Shown here piece by piece: positions 1-64,000 of a stretch of DNA of 64,000 nt. The position numbers and the translations under genes are program-made. The notes below the pieces were generated by a model. It ran no database searches. It was not told where the DNA came from and worked only from the letters and a program-made list of their open reading frames with translations. Each line of letters begins with the position of its first letter. Position 1 is the stretch's first letter. Source of the DNA: Natronomonas salina (GTDB lineage: Archaea > Halobacteriota > Halobacteria > Halobacteriales > Haloarculaceae); assembly GCF_013391105.1 (NCBI RefSeq), contig NZ_CP058335.1:62001-126000 (forward strand), given 5' to 3'.

Positions 1-745
1 GGTCGTAGAGCCCGCCGGCGGCCATCGCGTCGAGCGTCTCGACGGCGACCTCGCGGTACTCCTCGCGGCCGGTGCGGTCGTAGGCCCGCAGGAGCAGGTG
101 GAGCCGGCCGGGTTGGGGGAACTTCTGGCCGCGGCCCCAGCCGCCGTGCTCGCGGTCGGCGCCCCGGACCGCCGCGCTCGCGGCGGCGTCGACGAACTCG
201 GCGTCGGGGGCGTCGCCGGGGGCGTCGGGGGTGTCCTCGAGTTCGCCGGCGACGGCGTCGGTCCACTGGTCGGCGCGGTGCTCCATCTCCTCGCGGTCCT
301 GCGGGCGCTGCCAGGACTCGGCGATGTCCTCGAGCAGGTCGCCGAAGGCGGGCATCCCGCGCTTCGACTCCGGCGGGAAGTACGTCCCGACGTGGAAGGG
401 CCGGCCGTCGGGGGTCAGCCACACCGACAGCGGCCAGCCGCCCTGGCCGCGGACGAGCTGGCAGACGGTCATGTAGACGCTGTCGACGTCCGGTCGCTCC
501 TCGCGGTCGACCTTGATCGGGACGAAGTGCTCGTTGAGCACCTCCGCGACCTCCGGGTCGGAGAAGCTCTCCTCCTCCATCACGTGACACCAGTGGCAGG
601 CCGAGTAGCCGATCGAGAGGAAGATCGGGACGTCCCGTTCGCGGGCGAGTTCGCGGGCCTCCTCGTCCCAGGGCTGCCAGGCGACCGGGTTGTCGGCGTG
701 CTGGCGGAGGTACGGCGACGACGCCTCGTCGAGGCGGTTGTCCAT
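1..745 (-). CDS. DUF255 (YyaL-type) thioredoxin-domain protein, 3' end outside window
   Basis: The gene reads leftward and leaves the window, so only about 248 N-terminal residues are present. The start MDNRLDEASSPYLRQHADNP is typical of the DUF255/COG1331 (YyaL, SPATA20) family. A thioredoxin-like fold carries the redox pair C50-H-W-C53, followed by HVMEEESF and, later, CQLVRGQGGWPLSVWLTPDG, both family hallmarks. Full members are around 700 residues with a C-terminal six-hairpin glycosidase-like domain, which would lie beyond the edge. The exact role is unknown; a redox or sugar-related function is usually inferred. The family call is secure, the function is not. Confidence 0.9.
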   Translation of the reverse strand, partial: MDNRLDEASSPYLRQHADNPVAWQPWDEEARELARERDVPIFLSIGYSACHWCHVMEEESFSDPEVAEVLNEHFVPIKVDREERPDVDSVYMTVCQLVRGQGGWPLSVWLTPDGRPFHVGTYFPPESKRGMPAFGDLLEDIAESWQRPQDREEMEHRADQWTDAVAGELEDTPDAPGDAPDAEFVDAAASAAVRGADREHGGWGRGQKFPQPGRLHLLLRAYDRTGREEYREVAVETLDAMAAGGLYD

Positions 746-871
746 GCGCTAGCTCGGGTCGCCACGTTACTAAACGTCAGGACTCGGGCCCGGTCGAGCG
801 GCCGCCGATAGCCGCCGTTCGGGCGTCGAAACGCTGTGTACCTTATTACCCGGTAGTCACCTAGCCGAGGC

Positions 872-1222
872 GTGAGCGTCCCCGTGGAGTTCGACCCGAC
901 CGAGACCTGGCTGCTCGAGGACCGCCTGGAGGACCTCCTCGAGGCCGTCCGGTACGAGACCGACCACGTCGCCATCACCCGTTCGGGCGACGAGGCGCTG
1001 CTGGAGAGCACGCAGGCGTCAGGCACGTACGCCCACATCGCGGTGCTGCACCACCGCGAGGCGGTCGGCGAGGCGTCGACGACGGCCGGCGATACCGAGG
1101 GCGACGGGCTCGTCCGGGCGAGCTACCAGCACGAGGACTCCCCGCGGACCGACAGCGTCCAGCGGGCGCTGGAACCGTTCCGCCGAGCGACCCTCGACCA
1201 CGCCTCCGGTCGGCGTCGATAG
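872..1222 (+). CDS. Hypothetical haloarchaeal protein, 116 aa
   Basis: A short acidic protein starting with GTG (MSVPVEFDPTETWLLEDRLEDLL). An AT-rich stretch around 840-848 (taccttattac) lies about 26 bp upstream of the start, which fits a leaderless transcript and supports the GTG. No signal peptide, membrane segment or known motif is visible. The composition and codon use match the neighbours, so it is probably a real haloarchaea-specific gene. It is transcribed divergently from the DUF255 gene. No function is assigned. Confidence 0.7.
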   Translation: MSVPVEFDPTETWLLEDRLEDLLEAVRYETDHVAITRSGDEALLESTQASGTYAHIAVLHHREAVGEASTTAGDTEGDGLVRASYQHEDSPRTDSVQRALEPFRRATLDHASGRRR

Positions 1223-1257
1223 CGGCTTATTTCAACGACCCGCCTGAGGGTCCGTAC

Positions 1258-2031
1258 ATGAGACTCTCGCGCAGAGACGCCCTCCGGGTCGGCGGCGGTC
1301 TGCTGGCGACCGCCGGGGCCGCGGGCTGCGTCGAACGGCGGATCACGAGCCGGGAGACGCGGGTCCAGGACAGTTCGTCGTGGGCGCTGTCGCCCGCTGT
1401 CGACGCGTCGCTCGGCGAATCGGCCTTCCAGGAGTACGTCGACGAGATGGCCGACACGTACGACGACAGCGGGGTCTGGGGGCTGGACGCCGAGCCCGCC
1501 GACTCGTTCGAGGGGGCGTACGTCCAGCGACTCGGCATCCCGGAGGACGAGCCCGGGGAGTCGTCGCTCGACCCGGACTCCCTCGACCTCGAGTCACCGC
1601 TGCTGGTCGCAGACGCCGCCGTCGCCGTCTACGAGGTCGACGACGGCGTGTACCGCTACTGGCTGTGGGCCGCGGCCGACGGCACCGATGACCGGCTCGT
1701 CCGGAACGTCGACGTCTCCGTCCTCTCGGCGCGGGTCGTCTTCCGGAACGGCACGCTCTCGGGCGCGGCGGACGTCGAACGCGACGGCGACGAGGCGACC
1801 GTCTCCCTCGGCGGCGCTCCCGAGGGGAGCTTCCCGCTCAAGGAGACGACGGGGAGCGTCGAATCGACGAGCCAACAGGAGCAGGAAGACGACCCCAGTT
1901 ACGGCGTCGACTGGAGCGGCGGCGTCGAGGGCGCCCAGTCCGTCAACGGGGTCTGCGAGGAGGAGCGCGACGGCGCCCACGACTTCTTCTGGCGCATCGC
2001 GGCCGGCTACACCTACACCGAGCAGAGCTGA
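1258..2031 (+). CDS. Tat-exported lipoprotein of unknown function
   Basis: The N-terminus MRLSRRDALRVGGGLLATAG has a twin-arginine motif (SRRDAL), a hydrophobic core and a lipobox ending at Cys24 (TAGAAGC). The protein is therefore predicted to be exported folded by Tat and anchored by a lipid on the outer face of the membrane. The rest (257 aa) is acidic, with a Gln/Glu-rich linker near residue 205, and resembles no family I recognise. It lies just upstream of purD, but purD has its own promoter-like sequence, so a functional link is unlikely. Confidence 0.8.
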   Translation: MRLSRRDALRVGGGLLATAGAAGCVERRITSRETRVQDSSSWALSPAVDASLGESAFQEYVDEMADTYDDSGVWGLDAEPADSFEGAYVQRLGIPEDEPGESSLDPDSLDLESPLLVADAAVAVYEVDDGVYRYWLWAAADGTDDRLVRNVDVSVLSARVVFRNGTLSGAADVERDGDEATVSLGGAPEGSFPLKETTGSVESTSQQEQEDDPSYGVDWSGGVEGAQSVNGVCEEERDGAHDFFWRIAAGYTYTEQS

Positions 2032-2112
2032 GGTCTTCGGTATCCACGGATCTGCACACTCCACGCTGCAGGAACAGCAAGGCTTACACTTCCGTGCGTC
2101 CCGGTTCCGCCC

Positions 2113-3408
2113 ATGACAGAGACGGTCCTCCTCGTCGGCGGCGGCGGTCGCGAACACGCCATCGCCCGCGCGGTCGCCGGCGCGGCCGACGCGGAACTGT
2201 ACGCCTGCGCGTCGAACCGCAACCCCGGCATCGCGTCGCTGGCCGAGGGGTTCGAGCAGGTCGAGGAGACCGACGCCGGCGCGGTCGTCGACTACGCCGA
2301 GTCGGTCGGCGCGACGCTGGCCGCCATCGGCCCGGAGTCGGCGCTGAACGCCGGCGTCGCCGACGCGCTCGACGACGCGGGAGTGTACGCCTTCGGCCCC
2401 CGCGAGGCCGAGGCCCGCATCGAGACCGACAAGGCGTTCCAGCGGGAGTTCATGGCCGAGCACGACGTCCCCGGCTGCCCGGACTTCGAGGTCTTCGAGG
2501 ACGCCGAGGCCGCCGCCGACTACATCCGCGAGTACGACGGCGACCTCGCCATCAAGCCGCGCGGGCTCACCGGCGGCAAGGGCGTCCGCGTCATCGGCGA
2601 CCAGATCACCGCCGAGGAGGGCGTCGACTACGTCCTCGAGAGCGACTACGACGCGTTCGTCCTCGAGGAGCGCCTCGTCGGCGAGGAGTTCACCGTCCAG
2701 GCGTTCGTCGCGAACGGCGAGTACCGCGTCTCGCCGGCGGTCCAGGACCACAAGCGCGCCTACGAGGGCGACGAGGGACCCAACACCGGCGGCATGGGCT
2801 CCTACAGCGACGCCGCGTTCGCGCTGCCGTTCATGACCGAGGACGACTACGCCGCCGCCGTCGAGGTCATCGACGCCGTCGTCGAGGCGATGCCCGACTA
2901 CAAGGGCATCCTCTACGGCCAGTTCATGCTCACCGCCGAGGGCCCGAAGGTCGTGGAGTTCAACGCCCGCTTCGGCGACCCCGAGGCGATGAACACCCTG
3001 CCCGTCATGGAGACCGACTTCGTCGAACTGCTCGTGGCCGCCCGCGAGGGCGACGAGCTGCCCGAACTGGAGTTTGCCGGCCAGGCGACCGTCTGCAAGT
3101 ACGCCGTCCCCGAGGGCTACCCGACCGACCCCGAGGCGGGCGCGAAGGTGCAGATCGACGAGGAGAGCGCCGGCGACGCGCTCCTCTTCTACGCCAGCGT
3201 CGACGCCCGCGATGACGGCGTCTACACGACGACGTCCCGGTCGTTCGCCGTCGTCGGACTGGCCGACACCGTCTCCGAGGCCGAGGCGATCGCCGAGGAC
3301 GCCCTGCAGCGTGCCGGCGAGGAGGGCCTCCGCGTCCGCCACGACATCGGCACGTCCGACCTCGTCCAGCGGCGGATCGACCACATGCGAGAGATCCGCG
3401 GGAACTGA
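2113..3408 (+). CDS. purD: Phosphoribosylamine--glycine ligase
   Basis: GAR synthetase joins glycine to 5-phosphoribosylamine using ATP, step two of purine synthesis. The 431-aa length is normal. The N-terminal Rossmann-like part begins with VLLVGGGGREHAIARA. The ATP-grasp domain shows KPRGLTGGKGV near residue 150, GEEFTVQAFV near 195, PNTGGMGSYSDA near 225 and EFNARFGDPEAM near 285, all conserved in PurD. A TATA-like ggcttacac around 2080-2088 lies about 28 bp before the ATG, supporting this start. purM lies elsewhere in the window, so the pathway genes are dispersed. Confidence 0.97.
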   Translation: MTETVLLVGGGGREHAIARAVAGAADAELYACASNRNPGIASLAEGFEQVEETDAGAVVDYAESVGATLAAIGPESALNAGVADALDDAGVYAFGPREAEARIETDKAFQREFMAEHDVPGCPDFEVFEDAEAAADYIREYDGDLAIKPRGLTGGKGVRVIGDQITAEEGVDYVLESDYDAFVLEERLVGEEFTVQAFVANGEYRVSPAVQDHKRAYEGDEGPNTGGMGSYSDAAFALPFMTEDDYAAAVEVIDAVVEAMPDYKGILYGQFMLTAEGPKVVEFNARFGDPEAMNTLPVMETDFVELLVAAREGDELPELEFAGQATVCKYAVPEGYPTDPEAGAKVQIDEESAGDALLFYASVDARDDGVYTTTSRSFAVVGLADTVSEAEAIAEDALQRAGEEGLRVRHDIGTSDLVQRRIDHMREIRGN

Positions 3409-3429
3409 AGCGACCGAGGCCGCCACACC

Positions 3430-3807
3430 GTGGACCCGCGTCACCGCGATGGTCTGCTCGCGCTTGCCGGTCTGGGCGTCCTCCTCGCCGGGTCGCTGGC
3501 GACCGTCGGTGCCGGACCGCTCCTCGACCCCGCGGCCGCCGCGGTCGGCGTGGCCGGCGCCGGCCTCCTCGAGGTGGCCTTCCTGCGGTATCCGGGTGTA
3601 CTGCTCGCCGCGTGGGAACGCCGCTACGTCCCCCTCGTCGGCCTCCTCGTGGTCCTCGGACTGGGCTCCCTCGCGGTCCTGTTCGCGCCGGTGCTGGTGG
3701 GCGCGCTCGCCTGGGGACTCGTCACGTACCTCGCGTTGCTGGCCTGCGTGCTGGCGGGCCTCGGCAACCCCCTCTCTGCTGTCTCGAGGCGGAGTGATGG
3801 TGAGTGA
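3430..3807 (+). CDS. Small four-helix membrane protein
   Basis: Starts with GTG 21 bases after the purD stop and encodes 125 residues. Four hydrophobic segments are visible, near residues 8-25, 35-55, 68-85 and 88-108, so it is an integral membrane protein. It may be read through from purD. No family is recognised and the charged ends are short. The start is uncertain because no in-frame ATG precedes it. Confidence 0.65.
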   Translation: MDPRHRDGLLALAGLGVLLAGSLATVGAGPLLDPAAAAVGVAGAGLLEVAFLRYPGVLLAAWERRYVPLVGLLVVLGLGSLAVLFAPVLVGALAWGLVTYLALLACVLAGLGNPLSAVSRRSDGE

Positions 3808-3930
3808 GACCGACCGTCCACGTCCCGACCGGCCGGAAGCACGCTGCACCCGGTCGGCGCGGCCGTCGCTCCCCGCCTATACGAGGCAGTGGGGATATGC
3901 GGCGGTCGGTCCTCCGGCCCGATAGCAGCC

Positions 3931-4671
3931 ATGACGATGGACAGGAACGAGCGAGGTGACGCGGCCGACGGTGGCGGGCAGTACTTCCCGACGGAGGGGT
4001 GGCTGGAGGCGTACGGTCGACTGCTCGACGAGAGCGAGGCCTTCTCGGAGTTCGGCGAGGGCTGGGGCGACGGCTTCGACGGCGACGTGTGCTACGTCGT
4101 CGAGGACCTGCCGCTCGCGGAGACGAGGCTCGGCGACCTGCCGGTGGGCGTCCTCTCCGACCTCCCGGAACACGTCCGGGAGCGGGTCGCGGAGGTCCCT
4201 CTCGCCGAGGCCCCGGAGACGTTCGCGCCCATCCGCGAGGGGTTGCCCGCCTCGGTCGAGGAGAAGCTCGACCAGCTCGAGACCTACGTCCACGATGACG
4301 CGGTGTACGCGCGGATCGGCCTGGAGGACGGCGCCTGCACCGGCGTCGAGGTCCTCGACGACCCCGACGCCGCGGACGTCGGCTTCGTGCTCAGGGGCGA
4401 ATACGGGACCTGGCGCTCCGTCGTCGACGGGCGCCCCTCGACGGCGGCCGTCCTGACCGGGGAGCTGGCGTTCGAGGGGAGCACCGTCCGGCGGGTGCAG
4501 TACGCTCCCATGTTCCAGCTCCTGGGCGAACTCGCCGCCGAGGTCGAGACCGTCCACCTCTTCGAGGGACGCGCGTCGTCGACGCCGGTCCTCGACACCG
4601 CCGTGAGGGGCCACGCGCGGGTCCAGCGGCAGACCCGCCGACACCTGAAACGGACGTTCGACCTGTTCTGA
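3931..4671 (+). CDS. SCP2-like sterol-carrier fold protein (tentative)
   Basis: An acidic soluble protein of 246 aa from the ATG at 3931 (MTMDRNERGDAADGGGQYFP). An ATG two codons later is also possible. The layout FPTEGWLEAYGRLLDES, then VVDGRPSTAAVLTGELAFEG and a C-terminal PMFQLLGELAAEV, resembles archaeal SCP2-type lipid-binding domains, where an amphipathic helix packs over a curved sheet. This rests on pattern memory, not a search, so the family call is moderate. Neighbouring genes give no pathway hint. Confidence 0.6.
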   Translation: MTMDRNERGDAADGGGQYFPTEGWLEAYGRLLDESEAFSEFGEGWGDGFDGDVCYVVEDLPLAETRLGDLPVGVLSDLPEHVRERVAEVPLAEAPETFAPIREGLPASVEEKLDQLETYVHDDAVYARIGLEDGACTGVEVLDDPDAADVGFVLRGEYGTWRSVVDGRPSTAAVLTGELAFEGSTVRRVQYAPMFQLLGELAAEVETVHLFEGRASSTPVLDTAVRGHARVQRQTRRHLKRTFDLF

Positions 4672-4710
4672 CCGGCCGGGCCGACCCGGAGCCGCTCCGG
4701 AGCGGTCGAG

Positions 4711-4923
4711 CTACGACCTCGTCTCCTCGCCCTCGCATCGACGCAGGAACGCCCGGAGGAACGTCCCTCGGTCGACCTCGCCGGCGCCGGCCGCCACCTC
4801 GTCGGCGCGGACCACCACCGCCGGGGCGTTCAGGTGGTCGTCGGTGTCGACGGCGTACTCCCGGAGGGCGTCGGGGAGGCGGTCGGACTTGGGCGGCTGT
4901 CGCGCCACGGCGTCGCTCGACAT
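4711..4923 (-). CDS. Hypothetical protein, 70 aa
   Basis: A small acidic protein (MSSDAVARQPPKSDRLPDAL...) ending in RTFLRAFLRRCEGEETRS-like sequence. It has no membrane segment or cysteine pair. It is divergent from the Bat-type regulator at 5008 with about 85 bp between the starts, so they share a promoter region. Amino-acid composition is haloarchaeal, but the gene is short and could be spurious. Confidence 0.45.
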   Translation of the reverse strand: MSSDAVARQPPKSDRLPDALREYAVDTDDHLNAPAVVVRADEVAAGAGEVDRGTFLRAFLRRCEGEETRS

Positions 4924-5007
4924 ACGCGGGGATTCGGGCGCGAATCCGGTCTGAATGTCGCCGAAGGACCTAGGGAATTTATACCCAGCAGGTCACCAGC
5001 ATCGACG

Positions 5008-5670
5008 ATGAAGTCGATGCGCTGTACCCTCCGGTTCGAGGAGTCGGCGATGCACCCGGTCCACCGCCGCATCGCCGAGGACGACGCCTTCGTCCGCGAC
5101 CAGCTCCTCTTCGGCCACCGGTCGGAGGCGGGCCCCGACACGATGCTGTTCTACGCCGAGGGGGACTGCGAGGCGTTCGCCGACGCCCTGGCGGCCACCG
5201 ACCGCATCGTCGACCACGAGGTGAGGCCGCTGGACGAGTCGTCCTGCTACGCGTACGTCCGCGAGGACATGTCGGAGTTCGACGTCCGGCTGCAGGAGGC
5301 CTTCGAGGGGCCGGGGCTGCTCGTGGTGCCGCCGGTCGAGTTCCGCAGCGACGGCACCGCCCGGCTGACCGTCGTGGGCGAACCGGCGGCGCTGCAGGCG
5401 GCCCTCGAGGACGTCCCCGCCGAGGCCAGCGTGGACGTCGAGCGGATCGGCGAGTACGACGGGTCGCCGCCCGGGACCGGCGCCGACCTCACCGACCGGC
5501 AGCGCGAGGCCGCGGCCGCGGCGCTCGAGGTGGGGTACTACGACGTGCCGCGGTCCGGGTCGCTGGAGGCGGTCGCCGACGAACTGGGCTGTGCGCCGGG
5601 CACGGCGTCGGAACACCTCAGGAAAGCCGAACGGGCCGCGCTGGCAGCGGCGGTAGACCCGGAGCCCTGA
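5008..5670 (+). CDS. Bat-type HTH-10 transcription regulator
   Basis: The C-terminus has LTDRQREAAAAALEVGYYDV followed by AVADELGCAPGTASEHLRKAE, the hallmark of the HTH-10 domain of bacterioopsin-activator (Bat)-like haloarchaeal regulators. The first 150 or so residues form the usual ligand- or signal-sensing part. I chose the ATG at 5008 because an AT-rich box (gaatttatacc) around 4976-4985 is about 25-30 bp upstream. A second paralogue lies at 44824. The regulated genes cannot be told from context. Confidence 0.88.
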   Translation: MKSMRCTLRFEESAMHPVHRRIAEDDAFVRDQLLFGHRSEAGPDTMLFYAEGDCEAFADALAATDRIVDHEVRPLDESSCYAYVREDMSEFDVRLQEAFEGPGLLVVPPVEFRSDGTARLTVVGEPAALQAALEDVPAEASVDVERIGEYDGSPPGTGADLTDRQREAAAAALEVGYYDVPRSGSLEAVADELGCAPGTASEHLRKAERAALAAAVDPEP

Positions 5671-6135
5671 CTACGCGTCGGCGTCGCGGTCGGCGCCCGG
5701 CGTCTCGTCGGCCAGCCCCGCGAGTGCCTCCTCGGCGGTCTCGAGGGCTCGCTCCTTCTTGGCAGGGTAGGCCTCGACCTTCCCGCGGAGCATGAGCCCG
5801 GAGCCGAGTTCGACGTCGCCGTGGAAGGCTGCCTGCTTGTCGAGCTGGATGTAGAAGGCGCAGTTCTCGTCGATGCGGTCCTCGAGTTCGTCCATCAGGC
5901 CCGCGAAGTTCTCGAGGCCGGCGAGCGTCGAGAGGACGTACCGGACCTCGTCGGCCCGCTCGAGGCGGACGGAGAGCACGAGGATGCGGTCGCCGTGGTG
6001 GCCCTCCGTCACCTCGCGTTCGATCTCGGTGTCCTCGGGGAGGAACGTCCGCAGCGCCGCCTCCACCCGCTTCTCGTCCTCCGTGGCGTAGCAGAACGTC
6101 CGGAGGTCGACGTAGTGGAAGGGGACGCTGCTCAT
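5671..6135 (-). CDS. Archaeal exosome-linked RNA-binding protein (COG1325)
   Basis: A 154-aa protein starting MSSVPFHYVDLRTFCYATED, with later motifs VSVRLERADEVRYVLSTL and FYIQLDKQAAFHGDVELG. These match the COG1325/DUF54 proteins that are predicted partners of the archaeal exosome or RNA metabolism. Its start lies four bases beyond the corrected stop of the upstream DUF1918 gene (TGAGCGGATG), so the two are almost certainly one operon and translationally coupled. It ends head-to-head with the Bat-type gene stop. Confidence 0.85.
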   Translation of the reverse strand: MSSVPFHYVDLRTFCYATEDEKRVEAALRTFLPEDTEIEREVTEGHHGDRILVLSVRLERADEVRYVLSTLAGLENFAGLMDELEDRIDENCAFYIQLDKQAAFHGDVELGSGLMLRGKVEAYPAKKERALETAEEALAGLADETPGADRDADA

Positions 6136-6332
6136 CCGCTCACTCCTCGTCTTCGTCGGCAGCGTCCAGGGCGTCCTCGGGGGATGCCGGCCTCCTGGCC
6201 CTCCTCGAACTGGACGATGTAGGTGTTGTCGCCGAACATGGTCTCGGAGACCTGCGTCACCTCGCCGACCTCGCCGTCGTACTCGCTGTGCTTGTCGTTG
6301 AAGACAACGGTGTCTCCCTTCTCGAATGCCAT
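6132..6332 (-). CDS. DUF1918-type small protein with apparent frameshift
   Basis: Starts MAFEKGDTVVFNDKHSEYDG and continues GEVGEVTQVSETMFGDNTYI, a small SH3-like fold family. After QEAGIP the reading frame turns into an Arg-rich tail. If one G is removed from the run of five at 6179-6183, the frame continues as EDALDAADEDEE and stops at 6140, the acidic ending expected for a haloarchaeal member. The sequence therefore carries a probable one-base insertion, either a base-call error or a real mutation. Downstream is the COG1325 gene. Confidence 0.75.
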   Translation of the reverse strand: MAFEKGDTVVFNDKHSEYDGEVGEVTQVSETMFGDNTYIVQFEEGQEAGIPRGRPGRCRRRRGVSG

Positions 6333-6480
6333 ATCCGCGCTTCTCGCCGCCGGGGAAAAAGCCCGTCGCTTCCCCGTTCGAACGCTTTTTGCAGCCGCCG
6401 GTCGAACGGACGGATATGACCCCGACCTCCACCAACGCCCTGGATCGACCGCCGACCGACGCGACGGAGCGGGGGCGGCC

Positions 6481-7048
6481 ATGACCGCGGTCGACGGGCT
6501 CTGGTACCTCGCCGACGAGGCCGCCCAGCGCGCCGCGCAGGCCTACCACCGGACGGCCGACGTCCACGGCGACGCCCCCCTGGAACGGACCTACGAGAAG
6601 TACGTCTCCCGGGGCCGCTTCCGGACGCTCGCCGAGCGCATCCAGTGCAGCGGCGCCCCCTACGGCGCCCATACGCTCGTCTACCGGGACGGCGGCGACC
6701 TCCTCCTGGTCCGCCACGAGGGCGTCGACATGTGGGTGCTCCCCCGGCGGCGGCGTCGACGGCTCGGAGTCCTACCGCGAGGCCGCCGAACGCGAACTCG
6801 GCGAGGAGGCCGGCATCGCCGCCGACTACGAGGGGCTTGCGATGCTCAACCGCGTCGAGATCACCTGCGGGAGCTGCGAGACCTGGGGCGTCCTCCCGGT
6901 GTTCTGCGCCCGCGCCGAGACGACCGACCCGTCCGTCGCGGATCCGGACGACGAGATCAGCAGCGCCCGCTGGTTCGACCCGACGGCGCTCCCCGAGGAC
7001 ACTCGGGACCGCGAGGACGTACTGGCCGCCGCGCGGGCGGTGGCGTAG
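6481..7048 (+). pseudogene. NUDIX hydrolase, disrupted by a one-base insertion
   Basis: The N-terminal part MTAVDGLWYLADEAAQRAAQ runs into MWVLP, where the frame is lost at a run of five C (6741-6745). With four C the protein reads GGGVDGSESYREAAERELGE then EAGI, a perfect NUDIX box (GX5EX7REUXEEXGU), and continues to a stop at 7046-7048 for about 188 residues. The enzyme would hydrolyse a nucleoside diphosphate linked to another moiety. A 22-codon ORF at 6416-6484 ends in an ATGA overlap with this start and follows a TATA-like ctttttgc. The gene is functional only if the extra C is an error. Confidence 0.85.
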
Positions 7049-7717
7049 TCACTCCGCGACGAGCACGCCGTCGCGGAGCCGCGGGACCGTCTCCGAGGAG
7101 TCGAACGCCAGGAGGTCCTCGACCTCGTTCTCGAAGCCGAGGTCGCAGAGCCACGCCGCGGTGCCGCAGTTCTCGATGTCGTCGGCGAGCCGCGACCGGA
7201 CGTCGTCGGTGCACTCCCCGCGGAGGTGCGATTCGATCAGTTCCACGCCCGCGAGGTCCTCTGCGACTGGCTCGCCCCGACGCCCCGCGGCGACGAGCCA
7301 CGCCTCGCGGTCGCGCCCGGCGAGGGTCTCCGCCACAGCGCGGGCGTTGACGGTGCTGCCGACGAAGATGGAGCGGTCGTGGCCGATGCGGTCCATCGCG
7401 CGCGTCCCGTTGGAGGTGAGGATGCCGACGGGTTCGCCGTCGAGGTCGCGCTGGCGGACCAGCGACGGCAGCGGCGACCCGTCGAACCCCTCGACGGGCT
7501 GGCCGTGCTCCTCGCCGACGAGGACGGCGCCCGTCTCCGCCTTGAACGCCAGCGCGCGGTCGACGTCCGCGAACGGCCGGACGTACTCTGCGCCGGCCTC
7601 CAGCAGGCGGACGATGCTCGTCGAGGAGATGATGACGTCGACGACGACGAAGTCGGCGTCCTCGGGCAGCGGCTCGGGGAGGTCCTCCAGTCGGTCGACG
7701 GTCCGGAGGTCGGTCAT
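7049..7717 (-). CDS. comB: 2-phosphosulfolactate phosphatase homologue
   Basis: A 222-aa ComB-family protein with VVDVIISSTSIVRLLEAGA near residue 25 and GILTSNGTRAMDRI near residue 98, both family signatures. In methanogens ComB removes phosphate from 2-phospho-3-sulfolactate in coenzyme M synthesis. Haloarchaea are not methanogens, so the substrate here is uncertain. It ends exactly against the stop of the convergent NUDIX gene and is followed upstream, 7 bp away, by the APH-like kinase on the same strand, so the two may be cotranscribed. Confidence 0.82.
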   Translation of the reverse strand: MTDLRTVDRLEDLPEPLPEDADFVVVDVIISSTSIVRLLEAGAEYVRPFADVDRALAFKAETGAVLVGEEHGQPVEGFDGSPLPSLVRQRDLDGEPVGILTSNGTRAMDRIGHDRSIFVGSTVNARAVAETLAGRDREAWLVAAGRRGEPVAEDLAGVELIESHLRGECTDDVRSRLADDIENCGTAAWLCDLGFENEVEDLLAFDSSETVPRLRDGVLVAE

Positions 7718-7724
7718 CGGCGGC

Positions 7725-8783
7725 TCACAGCGGCTGCTCGCCTTCCATTATCTCGACGGCCTGCTCGGCCAGCGCCGGGACGCCGTCCTCCATCATCGCG
7801 TAGAAGGTGCTGTCGCTGTTGCCCATCAGGTAGCGCGCGTAGAACATCTCGCCGAGGGCGGCCATCTTGTACACGGCGAGCACGCGGTAGAACCGCTGGT
7901 TCGTCACCTCGACGCCGGTGGCCTCCTCGTAGCGCTCGATCAGCTCCGCGCGGGAGTGGTAGTCGTCGTTCGCCAGGAACACCGGCGCGACGGTCTGCAT
8001 GATGGTCGGGATGGAGTCCGACCGGTCGGGCCAGAAGAACAGCAGCCAGCCGAGGTCGCAGAGGGGGTCGCCGAGCGTCGACATCTCCCAGTCGAGGACG
8101 CCGGTGAGCTCCGGCGGCGTCCCCGGTCCGAAGACGACGTTGTCGAGCTTGTAGTCGCCGTGGACGAGCGCGTAGGCGTGCTCGTCGGGGGCGTTCTCGG
8201 CGAGCCAGTCGCCGACCTCGCGGAGCTGCGGCACCTCCCGCCGCTCGGTCGTCTCCTCGAAGGCCCACTCGATCTGGTCGGTCCAGCGCTCGACCTGTCG
8301 CTGGGTGAACCCCTCGGGGTTGCCGAAGTCGCCCAGCCCCACCGCCTCGTGGTCGACGGTGTGGATGGCGGCGAGCGTGTCGACCATCTCCGCGCCGATA
8401 GCGCGGCGGTGGTCGGGCGTCCCGAAGCGGTCCGGCTCACTGAACCGGAGGACGTCTCCGGGGAGCCGCGCCATCACGTAGAACTCACAGCCCATCACGT
8501 CGGTGTCCTCGCAGGCGGCAATCGTCTCGGGTACCGGCACGTCGGTCCCCTGGAGGGCGTCGACGACGCGGTACTCGCGCATGACGTCGTGGGCGGTGTC
8601 GGCGGTTTCGCCCGGCGGCGGCCGCCGCACGACGAGGTCGCGGTCGCCCCACTCGACGAACAGCGTCTCGTTGGAGAACCCCTGGTCGTGGCGCTCTACG
8701 TCGAAGGAGTCGGCCTCGTCGAGGTACCCGGCGAGGAACTCCCGCAGGCGCTCGGGGTCGACGAGGTCGGATTCGCTCGGCAT
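7725..8783 (-). CDS. APH/ACAD10-11-type phosphotransferase
   Basis: A 352-aa kinase-fold protein. It has the catalytic HGDYKLDN at residues 208-215 and the metal-binding DWE at 231-233, as in aminoglycoside phosphotransferase-like kinases. The middle FYVMARLPGDVLRFSEPDRF and the ending MGNSDSTFYAMMEDGVP-like stretch match the kinase domain found fused to acyl-CoA dehydrogenase in eukaryotic ACAD10/ACAD11. It sits divergent from an acyl-CoA dehydrogenase (8871). The likely role is phosphorylation of a hydroxyacyl-CoA before elimination, not drug resistance. Role is inferred from family and neighbour. Confidence 0.88.
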   Translation of the reverse strand: MPSESDLVDPERLREFLAGYLDEADSFDVERHDQGFSNETLFVEWGDRDLVVRRPPPGETADTAHDVMREYRVVDALQGTDVPVPETIAACEDTDVMGCEFYVMARLPGDVLRFSEPDRFGTPDHRRAIGAEMVDTLAAIHTVDHEAVGLGDFGNPEGFTQRQVERWTDQIEWAFEETTERREVPQLREVGDWLAENAPDEHAYALVHGDYKLDNVVFGPGTPPELTGVLDWEMSTLGDPLCDLGWLLFFWPDRSDSIPTIMQTVAPVFLANDDYHSRAELIERYEEATGVEVTNQRFYRVLAVYKMAALGEMFYARYLMGNSDSTFYAMMEDGVPALAEQAVEIMEGEQPL

Positions 8784-8837
8784 GGCGTGGACGCCGGCGG
8801 CCGCGAGGTAAAGGCTTGCACCTTCTTTGCGTGGCAC

Positions 8838-8848
8838 TATTTTTAAAC
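8838..8848 (+). promoter_or_regulatory. TATA box for the acyl-CoA dehydrogenase
   Basis: The sequence tatttttaaac centres about 28 bp before the ATG at 8871. This is the spacing expected for a leaderless haloarchaeal transcript. The opposite-strand kinase starts at 8783, so this 87-bp gap must carry both promoters. Confidence 0.65.
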
Positions 8849-8870
8849 GACTCCCGGGCGGCTCGACGGC

Positions 8871-10121
8871 ATGGACATCGGCTACCAGGACTCCGAGCGC
8901 GCCCGCGAGGTCGCGGAGCGCACCCGGGAGTTCGTCGACGACGTCGTCCTGCCGAAGGAGCGGGAACTGCTCGGCCAGCGCGACGAGCGCGACGCCGCCG
9001 ATCGGCAGGAGGAGGCCCGCGATATCATCGACGACCTCCGCGAGGAGGCCAGAGACCGCGAGGTCTACGGCCCCCAGATTCCGGAGGAGTACGGCGGGCT
9101 GGGGATGGCGTTCGACGACCTGCTGCCCGTCTTCGAGGAGGCCGGGAGGAGCATCCTCGCGATGCGGGCCCTGCAGGTCGCCGCGCCCGACGAGGGGAAC
9201 ATCCACGTCCTCGACGCCGCCGGCACCGAGGCGCAGAAGGAGGAGTATCTCCGGCCGCTGGCGAACGCCGAGGTGAACTCCGGGTTCTCGATGACGGAGC
9301 CGATGGACGGCTCCGGGTCGGACCCCAAGCAGATCCGCACCACCGCCGAGAAGGACGGCGACGAGTGGGTCATCGACGGTCACAAGTGGTGGACCACGCA
9401 GGGCAGCGACGCCGACTTCCTCATCGTCGTCGCCCGGACCGACCAGGAGGCCCACCCCTACACCGGCACCTCGCTGTTCGTCGTCGACGCAGACGCCGAC
9501 GGCGTCGAGATCGTCCGGGACGTCCCGCACATGGGCGAGGCCGGGCTGGCCCACTCCGAGATATTCTACGACGGCGTCCGCGTCCCCGAGGAGAACCTGC
9601 TGGGCACCGAGAACGCCGGCTTCGCCATCGCCCAGCAGCGACTCGGCCCCGCCCGCCTCACCCACTGCATGCGGTTCGTCGGGATGGCCGACCGCTCGCT
9701 CGACGTCGCGAAGGCCTACATGGACGAGCGGAACGCCTTCGGCGACCCGCTGATCGAGAAGCAGGCGCTGCGGTTCGATATCGCCGACGCGGAGACGCGG
9801 CTCCACGCCATCCGGTCGATGGTCCGCCACGCCGCCCGGCAGATCGCTGCCGGCGAGCAGGCCCGCACCGAGGTCGCGATGACGAAGGTGTTCGCCGCCG
9901 AGACCGTCCAGGAGGTCATCGACGACTGCGTGCAGATATGCGGCGGCAACGGCATCGGGAAGGACCTCCCGCTGGCGGACTTCTACGAGAACGTCCGCTG
10001 CTTCCGCATCATCGACGGCGCCGACGAGGTCCACAAGCGCTCCATCGCGCGGTCGGCGCTCGACGACGCGGAGATCGTCCCCGAGGAGATCGAACACGTC
10101 ACCCGCTTCGGCGAGCGCTGA
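8871..10121 (+). CDS. Acyl-CoA dehydrogenase (ACAD10/11-like)
   Basis: A 416-aa flavoenzyme that introduces a double bond in an acyl-CoA thioester. Visible landmarks are SMTEPMDGSGSDPKQIRTTA near residue 140, the WVIDGHKWWTTQGSDADFLI block near 164, RVPEENLLGTENAGFAIAQQ near 240, and CVQICGGNGIGKDLPLADFY near 355. These match the ACAD10/11-like branch. With the divergent kinase it probably forms a two-gene version of the fused eukaryotic enzyme used for hydroxy-fatty-acid breakdown. A strong TATA box precedes it. Confidence 0.94.
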   Translation: MDIGYQDSERAREVAERTREFVDDVVLPKERELLGQRDERDAADRQEEARDIIDDLREEARDREVYGPQIPEEYGGLGMAFDDLLPVFEEAGRSILAMRALQVAAPDEGNIHVLDAAGTEAQKEEYLRPLANAEVNSGFSMTEPMDGSGSDPKQIRTTAEKDGDEWVIDGHKWWTTQGSDADFLIVVARTDQEAHPYTGTSLFVVDADADGVEIVRDVPHMGEAGLAHSEIFYDGVRVPEENLLGTENAGFAIAQQRLGPARLTHCMRFVGMADRSLDVAKAYMDERNAFGDPLIEKQALRFDIADAETRLHAIRSMVRHAARQIAAGEQARTEVAMTKVFAAETVQEVIDDCVQICGGNGIGKDLPLADFYENVRCFRIIDGADEVHKRSIARSALDDAEIVPEEIEHVTRFGER

Positions 10122-10124
10122 ACC

Positions 10125-10991
10125 TCACCACTCGACGCCGTCGCGCGCGTCGGCGTCCATCCGCCGGAGGGCCGCCCGGGCGTTCGAGGCGTCGTAGCCG
10201 AACAGCACGGACTCGCCGTACTCGCCGGCCACCTCGGCGGCGTGGATGAGGTCGTCGACGTCGACCTCCACGGCGTACAGCTCGATGCTGACGGGCGTCT
10301 CCAGGCGGTCGACGAAGCCACTGGCGATGGACTCCAGCCAGTAGGTCGTTCCGTAATGGGTGTCGTACAGCGGGACGACGAACTCGTCGACGTACGGCTC
10401 GACGGCGTCGAGGTCGATGCCGGCCCGCTCGTAGAGGTGGCCCTCGTAGGGGTCGGGGTAGAGCGTCATGTACGTCTGCCCCGGGATGCGGTCGGCGGCG
10501 TCGGCGACGAACTCCGTGATGACGTCCGCGCGCCACTCGTGGCGGTCGTCGACCGTGGTCTCCTCGGGCGGCGGACCCTCGCCGTCCTCGTGGCGGGCGT
10601 CGACCCAGGCCTCGAAGCGCTCGTTGCACCGCTCGCAGTAGCAGTACTCGGGCCGGGGGAAGCCGACGTCGTCGAGGCGGACGTCGGGGTTGACCGCGGC
10701 GCAGTCCTCGACGATCTCCAGGAGACCGGCGCGGTAGTCGTCGTGGGTCGGGCAGACGTACGCCCAGTCGAAGTAGGTGCTGTCGCGGGTCGCCCGCTGG
10801 CCCTCCGGGTCGACGGGGACGAGGTCGGGGTCGGACTCGGCGGCGGCGTTGTCGCCGAAGCAGGAGACCATGCTCACCGCCGACTCGAGGGGTTCGGCGG
10901 AGCGGCCGGAGACGTCCTTGACCTCGTAGAAGGCGCGGTCGAACTCCGGCCACCGCGTCTCCTCCTCGTTCCGCGTCACGACGCCGTACAT
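10125..10991 (-). CDS. Conserved haloarchaeal protein, possible TIM-barrel glycoside-hydrolase-like
   Basis: A 288-aa acidic protein starting MYGVVTRNEEETRWPEFDRA. It contains a compact CYCERCNERFEAW near residue 120, which could bind a metal or form a disulfide. It also has strand-like blocks (VRLDDVGFPRPEYCYC, FVVPLYDTHYGTTYW, PVSIELYAVEV) in the order expected of a TIM barrel. No catalytic signature is certain. It converges on the acyl-CoA dehydrogenase with a 3-bp gap between stops. Function unknown. Confidence 0.7.
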   Translation of the reverse strand: MYGVVTRNEEETRWPEFDRAFYEVKDVSGRSAEPLESAVSMVSCFGDNAAAESDPDLVPVDPEGQRATRDSTYFDWAYVCPTHDDYRAGLLEIVEDCAAVNPDVRLDDVGFPRPEYCYCERCNERFEAWVDARHEDGEGPPPEETTVDDRHEWRADVITEFVADAADRIPGQTYMTLYPDPYEGHLYERAGIDLDAVEPYVDEFVVPLYDTHYGTTYWLESIASGFVDRLETPVSIELYAVEVDVDDLIHAAEVAGEYGESVLFGYDASNARAALRRMDADARDGVEW

Positions 10992-11070
10992 ACCTGGGGT
11001 CGTCGCTCGCGGTGGGTAAGTCGTTCGGAAGAGTGGTCGGGAGGCGATACGGCCGGGCGTCCGGGTCTGG

Positions 11071-11139
11071 TTATCGCTTCCGTGCGTACAGCAGGACTGC
11101 GGTGGCGACGAGGACCAGAGCGAGGGTCTTCTTCGACAT
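11071..11139 (-). CDS. 22-aa single-pass membrane microprotein (candidate)
   Basis: A very short gene encoding MSKKTLALVLVATAVLLYAR then KR. The layout is a basic N-terminus, one hydrophobic helix of about 14 residues and a basic C-terminal tail, like other small membrane proteins. It stands in an otherwise empty 230-bp gap between two minus-strand genes. An alternative is chance. Codon use is normal for the region. Its short length makes the call tentative. Confidence 0.45.
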   Translation of the reverse strand: MSKKTLALVLVATAVLLYARKR

Positions 11140-11222
11140 GCGGTGCCACTGTATGACGGGCACTACCATAGGTTTTCTCCCCGTTCCGGCGGAATCGTTT
11201 TGCGTTCGGCCTCGCCGGGAGT

Positions 11223-11690
11223 TCAGGCAACGCTGATGTGTGCGGCCAGCGACTCGCGGATGATGGTGTCGCAGTAGGCGCAGCGGACGCCGTCGTCGAG
11301 TACCTCGAAGCGCGATTCGACGGGTTCGTCGCCCGTCGAGATGCAGTTCGCGTTCGGACAGGAGAGGACGCCGGAGACCTCGGTCGGCCGCGAGACGCGG
11401 TGCTTCTCTACGACGTCGAAGTCCCGGACGATGTTGATGGTCGCGGCGGGCGCGATGAGCGAGAGCACGTCCACCTCGTTCTGGCTGAGCTCCCGGCCCT
11501 CGACCTTCACGATGTCCTTGCGGCCGAGCCGGTCGGAGGGAACGTTCATCCCGACGGAGACCTCCTCGCCGGAGGCGCCGTCGATGCCGAGGATGGCGAG
11601 GACGTTCAGCGCCTGCCCGCCCGCGATGTGGTCGATGACGGTGCCGTTCTCGATCTTGGAGACGCGGAGTTCGGTGTCGGTGTCTGTCAT
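11223..11690 (-). CDS. pyrI: Aspartate carbamoyltransferase regulatory subunit
   Basis: A 155-aa regulatory chain. It begins by matching PyrI ([20 protein letters not shown]) and has an allosteric nucleotide-binding domain followed by a zinc domain with CPNANC and a later CAYC, the four cysteines that hold the catalytic-regulatory interface. It overlaps the stop of pyrB by 4 bp (ATGA), so they are one operon. It allows feedback control of pyrimidine synthesis by nucleotides. Confidence 0.97.
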
Positions 11691-12589
11691 AGCATCTCGT
11701 CCAGCAGGGCCATCCGTACCGGGACGCCGTTGTGTGCCTGTTCGAAGTAGGTCGCGTGGGTCGTCTCGTCGACGTCCGGCGCGATCTCGTCGACCCGCGG
11801 CAGCGGGTGCATCACCGTCAGGTCCTCCTTCGCCCGCTCCAGCAGTTCGGCGTCGATGCGGTACTCGCCGGCGACCTGGCGGTACTCGTTCTCGTCGGGG
11901 AACCGCTCGCGCTGGATGCGGGTGACGTAGAGGACGTCCAGCGTCTCGAGGACGTCCTCGATCTCGGTGTGCTCGCGGACCTGCGCGCCGGCCTCGTGGA
12001 GGTCGTAGCGGACGCTCCGGGGCAGCCGCAGGCTCTCCGGGCTGATGAAGTGCTGGCTGGCGTCGAAGTTCGTCAGCGCGTGGGCCAGCGAGTGGACCGT
12101 CCGGCCGTACTTCAGGTCGCCCATGATCCCCACCGTGAGGTCATCGAAGCCCGCGTTCTCGCGGATGGTGTAGAGGTCGAGCAGGGTCTGGGTGGGGTGC
12201 TGGCCGGCCCCGTCGCCGGCGTTGATGATGGGGACGTCGACGAACTCGCTGGCGAGTTTCGCCGACCCCTCGGAGGGGTGGCGCAGCACCATCGCGTCGA
12301 CGTACCCCTCGATGACGCGGGCGGTGTCCGCGAGGCTCTCGCCCTTCTTGACGGACGAGGAGTCGACGCTCCCCATGTCGATGGTGTCGCCTCCGAGGCG
12401 CTTCATCGCGGTGTCGAACGACATCTTCGTCCGCGTGCTCGGTTCGAAGAAGCACAGCCCGAGCAGCGCGCCGTCGCGCGCGTCGGCGACCGCGCCTGGG
12501 TCGTCGGCGATCTCGGCGGCCCGGTCGAGCACCGCCTCGATGTCGCCACGCGACAACTGTTTGGCGCTGATGAGGTGGTCGTGGCGCAT
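11687..12589 (-). CDS. pyrB: Aspartate carbamoyltransferase catalytic subunit
   Basis: A 300-aa enzyme forming carbamoyl-aspartate in pyrimidine synthesis. The carbamoyl-phosphate loop [12 protein letters not shown] is near residue 50, [10 protein letters not shown] near 100, [18 protein letters not shown] near 125 and HPLPRVDEI near 257. I start it at the ATG at 12589 ([12 protein letters not shown]), the usual family start, not the longer [11 protein letters not shown] form. pyrI follows in the same operon. Confidence 0.97.
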
Positions 12590-12768
12590 TACCGGTACCC
12601 CGGAACGCACGCTCTTGAATCTCCCGACCGCCCCCGGGTTCGCGAATCGCTCCCGCGGGAGGGGCTACCGTCGTCACGCCGGCCTTCGTGCCCCGAATCC
12701 GGTCTCGGTGGCACCGGCTGCGTTTGCCAGAAAGTTTAATCACCTGGACAACAAACGGGTGGTCAGCG

Positions 12769-13395
12769 ATGAGTGGGCGCCTCAACACCGGGATCGACGT
12801 GCTCGACCGCAAGCTCGAGGGCGGCATCCCCGGTGGCAGCATCGTGGCGCTCACGGCACAGCCCGCGAGCCAGGCAGAACTGTTCCTCTACGAGCTGACG
12901 GCCACCCGCGGCACGCTCTACATCTCGCTTGACCGGACGGGCGACTCCGTCTCGAACAGCATCGCCTCCGCGCCGACGCGGACCGGCGACCCCACCGTCC
13001 GCGACGTCACCGGGGACGCGCCGCTGGACAACGCCTCGAAGCTCGTCTCGGCGCTCCCCGAGGAGTCGAACCTCATCATCGACCCCGCGGACGTCCTGGA
13101 GCGACAGGAACCGACGCGGTACCGCAACTTCCTCAACGAGCTCCAGAACCACATCTACAACACGGACGGTCTCGCCATCCTCCACTGCCTCGACGGCCAG
13201 AACGTCCCGGAGATGCGGGACACCACCGAGCACATGGCCGACATCGTCTTCCAGCTGGAGACGACGGTCAAGGGCGACCGCATCGAGAACCGGCTGGCCG
13301 TCCCGAAGTTCCGCGGCGGCCAGGCGCTCACCGACATCATCAAGCTCGAACTGGCCGACGAAGTCGAGATCGACACCAGCCGGGACATTGCCTGA
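12769..13395 (+). CDS. RecA/KaiC-superfamily ATPase-like protein without a Walker A
   Basis: A 208-aa single-domain member of the RAD55/KaiC-like haloarchaeal family (MSGRLNTGIDVLDRKLEGGI). After GGIPGGSIVAL the usual GxxxxGKT/S loop is replaced by TAQPASQAE, so normal ATP phosphate binding looks lost. The core continues with TLYISLDRTGDS and a Walker B-like GLAILHCLDGQN region. A TATA-like aagtttaat at 12732-12740 supports the ATG. It may be a regulatory or adaptor protein. It is divergent from pyrB. Confidence 0.75.
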   Translation: MSGRLNTGIDVLDRKLEGGIPGGSIVALTAQPASQAELFLYELTATRGTLYISLDRTGDSVSNSIASAPTRTGDPTVRDVTGDAPLDNASKLVSALPEESNLIIDPADVLERQEPTRYRNFLNELQNHIYNTDGLAILHCLDGQNVPEMRDTTEHMADIVFQLETTVKGDRIENRLAVPKFRGGQALTDIIKLELADEVEIDTSRDIA

Positions 13396-13633
13396 TCGCC
13401 TCCGCTGCGTTCCAGGTCCTCACCGCCCCGACTTTGCCCGCACTCCCCCAGCCGAAGGTTCAAATACGGGACCGCGGCCAGGCGACCCGTGTTCTGACCC
13501 ACCACCGGCAGTCCGCCTGGGCGTTCGTACGGCGCGAGGACTGCCGCGCGGAGTGACCCGGCCGGGCGTCGGCCGCGAGCGCAGCGCCGTCGGTTCGCCA
13601 ACGGTCAAGTAGTCGGCACCCACAGGTCCGTGT

Positions 13634-14989
13634 ATGCAACTGTTCGGAACCGCCGGCATCCGGGGGGACGCCCGGTCGGAGGTGACGCCCTCGCTCGCGC
13701 TCGCGGTCGGTCGGGCCGCGGCGGACGACGGCGCCGAGTTCGTGGTCGGACGGGACGGCAGGGAGACGGGGCCCGCCCTCGCCGCCGCCGTCGAAGCGGG
13801 ACTGGAGAGCGGCGGTGCCGACGTGGCGCGCGTCGGGCAGGTCCCGACGCCGGCCCTCGCGTTCGCCTCGCGGGGGCGGCGCGGCGTCATGGTCACCGCG
13901 AGCCACAACCCGCCGGCCGACAACGGGCTGAAGCTGTTCGTCGACGGGACCGAGTACGATCGCGAGGCCGAGAGCGCCGTCGAGGCGCGCGTCGCCGACG
14001 ACCAGTCCCCCGCGGAGTGGGACGCCTGGGGCGCCGGGAGCCGGGAGGCCGTCCTCGACGATTACCGCAGTGCGGTCGTCGAGTACGTTCGCGGCACCGT
14101 CGGCGACTGCGAAGGGATCAACGTCGCCGTCGACTGCGGCAACGGCGTCGCCAGCGTCGCGACCCCGCAGGTCCTCCGTGAACTCGGCGCCCGGGTCGTC
14201 GCGCTGAACGCCAACGTCGACGGCCACTTCCCCGGCCGGGAGTCGAAGCCGACGCCGGAGAGCCTCGCGGACCTCCGGGCGTTCGTCGCCGACGGCCACT
14301 TCGACCTCGGGATCGGCCACGACGGCGACGCCGACCGTCTCGTCGTCCTCGACGGCGACGGCGAGGTCGTCCACGAGGACACCGTCGTCGCCATCGCCGC
14401 CTCCTTCTACACGGCATCGAGCGACGCCGCCGACCCGGTCGTCGTCACGACGCCGAACGCCTCCGCCCGCATCGACGACCGCGTCGATGCCGCCGGCGGT
14501 CGCGTCGAGCGCGTCCGCCTCGGTGCGCTGCACGAGGGCATCGCCGCGCTCCAGGGCCGCGGCGATGCCGGGACCGAGGTCGTCTTCGCCGCGGAACCGT
14601 GGAAGCACGTCCACCCCGCCTTCGGCCCGTGGATCGACGGCGTCGCCAGCGCCGCGGTCGTCTCTGCCCTCGCCGCACGCGACGGACTCCCGGAGCTTCG
14701 AGCCCCCATCACGGAGCGGCCGTACCGGAAGGTGAGCGTCGAGTGCGCCGACCAGCGGAAGAGCGCCGCGATGGCGATGCTGGAGCGACGCCTCCCCGAG
14801 GCGTTCCCGGACGCCGAGGTCGACACCGAGTACGGCGTGCGGCTGGCGTTCGACGACGCCTCGTGGGCGCTCGTCCGCCCGAGCGGCACGGAGCCGTACG
14901 TCCGCGTCTACGCCGAGAGCGACGACGTCGACGGCCTCGTCGGTGAGGTCGTCACCGCCGTCGAGGGTGCGATCACCGACGCCGGATAG
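13634..14989 (+). CDS. glmM: Phosphohexomutase (phosphoglucosamine/phosphomannomutase family)
   Basis: A 451-aa alpha-D-phosphohexomutase. The N-terminus LFGTAGIRGDARSEVTPSLA is typical. The phosphoserine loop VMVTASHNPPADNGLKLF is near residue 92, the metal loop DLGIGHDGDADRLVVLDGDG near 220, and the C-terminal phosphate loop ALVRPSGTEPYVRVYAESDD near 415. The genuine substrate is not decided by sequence. It lies 46 bp before cdd-udp, so it may also act as a phosphopentomutase in nucleoside breakdown. Gene symbol is by family only. Confidence 0.85.
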   Translation: MQLFGTAGIRGDARSEVTPSLALAVGRAAADDGAEFVVGRDGRETGPALAAAVEAGLESGGADVARVGQVPTPALAFASRGRRGVMVTASHNPPADNGLKLFVDGTEYDREAESAVEARVADDQSPAEWDAWGAGSREAVLDDYRSAVVEYVRGTVGDCEGINVAVDCGNGVASVATPQVLRELGARVVALNANVDGHFPGRESKPTPESLADLRAFVADGHFDLGIGHDGDADRLVVLDGDGEVVHEDTVVAIAASFYTASSDAADPVVVTTPNASARIDDRVDAAGGRVERVRLGALHEGIAALQGRGDAGTEVVFAAEPWKHVHPAFGPWIDGVASAAVVSALAARDGLPELRAPITERPYRKVSVECADQRKSAAMAMLERRLPEAFPDAEVDTEYGVRLAFDDASWALVRPSGTEPYVRVYAESDDVDGLVGEVVTAVEGAITDAG

Positions 14990-15014
14990 GGTCGGGCAGG
15001 GCCAGGTATTTGCG

Positions 15015-15035
15015 ACCGGCTCCCGAGGAGCCGGT
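15015..15035. promoter_or_regulatory. Perfect inverted repeat abutting the cdd start
   Basis: ACCGGCTCC, three bases CGA, then GGAGCCGGT form a 9-bp perfect palindrome. Its last base touches the cdd ATG. A TATA-like ggtatttgc at 15005-15013 lies just upstream, so the palindrome sits where a repressor would block transcription. It could also fold as an RNA hairpin if the transcript starts upstream. Confidence 0.6.
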
Positions 15036-15428
15036 ATGGACGACACCGAGCTCCTCGATGTCGCACGCGACGCCGTCGAGCGCTCCTACGCGCCGTACTC
15101 GGAGTACCGCGTCGGCGCCGCCCTGGAGACCGGCGACGGGACGGTGTACACGGGCTGTAACGTCGAGAACGCCAACTACTCGAACAGCATCCACGCCGAG
15201 GAACTGGCCCTCTCGAAGGCCGTCGCGGAGGGCCACCGCTCGTTCGACCGCGTCGCCGTCAGTTCGAACCGCCGGGACGGCGTGACGCCCTGCGGGATGT
15301 GCCGGCAATCGCTGGCGGAGTTCTGCGACGGGGCCTTCCGCGTCGTCTGCGAGGGCGACGACGAGCCGGAGAGCTATACCCTCGGGGAACTGCTGCCGAA
15401 CACCATCACCCGGGAGCACCTCGAATGA
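15036..15428 (+). CDS. cdd: Cytidine deaminase
   Basis: A 130-aa enzyme turning (deoxy)cytidine into (deoxy)uridine. The zinc and catalytic motif is HAEELALSKAV near residue 54 and the second zinc motif is PCGMCRQSLAEFC near residue 87. I took the ATG at 15036, right behind the palindrome, because it starts MDDTELLDVARDAVERSYAP as the family does. The stop overlaps the udp start (ATGA), so the two are coupled; the product uridine is the substrate of udp. Confidence 0.97.
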   Translation: MDDTELLDVARDAVERSYAPYSEYRVGAALETGDGTVYTGCNVENANYSNSIHAEELALSKAVAEGHRSFDRVAVSSNRRDGVTPCGMCRQSLAEFCDGAFRVVCEGDDEPESYTLGELLPNTITREHLE

Positions 15429-16252
15429 CGGGCGACAGCGAGGACCCGAACGACGAGGTGCAGTACCACGTCGAACTCGGGGAGGGCGACGTCGACGGGC
15501 CAGTACTGCTCCCGGGCGACCCCGACCGCGTGGAAGTGATCGCGGAGTGCTGGGACGACTACGAGGAGCGCGCCCGCCACCGCGAGTACCGGACGCTCGC
15601 CGGCAGCTACGACGGCGAGCCGGTGTCGGTCACCTCGACCGGCATCGGCGCGCCCTCGGCGGCCATCGCCGTCGAGGAACTGGCCCGGGTCGGCGCCGAC
15701 TCGTTCATCCGAGTCGGGTCCTGCGGTGCGATCCAGGAGGAGGTCGCAGTCGGCGACCTGGTCATCACGACCGCCGCCGTCCGCCAGGAGGGCACCAGCG
15801 AGGAGTACGTCCGTGAGGACTACCCCGCGGCGGCCCACGACGAGGTCGTCACCGCCCTGGTGACGGCCGCCGAGCGGCTGGGCTACGATTACCACCTTGG
15901 CGTCACCTGTTCGACGGACTCCTTCTACGCGGGGCAGTCCCGCCCGGGCCTGGATGGGTTCCAGCGTGCCCGCGCCGAGGAACGCCTCGAGGAGCTCCAG
16001 GAGGCGGGCGTCCTCAACTTCGAGATGGAGGCCAGCGCCATCATGACGCTCGCCGGCCTGTACGGGCTCCGCGCCGGCGCGGTCTGCACCGTCTATGCCA
16101 ACCGCGTCACCGGCGAGTTCCGGACGGAGGGAGAGGAGAAGGCCGCGGAGACCGCCTCGATGGCGGCCGCGCTGCTGGCGAAGATGGACCGGACGAAGGC
16201 GGAGGCCGGCGCCGACCGCTGGCACGCAGGCCTGTCCCTCGACGACTGGTAG
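15425..16252 (+). CDS. udp: Uridine phosphorylase
   Basis: A 275-aa nucleoside phosphorylase of the PNP/UDP family that splits uridine to uracil and ribose-1-phosphate. Landmarks are LLPGDPDRVEVIAECWDD near residue 27, STGIGAPSAAIAVEELARVG, FIRVGSCGAIQEEVAVGDLV and the C-terminal NFEMEASAIMTLAGL near residue 198. It starts in a 4-bp overlap with cdd. The upstream mutase could convert the ribose-1-phosphate product further. Ends at a hairpin array. Confidence 0.95.
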   Translation: MTGDSEDPNDEVQYHVELGEGDVDGPVLLPGDPDRVEVIAECWDDYEERARHREYRTLAGSYDGEPVSVTSTGIGAPSAAIAVEELARVGADSFIRVGSCGAIQEEVAVGDLVITTAAVRQEGTSEEYVREDYPAAAHDEVVTALVTAAERLGYDYHLGVTCSTDSFYAGQSRPGLDGFQRARAEERLEELQEAGVLNFEMEASAIMTLAGLYGLRAGAVCTVYANRVTGEFRTEGEEKAAETASMAAALLAKMDRTKAEAGADRWHAGLSLDDW

Positions 16253-16283
16253 GATAAAGAGAAGCATCCGCGCGAGCGGAGGT

Positions 16284-16572
16284 CCCGTGAGCGGAGTGAA
16301 CGGGAGCGTTGGAAGACGAGCGGAGCGAGTCTTCCTGAGCGAGCGCGGTTCGCGGCGACGAGGCGCGAAGCGTCGAGTCGCCGTAGCGTTCGGAAATCGC
16401 CCTTGGCGATTTTCGCAGCCCATCAGAAGTGCTTCGCACTTCTGAGGACGCCCGACGACTACCGCGCGGCCGAACGCAGTGAGGCCGCGCGACAGGAGGA
16501 GGGCGCGCATATTTTCCCCAAGTTTTTGCCGCGGAGCGCGGCCCTGCCGCGCTCCGCGTGCAAAAAGTGGGG
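16284..16572. repeat. Tandem hairpin array between udp and ndh
   Basis: At least seven inverted repeats lie end to end in this gene-free gap: arms at 16284-16304, 16311-16335 (GGAAGAC/GTCTTCC), 16353-16383 (CGGCGAC/GTCGCCG), 16393-16414, 16423-16445 (TCAGAAGTGC/GCACTTCTGA), 16464-16490 (GCGCGGCC/GGCCGCGC) and 16531-16557 (12-bp arms, loop CCT). The last is framed by CCCCAAGTTTTTGC and GCAAAAAGTGGGG, which touches the ndh stop codon. Read on the minus strand, ndh ends TAA-CCCCACTTTTT, a plausible transcription terminator. Related array at 36410. Confidence 0.85.
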
Positions 16573-17736
16573 TTACATGTCCGGGAACGCTTTCGCGGCG
16601 TCGGCGAAGCCGTTGACCCGGCGGATCCAGCGGGCCGCGACGGTCTTCTTCAGCGCCTTGGCGGCGGGGCCGCCGAAGGTGTCGATCGGCAGGCCCTTGA
16701 CGTTGTGCGCGACGGCCTTCTCGCCGACGGAGATGAGCGTCCCCTTGTCGTCGTAGGTCCACTCCTCGAGGGGCTGGCCGCGGATGCTGCGGGCGATGTT
16801 CTCGCCGGCGACGTCGGCGGCCTGCCAGGCGGCCTGGGCGGTCGGCGGCGCCGGGTTGTCGCCGGGCTGGTCGACGATGGCGGCGTCGCCGATGGCGAAG
16901 ACGCGCTCGTCGGAGGTCTGGAAGTCCGTGGCGGCCTCGATGCGGTTGCTCCGCTCGTCCTTGTCGACGTCGGCGGTCTCGGCGGCCGCCTGGCCGGTGA
17001 TGCCGCCGGTCCACAGCAGGACGTCGTAGTCGAGTTCCTTCTCGTCGCCGACGTAGACGGTCTCCTCGTCGACCTCGCCGATGAACTCACCGGTGTGGAT
17101 CTCGACGTCCTTCTCCTCGAGGAGCTTCCGGAGCTTCGCCTGGACGACGGGGTCGTTGTTCGGGAAGACGTTGTCGAGGCCCTCGACCAGGTGGATCTCG
17201 ATGGGGGCGCGGTGGTTGTCGCGGAACTCGGCGATCTCGCCGGCCGACTGGATGCCGGAGAGGCCGGCGCCGCCGACGACGACCTGCGCGGGGTCGCTGC
17301 GGGAGGCCTCGCGGGCGGCCCGGCCGACCTCGTCGTGGATCTCGAGGGCGTCCTCGAGGGTCTTGAGGGTGAGGGAGTGCTCCTCCAGGCCGTCGATGCC
17401 GAAGAAGGCGGTCCGGGAGCCGAAGCCGACGAGGAGGTAGTCGTACTCGATGGTGGAGTCGTCGGCCAGCGTGACGCGGCGGTCGTCGGTGTCGATGGAC
17501 TCGACGCGGCCCTCGACGAAGCGCGTGGCGGGGGACTTGATCTCGTTGACGTCGAAGGTGATCTTCTCCTTGACGTCGGGGTCGCGGATGCAGCGGTGGG
17601 ACTCGTGGAGGACGAGGTGGTGGTCGACGTCAGAGACCCAGGTGACGTCTGCCTCGCCGTCGAGTTCCGATTCGAGTTTCTTGACCGCGCCCGTGCCGGC
17701 GTAACCCGACCCGAGCACGACGACGTCGTCCGTCAT
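16573..17736 (-). CDS. Type II NADH dehydrogenase-like FAD oxidoreductase
   Basis: A 387-aa pyridine nucleotide-disulfide oxidoreductase fold. The FAD-binding VVVLGSGYAGTGAVKKLE is at the N-terminus, the second dinucleotide loop QVVVGGAGLSGIQSAGEIAE near residue 160, and the FAD-closing RVFAIGDAAIVDQPGDNPAP near residue 285. I start at MTDDVVVLGSG (17736). It resembles NDH-2, which passes electrons from NADH to quinone without pumping, acting at the membrane surface. It could also be a sulfide:quinone-type relative; no extra redox cysteines are evident. Confidence 0.85.
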   Translation of the reverse strand: MTDDVVVLGSGYAGTGAVKKLESELDGEADVTWVSDVDHHLVLHESHRCIRDPDVKEKITFDVNEIKSPATRFVEGRVESIDTDDRRVTLADDSTIEYDYLLVGFGSRTAFFGIDGLEEHSLTLKTLEDALEIHDEVGRAAREASRSDPAQVVVGGAGLSGIQSAGEIAEFRDNHRAPIEIHLVEGLDNVFPNNDPVVQAKLRKLLEEKDVEIHTGEFIGEVDEETVYVGDEKELDYDVLLWTGGITGQAAAETADVDKDERSNRIEAATDFQTSDERVFAIGDAAIVDQPGDNPAPPTAQAAWQAADVAGENIARSIRGQPLEEWTYDDKGTLISVGEKAVAHNVKGLPIDTFGGPAAKALKKTVAARWIRRVNGFADAAKAFPDM

Positions 17737-17829
17737 ACAAAAAGCTGGCACGGCCTGCGATACAAAGCTGTTGGAACTGTCCGGGCGGCGAAACTTGCCG
17801 AATCGGCCGCAATCCGGCGATCTCGGCGG

Positions 17830-18369
17830 TCAGTGGAGCGGGTCTTCGTCGCCGGCCGGCGCCCGCATCTCGTCGATGGTGAGGATGAGGCTGTTGGTGG
17901 TGTCGTCCTTCCCCTCGAGGGCCCCCCGGATGAGGAGCTTCGAGAGCGGCGTCGGGCCGACGCTGATGTCGTCGCCCTCGCTGAAGTCGGCGATGGAGCC
18001 CTGGAGCTTGATCTCGGCCCGGCACAGCTCCGGGTGGTGGACGCTCGTGAGGTCGATCTCCTGGACGTTGGCGCCCTCGATCAGGTCGCCGTTGTGCTGG
18101 AAGGGGACGTCGGCGGCCTGGTCCATCTCCTGGATCTTCAGTGCGTCGTACGCCGTCGCGGTCGGTTTGTAGCCGCCCTTCGGCCCGGGTACGCCCTCGA
18201 CCAGCTGCAGGGCCTTGAGGCTCTGCATCTGGTTGCGGATGGTCCCCGGGTTGCGGTCGACCTTCTCGGCGATGTCCTCGCCCTTCACTGCGCTCTCGGA
18301 CTCCCGGTAGAGGTTGATGAGCTCCTGCAGAATCGTCTTCTGACTGGGAGTGAGCTCTATCGATGACAT
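17830..18369 (-). CDS. Winged-helix (TrmB/Rrf2-like) transcription regulator
   Basis: A 179-aa protein starting MSSIELTPSQKTILQELINL with a clear winged helix: VKGEDIAEKVDRNPGTIRNQ then MQSLKALQLVEGVPGPKGGY. The C-terminal part (VQEIDLTSVHHPELCRAEIK) resembles a beta-rich sensor domain conserved in haloarchaeal members. A 6-bp inverted repeat sits directly upstream of its start, suggesting autoregulation. It is divergent from arginase, which it may control; that is inference. Confidence 0.82.
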   Translation of the reverse strand: MSSIELTPSQKTILQELINLYRESESAVKGEDIAEKVDRNPGTIRNQMQSLKALQLVEGVPGPKGGYKPTATAYDALKIQEMDQAADVPFQHNGDLIEGANVQEIDLTSVHHPELCRAEIKLQGSIADFSEGDDISVGPTPLSKLLIRGALEGKDDTTNSLILTIDEMRAPAGDEDPLH

Positions 18370-18389
18370 GAACTATCATTTGGTAGTTC
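18370..18389. promoter_or_regulatory. Inverted repeat between TATA and start of the winged-helix gene
   Basis: GAACTA and TAGTTC flank an 8-base spacer, immediately next to the start codon at 18369. On the minus strand a TATA-like gtttaagg lies at about 18392-18399, so the palindrome is between TATA and start, a usual place for an archaeal repressor site. Probable self-operator. Confidence 0.5.
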
Positions 18390-18546
18390 CGTCCTTAAAC
18401 CCGACGGTGACCCGTCGCGGCGGTTCCGCCGGCACAGACCGTAGTCTGCGGCCGTCTCGTCCGTTCGCGCGCGGGGTGGGCTCCGGAGGGGAGGAGACCG
18501 GTCGCGGCAACGATTGCATTAAGGGGGCGGCACGAAAAGCGGGGGC

Positions 18547-19446
18547 ATGGAACTGCGAGCGATCGGCGCGCCGATGGACCTCGGCGCGGACCGGCGGGGC
18601 GTCGACATGGGTCCCTCCGCGCTGCGGTACGCGGGCCTCTCCGACGCGGTCCGCTCGGTCGGCGTGTCCTACGACGACGCCGGCGACCTGCCGGTCCCCC
18701 GGCCGGAGGGCCGCGACCCGAACGTCGAGCGGCCGGCCGAGGGCAGCGCGAAGTACCTCCGGGAGACCCGGTGGGTCTGCCGCCGCGTCGAGAGCGCGGT
18801 CGCGGACGCCATCGAGGACGGCGCGGTCCCGCTCGTGCTGGGCGGGGACCACTCCATCGCCATCGGGAGCGTCAACGGCGCCAGCGCCGCCGACGACGTC
18901 GGGGTGCTGTGGCTGGACGCCCACGGCGACTTCAACACGCCGGCGACGTCGCCGAGCGGCAACGTCCACGGGATGCCCGTCGCGGCGTTCCTCGGCCGCG
19001 GGGTCTTCGGGGACATGAGCTGGGCGACGGCGGACGTCGACGAGGAGAACGTCGCCATGGTCGGGCTGCGGTCCATCGACGGCGAGGAGCGGACGGCACT
19101 CCGGAACAGCGACGTGACGGCGTACACGATGAGCGACGTCGACACGAGGGGGCTCGTCCCGGTCGTCGAGGAGGCCATCGAGGCCGCCCTCGATGGGGTC
19201 GACACGCTGCACGTCAGCCTCGACATGGACTTCCTCGACCCCGACGAGGCGCCGGGCGTCGGGACGCCGGTCCGCGGCGGCGTCAGCTACCGTGAGGCCC
19301 ACGCGGCCATGGAACTCGTCGCGGAGACGGGCGCCCTCGGGTCGATGGAGGTCGTCGAGGTCAACCCCATCCTCGACTCCCACAACCGGACCGCCGACCT
19401 CGCGGTGGAACTCGTCTCGAGCTGTCTCGGCAAGCGCATCCTCTGA
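18547..19446 (+). CDS. rocF: Arginase
   Basis: A 299-aa ureohydrolase making ornithine and urea from arginine. The start MELRAIGAPMDLGADRRGVD is arginase-like. Manganese ligands are in LGGDHSIAIGS near residue 100, WLDAHGDFNTPATSPSGNVHG near 122 and SLDMDFLDPDEAPGVGTPV near 222, with EVNPILD near 272. The GNVHGMPVA block favours arginase over agmatinase. It is divergent from the winged-helix regulator at 18369. Confidence 0.9.
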   Translation: MELRAIGAPMDLGADRRGVDMGPSALRYAGLSDAVRSVGVSYDDAGDLPVPRPEGRDPNVERPAEGSAKYLRETRWVCRRVESAVADAIEDGAVPLVLGGDHSIAIGSVNGASAADDVGVLWLDAHGDFNTPATSPSGNVHGMPVAAFLGRGVFGDMSWATADVDEENVAMVGLRSIDGEERTALRNSDVTAYTMSDVDTRGLVPVVEEAIEAALDGVDTLHVSLDMDFLDPDEAPGVGTPVRGGVSYREAHAAMELVAETGALGSMEVVEVNPILDSHNRTADLAVELVSSCLGKRIL

Positions 19447-19515
19447 CGTAGCACGGCGCCCCGCTCGGTAGGGCTCGGTCGACAAACGGTCCGCCGTGGA
19501 CCATGCTGTTTGCCA

Positions 19516-19523
19516 ATATATAT
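19516..19523 (+). promoter_or_regulatory. TATA box fixing the start of the gene at 19551
   Basis: The run atatatat is about 28-30 bp upstream of the GTG at 19551. This makes the GTG the leaderless start and argues against the ATG at 19503, which would precede the transcription start. Confidence 0.65.
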
Positions 19524-19550
19524 TTCAGCTCTTGTAACATATCCCGTGTA

Positions 19551-20789
19551 GTGACCGACGTCGAGTACGAGCCGGGGCCGAAGGCCGCCTGGACCGCAGC
19601 CGCGGTGCTGCTGGTCGCGGCGCTGACCGGCGCGGTCGTCCTCTCGGAATGGCCGCTGTGGGGAGTCGGGGGTGGCGGCCCCAGCGAACCCAACATCGTC
19701 CAGCCCGAGGAGAACGGCTCGGAGCTGTGGCCGTACACCTCTCGCGGGACCTCGTACAGCCAGCGGACGCTCGGCATCAACGTCGTCATCGTCGGCGACA
19801 CCGAGAACGTCCACCAGGCGATGGTCGAGCGCTCGGAACTCGAGTGGCGGGACCCGGACGACCCCGAGACCGGCAGCGAGGAGACCCAGAACCGCTCGAA
19901 TCCGGACCGAGAACAGCTCGGCGAGTCGATAGACTGGGGTCGGGCCCGCGGGGCGGTCCGGTACACGCAGGTGATCGTCGAGGGCCAGCGCCGGTGGGTC
20001 GACGAGTCCTACCAGCTGCACTCCGGGACCTACCTCGGCCAGCGGATGCACGTCCGGGCCTACGAGGACCCGAAGGGCGAGTGGACGGCGATGCAGGCCC
20101 ACACCGAGCACTGGGACTGGTTCCGGCTCCGCCACACCGTCACCGGCATCTCCGACGCCCAGCGGGACGTCGAGCAGGACTTCATGGACGCGCCGTTCGT
20201 CGAGGAGGTCTCCCGGAAGCCCTACGAGAACGGGTCGGCCGACAGCGAGGGCTGGGTGACCGTCATCCGCCTGTGGGCGTTCCTGTTCGCCGGGCTCGGG
20301 CTTGCGCTCTCGGGTCGCTCCGAACGGGCGTTCCGGACCGCCGAGCAGCTCGTCAGACGGCACCGCCGGGAGGTGACGCTCGGGGCCACGCTGTTCGCCC
20401 TCTACCTCGGAGTCCGGGCGGCCGGAATCGGGCTGGAGACCGCACTCCCCTGGGTCAACCCGAAGATCATCGCGGCGCCGCTGTACGTCGCGCTCGTCGT
20501 CGGGCTCCCCGGGCTCGCCTACCACTTCGGGCGGGGGACGAACCGCGTCTGGGCGTTCACCCACGCGGTCGGGGCGCTCGGGACCGCCTTCATCGTCGAC
20601 TTCGCCGTCATGGGCGTCTCGGTCGTCCCGATGCCGGTCGTCCTCCACCGGGTCGCCGTGCTCAGTTCGATCGGCCTCATCGCGGTCGGGAGCACGTTCC
20701 TCGCGGAGGACGACGACCGGTTGCCGCTGGTCATCGGCCTGATCGGCTGGATCGCGGCGCTCGCGCTGCCCGCCTTCGGCTACATCTGA
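19551..20789 (+). CDS. Haloarchaeal multi-pass membrane protein
   Basis: About 412 residues from the GTG at 19551. One helix lies near the N-terminus (AAWTAAAVLLVAALTGAVVL), followed by an extracellular-looking domain of about 190 residues, then about six helices from residue 230 on (LWAFLFAGLGLALSG and later segments, ending VIGLIGWIAALALPAFGYI). The large outside domain between helix one and the rest is the notable feature. The family is not recognised. It converges on trpB. Confidence 0.75.
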   Translation: MTDVEYEPGPKAAWTAAAVLLVAALTGAVVLSEWPLWGVGGGGPSEPNIVQPEENGSELWPYTSRGTSYSQRTLGINVVIVGDTENVHQAMVERSELEWRDPDDPETGSEETQNRSNPDREQLGESIDWGRARGAVRYTQVIVEGQRRWVDESYQLHSGTYLGQRMHVRAYEDPKGEWTAMQAHTEHWDWFRLRHTVTGISDAQRDVEQDFMDAPFVEEVSRKPYENGSADSEGWVTVIRLWAFLFAGLGLALSGRSERAFRTAEQLVRRHRREVTLGATLFALYLGVRAAGIGLETALPWVNPKIIAAPLYVALVVGLPGLAYHFGRGTNRVWAFTHAVGALGTAFIVDFAVMGVSVVPMPVVLHRVAVLSSIGLIAVGSTFLAEDDDRLPLVIGLIGWIAALALPAFGYI

Positions 20790-20815
20790 ACGGCTGCAGA
20801 AGGGACGCGGCGGGC

Positions 20816-21979
20816 TTACCCGAGGTCTAGCATCTCGGCGACCTGCTGCATGTCCTTGTCGCCGCGGCCGGAGAGGTTGACGACGATGGTGTCGTGGTCG
20901 CCCTCGTCGGCCAGCTGGCCGGCGAGCGCGACGGCGTGGGCCGACTCCAGGGCCGGGATGATGCCCTCGAGTTCCGAGAGGTCGCGGAACGCGGTCATCG
21001 CCTCGTCGTCGGTGATGCCGCGGTACTCGCAGCGACCGACCGCCCGGAACATAGCGTGCTCGGGGCCGACGCCCGGGTAGTCCAGTCCCGCGCTCACGCT
21101 GTGGACGTCGACGTCGTCGCCGATGACGCGGGTTCGCATCCCGTGGATGACGTCCTCGTCGCCGGCGGCAAGCGGCGCGGCGTGTCGCTTCGAGTCGGCG
21201 CCCTCGCCGCCCCCCTCGCCGCCGTAGAAGGCGACGTCGTCGTCGCGGAAGGCGTCGAAGAGGCCGATGGCGTTCGAACCGCCGCCCACGCAGGCGACGC
21301 AGGCGTCCGGCAGACCGCCGATCCGCTCCTGGATCTGTTCGCGGGCCTCCTCGCCGATGACGGACTGGAACTCCCGGACCATCCGCGGGAACGGGTCCGG
21401 GCCGACGACGCTGCCGACCAGGTAGTGGGTGTCCTCGACGTTCCCGGCGAAGTCCTCGAGGGCGGCGTCGACGGCGTCGGCCAGCCCCTTGTCACCCCGA
21501 GTGACCTCGTTGACCTCCGCGCCCATCAACCGCATGCGGAAGACGTTCATCTGCTGGCGGCGGACGTCCTTCTCGCCCATGTAGATCTCCGTGTCGAGGC
21601 CGAGGAGCGCGCCGACCATCGCCGTCGCGGTGCCGTGCTGGCCCGCGCCCGTCTCGGCGATGAGCCGCTCCTTGCCGGCCTCCTTGGCGAGCAGCGCCTG
21701 CCCCAGCGTGTTGTTGATCTTGTGGGCGCCGCCGTGGAGGAGGTCCTCGCGCTTGAGGTAGATGTCCGCGCCGTAGGCGTCGCTGAGGTTCTCGGCGTGG
21801 AACAGCGGCGTCGGCCGGCCGGCGTACTCCTCGCTGAGGCGGCGCAGTTCCGACTGGAACTCCTCGGTCGGGACGATCTCCTCGAAGGCGCCCGCCAGCT
21901 GGTCGAGCGGCTCCTGCAGCGGTTCCGGGACGTACCGGCCGCCGAACTCTCCGAACTCGTGGTCTCCGGTGTCGGCCAT
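20816..21979 (-). CDS. trpB: Tryptophan synthase beta chain
   Basis: A 387-aa PLP enzyme joining indole and serine. [34 protein letters not shown] (PLP lysine K87), [20 protein letters not shown] and [17 protein letters not shown] are all present, as in TrpB1. I start at [20 protein letters not shown] (21979), the family's usual start. No trpA or trpC is next to it, although many haloarchaea carry a trpCBA cluster. It may be a second TrpB, or the operon has been split. Confidence 0.95.
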
Positions 21980-22124
21980 GGTTCGGATACGGACACAGAT
22001 GGCCAAAACTGTTCGGGACCGGCCGGGAGTGACCCGATATCCAGTTGCTACCGACCGTTTGTCGGCTACTAAACCGCCTGAAACGGTGTTTAGCGCCGTC
22101 ATAAACAAGTACCGGAGGTGTGTG

Positions 22125-22142
22125 GACACGGTCGACCGTGTC
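22125..22142. promoter_or_regulatory. Perfect 18-bp palindrome upstream of 22184
   Basis: GACACGGTCGACCGTGTC is identical on both strands. It is 41 bp before the ATG at 22184 and about 25 bp after an AT-rich cataaacaag at 22099-22108, near the expected transcription start. It also lies 145 bp upstream of trpB, on the other strand. A dimeric regulator site is likely, though which gene it controls is unclear. Confidence 0.5.
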
Positions 22143-22183
22143 GACCGAACGTCGCCTTGAGCGGGACCAGACGTCACCGGACA

Positions 22184-22645
22184 ATGAGTGAACGAACGAC
22201 GACGATCAGGGAGGAGTACCGCGCGGTCCGCGGGTGGCTGCCGTGGCTCTTCGCGGCCGTCTACTTCCCGGTGTACGTCGTCCTGGACTACCTCGTCGGG
22301 GGACCGCTGGCGGCCCGGTTCGGCCTCCCCCGGAGCGTCAGCGTCGCCCTGGTCGGCCTCTCCGTCGCCATGGTGCTCACGACGGCCATCGTCGTGGCTC
22401 GCATGGACAGCGTCTCGGTGGTCGGGGCGCTCGACGAGGCGAACCCGCTCTCGCGGGTCCGCACCGGCCGGCGATCGACGGTCGGGCCGGGCGGCGCCGT
22501 GAACCGTCGGACGGTCGGGACCGACCGTTCCGTGAAGACGGGCGACGGCGGGGACGATCCGTCGGGACCGGAGGCTCGGCTCGCGAGCGAGGCGGACGAC
22601 GAAGAAGACTGGCCCAACGAGTGGATTCCCGGCGACCAGCTCTGA
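22184..22645 (+). CDS. Two-helix membrane protein with acidic tail
   Basis: A 153-aa protein from the ATG at 22184 ([20 protein letters not shown]). Two hydrophobic segments, near residues 20-40 and 52-70, are followed by a long polar tail ending [15 protein letters not shown]. It ends 3 bp from the convergent gyrA stop. No family recognised. The longer reading frame upstream has Arg/Cys-rich sequence and is rejected. Confidence 0.65.
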
Positions 22646-22648
22646 GGA

Positions 22649-25198
22649 TTACGCCGCGGTCTCGTCGGATTCGCTCCCGTCGGATTCGGCTTCTCCCTCG
22701 GCACCCTCGGCGTCCGTGACCTGGTCCTCCTCGTCGGAGTTGTCGACGACGTCAACGCCGGCGACGTAGTCGTCGTCGTCCAGCTTCATCACGACGACGC
22801 CCTTGGTGTTGCGGCCGACCGTCGAGACCTCGTCGACGTGGCTGCGCATGATCTGGCCGGCCTCGCTCATGATGACGAGACCGTCGCCCTCGGAGACGGC
22901 GTTTATCGCACAGACCTCGCCGTTGCGCTCGTCGGTCTTGATGTCGATGAGGCCCTTCCCGTAGCGGGACTGCTGGCGGTACTCCGAGAGCGGCGTCCGC
23001 TTGCCGTAGCCGTTCCGCGTGACCGTCAGCAGGTCGCGGTCGTCGTCGCTCTCGGCGGCCACGAGGCCGGCGACCCGGTCGTCGCCCTCGAGTTCGATGC
23101 CGTTGACGCCGCGGGCCGACCGGCCCATCGGGCGGGCGTCCGCCTCGGCGAACCGGATCGTCATCCCCTGGCGGGTGCCGACGAGCAGGTCGCCGTCGCC
23201 GGAGGTGACCTCCACGTCGACGAGGGCGTCGTCGTCCTCCAGTCGGACCGCGCGGATGCCGCCGGAGTGGACGTTCTCGAACTCGGAGACTGCCGTCCGC
23301 TTGACGTAGCCGCCGCGGGTCGCCATCGCCAGGTAGCCCGAGTCGATGTCGTCGGTGTTGACGACGGCGGTGATCTCCTCGCCGTCGTCGAGGTCGACGA
23401 TGTTGACGGCGGAGGTGCCTCGGGCCGTCCGCCCCATCTCCGGCAACTCGAAGACCTTCAGCCGGTAGACCTGCCCCTGGTCGGTGAAGCAGAGGAGGTA
23501 GTCGTGCGTCGAGGCGGTGAACACCGTCGAGACGCGGTCGCCCTCCTTGGGGCGCGTCCCGATGATGCCCTTCCCGCCGCGGTGCTGGGGGTCGAAGTCC
23601 GAGAGGGTCATCCGCTTGACGTAGTCGTCCTCGGTGACGACGACGACCGTTTCCTCTTCGGCGATGAGGTCCTCGCGGGTGACGGAGCCGGCGTCCTCGA
23701 TGACGTGCGTCCGGCGCTCGTCGGCGTACTCCTCCTTGATCTCGCGGAGCTCGTCCTTGATGACCTCCAGCAGCACGGACTCGTCCTCGAGGATGGTCAC
23801 AAGCCGCTCGATCTCGGCCTCGACGTCCTCGTACTCCTCGATGACCTCCTCGGCCTCCATCGACGTCAGCGAGCCCAGCTGCATCCGGACGATGTGCTCG
23901 GCCTGGTCCTTCGAGAGGTCGAACTCCGTGCGGAGCCCCTCGATGGCCTCCGTGCGGTCCGCGCTGTTCCGGATGAGTTCGACCATCTCGTCGACGTTGT
24001 CGAGGGCGACGAGCCGCCCCTCGAGGATGTGGACGCGGTCCTGGGCCTCGTCGAGTTCGTGCTGGGTCCGGCGGCGGACGACCTCCCGGCGGTGGTCGAC
24101 GAACTGCTCGAGCAGTTCCTTCAGGTTCAGCACGCGCGGCTGGCCGTCGACCAGCGCCAGCGAGATGACCGAGAAGGTGTTCTCGAGGTGTCGCTCGAGC
24201 AGCTGGTTCTTCACGACGTCGACGTTCGCGCCGCGCTTGCAGTCGATGACGATCCGGACGCCGTCGCGGTCGGACTCGTCGCGGATGTCCGAGATGCCCT
24301 CGATCTTGCCGTCCTGGACGTCCTCGGCGATACGCTCGATGCGCCGGGCCTTGTTCTCCTGGTAGGGCAGCTCGTTGACGATGATCCGGTCGCCGCCCGT
24401 GTCGGCGTACTCGACGTCCATGTCGGCCCGCACGCGGAGGCGGCCGCGGCCCTCGGTGTAGGCGTCCCACAGTCCCTCGCGGTTGACGATGTTGGCGGCC
24501 GTCGGGAAGTCCGGCCCCTTGATGTAGCCGTCCGTCTCCGGCGTGTCGATGAGGTCGCGCACCGAGCAGTCCGGGTCGTCGATGAGGTGGATCGCGGCGT
24601 CGACGACCTCTCCGAGGTTGTGCGGCGGGATGTTCGTCGACATCCCGACGGCGATGCCGGAGGCGCCGTTCACGAGGAGGTTCGGCACCTTCGACGGCAG
24701 CACCGCGGGCTCGGTGAGCCGGTCGTCGTAGTTCGGCTCGAAGTCGACGGTGTCCTTCTCGATGTCGGCCAGCAGCTCCTCGGCCAGCGGCGCCATCCGG
24801 GCCTCCGTGTACCGCATCGCCGCCGGCGGGTCGCCGTCGACGGAGCCGAAGTTCCCCTGGCCGTCCACGAGCGGGTAGCGCAGCGAGAAGTCCTGGGCCA
24901 TCCGCGCGAGGGCGTCGTAGATCGCGCTGTCCCCGTGGGGGTGGTAGTTACCCATCGTCTCGCCGACGATCGACGAGGACTTCCGGTGGCCGGTGTTCGA
25001 CGTGATCCCCATCTCGTGCATCGCGTAGAGGATGCGCCGCTGGACCGGCTTCATGCCGTCGCGGGCATCGGGCAGCGCGCGCCCGACGATGACGCTCATC
25101 GCGTAGTCGATGTACGACTGCTCCATCTCGTCCTCGATACGGACGGGCGTTACCTCCTCTGCCGGGACGTCCGGCGTGTCGGGTAGATCTGAACTCAT
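22649..25198 (-). CDS. gyrA: DNA gyrase subunit A
   Basis: An 849-aa subunit that cuts and rejoins DNA for negative supercoiling. The catalytic tyrosine is Y130 ([10 protein letters not shown]). The N-terminal [19 protein letters not shown] and [18 protein letters not shown] blocks are strongly conserved. The C-terminal beta-pinwheel has a GyrA-box variant, [11 protein letters not shown], needed for wrapping and supercoiling. It ends in a very acidic tail. It follows gyrB with a 25-bp gap, so both are one operon. Confidence 0.98.
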
Positions 25199-25223
25199 AG
25201 ATGAACTCGTGTCTCGGCGTCCG

Positions 25224-27185
<1,962 letters not shown>

Positions 27186-27308
27186 CCCCGCACGCGCGGG
27201 CGCGTGTTCCATGTTTCGCGCCCCTCCAGGGGTGGTCGTGGATGCCTGCAGGATCCCTGTAACCGGGAGACGGCGCACAGATAGCCGTACCCTGCCGCGG
27301 TCGGGCTC

Positions 27309-27854
27309 CTACGGCTCTCCCCGCTTCGTCCAGCGGGACTCGACGTCCCGGTTGGCGACGACGGTCGTGTCGCCGTCGTCGAGCTTGAACCGGCTCTTCC
27401 GGAGCTCGATGGCGGCGATCCGCCCCTCGACGCCGTCGACCTCGACGCGGTCGCCGATCTCGAAGTCGGGGTCCCGGAGGAGGTACACGCCGGCGACGGT
27501 GTCTTCGATCATCTCCGAGAGGGCGTATGAGACCCCCAGCGCGATGAAGCCGGTCGCGGTGCCGAGGCTGGCGGCGATCTGACCCATGCCGACGACCTTC
27601 AGGAAGCCCAGCGCCGCGCCGAACCAGAGGAAGAGCCCGGCGATGGTGACCAGCAGCTGGACGACGAGCGCCTGCCGCTCCTCGTACATCCGGTCGAGCA
27701 GCCGGCGCAGGACGGCCAGGACGACCCTGATGGCGACGTAAGCGATGGCGGCGAAGACGAGGCCGGCGACGGCCCGGGGGATCGCCGCCTCGACCCCCTG
27801 GATCAGTTCCCGCAGCGTCAACTCGACCACGCGAACCAGGAATCCGACGGCCAT
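27309..27854 (-). CDS. MscS-like small mechanosensitive channel
   Basis: A 181-aa protein with three to four helices, then the MscS pore-like GQIAASLGTATGFIALGVSY and a beta-domain beginning VYLLRDPDFEIGDRVEVDG, which is the conserved MscS signature. The C-terminal cytoplasmic cage is short (KLDDGDTTVVANRDVESRWT). It would release solutes on osmotic downshift. It stands between gyrB and the ZIP transporter, unrelated to either by function. Confidence 0.85.
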   Translation of the reverse strand: MAVGFLVRVVELTLRELIQGVEAAIPRAVAGLVFAAIAYVAIRVVLAVLRRLLDRMYEERQALVVQLLVTIAGLFLWFGAALGFLKVVGMGQIAASLGTATGFIALGVSYALSEMIEDTVAGVYLLRDPDFEIGDRVEVDGVEGRIAAIELRKSRFKLDDGDTTVVANRDVESRWTKRGEP

Positions 27855-27964
27855 GCGGGTACGCCACCCGGCGCGGCCAAAAGGGTTCGGTCAGCCGTCG
27901 GCAGCCGAGCCGGACCGCCCGCACCGGATGGCCTTTTACCTCCCCGTGTGTGGTCTCCGGGACG

Positions 27965-28759
27965 ATGGAGCTGGACCCGTTCGCGACCATGCTGCTGGTG
28001 ACGTCCGTGGCCGGACTGGCGACGGGCCTCGGGGCGGTCCCGACGCTCCTCGGGACCCGCGTCAGCCACCGCGTCTACGACGCTGCGCTCGGCCTGGCGG
28101 CCGGTATCATGGTCGCGGCGTCGGTGTTCGGGCTCATCATCCCCGGTCTGGACCAGGGGACCATCTGGCAGGTGTCGGCCGGCGTCTTCGTCGGCGGGTT
28201 CGGCCTCCTGGTCGGCAACCGCCTCATCCCGCACCTGCACGTCGAGTACGCCCGCTGGAAGGGCCACGGCGGCGCCGACGACGAGGACGACCACCGGCCC
28301 ATCGACGACCGGCTCCGGCGGGCGGTCCTCGTCGGCGGCGCCATCACGCTGCACAACGCGCCGGAGGGGCTGGCGATGGGCATCGCCTTCGCCTCGGGCC
28401 TGGAGGAGGTGGCCTACGTCCTCGCCATCGTCATCGGCCTCCAGAACGTCCCGGATGGCTTCGCCTTCGCCGTCCCGGTCCACCAGGCGGGCGTCTCCAC
28501 GCGGAAGGTCGTCGCCTACACGACGCTGTCGGGCGCCGTCCCCCAGGTCCTCGCCTCGACCGTCGGGTACGGGCTCGTCGCGGTCGCGGAGGGGGTCTTC
28601 CCCGTCGCCGCGGGGTTCGCGGCCGGCGCCATGCTCGGCGTCGTCTTCCGAGAGATGATTCCGTCGAGCCACGGTCACGGCTACGCCGACGCCGCGACCG
28701 CCGCCTTCCTCGTCGGGTTCGTGCTGCTGGTCGTCGTCGACGCGGTGGTGGCGGTCTGA
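27965..28759 (+). CDS. ZIP-family metal transporter
   Basis: A 264-aa protein with about eight helices. Metal-binding helices carry HNAPEGLAMGIAFASG near residue 125 and QNVPDGFAFAVPVHQAG near residue 160, the ZIP signatures. A His/Asp-rich loop (HVEYARWKGHGGADDEDDHR) between helices three and four is typical for metal sensing. It likely imports zinc or another divalent cation. An AT-rich ccttttacc around 27932 supports the ATG at 27965. Confidence 0.88.
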   Translation: MELDPFATMLLVTSVAGLATGLGAVPTLLGTRVSHRVYDAALGLAAGIMVAASVFGLIIPGLDQGTIWQVSAGVFVGGFGLLVGNRLIPHLHVEYARWKGHGGADDEDDHRPIDDRLRRAVLVGGAITLHNAPEGLAMGIAFASGLEEVAYVLAIVIGLQNVPDGFAFAVPVHQAGVSTRKVVAYTTLSGAVPQVLASTVGYGLVAVAEGVFPVAAGFAAGAMLGVVFREMIPSSHGHGYADAATAAFLVGFVLLVVVDAVVAV

Positions 28760-28895
28760 CCGCCGGGGTCCGACCGTCGAACACCCCCGATCGGCCGCGT
28801 CAGACGCGCGTCATCGGCGCTGCGCCGTCTGCGTCTTTCACTTTCACCCTGCTGCCGACGAGGTTTTACGTCCCCGGGGGATTACCTCAGAGTGA

Positions 28896-31289
28896 ATGAC
28901 CTCGTATCAGTCGCAACTCGCGGAGGGCGGCGGCAGCGAGCCCATCGCGGAGGAGCTCGCCGCCAGCCAGCGCTCCATCTCTATCGCCGAGTTCTTCGAG
29001 AAGAACAAGCAGATGCTCGGCTTCGACAGCGGGGCCAAGGCGCTGGTCACCGCCGTCAAGGAGGCCGTCGACAACGCCCTCGACGCCACCGAGGAGGCCG
29101 GCATCCTGCCGGACATCTACGTCGAGATCGAGGAGGCCGGCAGCTACTACCGGCTCGTCGTCGAGGACAACGGCCCCGGCATCACGAAGGAGCAGGTCCC
29201 GAAGGTCTTCGGGAAGCTCCTCTACGGGTCGCGCTTCCACGCCCGCGAGCAGTCCCGCGGCCAGCAGGGTATCGGTATCTCCGCCGCCGTCCTCTACTCG
29301 CAGCTCACCTCCGGTAAGCCCGCCAAGATCACCTCGAAGACCGAGAGCGGCGGCGCCCGGTACTTCGAGCTGACCATCGACACCGACACCAACGAGCCGG
29401 AGATCGAGGTCGCCGAGGACACCACGTGGGGGCCCTCCCACGGCACCCGCATCGAACTGGAGATGGAGGCGAACATGCGCGCCCGCCAGCAGCTCCACGA
29501 CTACATCAAGTACACGGCTGTCGTCAACCCCCACGCGCGCATCGAGTTCCACGAGCCGAAGGAGTCCAAGAAGTTCGAGCGAGCGACCGACGAGCTCCCG
29601 CCGGAGACCGAGGAGATCCGCCCGCATCCCCACGGCGTCGAACTCGGGACGCTGCTGAAGATGCTGGACGCGACCGACTCCTACTCCGTCTCCGGCTTCC
29701 TCCAGGAGGAGTTCACCCGCGTCGGCAGCAAGACGGCCGGGAGCGTCATCGAGAACCTCCGGGACCGCCACTTCGGCCGCGAGGTCGCCTGGAAGCCCCC
29801 GCAGTCCCACGAGGAGGCGGACGTGGCCGCGGCGGTCCGGGGCGCCGTCGCGAACAAGAGCGCCGACGCGACGAAGGCTTTCGCCGAGCGCGTCGCCGAC
29901 GTCGTCGAGGGGCGCACGCGGGTCGCCTACTCCGAGGTCGACGAGATCGTCGGCAACGTCGCCGACGGCGTCGAGGACGACTTCGACGAGACGCTCGGGA
30001 CGACCGTCCGGGAGAACGCCGTCGACGCCGCCTGGGAGGCGGTCATCGACGAGCGGACCGCCGACTGCTACGAACTGGTCGACGAGGCCACCACGAGCCG
30101 GAAGGACGACGCCGTCGTCGAGGGGCTGGCGAGCCGCCTCTCGGACAAGTTCGAGAGCCAGGACGACTGGCGCAACCGGGTCACCCGCGAGAAGCTCCGC
30201 GACTACGTCGACCGCGCGGCCGACGCCACCGAGGAGTACGACGACGCCACGTTCGGCGACACCGCCCGCGAGAAGGTCACCGACGCCGTCTGGTCGCGGG
30301 CCGTCTCCGTCCCCGACGACGTGCCGAAGGTCAGCGCCGTCGCCGACGACCGCGACGCGGCCGCCCGGCTCCTCGAGGCGATGCGCGAGACGGACATCCT
30401 CGCGCCGCCGACCGGGTGTCTGGCCCCCATCTCCGAGGAGCTCGTCCACGCCGGCCTCGAGAAGGAGTACGAGGCCGACTTCTACGCCGCTTCGACCCGC
30501 GACGCCGAGGTCCACGGCGGCGACCCCTTCGTCGTCGAGGCCGGCGTCGCCTACGGCGGCGACCTCAAGGAGGACGGCCAGGTGGAGGTCCTCCGGTTCG
30601 CCAACCGCGTCCCGCTGGTCTACCAGCGCGGCGCCTGTTCGACCGTCGACGTCGTCAAGGACATCAACTGGCGGAACTACGGCCTCGACCAGCCCGGCGG
30701 CACCGGGATGCCGAACGGTCCCGCCGTCCTGATGATCCACATCGCGTCGACGAACGTCCCGTTCACCAGCGAGTCGAAGGACGCCGTCGCGAACATCCCG
30801 GAGATCGAAGACGAGATCGAACTCGCCCTCCGGGAGGCGGCCCGAGAGCTGAAGTCCTACCTGAACAAGCGGCGCTCCCTCGAGAAGCGCCGCCGCAAGC
30901 AGAACGTCATCGCCGAGATCCTCCCGCAGATGGCCGAGAAGCTCTCGGAGGTCACCGGCCGCGAGCCGCTCGACATCGACGACTCGCTGGCCCGCATCAT
31001 GAACAACGTGCTGGTCGAGCGCAGCGTGGAAGGGTCGACCGTCGAACTGACGATCCACAACTTCGGGGACGCGAACGTCTCCCCGGACGTCACCGAGATC
31101 GTCTCCGCCGACCCGGGCGACCACGAGGACGCCACCGTCGTCGAGATGGACGGCGAGTGGTTCCTGAAGTGGTCGCCGACCGTCGAGGGCGGCGAGAAGG
31201 CCACCCTCGCCTACGAGATCGACGGCGACGCCGACTTCGACGTCTCCGTCGAGGGTATCGAAGCCGAGAAACTGACAGTCAACGCCTGA
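28896..31289 (+). CDS. top6B: DNA topoisomerase VI subunit B
   Basis: A 797-aa GHKL ATPase subunit. The Bergerat fold shows [20 protein letters not shown] near residue 50, [20 protein letters not shown] near 90 and [20 protein letters not shown] near 120. The transducer region follows, with the H2TH-like part near residue 230. Compared with most archaeal Top6B (about 530-600 aa) it carries a long, acidic insertion around residues 310-500, as seen in haloarchaeal versions. It is in an operon with top6A (1-bp gap). Confidence 0.97.
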
Positions 31290-31290
31290 C

Positions 31291-32397
31291 ATGAGCACAG
31301 AATCAGACCCGGAAGTCAAGGACGAACTCGCCCGCGAGCGACTCATCGACCTCGCGGCGGAGTTCTACGACCAGTTCGCCGGGGGGAGCGTCCCGCAGAT
31401 GGAGATCCCCACCCGGACGAAGAGCAACATCGTCTTCGACGAGGACGAGAACGTGTGGGTGTACGGCGATCGCCACTCCACCCGCTCGGCCAACAGCGTC
31501 CGCGGCGCCCAGAAGCTGCTGAAGGCCGTCTACACCATCGAGTTCCTCGCCGACCAGCTCGACGAGGACCGCTCGTCGACCCTGCGTGAACTCTACTACC
31601 TCTCGGAGTCCTGGGAGGAGGAGCGCGCGCAGTTCAACAGCCAGGACGAGTCCAACCAGCTCGTCGAGGACCTCGAAATCGTCAGCGAGGTCACCCGCGA
31701 GGACTTCCACATGCGGCCCGAGGAGTCCGGCGCGACCATCATGGGGCCGCTGTACCTCCGCGAGCAGACCCGCCGCGGCGAGCGGGAGATCCACTGCCAG
31801 AAGGACGTCGGCGAGGGCGGCTATCAGATCCCGAACAACCCCGACACCATCGAGTTCCTCGAGAACGACGCCGACTTCGTCCTCTGCGTGGAGACCGGCG
31901 GGATGCGTGACCGCCTCGTCGAGAACGGCTTCGACGAGGAGTACAACGTCATCATCGTCCACCTGAAGGGCCAGCCGGCCCGCGCCACCCGGCGCATCAC
32001 CCGGCGGCTCCACGACGAACTCGACCTCCCGGTCGTGGTCTTCACCGACGGCGACCCGTGGTCGTACCGGATCTACGCGTCGGTCTCGTACGGCTCCATC
32101 AAGTCCGCGCACCTCTCGGAGTACCTCGCGACGCCGCCGGCGGAGTTCGTCGGCATCCAGCCCGAGGACATCGTCGAGTACGACCTGCCGACCGACCCGC
32201 TCTCGGACTCCGACGTCAACGCCCTCGAGAGCGAGCTCGACGACCCGCGGTTCCAGGACGACTACTGGACCGAGCAGATCGAACTCCAGCTCGACATCGA
32301 GAAGAAGGCCGAACAGCAGGCACTGGCCTCCCGCGGCCTGGACTTCGTCACGGATACCTACCTCCCCGAGCGGCTCGGCGACATGGGCGTGCTGTAG
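31291..32397 (+). CDS. top6A: DNA topoisomerase VI subunit A
   Basis: A 368-aa DNA-cleaving subunit related to Spo11. The catalytic tyrosine is in [13 protein letters not shown], probably Y103. The TOPRIM domain contains [20 protein letters not shown] near residue 195 and [20 protein letters not shown] near residue 250. It makes two-base staggered double-strand breaks to pass DNA and remove tangles. Translation is coupled to top6B. Confidence 0.97.
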
Positions 32398-32519
32398 GCG
32401 GTCGAGCGACCGACTTCCGGGAGCGCGGTCCTGGGAGACAAGTCGACTCGGATTACTGGGGGTTCACCGGCTGAAACACGGGGCCCCTTTTTATCGTCTG
32501 ACGGTGTCCGTCGACACCA

Positions 32520-33347
32520 ATGCCTCCCGCTCGCGTCCTCTGGGTCGCCGCTCCCAACCACCGACCGGACGACGTCCGGTCCGTGTGGCTCCGGACGGCG
32601 AACACGCAGGCGGCCGCCCTCGAGACCATCGAGTCGCTCGCCGAGGAGGGCGAGCAGGCGGACGCGGTCGTCGCCGCGCCCGCACTCCCCGACGGCGACG
32701 GCAGCGCCGTCCTCCGGGCGGCCAGGGACCGCTGGCCCGACGTCGCCTGCTTCCTCCACGGGAACCTCTGGGCCATCCCCGAGGGCAGCACCCTCCCGGT
32801 CTGTGAGTTCCACCCGACCGGCCAGACGCCGTCGGCCGTCGCCGACGCCGTCGCCGACGCGGTCCGCGGCCGGTACCACCGGCCGTACCCCGTCTCTGAC
32901 GACGAAGACCGGCGCCTCGAGACCGTCGAGGCGACCGACTTCGCGGCGGCCCGGGCGGACCTGGAGGGACTCACCACGGAGACAGAGTCCGAGACCGGCG
33001 TGCACACCGCCGTCGTCTCTGTCGTCGACGACCACACCGTCTGGCTCGCAGCCGGAGGGGACGACGCCGGGCGTCGGATGCTCCGCCGCGGCGACTCGCC
33101 CTGCACGTACGCCATCGAGGAGCCGGGAGAGACCGTCATCGAGGACGTCGGCACCGACGAGCGCCTCGCACACGTCGAGCAGGACTGCTACCGCGCCTAC
33201 GCCGCTCGTCCGCTGTCTGTCGACGGCGTCCCGGTGGGCACCCTGGCGCTGCTCCGCGACGACGCCGGCGCCTTCACCGACCTCCAGCTCGACGGCCTCG
33301 CCCGCTACGCCGACGAGGCCGAGCGAATCCTCACCGACGCCCGCTGA
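32520..33347 (+). CDS. GAF-domain signalling protein
   Basis: A 275-aa protein. The first 115 residues resemble a receiver-like or degenerate response-regulator domain (AVVAAPALPDGDGSAVLRAA). The rest is a GAF-like domain with DCYRAYAARPLSVDGVPVGT and LALLRDDAGAFTDLQLDGLA, as in haloarchaeal histidine kinases. No kinase or HTH domain is present, so it is probably a stand-alone sensor. It starts just after a TATA-like cctttttatcg (32487-32497). Confidence 0.75.
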   Translation: MPPARVLWVAAPNHRPDDVRSVWLRTANTQAAALETIESLAEEGEQADAVVAAPALPDGDGSAVLRAARDRWPDVACFLHGNLWAIPEGSTLPVCEFHPTGQTPSAVADAVADAVRGRYHRPYPVSDDEDRRLETVEATDFAAARADLEGLTTETESETGVHTAVVSVVDDHTVWLAAGGDDAGRRMLRRGDSPCTYAIEEPGETVIEDVGTDERLAHVEQDCYRAYAARPLSVDGVPVGTLALLRDDAGAFTDLQLDGLARYADEAERILTDAR

Positions 33348-33388
33348 GGGACGCCAACCGTTTTACTCGGCCTGTCCGTAGCACCGGC

Positions 33389-33655
33389 ATGGAGTGGCGC
33401 TGCCGGCAGTGTGGGCGACGTTACGACCGACCCCCGGAGACCTGCGCGTGCGGGTCGGCCGACGTCGACCCCGACGACCCGGGCGACCGCCGCTCGCGGT
33501 TCTCGCTGCTCGCGCTCCGTGAGCGCCTGGTCGACCCGATGAACGCCGACCGGAGCCTCGTGCGCGAGGAGTCCGCCGTCTCGCTCGCGTTCCGCGTCCT
33601 GCTCGCGGCGTCCGTCCTCGGGATCGCGCTCCTGGCGCTGGTGTTACTCGTCTAG
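33389..33655 (+). CDS. Zinc-ribbon membrane protein, 88 aa
   Basis: The N-terminus MEWRCRQCGRRYDRPPETCA then CG carries two CxxC-like pairs, a rubredoxin or zinc-ribbon type knuckle. A single C-terminal helix (LAFRVLLAASVLGIALLALVLLV) anchors it in the membrane, with the zinc domain likely inside. It overlaps the convergent metallo-hydrolase by 12 bp. Haloarchaeal genomes have several such proteins; function unknown. Confidence 0.72.
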   Translation: MEWRCRQCGRRYDRPPETCACGSADVDPDDPGDRRSRFSLLALRERLVDPMNADRSLVREESAVSLAFRVLLAASVLGIALLALVLLV

Positions 33656-34339
33656 CTCGACGGCGACGCCCCGCTCCCGGAGGTCGGCGGCGAACGCCTC
33701 GGCGTCGGTCTCGATGGCCTCGAAGGTGTCGTAGTGGACCGGGACGACGAGCTCCGGGTCCATCCGCGATGCGAGGTCGGCGGCCTCGTGGCGGTCCATC
33801 GTGTAGGTCCCGCCGATGGGCGGACAGAACACGTCGACGTCGAGGTGCTCGTGGCCCGCGAGGACGTCCGTGTCGCCGGGCCAGTAGACGGACGTGCCGT
33901 CGAGGGTGACGTGGAAGCCACAGCCCAGCCCCTTCGGGTGGTACGGTTCGCCGTTCTCGCGGACGTGCGGGCCGTCGGGCTCGTTGTATGCGGCCGTGGT
34001 CCGGATGATGGCACCGTCGACGGCGATATCCGACTCTGCGTCCACGTCGCGGACCTCGTACGGAAGGTCCGCCGGCCGCTCGACGTTTCGCTCGATGCGG
34101 TGGGAGTTGATGCCCTCGAAGAGGACCACCGTGGCGTCGTCGCCGGCGACGGTCCGGATGCCGTCGGTGTCGTAGTGGTGGTCGTGGGTGACGCAGACGA
34201 CGTCCGCGTCATTCCCTTCGTAGCCGTCGAGGACGCCGTAGCGGCCGGGGTCGAGGTAGACGACCGTCCCGTCGTCGTCGGCAATCCGCAGGGTCGCGTA
34301 GCCGAGCCAGGAGAGCTCGAGCCCGTCGTGTTCGATCAC
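33644..34339 (-). CDS. Metallo-beta-lactamase-fold hydrolase (UlaG-like)
   Basis: A 231-aa MBL-fold protein. The metal motif is VCVTHDHHYDTDGI (THxHxD-like) near residue 50, with the later aspartate in YWPGDTDVLAG near residue 152 and PVHYDTF near residue 208. These match the UlaG/L-ascorbate-6-P lactonase-like family, which includes many uncharacterised hydrolases. Substrate unknown. It overlaps the zinc-ribbon gene at its 3' end. Confidence 0.85.
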   Translation of the reverse strand: MIEHDGLELSWLGYATLRIADDDGTVVYLDPGRYGVLDGYEGNDADVVCVTHDHHYDTDGIRTVAGDDATVVLFEGINSHRIERNVERPADLPYEVRDVDAESDIAVDGAIIRTTAAYNEPDGPHVRENGEPYHPKGLGCGFHVTLDGTSVYWPGDTDVLAGHEHLDVDVFCPPIGGTYTMDRHEAADLASRMDPELVVPVHYDTFEAIETDAEAFAADLRERGVAVELDE

Positions 34340-34398
34340 GGTCGACGGTAGGCGGGCCGCGGCCTCCAGTGTGGCGATTTTTCACTGGCTGAAACTAC

Positions 34399-34418
34399 TT
34401 GCCCCCATTTATGGGCAA
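34399..34418. promoter_or_regulatory. Inverted repeat bracketing the TATA of gene 34438
   Basis: TTGCCC and GGGCAA flank an 8-base spacer that includes catttatg, a TATA-like box about 25-30 bp before the ATG at 34438. A dimer binding here would cover the promoter. This supports the ATG at 34438 over the one at 34411. Confidence 0.5.
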
Positions 34419-34437
34419 ACGGCGCCTGCCTGGGGGT

Positions 34438-34686
34438 ATGGCGAGTGACGAGGAGATCGCACGTCACGTCGCTCAAGTCGAGGACGTCCGTCGGGGCCCC
34501 ACGGGAACGGCCGTGCAGGCGGAGCTCGACGAGTACAAGGCGACCGCGGGGGAGATCCACGACGAGCTCGCCCGCCGGATCGAGGCCGTCGACGACAGTT
34601 CCGCCGACGAGGCGTCCCTGGACGACGTGCTCGACCGGCTCGACAGCCTGGAGTCCCGCATCGCGGACCTCGAGACCCGAATTTAG
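34438..34686 (+). CDS. Small coiled-coil protein, 82 aa
   Basis: Starts MASDEEIARHVAQVEDVRRG and ends LDDVLDRLDSLESRIADLET-RI, an amphipathic helix pattern that predicts a coiled coil over the last 35 residues. No domain is recognised. Its stop overlaps the convergent ligase stop by 4 bp. A palindrome covers its promoter, so it may be tightly regulated. Confidence 0.6.
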   Translation: MASDEEIARHVAQVEDVRRGPTGTAVQAELDEYKATAGEIHDELARRIEAVDDSSADEASLDDVLDRLDSLESRIADLETRI

Positions 34687-36338
34687 GCGTCGGCCAGTCG
34701 CTCGACCCGCTCGAGGGAGTCGGCGTCCTCCGGGTCCTTGTCCTCCCGGACCGTCACGAACCGGGGGAACCGGAGGGCGTACCCCGACGAGTACGTCGGC
34801 GACCGCTGTATCTCCTCGTAGCCCACCTCGAAGACCACCGCCGGCTCGAGGTCGACCTCCGTCCCGGACTCGGAGAGCACGTACGGCTCCAGGCGCTCGT
34901 GGAGGTCCTCGAGTTCCTCGTCGGTGATCCCCGTCGCGACCTTCCCGATGGTTTCGTAGCCCTCGCCGTCGGTCACCCGGGCCGACAGGAGGAACGTGCC
35001 CAGGAGGTTGGCGCGCCGTCCCTCGCCCCACTCGGCGCCGGTGACGACGAGGTCGAGGGTCTCCACGTCGGGCTTCCGCTTCAGCCAGTTCTTCCCGCGG
35101 TTGCCCGGCGTGTACGCCGAAGCGGGGTTCTTGAGCATGATGCCCTCGTGGCCGGCTTCCAGCGCGCGCTCCTCCTTGGCCGCGATGGCGTCGGGGTCGT
35201 CGGTGACGACGAGTTCCGAGACGCCCGCCGACAGCAGGTCGGTCAGTCTGTCGTGGCGCTCGACCAGGGGGACGTCGAGGAGGTCCTCGCCGTCTGCGTG
35301 GAGGCAGTCGAACGCCTGCAACTCCACGGCGACGTCCTCGCGGGCGGCCGCGACGTCGTGCTTCCGGCGGAAGCGCCGGAGGATCTCCTGGAACGGCAGG
35401 GGGTCGCCATCGTCGTCGACGGCGACGACCTCGCCGTCGAGGATTGCGGGGACGTCGAGTTCCGACTCGACGAACTCGACGACCTCGGGGAGCGGGTCGG
35501 TGACGTCCTCGAGGTTCCGGGAGAACAGCCGCGCGGACTCGCCGTCGTAGTGGACCTGCACCCGGGCGCCGTCGTACTTGGTCTCGACGGCGGCCTCGTC
35601 CCACTCCTCGAGGGCGTCGACGGCGGTGCCGGCCTGCGCCAGCATCGCCTTCACCGGGCGACCGACATCGAGGTGGACCTCCTCGAGTCCCGCCTCGCCG
35701 TCGTCGCGGGCGATCTCGGCGACGAGCCCGCAGTCGTTGGAGACCTGCAGCGCCCGCTCGACGGCCGCGCCCGGGACGTCGAAGGCCTCGCCGATGGCGT
35801 CCCGGACGGTCCCCTCGCCGACGCCGACGCGCATCTCGCCGAGGACGAGCCGCGCGAGGAAGCGGGCCTCGAGCGGCTCCGCGCGGTTGAACAGCCCGAA
35901 CAGCGTATCGACCTTCGTGTCAGTGCTGCCGGAGCCCTCGGCGGCAGCGAGGTTCCGGAGCTCCGAGTCCACGTCCGAGACGGACAGTCCGTCGTCGCCG
36001 GCGTCCTCGCCGAAGGCCGCGAGTCCCTGCTGGCCGCCGAGGTCCAGTCCCTCGGTGACGGCGCCGATCTCCCCGACGTCGGCGAGGCGGTCCTCGACGT
36101 CGTCTGCGGTGACGTTCGGTCCGGCAGCCCTGGCCAGCGCCTCGTAGCAGAGCGACGGCCCGATGTCGAGCTTCGTGCCGTCGTGGGCGGGGAAGATCCG
36201 GCCCTGGACGAACCGCGCGACGACGTCGAGGTCGCCGCCGGCGTCAGCGAAGAGCTCACCCACGAGCCCGACGGTCTCGAGGTCGGCCGGCTCCTCCTCC
36301 ATCTCGGCGGCCCGCTCGGCGAACTCGGCGAACTCCAT
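34683..36338 (-). CDS. lig: ATP-dependent DNA ligase
   Basis: A 551-aa archaeal-type DNA ligase that seals nicks in replication and repair. The adenylated lysine is K254 in VETKYDGARVQVHY. Other nucleotidyltransferase motifs follow: SRNLEDVTDPLPEVVEF, ILDGEVVAVDDDGDPLPFQE, EGIMLKNPASAYTPGNRGK and NWLKRKPDVETLDLVV. The N-terminal DNA-binding domain covers the first 220 residues. It starts MEFAEFAERAAEMEEEPADL near the hairpin array that follows psmB. Confidence 0.97.
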   Translation of the reverse strand: MEFAEFAERAAEMEEEPADLETVGLVGELFADAGGDLDVVARFVQGRIFPAHDGTKLDIGPSLCYEALARAAGPNVTADDVEDRLADVGEIGAVTEGLDLGGQQGLAAFGEDAGDDGLSVSDVDSELRNLAAAEGSGSTDTKVDTLFGLFNRAEPLEARFLARLVLGEMRVGVGEGTVRDAIGEAFDVPGAAVERALQVSNDCGLVAEIARDDGEAGLEEVHLDVGRPVKAMLAQAGTAVDALEEWDEAAVETKYDGARVQVHYDGESARLFSRNLEDVTDPLPEVVEFVESELDVPAILDGEVVAVDDDGDPLPFQEILRRFRRKHDVAAAREDVAVELQAFDCLHADGEDLLDVPLVERHDRLTDLLSAGVSELVVTDDPDAIAAKEERALEAGHEGIMLKNPASAYTPGNRGKNWLKRKPDVETLDLVVTGAEWGEGRRANLLGTFLLSARVTDGEGYETIGKVATGITDEELEDLHERLEPYVLSESGTEVDLEPAVVFEVGYEEIQRSPTYSSGYALRFPRFVTVREDKDPEDADSLERVERLADA

Positions 36339-36409
36339 CTTGGACGGGCTATGCGGGAGGTGCGATTAAACGGTTCGAATCGAAGAAGAAAACAGGACAC
36401 CAGCATCCG

Positions 36410-36552
36410 CGAGCGAACGGAGTGAGCGAGCGGTTCACCGGCGACGAGGCCGCAGGCCGAGTCGCCGGCAGCGTTTTTCCCCAAGTTTTTGCGACGAGTG
36501 GTGCCCGCAGCGAGCGTAGCGAGCGAGGACACCCGAGGAGTAAAAAGTGGGG
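36410..36552. repeat. Second copy of the hairpin array, between psmB and lig
   Basis: This 140-bp gap repeats the modules of the array at 16284: CATCCGC followed by GAGCGAACGGAGTGAGCG, CCGGCGAC/GTCGCCGG arms at 36438-36445 and 36461-36468, then TTTTTCCCCAAGTTTTTGCG (36474 on), a GAGCGTAGCGAGC-containing stem and AAAAAGTGGGG (36542-36552) just before the psmB stop codon. On the minus strand psmB ends TAACGACCCCACTTTTT. Both copies thus tie a terminator-like sequence to a stop codon. Confidence 0.8.
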
Positions 36553-36555
36553 TCG

Positions 36556-37281
36556 TTACAGAACCTCGTCGAAGTCCTTGTGGCCGTTGATCTCGACGCC
36601 CTCGTCGGTGATCTCCGCGAGGAAGATACCGTTACCGGAGCCGGTGTCGCGCTCGACGGCCGCCTTGATGCTGGCTGCGGCGATGGACTTGGCCTCCTCC
36701 ATCGAGAGGCCCTCCTCGTAGAGGCGCTCCAGCGTCCCGTAGGCGACCTGCATGCCGCTGCCGGTGACGGTGTAGTCGTCCCTGACGACGCCGCCGGCGG
36801 GGTCGATCGAGTAGACGTGGCTGCCCTCCTCGTCGACGCCGCCGAGGATCGGGTGGATGGCGAAGAAGGGGCCACCGCGAGCGAAGTTCCCGGCCAGCGT
36901 CGCGAGCGCGTCGATGGAGATGTTCTCGCCGCGACGGGCTTCGTAGAGGTTGACCTCGGCGCGGAGCGAGCGGATGAACGACTGGGCGCCGCCGACGCTA
37001 CCGACGAGGGTGAGGGCGGCGGTGGGGTGGATCTGTTCGACCTTCTGGACGTCCTTGTTGGAGACGAAGCGGCCGCCCAGCGAGGCGCGCATGTCGGTGG
37101 CGATGACGACGCCGTCGTCGGTCGCGATGCCGATCGTCGTCGTCCCCGTCTTGTTGACGTTCTCGAGGTCTTCCTGGGAGATATCGTTGGAGGGAGTCTC
37201 GCCGAGTTCGGGTTCGTACGGCGAGAGGGTGTGGTCCTGGCCGGTCCGTGGAAGCGGAGAATCTGGCTGTCGCATTGCCAT
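36556..37281 (-). CDS. psmB: Proteasome beta subunit
   Basis: A 241-aa precursor of the 20S proteasome catalytic subunit. The propeptide ends NVNKTG and the mature chain begins at Thr47 (TTTIGIATDDGVVIATDMRA), the active-site nucleophile. SLGGRFVSNKDVQKVEQIH and GTGSGMQVAYG-like motifs (TVTGSGMQVAYGTLE) are present. The start may be MAMRQ (37281) or MRQ (37275). A TnpB element ends about 20 bp upstream, which probably changed its promoter. Confidence 0.97.
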   Translation of the reverse strand: MAMRQPDSPLPRTGQDHTLSPYEPELGETPSNDISQEDLENVNKTGTTTIGIATDDGVVIATDMRASLGGRFVSNKDVQKVEQIHPTAALTLVGSVGGAQSFIRSLRAEVNLYEARRGENISIDALATLAGNFARGGPFFAIHPILGGVDEEGSHVYSIDPAGGVVRDDYTVTGSGMQVAYGTLERLYEEGLSMEEAKSIAAASIKAAVERDTGSGNGIFLAEITDEGVEINGHKDFDEVL

Positions 37282-37301
37282 CTCGTACAGACCGACCGCT
37301 G

Positions 37302-37400
37302 TTGAATGTTTCCCTAGGGCGGGGAATCCGCTACCTCACGGGCACGGAGTTCCTGTTTCTATGACGTGACTTGCAGACACTTCGGAGAACTCCTCGGTAT
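37302..37400 (-). ncRNA. Predicted omega RNA of the first TnpB (approximate)
   Basis: In TnpB systems the guide-bearing omega RNA comes from the 3' end of tnpB and the element's right end, with the guide read from the flanking DNA. Here it would run leftward into the psmB start region. The compact palindromes at 37312-37331 are consistent with its 3' fold. Inferred from the family; boundaries are not known. Confidence 0.35.
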
Positions 37401-38577
37401 CCGTAGCGGCCACAGTCTCCACAGGCGTTGATTCGGGCCATCCCAACCCTAATTCTGAAAATCCTCGCTGGAGGACGTTCATCGCCGCATTAGCATCTCT
37501 GTGTATCTCGAATCCACACGCTGGACACGAGTGTTCCCGAACCCAGATGGGTTTCGTTGTCTCCACACCACACCGAGTGCATTCCTTGGTCGTCCCAGCG
37601 GCTTCCACCTGCACGATGTGTGTCCCGTACAGGTCACCTTTGTACTCCAGGAGCGTAAGGAACTGACGCCACGCCGCATCCTGCTTCTTCCGGGCGTTAC
37701 CATCACTCTGAAGCATTCCAACAACGTCGAGGTCTTCAACGAACACGGCATCATACTCGTTGACGAGCCACGTCGTGAGTTTGTGCTGGAAATCCAGCAC
37801 CTTACGCCGAATCCGACGCTTAATGGAGGCTACCTTCCGGCGTTGCTTCTCGTAGTTGTGACTCCCATAGTCTTTACGCGACAACTCGCGTTTATCGCGA
37901 GACAAACGCTCGTATTCGTCTTCGAGGTCAAGCCAATTCACAATCGTTCCATCTGAAGTGTGGATATAGTTCAGAATGCCAAGGTCGATCCCCACACTGT
38001 TGCTCGAGTCAAGCGAGTCCACGTCAGGTTTCTCTGGAAGGTGTTCGTCATCGGTTTTGAGGCTAAATGTGACGAACCACTCGCCCGTGCGTTCTTTTTT
38101 GAACGTTGCCTCTTGAATGGAGGCGTGTTCGGGGAGTGGGCGGGAGTAACGGATTTTGAGCCACCCGACCTTGCTGAAGCGGACGTACGCATACCCGTCT
38201 TGGCCCCTCTTGTCATCGAGGTCGAAGCCAGACTGGTTGTACGTCACGCTCCGGTAGTCGCTGGGCGCTTGTCGTTTGAGTCGACCGACGGCGTATCCCT
38301 TTTCTTTCTTTTTGCGAAGGTTTGAGAGGTTTCGATGGAAGCGGGCGACGGTGGCTTGTGCGGCTTTAGAGTAGGTGTCAGCGAACAACGACCATTTCTG
38401 TTTCCAGTCGGGAAGTTTGTTGTTCTGGTCGTACTCACTCGGTTTGTTGTCCTCTGGATTGTTTTCGTAATCCCATCGGACGTGGTTGTAGAGTTGGCGA
38501 TGGACGTCGAGTTGATGTTCCAGTCGCTCCGCTACTTCCTCGCTTGGATAAGCACGGTACCGGTGACTGTATTCCAC
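37336..38577 (-). CDS. tnpB: TnpB RNA-guided endonuclease (IS1341-type)
   Basis: A 413-aa protein, start MEYSHRYRAYPSEEVAERLE. The RuvC catalytic residues appear intact: D198 (SVGIDLGILN), E281 (VFVEDLDVV) and D361 (IHRDANAAMNV). The zinc finger has C333/C336 (CTRC) and C351/C354 (CPAC). Such proteins cut DNA next to a short TAM, guided by the omega RNA, and help keep the element in place. Codon use is visibly less GC-biased than neighbours, consistent with a mobile origin. Confidence 0.92.
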   Translation of the reverse strand: MEYSHRYRAYPSEEVAERLEHQLDVHRQLYNHVRWDYENNPEDNKPSEYDQNNKLPDWKQKWSLFADTYSKAAQATVARFHRNLSNLRKKKEKGYAVGRLKRQAPSDYRSVTYNQSGFDLDDKRGQDGYAYVRFSKVGWLKIRYSRPLPEHASIQEATFKKERTGEWFVTFSLKTDDEHLPEKPDVDSLDSSNSVGIDLGILNYIHTSDGTIVNWLDLEDEYERLSRDKRELSRKDYGSHNYEKQRRKVASIKRRIRRKVLDFQHKLTTWLVNEYDAVFVEDLDVVGMLQSDGNARKKQDAAWRQFLTLLEYKGDLYGTHIVQVEAAGTTKECTRCGVETTKPIWVREHSCPACGFEIHRDANAAMNVLQRGFSELGLGWPESTPVETVAATDTEEFSEVSASHVIETGTPCP

Positions 38578-38604
38578 CGCTGTCTATTATTTAACAATGT
38601 ATTC

Positions 38605-38628
38605 ACTTAGTGATTTGTGTCACTAAGT
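38605..38628. repeat. Left-end hairpin of the TnpB element
   Basis: ACTTAGTGA and TCACTAAGT are perfect 9-bp arms with a six-base loop (TTTGTG). They sit 28 bp upstream of tnpB, where a subterminal hairpin is expected at the left end of an IS200/IS605-family element. Confidence 0.6.
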
Positions 38629-38694
38629 ACCGACTTCATCGACGTCGGTGGTGGGCGGAATATCCCTCTCAGTAACTAGGATAAATCCTTCCGG

Positions 38695-38892
38695 TCAGGC
38701 CGCCGATTCCGCTTCCGCGTCCGCCTGTTCCACCCGTTCGTAGGCGCGGCCGAGCCGTTCGACGACGCTGCCGAGGGGGACCGGGACGCCGGCTCGCTTC
38801 GCCACCAGAGCGACGGGGAGTAGCGTGATGCCGAGGACGATGCTGAACTGGTACAGGGCGAACACGAACGCCCGGTACAGGCGGGTTACCAT
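38695..38892 (-). CDS. Small membrane protein, 65 aa
   Basis: From the ATG at 38892 it reads MVTRLYRAFVFALYQFSIVL, one long hydrophobic helix to about residue 32, then a charged helical tail (RLGRAYERVEQADAEAESAA). A TATA-like cttatgtaac at 38918-38927 is about 30 bp upstream and favours this start over the ATG at 38907. Haloarchaeal genomes carry similar small proteins; function unknown. Confidence 0.68.
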   Translation of the reverse strand: MVTRLYRAFVFALYQFSIVLGITLLPVALVAKRAGVPVPLGSVVERLGRAYERVEQADAEAESAA

Positions 38893-39164
38893 CTTGGTCC
38901 AGGTCAAGCCGATGGGGTTACATAAGCTTTCTTCTCGAATCGAGGGGCTGGATGATAAATCGTCCAGAATAACCCCGGCGCCCTCTTGCGATTCAGTCTC
39001 CGTTGTCTCCAGTGTCGGTGGAGTTGTACCCGGCGGTGCCGGAACGGATACGACCGGTATGTCGCGGCGGCCATAGCCATAACTTATGCCGATGATGGGG
39101 GTGACGTGCGCACGCTCGCGGCCGAAACAATACTGGTATCCGTGATGCGCCGCTGCAGTCGGAT

Positions 39165-39524
39165 ATGAGCAACTACCTCGTCGCGATGGAGGCCGCGTGG
39201 CTGGTTCGTGACGTCGAGGAGATCGACGACGCCATCGGCGTCGCCGTCAGCGAGGCCGGCAAGCGCCTCAACAACGCGGACATGGACTACGTGGAACTCG
39301 AGGTGGGGGCGACGCCCTGTCCGGCCTGCGGCGAGGCGTTCGACTCGGCGTTCATCGCCGCCGACACGGCGCTGGTCGGCCTGCTCCTGGAGATGAAAGT
39401 GTTCAACGCCGACAGCACCCAGCACGCCTCCCGCATCGCCAAGAGCGAGGTCGGCGGCGCTCTCCGCGACGTCCCGCTGAAGGTCATCGACACGATGGAG
39501 ATGGAAGACGAAGACGAGGACTGA
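39165..39524 (+). CDS. DUF555 (UPF0212) family protein
   Basis: A 119-aa archaeal protein. The start MSNYLVAMEAAWLVRDVEEI, the middle VAVSEAGKRLNNADMDYVEL and the knuckle TPCPACGEAFDSAF match DUF555, found in nearly all Euryarchaeota. It may bind a metal through CPAC. It converges with the XRE-CBS gene, 2 bp between stops. Function unknown. Confidence 0.92.
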   Translation: MSNYLVAMEAAWLVRDVEEIDDAIGVAVSEAGKRLNNADMDYVELEVGATPCPACGEAFDSAFIAADTALVGLLLEMKVFNADSTQHASRIAKSEVGGALRDVPLKVIDTMEMEDEDED

Positions 39525-39526
39525 CG

Positions 39527-40075
39527 TCAGGAGATGTGGGCCGCGACGTCGGCCTCGGTGATGATGCCCTTCAGCTGACCGTCCGCGACGACCATCACGG
39601 CGTCCTGGTGGTTCAGGTGCGCGTTCACTTCGTCGAGCGTCGCGCTCGGCTCGACCGTGGTGATGGCCTCGCGCATCGCGTCGGCGACCGGTAGCTCCCC
39701 CGCGTTCTCGGAGTCCAGTTGCCGGATGTCGGAGTTCGAGATGATACCCTGCGGCCGGCCGTCGCGGACGACCGGAAGTTGCGAGTAGCCCTCCTTCACC
39801 ATCACGTCGATGGCGGTGCGGACGCTGTCGTCCGGGGCCACGGTGACGACCCCCTCGTGCATGATATCCTCGGCGTGCATCACGGCGCTCTCGGCCTCGT
39901 CGAGCGCGTTGACGATGCGCCGGAGCGTCGAGAGCCGCGGGTCGACGTCGCCGCCCTCGATGCGTGCGATGAGTGGCTGTGAGACGTCGGCCTGCTCGGC
40001 GAGTTCGCTCTGGGTCAGCTCCAGGTTCGTCCGCCGTTCCCGCAGGTCCGCCGGGGTCGGCAGGTCCATGCCCAT
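39527..40075 (-). CDS. XRE-type HTH regulator with two CBS domains
   Basis: A 182-aa protein. The HTH is LTQSELAEQADVSQPLIARI (residues about 19-40). Two CBS motifs follow, near residues 70-120 (EDIMHEGVVTVAPDDSVRTA) and 125-182 (ADAMREAITTVEPSATLDEV). CBS pairs usually bind adenosine ligands, so it probably senses energy or a nucleotide. A 7-bp perfect palindrome covers its promoter, consistent with autoregulation. Start could be MDLPTP, two codons later. Confidence 0.9.
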   Translation of the reverse strand: MGMDLPTPADLRERRTNLELTQSELAEQADVSQPLIARIEGGDVDPRLSTLRRIVNALDEAESAVMHAEDIMHEGVVTVAPDDSVRTAIDVMVKEGYSQLPVVRDGRPQGIISNSDIRQLDSENAGELPVADAMREAITTVEPSATLDEVNAHLNHQDAVMVVADGQLKGIITEADVAAHIS

Positions 40076-40081
40076 GCAGGG

Positions 40082-40100
40082 TAATAACTATCGGTTATTA
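40082..40100. promoter_or_regulatory. Perfect inverted repeat at the XRE-CBS promoter
   Basis: TAATAAC, spacer TATCG, then GTTATTA. It runs from 7 bp upstream of the start codon at 40075 to the TATA box (minus strand catttttaataac). A protein bound here would cover TATA and start, so it is a strong self-operator candidate. Confidence 0.6.
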
Positions 40101-40248
40101 AAAATGCTTCCCTCGTCCGGGGCTTGAAGGAGGAGGACGGGACCACCGCCGTCGTGATCTGACGAATCGTGGCCGTCCCCCGAGGCGGGAGCGCGGGGCG
40201 AGGGACGGTCGAGACCCGAAAGTTCAGCAGCGCTGCGAGCTCCGCCTG

Positions 40249-41235
40249 TCAGAGACTCAGTCCGCGAACCTCGACGCTGCCGCCCGCTTCGACGCGACCG
40301 ATCACTCGCGCGTCGTCCAGTTCGTCGGCGACGGCTTCGGCGTCGCTCTCGGGGAGCGCGGCGACGAAGCCGGTACCCATGTTGAACGTGCGGTGCATCT
40401 CCTCGTCACTCACGTCGCCTTCCGTCTGGACGAACTCGAAGACCGGCTGGGCGTCGAAGGGGTCCTCGACCACGTACCTGAACTCGCCCATCCGCGAGAG
40501 GTTGGTCCAGCCGCCGCCGGTGACGTGCGCCGCGGCGTGCGTCTCGGCGGCGTGGAGCGGCCCGAGGACCTCCCGGTAGATGCGGGTCGGCTCCAGGAGC
40601 ACCTCGCCGATGGTCCGGTCCTCGTCATACGGGAACGGGTCGGTGTACTCGTGGTTCCGCGTCACCGCCTCCCGGGCGAGCGTCAGCCCGTTCGAGTGGA
40701 TTCCCGAGGAGGGCAGTCCGACGAGCAGGTCGCCTTCCTCGGCCTCGCCGTCGAACAGTTCGTCCTCGGTCGCGAGTCCGGCGCAGGCGCCGGCGAGGTC
40801 CAGTCCCCGGATGACGTCGGGCATGACGGCCGTCTCGCCGCCGACGAGCGCGATCTCCGCCCGCTCGGCGCCCGCCGAGAGCCCGTCGCCGACCTGCTCG
40901 GCGGTCGCGTCGTCCGGCGTCTCCACAGCGAGGTAGTCGACGAAGGCCACCGGCGTCACGCCGGTCGCGACGAGGTCGTTGACGTTCATCGCGATGCAGT
41001 CGATGCCGATGGTGGAGTAGTCCTCAAGGGCTTCGGCGACGAGCAGTTTCGTGCCGACGCCGTCGGTCGCGAGCGCGAGGTAGCGGTCGCCGATCTCGAC
41101 GAGGCCGGCGTAGTCGCCCTCGAACTCGCCGACGGCGCCGATCAGCGCCGCGGTCGCGGCCTCGCTGGCCTCGATGTCGACGCCCGTCTCGGCGTAGGTG
41201 AGCCCCTCCTCGGAGTCGTCTCCGTCCTCGGTCAT
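40249..41235 (-). CDS. purM: Phosphoribosylformylglycinamidine cyclo-ligase
   Basis: AIR synthetase, 328 aa from MTEDGDDSEEGLTYAETGVD (41235). The ATP-binding core has LATDGVGTKLLVAEALEDYS near residue 55, GIDCIAMNVNDLVATGVTPV near 80 and LVGGETAVMPDV near 128. HVTGGGWTNLSRM and FNMGTGFVAALPESDAE are near the C-terminal domain. It closes the imidazole ring in purine synthesis. Upstream in-frame ATG (41262) is less likely. Confidence 0.97.
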   Translation of the reverse strand: MTEDGDDSEEGLTYAETGVDIEASEAATAALIGAVGEFEGDYAGLVEIGDRYLALATDGVGTKLLVAEALEDYSTIGIDCIAMNVNDLVATGVTPVAFVDYLAVETPDDATAEQVGDGLSAGAERAEIALVGGETAVMPDVIRGLDLAGACAGLATEDELFDGEAEEGDLLVGLPSSGIHSNGLTLAREAVTRNHEYTDPFPYDEDRTIGEVLLEPTRIYREVLGPLHAAETHAAAHVTGGGWTNLSRMGEFRYVVEDPFDAQPVFEFVQTEGDVSDEEMHRTFNMGTGFVAALPESDAEAVADELDDARVIGRVEAGGSVEVRGLSL

Positions 41236-41290
41236 ACGCCAACCGGTGGCCGAACGGAGCAAAAGCGCGTCGGTTCCTGCGGCCGCCCGC

Positions 41291-41941
41291 TCAGAACGAG
41301 GGGAGGCCGACGAACAGGAACGCGCCGACCGCCAGCGCGGCCGTCCCGGCGAATGTGAGCAGGAAGACGATCTTGCTCCAGGCGACCACCTTCCGGCCGT
41401 CGAGGGGGCCGAAGGGGATCATGTTGAACGCCGCCAGGAAGGCGTTGATGATGACGCCGAGCTGGCCGGCCTGGCCGACGAGCCCGTCGAAGGAGACCAG
41501 CGGCAAGAACACCGCCACGAGCAGGACGTTCGTCACCGGGCCGGCCACGGAGATGAGGCCGTTCTCGCGTTCGGTGATGTAGCCCTGGTGGTGGACGGCG
41601 CCCGGGGCCGCGAAGATGAAGCCCGCGAAGGCGGCGCCGACGGCCAGCGCCAGCATCGGGTAGTCCGCCCGGAACGCCGCGACCTGGCCGAACCGGACGG
41701 CCACGACCTTGTGTGCGAGTTCGTGCAGGAGGAACCCGACGCCGACGGTCGTCAGGCTGATGAGGAACAGCCGGACGAACAGCGGCGAGGAGAGCACGTC
41801 GGCCGGGTACGGGAAGATGGGGACCCCGAGGTACCGGAGGAAGAAGACGCTGAAGGCGATCCCGAGGGCGATCCAGGCGACGGTCAGGTCGCGCAGTTCG
41901 CTGGCGTAGAACCGGATGCCGCCGAGCTGGAGGCCGCTCAT
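41291..41941 (-). CDS. Site-2-protease-like (M50) membrane metalloprotease
   Basis: A 216-aa protein with about six helices. The zinc motif is FLLHELAHKVVAVRFGQVA (HExxH) near residue 72 and the third ligand is in FNMIPFGPLDGRKVVAW (NxxPxxxLDG) near residue 178, both hallmarks of intramembrane site-2 proteases. It lacks a PDZ domain. It overlaps the upstream TraB-family gene by 4 bp (ATGA), so the pair is translationally coupled. Confidence 0.9.
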   Translation of the reverse strand: MSGLQLGGIRFYASELRDLTVAWIALGIAFSVFFLRYLGVPIFPYPADVLSSPLFVRLFLISLTTVGVGFLLHELAHKVVAVRFGQVAAFRADYPMLALAVGAAFAGFIFAAPGAVHHQGYITERENGLISVAGPVTNVLLVAVFLPLVSFDGLVGQAGQLGVIINAFLAAFNMIPFGPLDGRKVVAWSKIVFLLTFAGTAALAVGAFLFVGLPSF

Positions 41942-43443
41942 GCGAGCGCCCCCACGATGAGGTCGATGCTGTTCTGCGCGCCCTCGATCATCAGTCGGGC
42001 GACGCCGCCGGCGCCGTCGATGTTCGCCTCGGCGAAGAGGTACGGGAGCAGGACGGTCGCGAACAGCACGCTCCCGACGAAGCTTCCGACGTTCGTCAGC
42101 GCGACGATCATGATGAGGCGGAACAACGGCACCGCCCGGAGGTCGTTCCAGATCTGGCGGATCGGCGCCTCCTCGTCGGAGATGATCTCGTTGAGCGTCG
42201 CGATGTCGCCGACGTTGACGTCGAGGTAGCGGAGCTCGACGTAGCCGGCGAACCAGCCCGGGGCGAGGAGGGGGTTGACGCTGGTCAGCCAGGCGACGCC
42301 GCCGCCGACGCCGGCGGAGCTCCAGTGGGCGCCGGCGACCTTCGCGAGGCCGAACGCCAGCAGACCGTTGACGAGGAACCATGCCGCGAACAGCCGGAAC
42401 AGCAGCTCGCTGGAGGCGCCCTCGACGCCGGTGTACGTCGCGATGGCCAGCAGCAGGAAGAACGCGAAGAAGCCGAGCGTGAACAGGTAGCCGAGGAGCT
42501 TGTACACCGAGAACCGGCTGCCCTCGTTGCGGCCGGAGATGGACTCGATGTCGGGCAGCAGCGACGGCGTCTCCAGGTAGCGCTCGATGCCCTCGCGGTG
42601 ACCGGCGCCGACGACGGCGACGACGTCGTGGCCCTGGTCGCGTAGCGAGACGAGCTTGTGGGCGATGTAGGCGTCGCGCTCGTCGATGAGCGCCTCGGCG
42701 CCGCCGGGGGAGAACCGCCGGAACTCCTCCATCATCGCGCTGACGACGTCGGTGTCGGTCATCCGCTCGATGTCGAACTCCTCGAGTTCGCCGTCCTCGG
42801 GGGCCAACCGTTCGAGAAACAGGATGAGGAGGCTGCCGATGAGGAGGCCGAGGCCGAGGGTGAGTATCAGCGTGTCGGCGATGCCGACGAGGAACCCGGG
42901 TGCGATCCCCGCCGGGACGACGAACGGGCCGCCGACGGCGCCGGCGAGGATCGAGAAAACGAGCGCGATGCCGAGGCCGACGCCCATCCCGATCTCGCGG
43001 GGGTTGCCCATCCCGACGGCGAGGCTGCCGATGAGTTTGATCTTCTCGAGGACGGAGAGCCGCGACCAGAACCGCTGGATCGTCACCTGGATGTCGCGGT
43101 CGACGAGGGCGACGCCGAGACCGTGCTCTTCCGCGGTTTGGATGGCCGCCCGCATGTCCGCGCCGGGGTCGATGTCGAACCGCTCGCCGAGCCTGGCCTG
43201 GACGTACGAGAGCATCCAGTAGGCGAGGAACTGGTAGACCGTGTTCCCCTTCAGCAGGTCGCCGGCGTCGAGGTCGTCGGGCGTCTCGCCCTTGAGCTGC
43301 CGGTACCGGCCCTCGTCGAGCTCGACGGCGACGACGTCCGGCCGCTCGGCATCGATGACCGTCTCGACCTCGTCGACGCTCGCCTCGGAGACGTGCGCCG
43401 TCCCGACGACCCGGACGGAGCCCTCCGCGACGTCTTCACTCAT
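41938..43443 (-). CDS. TraB family membrane protein
   Basis: A 501-aa protein, start MSEDVAEGSVRVVGTAHVSE. The N-terminal TraB/PrgY domain has GTAHVSEASVDEV, VAVELDEGRYRQL and VAVVGAGHREGIERYL, which resembles a metal-dependent hydrolase that inactivates pheromone in enterococci. About eight helices follow. Its true substrate in archaea is unknown. A TATA-like acgtaaac about 26 bp before the start supports the ATG at 43443. It is in an operon with the site-2-protease-like gene, suggesting a membrane proteolysis role. Confidence 0.9.
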   Translation of the reverse strand: MSEDVAEGSVRVVGTAHVSEASVDEVETVIDAERPDVVAVELDEGRYRQLKGETPDDLDAGDLLKGNTVYQFLAYWMLSYVQARLGERFDIDPGADMRAAIQTAEEHGLGVALVDRDIQVTIQRFWSRLSVLEKIKLIGSLAVGMGNPREIGMGVGLGIALVFSILAGAVGGPFVVPAGIAPGFLVGIADTLILTLGLGLLIGSLLILFLERLAPEDGELEEFDIERMTDTDVVSAMMEEFRRFSPGGAEALIDERDAYIAHKLVSLRDQGHDVVAVVGAGHREGIERYLETPSLLPDIESISGRNEGSRFSVYKLLGYLFTLGFFAFFLLLAIATYTGVEGASSELLFRLFAAWFLVNGLLAFGLAKVAGAHWSSAGVGGGVAWLTSVNPLLAPGWFAGYVELRYLDVNVGDIATLNEIISDEEAPIRQIWNDLRAVPLFRLIMIVALTNVGSFVGSVLFATVLLPYLFAEANIDGAGGVARLMIEGAQNSIDLIVGALA

Positions 43444-44823
43444 TGTCGGGACCATACGGGCGAGGGGTTTACGTGTATCGGGACGCAGCGAGGGAAGCCA
43501 CGTGGCCGATGGTGAGAAACACCGTCCCAAATCGGCATCGTCACATATCTCCACTACTGTGCAGAGACCACAAGCACTCGCGTCGTGGATGTACCGACCC
43601 TCATGACTCCGCTGTGACGTACCCCTTGCTACCGAGATCTGTACCATCGCAGAGAACTGGGATCACTATACCACATACCTTACATGTCGTTTCTCAATAT
43701 AAAATTCGTGTAGAGTGAACTCTCCCTATATCGAACTACAGCGAGTAAATCCCCGGAAGAAACGCTCTACACACCGTTATAGGATCGATTACGACTCACC
43801 CCGCGGAATCTCTTGCTGGGTGCCACGCACTCCGATACGTAACTCACGTGTGAGGCGCGCTAGTGGGCGTTCTCGGATGTCGGAATCAGACTGATACGGT
43901 AGTTGATAGATACTACACATTTCTGAAAACCCCCTGACGGAGAGTCTCTGTAGTTGGCGAGATATCGACGATAGGTCCCGAAACATACGTCTGGTTATAG
44001 CATCAGCATCGATGGGAATCCGACGTTCTGACCGTAACTGCCCGATAGAACAACTGTACCCGGCGTTCTCTCGAATTCGAATGGTCGCCGATCTGTTCGA
44101 GTTCGAACCGAGAAATCGCAAGACGGCAAGGCCCTGTAGTTCGTTTCACTGCCAGTTACGGTGGAGTAGGCAAAGTGGCGCCGATCGGGGTTGTTCAACA
44201 GCGAGGAAATCCGAGTTCCCCTGCTGGCATGCATCGGGCGTACAGCGCCTGAAACGTCGCTATCTGGCTTCGGGGATGGCCTCTGCTCTGAATCTCGAGC
44301 AAGGTGTCTCGATACGGTTTCGAGTGGGGTTTTCCTCACAACTACAGGGCGCTACTGCAGGTATTCTTGCGGGAGACCGCCTCTCTGTAGTTTCGGGGCT
44401 CCGCTATATGGCGTCTCTGGCGTTTGCCCAGAGAAAGGATGATCCAGATTGGCGGAAAACGGTAGAACGGGATGTATACTCTTTCTAAGCGGTGTTTTAC
44501 GCGCTGTAGTTCGCCTGTCGATCCGCTATCTTCGACCTCTGCTCATCATCTCGGATATGTTGACACGTAGTGAGCGGAATCCCACCCCAGAGGGAGTGGG
44601 AGAAAGCCAATGAGTATAGAACAACAGGAACTCCTCATGGGTAAGTGTCGGACGGTCTCAAGATGACTGGAACCAGTGAGCAGAATCGAATCGCCGACGG
44701 CCGTCGAGGCGTGTAGGTGGCACCCTCCCACGACTGAAGTCGTGGGCTTTTCCTTGACTCACTATAAACGCCCGGTAGCTATCGGCGGAATCCTCTTGGG
44801 TGCGCGGAGTCGCGGCCTCTGAT
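43444..44823. other. Gene-free, AT-richer island
   Basis: This 1.38-kb stretch has no convincing gene. The open frames present (for example 43789-44121 minus and 44012-44488 plus) lack the acidic composition and GC-rich third positions of local genes. The GC content is visibly lower than around it. It holds two strong hairpins (TCCCAC/GTGGGA at 44580-44601 and the one at 44727-44746). It looks like a decayed mobile-element zone. The TraB promoter is at its left edge. Confidence 0.6.
44727..44746. repeat. Solitary insertion-sequence-like end hairpin
   Basis: CCCACGACT and AGTCGTGGG form 9-bp arms with only GA between them, followed by cttttcc. This type of hairpin is typical for right ends of haloarchaeal IS200/IS605-group elements, yet no tnpB is next to it. 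Probably the leftover of a deleted element. It could also act as a terminator. Confidence 0.5.
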
Positions 44824-45501
44824 ATGAGGCACGTCACCTTCCAGCTTGCGCCCCGGAACGGAGAACTTCACCCGTTCGACGCCGTCGTTCGCGACGACCC
44901 GGAGCTCTCCCGGTGGGCGATCCACCAGGTCGACCCTGTCGCCGAGGAGGGGCTGGCCATCCTCGTCGAGTTCGATGGCCCGGTCGAGAAGCTACAGCGG
45001 GTCGTCGCCGAACAATCCGACGTCGTCTCCTCAAGCGTCACGGAGTCCGACGACGGCGTGTTCGTCTACGCGCACTTCGAGCCGGACGAGTGGCTCAGAC
45101 AGCTTTACGAGGTCACCGACGAGTACGAGATATTCGTGGACACGCCGATGTACTACACCGGGGGCGGCGCCCTCGAGATCACGGCCATCGGCGAACTCGA
45201 GGATATCCGCGCCGCGTCGCTCGCGCTCCCCGACGGCGTCGATCTGCACCTCCTGTCGACGGGCGAGTACCGCCCGGCGAACGAAAGCCTGTACGAGCAG
45301 CTCACGCCGCGACAGCAGGAGACGCTGCGGGCGGCCGTCGAGACGGGCTACTACCAGGAACCCCGGCGGGTGACCTACCAGGACGTCGCCGACGAACTCG
45401 GCATCTCGGCGGGCACCGTCGGCGAGCACCTGCGGAAGATTGAGTCGACGATCCTCACCGGCGTCCTCCCCGACGCCGAGGCGCCGACGCCGGCGCCCTG
45501 A
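44824..45501 (+). CDS. Bat-type HTH-10 transcription regulator
   Basis: A 225-aa paralogue of the gene at 5008. The C-terminal HTH reads LTPRQQETLRAAVETGYYQE then VADELGISAGTVGEHLRKIE. The first 150 residues (MRHVTFQLAPRNGELHPFDA) form the sensor part. I chose the ATG at 44824 because an upstream GTG start would give a Gly-Val-Ala-Ala leader not seen in the family. It follows the AT-rich island. Targets unknown. Confidence 0.88.
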   Translation: MRHVTFQLAPRNGELHPFDAVVRDDPELSRWAIHQVDPVAEEGLAILVEFDGPVEKLQRVVAEQSDVVSSSVTESDDGVFVYAHFEPDEWLRQLYEVTDEYEIFVDTPMYYTGGGALEITAIGELEDIRAASLALPDGVDLHLLSTGEYRPANESLYEQLTPRQQETLRAAVETGYYQEPRRVTYQDVADELGISAGTVGEHLRKIESTILTGVLPDAEAPTPAP

Positions 45502-45578
45502 CGAGCGGGACGGGCGGGATTCCAGGTCGGGGGCGTCGCGGGCGTGCTGATTTACCCGCGGGGCTCGTAGGGCCGTGC

Positions 45579-46031
45579 ATGGGACTGGATGTCGACGCCC
45601 CCGAACCGCCGGAACTGCCCGAGGTGGACGCACAGACGTACGACGACGTGGAGGTCCAGGGCGAGGAGTACCGCCGCCAGGAACTCGAGGACATGCTCGC
45701 GGAGGGCGCGTGGGCGGACGCCTTCGACGAGTGGGCCGGGAGCACCGACCTCGACGAGACGGAGTTCGCGATCGCCGAGGAACTGGGCCTCTTCGAGGAG
45801 TTCGACTTCTTCTGGGACGACTTCGCCGACCGGGTCGGCTACCACGCGCCCGGCATCCCCGAGGACTGGCGGGAGCGGGACCTGCACCCGGAACTGGACT
45901 CCTGGGAGACCGTCTCGGGGATCAACGCGTCGCTGGCGGAGTTCGGCGACACGGTCAGCGAGACGCTGAAGGAGAACTACATTGACTGGGAGGCCGACTA
46001 CAGCGCCCCGGACGACCTCCCGGAGTTCTAG
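45579..46031 (+). CDS. Acidic haloarchaeal protein, 150 aa
   Basis: A very acidic soluble protein (MGLDVDAPEPPELPEVDAQT) rich in Asp/Glu and aromatic residues (FEEFDFFWDDFADRVGYHA). No domain is recognised. It overlaps the convergent lipoprotein gene by 4 bp. Codon usage is typical, so I take it as real. Confidence 0.7.
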   Translation: MGLDVDAPEPPELPEVDAQTYDDVEVQGEEYRRQELEDMLAEGAWADAFDEWAGSTDLDETEFAIAEELGLFEEFDFFWDDFADRVGYHAPGIPEDWRERDLHPELDSWETVSGINASLAEFGDTVSETLKENYIDWEADYSAPDDLPEF

Positions 46032-46576
46032 ACGCGGTCGTACCGGACGGTCAGCGAGGTGCTCGAGAGCACCAGGCCCTCGGTCGCGTCGTCGAACTCG
46101 TCGCGGTCCGCGGCGGGGTCGACGTCCGGCGACGACTCGAGGGCCAGGACGTTGAATCGGTACTCCTCGTGGTCCGGCGTCTCGTGACACGGCGAGCGGT
46201 AGCCGACGTCGCCCTCGTCGTTCGTCCCCTGGACGGCGCCCTCGGGGTCGTCGAGCCGCGGCCGTTCGGGGAGTCCCTCGGGGATTTCGATGGGGTCCTC
46301 CGGCGGTAGCTCCCAGAGCAGCCAGAACGTCCCGGGGAGGAACTCGTAGAGCCACTCGCCGACGACGGCGAGGGAGTCGGTCCGGTCGGGGACGCCCTCG
46401 ATGCGGAGCGGCGGGGAGACGCCCTCGCCATCGCAGGTGTAGCGGACCGGGATCGTGCCGTCCTCGAAGGCCGGCGACCGCAACGTGAGGCCGTCGGGCT
46501 CGGGTGGTTCGCCGCCGATGGTACAGCCGGCGGTGGCCGCGAGGGAGAGCGTCGAGAGGAGCGCTCGCCGGCGCAT
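46028..46576 (-). CDS. YbhB/YbcL-type (PEBP) lipoprotein
   Basis: A 182-aa protein. The N-terminus MRRRALLSTLSLAATAGC is a Tat-like or Sec lipoprotein signal with the lipid cysteine at residue 18. The mature part has LRSPAFEDGTIPVRYTCDGE and VSPPLRIEGVPDRTDSLAVV, the start of phosphatidylethanolamine-binding-like proteins. The later PCHETPDHEEYRFNVLALES resembles their ligand-site region. It is probably a membrane-anchored surface protein; ligand unknown. Confidence 0.82.
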   Translation of the reverse strand: MRRRALLSTLSLAATAGCTIGGEPPEPDGLTLRSPAFEDGTIPVRYTCDGEGVSPPLRIEGVPDRTDSLAVVGEWLYEFLPGTFWLLWELPPEDPIEIPEGLPERPRLDDPEGAVQGTNDEGDVGYRSPCHETPDHEEYRFNVLALESSPDVDPAADRDEFDDATEGLVLSSTSLTVRYDRV

Positions 46577-46662
46577 GTCCGCGCTTGGCACTCGGTCCAC
46601 ATGACCCCTCCGGGTTCGGCGCGAGCGGTTTCTTGATTACGGTGGGGCTCCTGGGGCGTCCT

Positions 46663-46887
46663 ATGAGCGTGAACATCATCCCGCCGGAGCGACGAACCTG
46701 CGATCGCTGCGGACGGACGGACGTCTGGGACGCGGAGCTGGAGAACTGGGTGATCGACGAGGAGGACGGCGAGCGGCTGGTCGGCAACAGACACTGCATC
46801 CACGAGTGGGACATCAACGGCCGGTACAACCCCGTCGAGGGAAAGCCGGACGTGAACGCCGACGCCGACGCCGACGCGGACGCCTGA
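46663..46887 (+). CDS. Small zinc-binding haloarchaeal protein, 74 aa
   Basis: MSVNIIPPERRTCDRCGRTD followed by a CIHEWDINGRYNPV block. CDRC and the later Cys/His could hold zinc. The C-terminus is a simple repeat of Asp-Ala (NADADADADA) encoded by gccgac units. Its TGA overlaps the cutA start (TGATG), so both genes are likely coupled. Function unknown. Confidence 0.72.
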   Translation: MSVNIIPPERRTCDRCGRTDVWDAELENWVIDEEDGERLVGNRHCIHEWDINGRYNPVEGKPDVNADADADADA

Positions 46888-47189
46888 TGCCGACCGCCTA
46901 CATCACGGCGCCGCCCTCGGCGGCGCCCGACCTCGCCGCGGCGCTGGTCGAGGAGCGCCTGGCGGCCTGCGTCAACCGATTCGACTGCCATTCGACGTTC
47001 CGCTGGGAGGGCGAGGTCGTCCAAGAGGACGAGGTCGTCCTGCTCGCAAAGACGACCGACGAGCGATACGACGAGCTCGTCGCGCGCGTCGAGGAGGCCC
47101 ACCCATACGACGTCCCCTGCATCGAGCGCTTCGACGAGGCAGACGCCCTCGACTCGTTCGAATCGTGGATCGCCGACGCCGTCAGGTAG
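46887..47189 (+). CDS. cutA: CutA divalent-cation tolerance protein
   Basis: A 100-aa trimeric CutA1-fold protein. The pattern EERLAACVNRFDCHSTFRWE, VVQEDEVVLLAKTTDERYDE, then AHPYDVPCIERF matches the family signature. In E. coli cutA mutations affect copper tolerance; the role in archaea is not clear. The start overlaps the stop of the upstream small zinc protein. Confidence 0.95.
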   Translation: MPTAYITAPPSAAPDLAAALVEERLAACVNRFDCHSTFRWEGEVVQEDEVVLLAKTTDERYDELVARVEEAHPYDVPCIERFDEADALDSFESWIADAVR

Positions 47190-47290
47190 CGTCCGGCCGG
47201 TCGTTCGAACGGTGGTCAGTTCGCAGCAGGATACATCGACTGAAATGCAACCGGCATTTAACTGGGTTATCTTCGAACTAGCAGTAAATC

Positions 47291-47926
47291 ATGTCGAGCC
47301 GGTTGAATCCCCGGGACTACGATATAGAAGAGCTCCGGGCCGCCTTCCAGGCTAACAGGGGTGAGAACAGAGAACCTGTTGGCGAAGAGGCTTTAGAGCA
47401 GCAGTATGTCCCCCAATCGGATTCGGAAAGGGCAGCTCTCGAACGAGATGGGAAATGGCTGACAGCAGGCGATACCTGCGCGCAACGGACGCAGAAGCCG
47501 GTCAAGAATGCGACTGATGGGGGGCACCCCGAGAAAGCCCGTGGGCAAGCGGATAGGGGCCACTCGGAAGCGACAGCCTCGATGCATGAAGCCGATGAGG
47601 GGCGATCACAGGCTCGTCCTCTCCCGACGGCTGATTCGGACGATCCTGATGTACTCCCTCTCACGCAGATACCTACCGCCTACACCGCCCAACAGGAAAT
47701 ACTCGATTGGATGGACGGACTGCTATCAGCGAGCGGGCCACAGGGGACGATGGAGGCTCTGAAGTACTACGAAGCTATCGGGTGGCTCTCACCGGAATGT
47801 CGCGACCAGCTGGAGAAGTTCGCAGAGGGGTTGAGAACGGCTGGCTGTACGGATTCGCGACCGCTTGTTATCGACGACCACCGCGAGAGTCTGCAGTACA
47901 TCGCGACACTGGCACGGTGTCAATGA
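47291..47926 (+). CDS. ArlD/E (FlaD/E)-domain protein
   Basis: A 211-aa protein. The N-terminus MSSRLNPRDYDIEELRAAFQ resembles the NPRDYD-x-x-ELR start of haloarchaeal archaellum accessory proteins. Residues 40-120 are a low-complexity polar linker. Residues 124-208 match the ArlD/E domain: QIPTAYTAQQEILDWMDGLL, AALKYYEAIGWLSPEC-like MEALKYYEAIGWLSPECRDQ, and IDDHRESLQYIATLA. It has no archaellum genes nearby. The next gene is a divergent actin homologue, so the two may work together. GC content is lower than in flanks. A TATA-like catttaac at 47256-47263 precedes it. Confidence 0.7.
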   Translation: MSSRLNPRDYDIEELRAAFQANRGENREPVGEEALEQQYVPQSDSERAALERDGKWLTAGDTCAQRTQKPVKNATDGGHPEKARGQADRGHSEATASMHEADEGRSQARPLPTADSDDPDVLPLTQIPTAYTAQQEILDWMDGLLSASGPQGTMEALKYYEAIGWLSPECRDQLEKFAEGLRTAGCTDSRPLVIDDHRESLQYIATLARCQ

Positions 47927-48012
47927 CCACTCCGTTTCATCGAGCGACCGGAAATACTGTGAACAGCCAGCCCTGGGTCCATTCCAATTGGGGCGGCCGG
48001 TGGTGAGCTGAC

Positions 48013-49071
48013 GTGGCTGTGACCAAGGCTTCAGACGGTGAGCCAGCGGAGGAACTGGTGCCGGTCGGAGTCAAGCTCGGGAGTACCCGCACGGTCATCG
48101 TCTATCCGGACGGCGACGAGAGGGTCGCTGTGGAGTCGATGACCTGCCTCACCACCTATCGAGACGTGCTCGTCGATGAACAGCGTAGACTCTATGGCGA
48201 GGATGCAGCGACCGAATATCCGGACGAATCACAGTTCATGATTCGGAACGGACTGCCAGTAGATGCGGAGAGCACCGATCTGGCGTCGACGTTCTTTTCC
48301 GAATTGCTCGCGGGCAACGGAATCCCGAGGAATAGCGCTGTCGTTTACGCCATTCCGGCCATAGACAACGAGGCGGGGTTGCGGCACTTCGAGCGGGTTG
48401 TCGAGGAGAGCCCTATCGGACGAGGACCAGTCCGCAGTTACCCCGAGTCCCTTTGTGGAGCACTACCAGTGTTTGAAGAGCGGTTGGATGCCATCGATGA
48501 GGTGTTCGCGACCGTAAACCTCGGTGGGACGATTTTCGAAGCCTGTGCGTACCGCTACGGCGAACAGCTGGCACAATGGTCGACCAGCTCTATTACAGGC
48601 AATCGGGTTGATCGACGCATCGCCAACTACGTCGAGGCTGAAACGCAGGGCCGTGTGAACATCGATGCAACGACCGCCAGGGAGTATAAGGAAGGGCACG
48701 CGGATTTTGAGAGCTATGAGCCCTTCACAGATGTTGTTCAACAGCCCGGAGGCGGCTCTCACGAATTCACCGTAGAGTGCAGCGTCATGGACGCGGTTGA
48801 TGAGTATGTCGACCAGGCTGTCGAAGCGATCACAACCGGGTTCCTCGTCGATCTCGAGCGGGCGTATCCAGACATCTATGACCGGGCGCTTGATCGACCC
48901 ATCGTGCTCACCGGTGGCATGGCTTGTATCCCGGGACTTGCAAATGTCTTCGCGACCCGCCTTGGTCAGGCTCTTCAGCACGATATCACACTGACCCACG
49001 CCGAACGACCGGACCTTGCCGCTGCACAAGGGGCCTACGAAATCGCCGCGCGTCTCATCGAGGTCGAGTGA
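48013..49071 (+). CDS. Actin-like (MreB/salactin-type) protein, divergent
   Basis: A 352-aa protein from the GTG at 48013 (SD-like ggtgag just before). The fold is suggested by the phosphate-1 loop VGVKLGSTRTVIVYPDG (residues 18-34), MreB-like ITGNRVDRRIANYVEAETQG (194-213), the phosphate-2 loop VFATVNLGGTIFEACAY (164-180) and the adenosine loop IVLTGGMACIPGLANVF (297-313). The catalytic Asp of both phosphate loops is changed: Lys21 and Asn169 stand where actin and MreB have Asp. It may bind nucleotide weakly or not hydrolyse it. Possible filament former; sequence shows family only at fold level. Confidence 0.65.
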   Translation: MAVTKASDGEPAEELVPVGVKLGSTRTVIVYPDGDERVAVESMTCLTTYRDVLVDEQRRLYGEDAATEYPDESQFMIRNGLPVDAESTDLASTFFSELLAGNGIPRNSAVVYAIPAIDNEAGLRHFERVVEESPIGRGPVRSYPESLCGALPVFEERLDAIDEVFATVNLGGTIFEACAYRYGEQLAQWSTSSITGNRVDRRIANYVEAETQGRVNIDATTAREYKEGHADFESYEPFTDVVQQPGGGSHEFTVECSVMDAVDEYVDQAVEAITTGFLVDLERAYPDIYDRALDRPIVLTGGMACIPGLANVFATRLGQALQHDITLTHAERPDLAAAQGAYEIAARLIEVE

Positions 49072-49249
49072 GATAGACTGCTTCGCCGCTCATTGGGTCA
49101 GGGACACAACTCGATGCCTATCGAAACGATTGCTACCCAGTGAAAATGGTAAACGGACGTTGCAGGCTGGCTCAGCCTGACGTCCTCGAGGGGTCGGTTT
49201 CGATCCGGCGATTCATGCGGAAAGTCCCGGGTGTAGCCCTGGGAGACGG

Positions 49250-49951
49250 TTACTCGGCGGTCGCCTGGTCGGCGTCGCCGGCGTCGGTCACGTCGTCGAC
49301 CTGGTCTTCCAGCTGCTCGGAGGCCTCCTCGACCTGCTCGGTCATCTCCTCGACCTGGCCGGAGAGGTTTTCGGCGCCGTCCTCGATCTGCTCCTGGAGC
49401 CGGTCGATCTGCTCCTCGACGCGGGTCTCGACGTCGTCCTGGAACTCCTCGCTGCGCTCTTCGATCTGGTCGCGGAGCTCTTCGAGGCTCTCCTCGAGGT
49501 TCTCGAGGGCCTCGACGGTCTGGTCCTCCAGGTCCTCGTTGGCCTCGAGGATGGACTCGACCTGCTCCTCCAGCGTCTCGAGGAAGTCCTCGAGGAACTC
49601 GTCGACGGACTCGGAGCCCTCCTGGAGGTTCTCTTCGAAGGCGTCGAAGGCGTCGGCCTGGTTCTCCTCGAGGGAGTCGAGCTGCTCGTCGATGCTGGCG
49701 CGGACGTCGCCGAGGACCGCCTCCTCGCGCGGGGTGGCCGCCTCGACGGCGTTCAGGTAGCTGTCGAGGACGGTGCGGACGAGGTCGTTGCTCTGCTCGG
49801 AGACCTCGCGGGCAGGGCCGACGGTGTCAACGACCGTCGCGTTGATGTCCTTCTGGAGGTCGACGCCCGTCTCGATGGCGCGCTGGGTCTGTTCGATGGT
49901 GGTCCGCTGGATGTCGAAGACGATGCCGACGGGGGAGTTGCTTTCGCTCAT
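49250..49951 (-). CDS. Coiled-coil, phasin-like protein
   Basis: A 233-aa acidic helical protein. The first 75 residues (VFDIQRTTIEQTQRAIETGV ... SYLNAVEAATP) resemble haloarchaeal phasins that coat polyester granules. The rest is a continuous coiled coil of Glu-rich heptads (SLEELRDQIEERSEEFQDDV). A TATA box at 49978-49989 fits the start. No PHA synthase lies in the window, so the function is only guessed. It may instead scaffold another structure. Confidence 0.6.
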   Translation of the reverse strand: MSESNSPVGIVFDIQRTTIEQTQRAIETGVDLQKDINATVVDTVGPAREVSEQSNDLVRTVLDSYLNAVEAATPREEAVLGDVRASIDEQLDSLEENQADAFDAFEENLQEGSESVDEFLEDFLETLEEQVESILEANEDLEDQTVEALENLEESLEELRDQIEERSEEFQDDVETRVEEQIDRLQEQIEDGAENLSGQVEEMTEQVEEASEQLEDQVDDVTDAGDADQATAE

Positions 49952-50379
49952 GTCTATGCGTACCTTGGCAGCTCTGGTATATAAAATTTGGTCCTCAAAA
50001 CCATCTAGAACCGCTCAACTACACCGAGTGGTTCAGAATGTGTCGTCGTCTCTTACTGCTGGTGGTCGTCAAGATATCGTACCAAAGGGTGGACCACTAT
50101 CAATGGATTCGCATGGACGCTATATTTACACCTTCCCACCAGTCTTGCTACCTCCTGTCGATCACCGGCGTGTTTTTGCAGTGATAGCCGTTACCTGCCT
50201 GTCCATTTTGGGTTCAACTGACGGACGAGAAGAAGGTTTCCTAACTCAGGTGCAGGACCATATACAGCGTTCTTGCGGACGAGAGGGTCGATAATGGGAT
50301 TTTGTGAACGAGCCGCGACACACACTTGGTACTGATACGCAGGATGCAGAGATCAAGTGGGAGACGTTCCGGATGAAGA
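49952..50379. other. Intergenic region upstream of the phasin-like gene
   Basis: About 430 bp with lower GC than the flanks. The promoter of the phasin-like gene is at 49978-49989, with GAACCGCTC/GAGTGGTTC arms (one mismatch) at 50008-50034 behind it. A frame at 50103-50294 would encode 63 residues with one hydrophobic stretch, but its composition is not haloarchaeal, so I do not call it. Nothing else is recognised. Confidence 0.5.
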
Positions 50380-50853
50380 TCAGAACTCTTCGAGTGCCTC
50401 GCTGAATATGAAGCCGAGGGCGAGATGCTGGGTCATCGCCGTCTCGAGACGGGCACGGACTTCATCATGATCCTCGATGCGGTACTCCTTCGTCCGGACG
50501 AGCTCGTGCATCTCGAGGACATCGTCCTCCTCAAGGTCGTGGAGGCGGGGGTAGACGGTCCCGGGGCTCAACCGCGCGTCGAACAGATCCGAGAGGTCCG
50601 CCATCAGACCCTTCCCATGGGTCTCACCGTCGCGTAGCAAGATGAGCACGAGCAGCAGTTCGTCGAGTGAGTACTTCACGAGGTCCTCATCGAACCGGGA
50701 CGTCCAGTCCGGAAACAACTGTTCGGTGACTGTCTCGACGATCTCCGCCGATCGGTGGCTGGGGTCGGAGCTCGCCGAGCCCGACGACTCGACTTCCGTC
50801 AACTCCTGATAGAGTTGTTCGATGGAGGTTCCGCTCTCCCCCTCAGCAGGCAC
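50380..50853 (-). CDS. PadR-type winged-helix regulator
   Basis: A 157-aa protein with GTG start (MPAEGESGTSIEQLYQELTE). The winged helix reads DELLLVLILLRDGETHGKGL, then SPGTVYPRLHDLEEDDVLEM and the wing RTKEYRIEDHDEVRARL, as in PadR-like regulators. The C-terminal helix would dimerise. A TATA-like acttatag around 50901-50908 suggests a 25-nt leader. It is next to, and reads the same way as, the SpoIIM gene, with about 190 bp between. Confidence 0.82.
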   Translation of the reverse strand: MPAEGESGTSIEQLYQELTEVESSGSASSDPSHRSAEIVETVTEQLFPDWTSRFDEDLVKYSLDELLLVLILLRDGETHGKGLMADLSDLFDARLSPGTVYPRLHDLEEDDVLEMHELVRTKEYRIEDHDEVRARLETAMTQHLALGFIFSEALEEF

Positions 50854-51041
50854 GCGAGATCACTCCCTTGAGGTCCATACACACCCGTCTCCCCCAGCCC
50901 CTATAAGTCAGGAACAGCGTTTTCCGGAGCTGAAAAAGGCCTCTATCACCTGATAGCTCGAATCTCGAACCGCATAGCCCTACGTCAGCGCTTCGTCCCG
51001 GTTCGCTGTTCGGTTTTTGCATCGCGTTGGCATTCGAGAAC

Positions 51042-52559
51042 TTATACGACGGCAAGGAAGATCCGGGAGTAGTACGGACTGACGAACCCCTCGATGAGCG
51101 CGGCCACACCCAGGAGAACGCCGACTCCGACCAGCACCCAGAACGCGCGTTCGATATCGGCGGCGAGACGAGAGATGGACCACCGGCCCCGGAGTGTTCG
51201 CCAGGCCGTCGCACCCAGGGCGAGTCCGAGCCCGCCCGAGACGACCAGCGCCGGCAACTCGAGGATCCCGTGCGGGACGACGAACGCGACCAGTTCCAGC
51301 AAGTCGACCTCGAGGCGGCCGTACACGCCGAACATCGCGCCGTTGAACAGCATCGTGACCGCGGTGGGGACGGCGAGGGCGAGCCCCGACAGCGCGCCGC
51401 CGACGGCGACCGTCCAGTTGTTCGCCCCGAAGAAGAGTGCGGCCGTCGGCGGGAAGTGTCCCTCCAGGCGGCCGGCGATGGACGCCGACATGAGGCCCTC
51501 GTATGGCGCCGCGAGCAGCCACCCGATGGCGATACCGCCGACGAACAGGGCCGCCGACAGGAGGTTCGCACCGGGCGAGTCTCCGACGAATCGGACCATC
51601 TCCCCGAGCCCTCGACGGAGGCCGTCGCCGAGCTGGTCGGTGAGCGATCGATCCGGGGTCGGCGGCGGCGCGATTCCGTCCACGTGTCGAGCGTACAGCG
51701 CCGTCTTGGTGAGCGAGAGCGCCGGGGCTACCAGGAGGAAGGAGAGCACCCCCACGACGACGCCACCTGCCTGGGCGCTGAAGGCGGTGAGCGACCCGAG
51801 CGCGCCGAAGACGACGACGGCGAGCAGCGAGTAGCTGACGGCGTCGACGGGGGCGCGCCGGACGAACCGGGCGCCGTTGCCGACGGCGCCGGCGAATCCG
51901 GCGTCGTCGACGACCACCGCGGCGGGCGCGAAGGCGAAGACGAGTCGGACCGCGACGACGGCGAAAAACCAGAGCAGGACGACGAGGAGCCCCACGAGGG
52001 CGGCGGCGATCGGCGAGACCAGGGCGACCGCGGCCACGATGGCTATCGCGATACCGGTCAGGAGGCCCCAGAGGAGGAACTCGGCGATCAGCACACCGAG
52101 CATCGGGAGCCAGTGGCGTCTCGCTCCCCTGATCGCGGCGGTCGTACCGCGCTCGTCGTCGAGGGTCGCCCGACAGGCGGCGAACTGGGCGGCGGTCGCG
52201 ACGGCCGATAGGGCGACGAAGACGGCGAGGGCGAGCACCCCCGACACGACGAGGATGCCGACAGTCGTGGGCGTCAGGAGCGACTCGAACAGCGGCGCGA
52301 TGCCGTCGACCCACTCGGCGAACGCCTCGGGCTCCGCGTTGGGATCGGGCGGATCGAGCTGTCGGTCGGCGAGGTCGCTGCGGAACTGCTCGAGCCCACC
52401 GGTCAGTTCCAGGTGGGCGTACGCGAGGGCGACCCCGACGAGGCCGACGGTGCGGGCGACCGCAGCGACGGCGGGCGTCAGCAGGAAGGCCGGCAGGACG
52501 TCGTCAGTCCGGCTGCGGAGGACGGCGATAGCCGCGCGGATGGCGGGGGCGAGGGCCAT
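51042..52559 (-). CDS. SpoIIM (DUF95)-domain membrane protein
   Basis: A 505-aa protein with about ten helices. The C-terminal part contains AAPYEGLMSASIAGRLEGHF and PHGILELPALVVSGGLGLAL, the DUF95/stage II sporulation protein M signature. Archaea do not sporulate; SpoIIM-like proteins are thought to act in envelope or transport functions. The N-terminal half adds a second hydrophobic domain (residues 1-290). The following PadR gene may regulate it. Confidence 0.85.
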   Translation of the reverse strand: MALAPAIRAAIAVLRSRTDDVLPAFLLTPAVAAVARTVGLVGVALAYAHLELTGGLEQFRSDLADRQLDPPDPNAEPEAFAEWVDGIAPLFESLLTPTTVGILVVSGVLALAVFVALSAVATAAQFAACRATLDDERGTTAAIRGARRHWLPMLGVLIAEFLLWGLLTGIAIAIVAAVALVSPIAAALVGLLVVLLWFFAVVAVRLVFAFAPAAVVVDDAGFAGAVGNGARFVRRAPVDAVSYSLLAVVVFGALGSLTAFSAQAGGVVVGVLSFLLVAPALSLTKTALYARHVDGIAPPPTPDRSLTDQLGDGLRRGLGEMVRFVGDSPGANLLSAALFVGGIAIGWLLAAPYEGLMSASIAGRLEGHFPPTAALFFGANNWTVAVGGALSGLALAVPTAVTMLFNGAMFGVYGRLEVDLLELVAFVVPHGILELPALVVSGGLGLALGATAWRTLRGRWSISRLAADIERAFWVLVGVGVLLGVAALIEGFVSPYYSRIFLAVV

Positions 52560-52603
52560 ATACCCGGTGTGGGCGGGTGCGTAATAAAACCGTCAGCGAT
52601 GAA

Positions 52604-53812
52604 TCATGGAGCTCGCTCGACCGCGACGGGGAACTCCTGGACGCCGTAGATGAAGGGGCTCGCCACGGGGTCGGGGTCGGCGTCGACACGGTCGATCGAC
52701 ACGTATCGTTCGAGAAGCGCATCGAGGGCGACGCGGGCCTCCAGCCGTGCCAGCGGCGCGCCGAGACAGACGTGGATGCCGCGCCCGAAGGCGACGTGGG
52801 GGTTCGGCGAGCGGTCGAGGTCGAACGCGTCCGGGTCGTCGAAACGCTCCGGGTCGCGGTTCGCGGCGCCGAGCCACACCGACAGCCGGTCGTCGGGTTC
52901 GATGGTCCGCCCCAGCAGTTCGGTCTCTCGGGTGGCCCGACGGACCGTCCGCTGAACCGGCGAGCGGTAGCGGAGGGCCTCCTCGATGGCGTCGTCGAGG
53001 CGCTCCGCCGTCCCTCCGGAATGCCTTGCCTTTCGAACCTCCTCGACCAGTCCGGCGTCGTCGAGACACCACAGCGTGTTCGTGATGAGGTTCGTGGTGG
53101 TCACGTTCCCGGCGATGAGGAGCAACCGGAACAGCCCGAGGACCTCCATGTCGGAGAGGTCGGTCTCGACGAGCACCTTCGAGACGAGGTCGTCCTGGGG
53201 GTCCTCGCGGCGCTCGGCGCAGACCTCGGCGAAGTAGTCGGCCAGCGAGAGCGCCGCGTCCTGGCGCTGGGTCTCCAGCCCCAGTCTGTCGCCGTCGGTC
53301 AACTGCGGCCCGGCGACGACGGCGTCCGACCAGGCCTTGAACTGCGCGCGGTCATCGGCGGGGACGCCGAGCAGCGCCGCGATGGTGTGGATGGGCAGCG
53401 GCCAGGCGAGGTCGTCGACCACGTCGAGGCGGTCGCCTCCCGTCTCGGCGTCCGCCTCGTCGAGCAGTGACTCGGTCGTCTCGCGGATCTCGGGGGCCAG
53501 CGGGCGGACGGCGCCGGGCTGGAAGTACTCTTCGACGGGTTCGCGGAGCTTTGTATGCTCAGGCGGGTCGGCGCTGAGCATCGAGGGGAGGCCGCCCCGG
53601 TTGTCCTCCGGCGCCGTCACCGACGAGTAAGTCTCCGCGTCGGTGAGCACAGAGGTCACCGCGTCGTACGAGAAGACGTCCCAGCAGTTCCGCTCGTCGT
53701 CGTACCGGATGCCGCCGGCCTCGTGCATCCGCCGGTACCAGTCGAACGGCTCCCGCTTGGCCCGGCGGTCGGAGAGGGCGCTCGGCCACGCCATCGGTTC
53801 CGCGGTGGTCAT
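52604..53812 (-). CDS. Cytochrome P450
   Basis: A soluble-type P450 of about 402 aa. The heme ligand is the cysteine in FGRGIHVCLGAPLAR (about residue 349). The ExxR motif is EEALRYRSPVQRTVRRAT. The I-helix has LLIAGNVTTTNLI, where AGxDT/AGHETT would be usual; the acid/alcohol pair for oxygen activation is partly changed. It resembles the haloarchaeal CYP174 type. I start at MTTAEPMAWPS. The substrate is unknown. It is divergent from the LLM oxidoreductase at 54107. Confidence 0.92.
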   Translation of the reverse strand: MTTAEPMAWPSALSDRRAKREPFDWYRRMHEAGGIRYDDERNCWDVFSYDAVTSVLTDAETYSSVTAPEDNRGGLPSMLSADPPEHTKLREPVEEYFQPGAVRPLAPEIRETTESLLDEADAETGGDRLDVVDDLAWPLPIHTIAALLGVPADDRAQFKAWSDAVVAGPQLTDGDRLGLETQRQDAALSLADYFAEVCAERREDPQDDLVSKVLVETDLSDMEVLGLFRLLLIAGNVTTTNLITNTLWCLDDAGLVEEVRKARHSGGTAERLDDAIEEALRYRSPVQRTVRRATRETELLGRTIEPDDRLSVWLGAANRDPERFDDPDAFDLDRSPNPHVAFGRGIHVCLGAPLARLEARVALDALLERYVSIDRVDADPDPVASPFIYGVQEFPVAVERAP

Positions 53813-53956
53813 GGTCGGTGCCACGATGGCCCGCGCCTACAAGCTTCCGTCGCTGGCGTCGAACTGCCTGGATAGAGGTGTGGCGCAGGATACTGCACGT
53901 CGGACGAAGCCGGGTAGGGGAACGGTAGCGCGGGACAAAACCGATAGACGTCGATA

Positions 53957-54008
53957 TGTATGACGATGCTAGACGATTTGCTAGGCAACCGCTAGACATC
54001 GTCATACA
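53957..54008. promoter_or_regulatory. Long inverted repeat between P450 and LLM genes
   Basis: TGTATGACGATG-CTAG (53957-53972) pairs with CTAG-A-CATCGTCATACA (53992-54008), 16 bp with one bulged base, around a 19-base loop that holds another CTAG. It is in the divergent gap, about 100 bp before the LLM start and 145 bp before the P450 start. It looks like a two-site operator for a dimeric regulator, and could fold as a cruciform. Confidence 0.6.
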
Positions 54009-54106
54009 ATTCACTAAGTAAGTGGGCGTGAATGATGGGCCCGCATGATATGGAGCCGCATATCAACGGCAGACGATACATGGTCGTGTTGGGCGAGGTG
54101 GGCGTC

Positions 54107-55321
54107 ATGCAGTTCGGTATCTTCTACGAACACCAGCTCCCCCGGCCCTGGGACGAGACGGACGAGCAGCGGCTCTACGAGGAGGCGCTCGAACAGATCG
54201 AACTCGCCGACGAACTCGGCATCGACTACGCCTGGGAGGTCGAACACCACTTCCTCGAGGAGTACAGCCACTCGTCGGCGCCGGAGGTGTTCCTCGCGGC
54301 CGCCGCCCAGCGGACCGAGGAGATCCGGCTGGGTCACGGAATCAAGCTCATGCCGCCCGAGTACAACCACCCCGCCCGCGTCGCCGAGCAGGTGGCGACG
54401 CTCGACCTCGTCTCCGACGGCCGCGTCGAGTTCGGCACCGGGGAGTCGGGGTCGCAGGTCGAACTCGGCGGCTTCGGCATCCCGGTCGAGGAGAAGTACG
54501 ACATGTGGCACGAGGCCACCCGCGAGGTGACCGAGATGATGGTCGGCGAGCCCTACCCGGGCTACGACGGCGAGCACTTCGTGATGGAGCCGCGGAACGT
54601 GATTCCCAAGCCGGTCCAGAAACCCCACCCGCCGCTGTGGATGGCCTGCTCGACCCGGGAGATGATCGAGGAGGCCGCCCGGCAGGGCATCGGTGCGCTC
54701 TGCTTCGCCTTCACCGACGAGAACGAGGCCGAGGAGTGGGTCGACACCTACTACGAGACGTTCAAGCGGGAGTGCGAGCCCATCGGCCACGCCGTGAACC
54801 CGAACATCGCGATGGTGACGGGCTTCTCCTGTCACGAGGACCACGATGTCGCCGTCGAGCGCGGCGCCGAGGGGTTCGCCTTCTTCCAGTACGGGCTGGC
54901 CCACTACTACGCGATGGGCGGCCACGAACCCGGCAAGACGGACCTCTGGGCGCAGTTCCAGCAGGCCGGCGGCGCCGAAGCCTTCTCCGACCAGGTCGTC
55001 GACAGCGCCATCGGGACGCCCGAGGAGCTCCGCGAGCACTTCCGCGGGTTCGCCGACGCCGGCGTCGACCAGGTCATCCTCGTCCAGCAGGGTGGCAACA
55101 ACCGCCACGAGCACATCTGCGAGTCCCTGGAGCTGTTCGCCGAGGAGGTGATGCCCGAGTTCCACGCCGATGAGGAAGAGCGGCTGGCCCGCAAGTGCGA
55201 GGACCTCGAGCCGTACATCGAGGAGGCGATGGCGCGGCGCGACGACCCCCGGACCGTCGACGAGAGCGAACTCCCCCGCGTCATCCCCTACGACCGGGAC
55301 ATCAGCGACTTCACTGACTGA
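54107..55321 (+). CDS. LLM-class flavin-dependent oxidoreductase
   Basis: A 404-aa luciferase-like TIM barrel protein. I start at MQFGIFYEHQLPRPWDETDE (54107); the in-frame ATG at 54032 adds a non-conserved leader. EEIRLGHGIKLMPPEYNHPA, VATLDLVSDGRVEFGTGESG and KPHPPLWMACSTREMIEEAA follow the bacterial-luciferase family pattern. It uses FMN or F420; which one is not decided. The long palindrome upstream and the divergent P450 suggest they are jointly regulated in an oxidative pathway. Confidence 0.88.
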   Translation: MQFGIFYEHQLPRPWDETDEQRLYEEALEQIELADELGIDYAWEVEHHFLEEYSHSSAPEVFLAAAAQRTEEIRLGHGIKLMPPEYNHPARVAEQVATLDLVSDGRVEFGTGESGSQVELGGFGIPVEEKYDMWHEATREVTEMMVGEPYPGYDGEHFVMEPRNVIPKPVQKPHPPLWMACSTREMIEEAARQGIGALCFAFTDENEAEEWVDTYYETFKRECEPIGHAVNPNIAMVTGFSCHEDHDVAVERGAEGFAFFQYGLAHYYAMGGHEPGKTDLWAQFQQAGGAEAFSDQVVDSAIGTPEELREHFRGFADAGVDQVILVQQGGNNRHEHICESLELFAEEVMPEFHADEEERLARKCEDLEPYIEEAMARRDDPRTVDESELPRVIPYDRDISDFTD

Positions 55322-55408
55322 CCCGGAGCGACCCGCTCTCGTCTCGTAGTTTCACTTTCACTCCGGCCTTGGCTCGCGCCTTTAGTACCCTGTTGCGTAG
55401 CCCGTCGT

Positions 55409-55567
55409 ATGTCCGCGAACACCCAGGCGACGAGCGAACCGACGCACAACGGCGTTCTCGACGTCAGCGACCTCCGCGCGTCGCGCGTCCAGCGGTACGC
55501 GCGGGAGGCCGGCGAGGTTTACTTCGAGCGGAAGGGCGGCCGGACGTTCCTCGTCGCCGAGCGGTAA
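55409..55567 (+). CDS. Small protein, 52 aa, whose tail is duplicated after TnpB
   Basis: MSANTQATSEPTHNGVLDVS then DLRASRVQRYAREAGEVYFE, ending RKGGRTFLVAER. It is a compact helix-plus-beta-strand protein of no known family. The last 15 codons and 14 bases beyond the stop are repeated at 56936-56994 behind the TnpB element. The gene itself appears intact. A candidate role is not evident. Confidence 0.6.
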   Translation: MSANTQATSEPTHNGVLDVSDLRASRVQRYAREAGEVYFERKGGRTFLVAER

Positions 55568-55581
55568 CGACTCCCGGAGTC
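55523..55581. repeat. 59-bp direct repeat, left copy
   Basis: Starts TTCGAGCGGAAGGGCGGCC and ends CCCGGAGTC. It covers the end of the 52-aa gene plus 14 bases and touches the left end of the second TnpB element. It is identical to 56936-56994 except for one base (gagcgg here, gaccgg there). Confidence 0.85.
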
Positions 55582-55620
55582 TACAGGCCGAACCTCAGAA
55601 CCCACCGAACAAGACGACGA

Positions 55621-56856
55621 ATGACCGACGCAGAGGCTCTCGTCAAGACGCTGGACTTCCAACTCGACATCCAGAGTGACAACGAGAGTCTGCTGTACGA
55701 CGCCTGCCTCGAAGCCCGATCGGTGTACAACGAAACCATCCGCCTCGCCAAGCAAGGCGTGGATTGGGACATCATTCCCGACCGCGTGGCCGACGACGCC
55801 GACCTCGTGAAGAATACGATTCAGCGCGTCGTCGCCAAGGCTCTCGGCGCGATGGAGAACTACTACGAGTACGACGACTTCGGCCAACCGAGCCATACCA
55901 AGGACGGCGCGTACCCGCTTCGTGCGAACTACGAGGAGGGGTACAATCTGTCGCTCACCGACGACGGTGGCTTGGCGTTCCGCATTAGCGCGAAGCCGTA
56001 CAAACACGTCAAGGGGGTCCTTGACGGGTGTGACGCTCACCTCGACATTCTCAAGATTGCGCTCACGAACAATGAGTGGAAGATTGGGACGGCAGAAGCC
56101 CTGTTCCACGACGACACCGCTGAGTTGCACGTCACCGTCACCAACACCAAGCAGACTGTTCGGAACAAACAGGCCTCACAATCGGTCGTTGGCGTGGACT
56201 TGAATGAGGATAACGTGGCCCTCACGGCGCTATCCAAGGATGGCGTCGAAGACACGCTCGTTATCGACTTCCCCGAAATCAAGTTCGAGCGTCACCGCTA
56301 CTTCACGATGCGGAAGCGCGTACAAAACGCGGGGAAGTCGAGTATACAGGATGCTTTGGAAGGGCGTGAGGAACGGTTTGTCCGTGACCGACTCCACAAG
56401 TTGTCTCGGCACATCGTGGAGTGGAGTTGTCAGTTCGAGAAGCCGTGCATCGTCTTTGAAGACCTCAAAGCGATGCGCGACAGTCTCGACTACGGCACGC
56501 GGATGAACCGACGCTTGCACCACATCCCATTCCGCGCGCTTCAGTTTTATACGTCGTACAAGGCGTCGTTCGAGGGGATTCCGACGGTGTGGATCAACCC
56601 CGAGTACACCAGTCAGCGGTGTCCAATGTGTGGGCATACGGAGCGTGCGAACCGCAACAAGAAGCGGTTCAAGTGTCGGTCGTGCGGGCAGCAAGACCAC
56701 AGCGACCGTGGTGCAAGCGTCAATATCGCCGTGAAAGGCGCGAAGAAACTCGATTGGACTGTGCCTGCTCTCAACAGCCTTCCCACCGTGCGGAAGGTGC
56801 GACGGCAGGCATCGGGGGCCGTGGACGCCCCGACCGTGACCCACCCAACTGTTTGA
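55621..56856 (+). CDS. tnpB: TnpB RNA-guided endonuclease (second, distinct subtype)
   Basis: A 411-aa protein starting MTDAEALVKTLDFQLDIQSD. RuvC residues are D193 (VVGVDLNEDN), E280 (IVFEDLKAM) and D362 (HSDRGASVNIA). The zinc finger uses C334/C337 (CPMC) and C352/C355 (CRSC). Its sequence differs greatly from the TnpB at 37336, so the two are different lineages. Codon usage is less GC-biased than the neighbours. Confidence 0.92.
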   Translation: MTDAEALVKTLDFQLDIQSDNESLLYDACLEARSVYNETIRLAKQGVDWDIIPDRVADDADLVKNTIQRVVAKALGAMENYYEYDDFGQPSHTKDGAYPLRANYEEGYNLSLTDDGGLAFRISAKPYKHVKGVLDGCDAHLDILKIALTNNEWKIGTAEALFHDDTAELHVTVTNTKQTVRNKQASQSVVGVDLNEDNVALTALSKDGVEDTLVIDFPEIKFERHRYFTMRKRVQNAGKSSIQDALEGREERFVRDRLHKLSRHIVEWSCQFEKPCIVFEDLKAMRDSLDYGTRMNRRLHHIPFRALQFYTSYKASFEGIPTVWINPEYTSQRCPMCGHTERANRNKKRFKCRSCGQQDHSDRGASVNIAVKGAKKLDWTVPALNSLPTVRKVRRQASGAVDAPTVTHPTV

Positions 56857-56935
56857 GGCCACCAAGCCGATAGTCGGATGGGTGTGTCCGACTAAACCAC
56901 GGGAAGCCTCAGGGCTTGACCCCGAGGCGGTTCAC
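56857..56935 (+). ncRNA. Predicted omega RNA 3' part of the second TnpB
   Basis: The region after the tnpB stop to GGTTCAC folds into at least one strong hairpin (56906-56928). In this family the omega RNA scaffold ends here and the next bases (the right 59-bp repeat, TTCGAGCGG...) would be the guide. If so, the guide would match the left repeat copy as well. Family-based inference; 5' boundary unknown. Confidence 0.4.
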
Positions 56936-56994
56936 TTCGAGCGGAAGGGCGGCCGGACGTTCCTCGTCGCCGACCGGTAACGACTCCCGGAGTC
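56936..56994. repeat. 59-bp direct repeat, right copy
   Basis: Same as 55523-55581 with a single change (gaccgg). It follows the TnpB right end directly. It contains only the end of the 52-aa reading frame, with no start, so it cannot make that protein. Confidence 0.85.
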
Positions 56995-57077
56995 ACCGTC
57001 GAAGAAGGCGGTGCTCGTTTTCCGGCGGCGGTGCTACGAGGGTCGATCGGAGATCCCCGGCCTCCCCAGTCCTCCCG

Positions 57078-57209
57078 TCAGACGTCCATCGTGGTGACCG
57101 CGCAGTCGTGGCCGGTCTCGTGGGAGTGCGTCTCCGCACGCGACTCGGCGGCGATCCGCGAGGGGTGGAAGCCAACTTGCCCGCAGTCTTCGCAGGTTAT
57201 CTCGTACAT
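57078..57209 (-). CDS. 43-aa zinc-finger microprotein
   Basis: MYEITCEDCGQVGFHPSRIA then AESRAETHSHETGHDCAVTT and MDV. CEDC and the later H/C residues (HSHETGHDC) can form a zinc site, as in the small CPxCG-related zinc-finger proteins known in Haloferax. A TATA-like ttattattaac (57236-57246) is about 30 bp upstream. It is short, but the cysteine/histidine pattern supports it. Confidence 0.65.
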   Translation of the reverse strand: MYEITCEDCGQVGFHPSRIAAESRAETHSHETGHDCAVTTMDV

Positions 57210-57300
57210 CGGCGGGTGGACGTTGCGAAAGGTGGTTAATAATAATGTAGGTATTAGCCGTCGGTAAAGGAGGCGTTAAGCGAGGCTGCACCGCCCGGGA

Positions 57301-57308
57301 TTATATGC
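57301..57308 (+). promoter_or_regulatory. TATA box of the nucleotidyltransferase gene
   Basis: ttatatgc is 22-29 bp before the ATG at 57330, the spacing of a leaderless promoter. Confidence 0.55.
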
Positions 57309-57329
57309 CTTCGGGCCGGAGCCATCGAC

Positions 57330-58028
57330 ATGCACGGTGTCGTCCCGGCGGCCGGTCGCGGGACGCGGCTCAGGCCGCTGACCGACGATCGTCCCAAGGG
57401 CCTCGTCGACGTCGGCGGCCGTCCGCTCCTCGACCACGTCTTCGAGACGCTCCGGCCGCACGTCGAGTTGCTGGCGGTCGTCGTCGGCTACCGGGGCGAG
57501 CAGATCCGCGAGCACTACGGCGACAGCTACCGGGGAACGCCCGTCAGGTACGTCGAACAGGCCAATACCGAGGGACTCGCGCATGCGGTCCAGCAGACCG
57601 AACCGCTGGTGGACGGACCCTTCCTGCAGCTCAACGGCGACAACGTCCTCCGGGGCAACGTCGACGAGGTCGTCGACGTCCACCGGGAGTCCGGAGCCGA
57701 CGCGACCCTGCTCGTCGACGAGGTGTCCCCCGAGCGCGCGGCCCGCGGTGGCGTCGTCGAACTCGAGGACGGCGACGTCGTCGACCTCGTCGAGAAGCCC
57801 GAGGACCCGCCGTCGCGACTCGCCACCACCGGCTGCTTCGCCTTCTCGCCGCGGATCTACGAGGCCTGTCGCGCCGTCGACCGGTCGGAGCGCGGCGAGT
57901 ACGAACTCACCGACGCGATCCGGTGGCTGCTCCGGAACGACGGGACGGTCGAGACGGTCCGGTTCGACGGCTGGCGGGTGAACGTCAACGAGCGAGGAGA
58001 CGTCGAACGAGCGGAGGCCCAGCTATGA
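57330..58028 (+). CDS. Sugar-phosphate nucleotidyltransferase
   Basis: A 232-aa NTP_transferase fold. The signature GRGTRLRPLTDDRPKGLVDV is at residues 9-28, and the metal/sugar sites follow in QLNGDNVLRGNVDEVVDVHR and VDLVEKPEDPPSRLATTGCF. It is shorter than bacterial GlmU or RmlA and has no left-handed helix domain. It probably makes UDP- or dTDP-activated sugar for glycoproteins. Its stop overlaps the next start (ATGA). Confidence 0.9.
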   Translation: MHGVVPAAGRGTRLRPLTDDRPKGLVDVGGRPLLDHVFETLRPHVELLAVVVGYRGEQIREHYGDSYRGTPVRYVEQANTEGLAHAVQQTEPLVDGPFLQLNGDNVLRGNVDEVVDVHRESGADATLLVDEVSPERAARGGVVELEDGDVVDLVEKPEDPPSRLATTGCFAFSPRIYEACRAVDRSERGEYELTDAIRWLLRNDGTVETVRFDGWRVNVNERGDVERAEAQL

Positions 58029-58285
58029 GCGACGCCGAGCAGCTGTACGACGAACTCGCCGCGACGGCCGAACTCCCGGTGGAACGCCAGGCGAGTCGCG
58101 TCCTGGGAGAAGCCGAGGCTGTCGCCGACGACCTCCGGGACTGCGAGCCGGCCGTCCGGCGGGAGCGCGCCTCGGTGGTGGTCGACCTCCTCGAAGAGAT
58201 CGACGGAACGGGTCACACCGAGGCCGACGACCGTGTCGCGCGAGCCCGCAAGCTCGCCGAGGACCTGGCCGACGATGAAGCCTGA
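58025..58285 (+). CDS. Hypothetical acidic helical protein, 86 aa
   Basis: MSDAEQLYDELAATAELPVE begins a protein that is mostly acidic helix (EAVADDLRDCEPAVRRERAS). It overlaps the nucleotidyltransferase stop by 4 bp and so is translationally coupled. No family recognised. It may be a partner of the upstream enzyme. Confidence 0.65.
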   Translation: MSDAEQLYDELAATAELPVERQASRVLGEAEAVADDLRDCEPAVRRERASVVVDLLEEIDGTGHTEADDRVARARKLAEDLADDEA

Positions 58286-58306
58286 CCGTCCGCTCGCGTA
58301 ACCGCG

Positions 58307-58969
58307 CTACGGGAGGAGCTTCGAGCGCCCGGTATCGTCGGGCTGCTCGTCCCTGCTTTTGTCCGGTACGTCGTAGCGCTCGATCGCGCCGCGCCCCGTC
58401 GCGATGCCGGCCCAGCCGCAGTCCGGGCAGGCGTAGAGCCCCTGTCCGGTCGAGAGCGGGACGTCACACGTAGGGCAGTGGTCAGCGCGCGAAGGCTCCC
58501 GGGCGACGGACTCGTCGACGGCCAGGGCGCCGCTGCGGAGCGTCTCGACAGCGTCCGCCACCGAGTAGGTGGTCTCCTCCGAACGGTGCGGGAACACCTC
58601 CCTGAGGCGGCCGTCGACGTAGACGGCCAGACAGACCGCGGGCGTCCTGAGAACCTCCCGCGTCTCGCCGGTGAGGTCGGAACTGCGGGTCGTCCGCCTG
58701 AACGGCGGGTCGATGTAGACGCCCCACTGCGCGGCCCACTCCTCGAACGTCCGGAACCGCCGCACCGCGAGCGTCCCCTCGGTCAGCGGCGTGACGACGA
58801 CCTCCGACGGCCACGACCGGACGGTGCACTCGTCGACGATCCCCGCCCGTTCGAGTTCCTGGACGGCCGCGACGCTGGACTCCACCGGATCGGAGATGGC
58901 GTCCGCGCGGACGTAGCAGTCGACGGTGACCTGCCCCTCGGGCCTCGGATCTGGATGCACTTCTGACAC
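58307..58969 (-). CDS. Haloarchaeal protein with C-terminal zinc ribbon
   Basis: A 220-aa protein. The C-terminal part has HCPTCDVPLSTGQGLYACPD then CGWAG, a clear zinc ribbon (two CxxC pairs). The N-terminal 140 residues (VTVDCYVRADAISDPVESSV) are a conserved haloarchaeal domain of unknown function. A role in nucleic-acid binding is possible. Start at 58969 after an AT-rich region. Confidence 0.75.
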   Translation of the reverse strand: MSEVHPDPRPEGQVTVDCYVRADAISDPVESSVAAVQELERAGIVDECTVRSWPSEVVVTPLTEGTLAVRRFRTFEEWAAQWGVYIDPPFRRTTRSSDLTGETREVLRTPAVCLAVYVDGRLREVFPHRSEETTYSVADAVETLRSGALAVDESVAREPSRADHCPTCDVPLSTGQGLYACPDCGWAGIATGRGAIERYDVPDKSRDEQPDDTGRSKLLP

Positions 58970-59122
58970 TGGTTCTCCCCCTCCTCGGGTATCGTTAGCA
59001 ATACTACTGGTCCCGGATAGGTCTATTCTACGGATACGGGGTGTTACGTGTCGGTTGGTGGCGACTGGTTGTCACCGGCCCCTCTGTTCGGACCGGTGGG
59101 TCGTTCCGGAGGGCCGCTCGGC

Positions 59123-60121
59123 TCAGGCGTCCGGCGCCAGCACCTCGACGGTCCGCCGTCGCTGGTCGCCGGTCATCTCGCCGAAGAACCCGACGCGGAC
59201 GGCGTCGACGCCGTCGACAGCCTCGAAGCGCTCGACCGTCTCCCTGACCTCTTCGGGGGTGCCGGCGGCGACCAGCTCCTCGACCATCTCGTCGGTGACG
59301 GCCTCGACGGCCGCCGCGCGGTCGCCGTCGTCCCAGGCCTCGTGTATCGCGTCGGTCTCCGACTCGAAGCCCTGCCGCGAGATCGACTGCCGGTAGTACG
59401 GCCCGTAGGCGCCGATCATGAACGCGAGCTGTCGGGCGGCGACGTCTCGCGCCCGCTCGGCGTCGTCCAGCGCGCACGACCGGACGGTCACGGCCACCCG
59501 GAGGTCCGACGCGTCGCGGTCGCCGAGGTCCGCTCCCCGCTCGAGATCCTCCATCCGCTCGGCGAGCGCCTCCGGCGTGAACAGCTGGGGGACCCAGCCG
59601 TCGGCGAACCGGCCGGCGAGTTCGACGGCCTTCGGGCCGAGCGCGGCCACGTCGACGGGGACCTCCGTGGCGTCGGCGCCACGGAGCTGCAGCCCGCCGC
59701 CCTCGAAGAACTCGCCGTCGTAGTCGATGCGCTCGCCGGCGGTGACCTGCTTGACGAGTTCGACGGTCTCGCGGAGCCGCCGCAGGGGCTGCTCGTACTC
59801 CGCGAGGTGCCACCGCTCGGTCAGGTCCGGCGAGGAGGTCCCAAGCCCCATCCGGTAGCGACCGTCGCTGAGCTCCTGGAGCGTGACGCCGGTCTGGCCC
59901 AGGACGGCCGGCGACCGGCCCCACGGCGAGAAGACGTCGTTCGAGAGGCCGATGTGGTTCGTCCGCTCGGCCAGCGTCGCGAGCAACGTGACGCCGTCCC
60001 GTCCCGTCACCTCCGGCAGCGAGACCCTGCCGAAGCCGTGGGCCTCCGCGTGCTGGGCCATCTCCACGATGTCGGTTATCGAGTCCATGCCGCCGGGGAC
60101 GACGACGTCGCGCTGCGCCAT
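59123..60121 (-). CDS. LLM-class F420-type oxidoreductase
   Basis: A 332-aa TIM-barrel flavoenzyme. The motifs GFGRVSLPEVTGRDGVTLLA, IGLSNDVFSPWGRSPAVLGQ, TLQELSDGRYRMGLGTSSPD and VAALGPKAVELAGRFADGWV fit the F420-dependent LLM family (Mer-like). Start at MAQRDVVVPGGMDSITDIVE. The F420 assignment is by resemblance only. It is divergent from the saccharopine-dehydrogenase-like gene. Confidence 0.85.
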   Translation of the reverse strand: MAQRDVVVPGGMDSITDIVEMAQHAEAHGFGRVSLPEVTGRDGVTLLATLAERTNHIGLSNDVFSPWGRSPAVLGQTGVTLQELSDGRYRMGLGTSSPDLTERWHLAEYEQPLRRLRETVELVKQVTAGERIDYDGEFFEGGGLQLRGADATEVPVDVAALGPKAVELAGRFADGWVPQLFTPEALAERMEDLERGADLGDRDASDLRVAVTVRSCALDDAERARDVAARQLAFMIGAYGPYYRQSISRQGFESETDAIHEAWDDGDRAAAVEAVTDEMVEELVAAGTPEEVRETVERFEAVDGVDAVRVGFFGEMTGDQRRRTVEVLAPDA

Positions 60122-60221
60122 GCTGCGGTCTGCGTCCGGCAGCGGGAAAAGCCTACCCGCGGGCCAGCGGTCGGTCCCGGCCACGTCGGGATTTTTGGCC
60201 CTCCCCGTCGACACTCCCAAC

Positions 60222-61256
60222 ATGACACTGCTGATCTACGGCGCCTACGGCTACACGGGCGAGCTCGTCGCCGAGGAGGCGGTCGACCGCGGCGTCGACG
60301 TCGTCGTCGCCGGCCGGAACGAGGTCAAGACCGAACACCTCGCGGAGACCCTCGACTGCGAGGGCCGGGCGTTCCCCGTCGACGACGCGGGCGTCAACCT
60401 CGAGGGCGTCGACGCGGTCCTCAACTGCGCCGGCCCGTTCGTCGAGACCTACGAGCCGCTGGTCGAGGCGTGCCTGGAGACGGGGACCCACTACCTCGAC
60501 ATCACCGGCGAACTGCAGGTGTTCGAGGCCGTCGCCGAGCGGGACCGCGAGGCCGAGAAGGCCGGCGTCTGCCTCCTCCCGGGCGTCGGGTTCGACGTCG
60601 TCCCCACCGACTGCCTGGCCGGCCACCTCCACGACCGCCTCCCCGGGGCCGACGAGCTCCGGCTCGGCTTCGACCCCTCGGGCGGCATCTCCCGGGGGAC
60701 GCTCGCGTCGGCCATCGAGCACGCCGGCGGCGGCGGGAAGATCCGACGCGACGGCGACATCGTCGACGTGCCGCCCGCCCACCACAGCCGCCGGATCGAC
60801 TTCGGGCGCGGCGAGCGGACCGCCGCGACCATCCCCTGGGGCGACGTCTCGACGGCCTACTACACGACCGGCATCGAGAACATCGAGGTCTACACCGCGA
60901 TGCCCTCGCTGGCGGCGAACGGACTGAAGTACAGCAGCCTCGTCTCGCCGCTCCTCGGCGTCGAACCCGTCAAGAAGTCCCTGCAGACGCTGGTCCGGTC
61001 GACGGTCTCCGGGCCGAGCGAGCGCCAGCGAAAGCAGGGAGCCTGCTACGTCTGGGGGGAGGCCACCGACGGCGAGACGACCGTCACCTCGCGGCTGAAG
61101 ACCCCCGAGACGTACGCGCTGACCGTCGACTCGGCGACGACGGCCGCCGAGCGGATCCTCGAGGACGCCCCCGTCGGCTTCGAGACGCCGGCGGCGGCGT
61201 TCACCCCCGAGTTCGTCCTCGACCTCGACGGCGTCGAGGGGTTCTTCGACGACTAG
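60222..61256 (+). CDS. Saccharopine dehydrogenase-like (trans-enoyl-reductase type) protein
   Basis: A 344-aa NAD(P)-binding protein. The N-terminal Rossmann motif is LLIYGAYGYTGELVAEEAVD, then VDAVLNCAGPFVETYEPLVE and HYLDITGELQVFEAVAERDR. These match the family that includes the mycobacterial trans-acting enoyl reductase and saccharopine dehydrogenase-like proteins. Substrate unknown. TATA-like atttttgg at 60191-60198 lies about 27 bp before the ATG. Confidence 0.85.
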   Translation: MTLLIYGAYGYTGELVAEEAVDRGVDVVVAGRNEVKTEHLAETLDCEGRAFPVDDAGVNLEGVDAVLNCAGPFVETYEPLVEACLETGTHYLDITGELQVFEAVAERDREAEKAGVCLLPGVGFDVVPTDCLAGHLHDRLPGADELRLGFDPSGGISRGTLASAIEHAGGGGKIRRDGDIVDVPPAHHSRRIDFGRGERTAATIPWGDVSTAYYTTGIENIEVYTAMPSLAANGLKYSSLVSPLLGVEPVKKSLQTLVRSTVSGPSERQRKQGACYVWGEATDGETTVTSRLKTPETYALTVDSATTAAERILEDAPVGFETPAAAFTPEFVLDLDGVEGFFDD

Positions 61257-61310
61257 CCCTTTCGACGGGCTCGGCACAAGGTATACACGGGTCCCCGACC
61301 CAGCCGAGGT

Positions 61311-62012
61311 ATGGCCAGTCGGGTCGTCCTCGCGTTGCTCGCCGCCGCGTTCGTCGCCGCCCTCTTCGTGCCCGCAACCGTCGCCGCGGCGGACGAGCCG
61401 GCCGACAACGCCGCGCTGACCCTCGGCGACGGCGTCGACGTGATCAGCATCGACCGACTCCGAACGACGGTCACCGCGCCGGCTCCGGCCCGGGGCGGCG
61501 AACGCTCCCCGGGCGTCCCCCTCGACCGCGCGCCGAGGGAGGTCGACCGCGACGAACTCCTCGCGCAGCCGACCCGCGCGGCCGTCTACGACCGGGTCCA
61601 CGAGGCCCCCGGCGAGACGCTGTCCGACATCGCCGACGCCGTCGGCGTCACGAAGTCGACCGTCCGCTACCACGTCCGCGTCCTCCGGGAGGCGGGCCTG
61701 GTCGAGGCGACGGAGGCGGCGGGCGCACTCCGGGTCGCGCCGGCGGACGCGGACGTCGAACTCGTCGCGTCGCTGAACGCCCCGGGGACCGGCGCGGTCC
61801 TCGACGCCGTCGCCAAGCACGAACCCGTCTCGGTGACGGAGCTCGCCGAGGCAACCGACCGCGCGCCGTCGACGGTCTCTCACCACCTCACGACGCTCGA
61901 GGAACGCGGATTCGTCGAGAGAGAACGGGCCGGTGAGTCCGTCGTGACGACGCTCGCGCCGGCGACCCGGGCGGCGCTCACGGCCGAGCGACCGGTCCCG
62001 GCCGACGACTGA
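61311..62012 (+). CDS. Double winged-helix protein with N-terminal signal/anchor
   Basis: A 233-aa protein. Residues 1-26 (MASRVVLALLAAAFVAALFV) form a hydrophobic signal or anchor with ATVAAAD cleavage-like sequence. Two winged helices follow: AVYDRVHEAPGETLSDIADA with VTKSTVRYHVRVLREAGLV, then SVTELAEATDRAPSTVSHHL with TTLEERGFVERER. A DNA-binding protein with an export-type N-terminus is unusual. It is probably an anchor with the HTH domains inside. Confidence 0.75.
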   Translation: MASRVVLALLAAAFVAALFVPATVAAADEPADNAALTLGDGVDVISIDRLRTTVTAPAPARGGERSPGVPLDRAPREVDRDELLAQPTRAAVYDRVHEAPGETLSDIADAVGVTKSTVRYHVRVLREAGLVEATEAAGALRVAPADADVELVASLNAPGTGAVLDAVAKHEPVSVTELAEATDRAPSTVSHHLTTLEERGFVERERAGESVVTTLAPATRAALTAERPVPADD

Positions 62013-62015
62013 GGC

Positions 62016-62516
62016 TCAGTCCAGGATCTCGGAGTGCTCCATGTGCTCTCGGGAGAGCTGGACGTACCGGTCGCCGGCGTAGGCCCACGGCGAGTCTTCC
62101 ACCTCCTTGATCTTCTCCGCGGGCGTGCCGGCGTAGAGGGTGTTCGGCTCGATCTCGGTGTCCTCGGTGACGAGGCTGTTGGCGCCGACCATCGCCTCCT
62201 CGCCGACGGTCGAGCGGTCAAGGACGGTCGCCTGCATCCCGACGAGCGCGCGCTCCTCGACGGTGGCGTTGTGGACGATGGCGGTGTGGCCGACCGTCGC
62301 GTACGGGCCGACGGTCGCGCCCTCGTGGAGGACGGCGTTGTCCTGGACGTTCGCGCCTTCCTCGAGTGTGATCGGCCCGTGGTCGCCGCGGAGCGTGACG
62401 TTCGGCCAGACGCTGGCCTCCGGCCCGATGGTCACGTCGCCGATGACGACCGCCGCCGGGTCGACGTAGGCGCTCTCGTGGACGTCCGGCTCGACGCCGT
62501 CGAAACTGCGTAACAT
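62016..62516 (-). CDS. Gamma-carbonic-anhydrase-type (YrdA-like) beta-helix protein
   Basis: A 166-aa left-handed beta-helix protein. Hexapeptide repeats run through SAYVDPAAVVIGDVTIGPEA and VWPNVTLRGDHGPITLEEGA. The metal histidines stand in DNAVLHEGATVGPYATVGHT and AIVHNATVEE. Start at MLRSFDGVEPDV (62516). It may be a carbonic anhydrase, or a related metal enzyme or acyl carrier. Converges with the double winged-helix gene, with 3 bp between stops. Confidence 0.88.
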   Translation of the reverse strand: MLRSFDGVEPDVHESAYVDPAAVVIGDVTIGPEASVWPNVTLRGDHGPITLEEGANVQDNAVLHEGATVGPYATVGHTAIVHNATVEERALVGMQATVLDRSTVGEEAMVGANSLVTEDTEIEPNTLYAGTPAEKIKEVEDSPWAYAGDRYVQLSREHMEHSEILD

Positions 62517-62873
62517 ACCCGAAGTCACCGCAGGCGGCGAGTTAAACCTACGGAGTACCGAGGTGGGTGGCTCCTCCGGACCGGCCGCTCCGAACCGTCG
62601 GCCGGGTGGATGTTCGTCAAGTTCGGGACCGCGCGCGAGCCGGAAGACTGGCCGATTCTACATATCTCGGCCGCAATAATCTACGTCAGGATTATTTAAA
62701 CGCCGTTTGGAGGGGCTCGCATACCCAACAGTCTAAGGACGAGAATAGAGATATTAGGCGTTTACGTCCCCCGATTCTCCGATATACTGTCGGTCGGCGG
62801 GGCGCGTCGAACCGGAGCGAGAACTGTCGCAAGGACAGGTTTAAATAGACGTAGGGCACTTGACTCACTTGCT
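62517..62873. other. Long leader/intergenic region before leuA
   Basis: No convincing gene in 357 bp. It holds two AT-rich promoter-like boxes, atttaaacg-like at 62692-62702 and tttaaata at 62840-62847, with an ATAATC/GATTAT inverted repeat (62676-62695) next to the first. The sequence between the boxes (62703-62838) could be an RNA leader or upstream transcript of unknown purpose. A frame of 93 residues here is Arg-rich and is rejected. Confidence 0.45.
62840..62847 (+). promoter_or_regulatory. TATA box of leuA
   Basis: tttaaata lies 27-34 bp before the ATG at 62874, the standard leaderless spacing. It supports 62874 as the intended start even though the frame is broken later. Confidence 0.6.

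Positions 62874-64000
<1,127 letters not shown>

Follow-up and report, generated by a model that had tools for sequence, protein, structure and literature searches.

A conserved haloarchaeal arlD–salactin gene pair and its retention without an archaellum in Natronomonas salina

The window, i.e., the whole stretch of 64,000 nucleotides analysed (bases 62001–126000 of the 3.75-Mb single-contig genome G000 of Natronomonas salina, 99.8% complete), contains a gene for an ArlD-type protein that is followed on the same strand by a gene for salactin, an actin-like filament protein. The two genes are read as an arlD–salactin module, a conserved haloarchaeal two-gene unit in which ArlD would anchor salactin and would do so here independently of the archaellum; a probability of about 55% is assigned to this reading. 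A filament-and-adaptor module had already been proposed from the DNA letters (hereinafter, the sequence-only reading), and it remained the best reading in view of the frequency of the pairing, the co-occurrence of both genes and the survival of the pair in at least three lineages that lost the archaellum. Both families were known already; new here are the two genes as a module and the independence of this module from the archaellum, and the pair has not been described before, so far as the literature was searched: no paper with both 'ArlD' and 'actin-like' was found, and pairing with arlD is not mentioned in the salactin literature searched. To our knowledge, live-cell studies exist for very few archaeal actins, salactin being one of them; ArlD, the conserved partner of salactin, is a direct candidate for its polar anchor, and through the pairing the archaellum machinery would be tied to an actin filament. 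In species that have the pair and no archaellum, the filament role is separated from the motility role, and Haloferax volcanii, for which arlD deletion strains and ArlD-GFP exist, is a ready test system.

The two genes and their locus

The intact ORF 47291–47926 (plus strand) encodes a protein of 211 aa, the C-terminal part of which (residues 124–208, 85 residues; 47660–47914, plus strand) matched PF04659 (Arch_fla_DE) with E 2e-21 and 76 bits, the cut-off being 21 bits. This was the sole match above cut-off; no DNA-binding domain was found, and the FlaC domain was absent from the protein in the profile search, unlike in ArlCE. The N-terminus, MSSRLNPRDYDIEELR, contains the NPxxYDxxELR-type ArlD motif (LNPRDYDIEELR, residues 5–16; 47303–47338, plus strand), a candidate docking peptide according to the alignment of 66 ArlD proteins, in which P7, Y10, D11 and R16 are invariant and E14 and L15 are conserved at >90%. 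The ArlD/E-like domain and the archaellum-type N-terminus that had been pointed out in the sequence-only reading were both found again in this way. ArlD proteins have a common layout, in which a variable linker connects the invariant N-terminal NPxxYDxxELR to the C-terminal domain; for the protein of the window, AlphaFold2 predicted a short N-terminal helix (residues 12–24) that starts within the motif, a disordered linker and a confident C-terminal three-helix domain (helices 131–162, 168–184 and 194–210; pLDDT mostly 94–97).

In the tree of the ArlD/E domain (a short alignment of only 101 columns), the salactin-neighbour proteins together with Halobacterium ArlD were split from ArlCE at SH-aLRT 91; the window protein clustered with the salactin-neighbours of the congeners G099 and G220 (SH-aLRT 97) on a long branch, the end branch of 0.95 indicating fast evolution; over the domain, it is ~50% identical to the protein of the nearest congener. 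By profile match and tree placement, gene 1 is ArlD and not ArlCE. Structural comparison of the ArlD domain with 164 chains gave no match at E 0.001 or better (Foldseek) and a best Z of 4.0 (VIA-align); a profile search of PDB sequences with the domain gave nothing convincing.

The ORF 48013–49071 (plus strand; 352 aa, GTG start) scored 522 bits against the NCBIfam equivalog NF053533, the cut-off of which is 400 bits, and 505 bits against PF25229. It retains 45 of the 47 columns conserved at ≥99%, the nucleotide-binding segments included, and 93.5% of the 93 family columns conserved at ≥95%. In the salactin tree it joins the congeners (support 93) with an end branch of 0.94; dN to the congeners is 0.26–0.29 and dS about 2 (saturated). 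Judged by these scores, gene 2, called a 'divergent actin-like gene' in the sequence-only reading, belongs to the named salactin family, in which it evolves fast, and the idea of an unnamed divergent actin falls away. A second salactin is encoded in the same genome (G000:C1:3609072–3610052; locus L054 4007–5071; 573 bits, GC3 0.97); it evolves more slowly, has no ArlD nearby and is the sister of the second salactin in G099.

The distance of 86 bp between the two genes on the same strand, reported earlier, was found as stated. The intergenic stretch (47927–48012, plus strand), read directly, contains GGTGAG, a Shine-Dalgarno-like site, 5 nt before the GTG start of salactin; no Shine-Dalgarno-like site was found in the leader of arlD. 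Haloarchaeal transcripts usually have no Shine-Dalgarno site before their first gene, and the distribution of these sites would fit one transcript with arlD first.

A cutA homologue (46884–47189, plus strand; CutA1, PF03091) lies in the upstream flank, outside the module, in the same order as in locus L102; the order PEBP – small gene – CutA – ArlD – salactin is common to the window and G099, and G220 has part of the flank in common. Since the cutA flank is common to G099, the locus was vertically inherited. The GC content of the arlD–salactin segment is indeed lower than that of its flanks (58–60% vs about 69%), and GC3 of the pair is 0.62–0.65 vs 0.92–0.93 in the two genes directly upstream; the pair of G099 is also lowish in GC3 (0.69–0.72). 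From the low GC it had been supposed that the segment may move between strains; a mobile segment was rejected on account of the upstream synteny with G099 and the grouping of salactin with the congeners, so the low GC is a local compositional feature.

No PADLOC match to a defence system was obtained at the locus. Further features of the window were recorded: an IS605 OrfB/TnpB-type gene (37336–38577, minus strand; PF01385, PF07282) in a low-GC patch (55–57%), adjoining a proteasome subunit gene (36556–37281); more than 1 kb of low GC without a convincing gene (43650–44800), between a TraB-type gene and an HVO_0513-type regulator; and a gene for a coiled-coil, phasin- or apolipoprotein-like protein (49250–49951, minus strand) downstream of salactin and facing it.

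Conservation of the pair and loss of the archaellum

Conservation of the pair across genomes and an ArlD/E profile match of the first protein had been chosen beforehand as the tests on which the sequence-only reading could fail; the outcome of both favoured it. Of 122 salactin genomes, 100, representing 25 of 28 genera, have an ArlD gene directly upstream of salactin in the same orientation, mostly at a distance of 0 to 150 bp, the genes overlapping by 4 bp in g17. Among 24 representative salactin loci, any other neighbour was common to at most about five, and arlD keeps its place next to salactin at distances from arlCE that range from 8 kb to 2.1 Mb, or with arlCE on a different contig. Exceptions to the pairing are Halobacterium, the main one and the genus in which salactin was discovered, with its family (f2; g15, g50), g11, where ArlD lies about 5–6 kb from salactin, and some members of g1, g5, g6, g7 and g8. 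The salactin paper described synteny as poor, drew no functional hint from the neighbouring genes and made no mention of the archaellum (PMC10746226); that no informative neighbourhood was seen in this original work is probably due to the split of the pair in Halobacterium.

PF04659 was present in all 140 of the genomes with full-length salactin and in 90 of the 152 without salactin (292 haloarchaea in total), and salactin was absent from all 62 haloarchaeal genomes without PF04659 (Fisher p 1.6e-21, without kinship correction); PF04659 without salactin does occur, family f3 having ArlD/E genes and no salactin. On this genomic evidence ArlD is an obligate genetic partner of salactin in haloarchaea. 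Outside Halobacteria, no ArlD/E neighbour of salactin was found in the loci examined and PF04659 was absent from at least 5 of 19 salactin genomes; salactin does not, therefore, need ArlD everywhere, and the partnership seems to have arisen in haloarchaea.

Shared regulation alone, i.e., two pole or growth-phase genes in one transcript without physical partnership, is an unlikely explanation of these data. It accommodates Halobacterium (f2) and parts of g1, g5 and g7, in which the genes are apart and both still present in all members, as well as the mirror-tree result for 24 genomes, where the rates of salactin and ArlD were not specifically correlated (partial r 0.35 vs 0.51 for salactin/ArlCE), and the lack of a confident complex model; it explains poorly that ArlD, a motor subunit, is kept beside salactin after loss of the motor and that salactin is lost whenever PF04659 is absent. 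For the complex model, a single chain was made from the in-frame locus L014 by translating across its TGA stops, which served as an artificial linker (mixed alignment, 88 rows); the read-through was a modelling device and implies none in the organism. The linked ArlD–salactin model had pTM 0.67, obtained without PAE, and pLDDT of the N-terminal motif was 75–83, as in ArlD alone, i.e., with no gain, the ArlD-alone comparison being from another species. As a candidate for a natural ArlD–salactin fusion, the sole ORF matching both models (L023) was rejected, being a broken, frameshifted locus.

A gene without Pfam match follows salactin on the same strand in about five genera and may encode a third component (L113 5040–5729, L124 4991–5722, L114 5001–5738, L117 5023–6051).

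No archaellum genes were found near the window pair, as had been noticed earlier, and profile searches of G000 extended this to the whole genome: there was no PF01917 match, no CheF and no ArlCE (the congeners have them), and no true ArlH, only a 23%-identical stretch; the genome offers no archaellum motor for ArlD to sit on. Two g12 species (G183, G277) and one of g48 (G290) are likewise without CheF, ArlCE, ArlH and intact archaellin, and kept the arlD–salactin pair; in G290 a broken archaellin remnant with stops was found, and its loss of the archaellum looks recent. In each of these four genomes, the sole PF04659 gene is that beside salactin. The pair thus outlives the archaellum in at least three lineages. 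The salactins of the two archaellum-less g12 species, which have 2 to 4 copies each, are 86.5% identical with dN 0.09 vs dS about 2.6, signs of strong purifying selection as far as substitution rates tell. Taken with the 45 of 47 near-invariant columns kept in the window, this indicates that the pair is probably functional in N. salina and not a relic, with the reservation of its raised rates and low GC3.

Other archaellum clusters were noted among relatives. Some members of the genus of the window (G252, G604, G605 and G606) have a different archaellum cluster, which encodes two divergent ArlD/E proteins. In G252 (G252:C18:72013–77760) CheF gave no more than a sub-threshold match, and the ArlD–salactin pair is elsewhere in the genome; G604, G605 and G606 have no salactin.

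Links to the archaellum and a possible role at the pole

The sampled archaellated haloarchaea mostly have two PF04659 proteins: an ArlCE of ~500 aa, encoded in the arl operon, and a short protein, the gene of which in Halobacterium also stands in that operon, next to arlCE (L253). Haloferax-type loci have the order cheY-cheC-cheD-arlD-salactin, and the pair lies within 8–14 kb of arlCE in g19, g31, g55 and g64. Two g8 species (L075, L090) have salactin genes inside the archaellum operon, in the order cheC-cheD-arlCE-arlF-arlG-salactin-arlCE'-arlH-salactin'-arlCE''-...-arlI. 'ArlD/HVO_1202' of H. volcanii was treated as one transcription unit, which rises on deletion of csmR with other archaellum and chemotaxis units (PMC13286277); HVO_1202 is not named salactin in that paper, and gene order suggests that it is the salactin homologue.

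These links are among the grounds for assigning salactin to the apparatus of archaellum and chemotaxis, in which its filaments would place or segregate archaellum motors, with ArlD as the link and with the pairs of archaellum-less species as a slowly decaying leftover, an account that is held to be rather improbable. The restriction of salactin to PF04659 genomes among haloarchaea agrees with it, as do the salactins of the g8 operon, the vicinity of cheY, cheC and cheD in g31 and of arlCE elsewhere, and the upregulation of ArlD/HVO_1202 along with archaellum genes (PMC13286277); the long end branches and low GC3 of the window genes and the seemingly recent loss in G290, with its interrupted archaellin, can be read as decay. 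A leftover would, however, hardly persist in three unrelated archaellum-less lineages, be under strong purifying selection in 2 to 4 copies in g12, or keep the motif and nearly all near-invariant residues in the window; moreover, deletion of salactin in Halobacterium salinarum, a species with split pair, left motility unchanged (PMC10746226).

Of the loci that combine these genes, those of g8 (L075 187–12458, L090 865–11264) each contain two salactins and three arlCE copies, with two arlH copies in L075. Haloferax-type genomes encode a second short ArlD/E paralogue, with a clade of its own, on the other side of salactin and a histidine kinase (L136 1035–1490, L084 1116–1640, L139 7692–8138).

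Salactin filaments of H. salinarum grow from the cell poles and shrink back to them, and salactin-msfGFP foci were seen at both poles in 86% of cells (PMC10746226); FlaD/ArlD-GFP of H. volcanii forms polar foci, of which small ones are mobile, sometimes from pole to pole (PMC6509185). According to the preferred reading, that of an arlD–salactin module, ArlD would be in direct contact with salactin and would tether or nucleate its filaments at the pole, as a flexible adaptor that would bind with the NPxxYDxxELR peptide at one end and with the three-helix domain at the other; the layout of the protein, an invariant peptide joined to a folded domain by a flexible linker, would suit an adaptor between filament and pole. 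In swimming species the same ArlD would also reside in the archaellum switch complex, and one protein would then connect the motor to the filament at the pole. In N. salina, having no archaellum, the pair would run alone, most likely placing other polar cargo such as chromosomes. Points that speak against the preferred reading are the linked model with no gain for the motif, the rates of salactin and ArlD without specific correlation, the unchanged motility of H. salinarum after deletion of salactin, the ArlD/E genes of salactin-less families such as f3, and the salactins outside Halobacteria that have no ArlD/E neighbour. A bolder version, put forward tentatively, is that ArlD is primarily a salactin-binding polar adaptor and secondarily an archaellum subunit, by which the placement of the motor would be coupled to chromosome partition and which would work alone once the motor is lost.

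Comparison with known systems

ParM–ParR and MamK–MamJ are bacterial actin–adaptor pairs in which the filament gene lies beside that of a small adaptor. The arlD–salactin pair resembles them in that an actin-like filament is encoded beside a small adaptor; ArlD differs in its unrelated sequence, and neither a DNA-binding domain in the protein nor a repeat array or centromere-like repeats around the window pair were found. A plasmid-type ParM/ParR/parC-like DNA segregation cassette with the first protein as a DNA-binding adaptor is accordingly very improbable here, in spite of the dynamic instability typical of such filaments and of the disturbed distribution of DNA at low ploidy on loss of salactin (PMC10746226): the two marks of a ParMRC-type cassette, a DNA-binding adaptor and a repeat centromere, are missing at the locus, which is chromosomal and syntenic.

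Salactin of H. salinarum (VNG0153C; NF053533/PF25229) and that of the window belong to the same family by the equivalog cut-off and share the near-invariant residues; the former stands, with synteny reported as poor, in a context of genes for DNA repair and replication (PMC10746226), whereas the latter stands beside arlD, evolves faster and is accompanied by a second salactin in the genome. The haloarchaeal ArlD (FlaD) of the ArlCDE switch complex agrees with the window protein in the PF04659 domain, in NPxxYDxxELR and in the clade shared with the arl-operon ArlD of Halobacterium; the window protein differs in its long variable linker and in belonging to a genome without archaellum, ArlCE or CheF. 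The arlD/HVO_1202 unit of H. volcanii is alike in the order of arlD and then salactin, as judged from the Haloferax-type loci, and differs from the window pair by its place in the archaellum and chemotaxis island.
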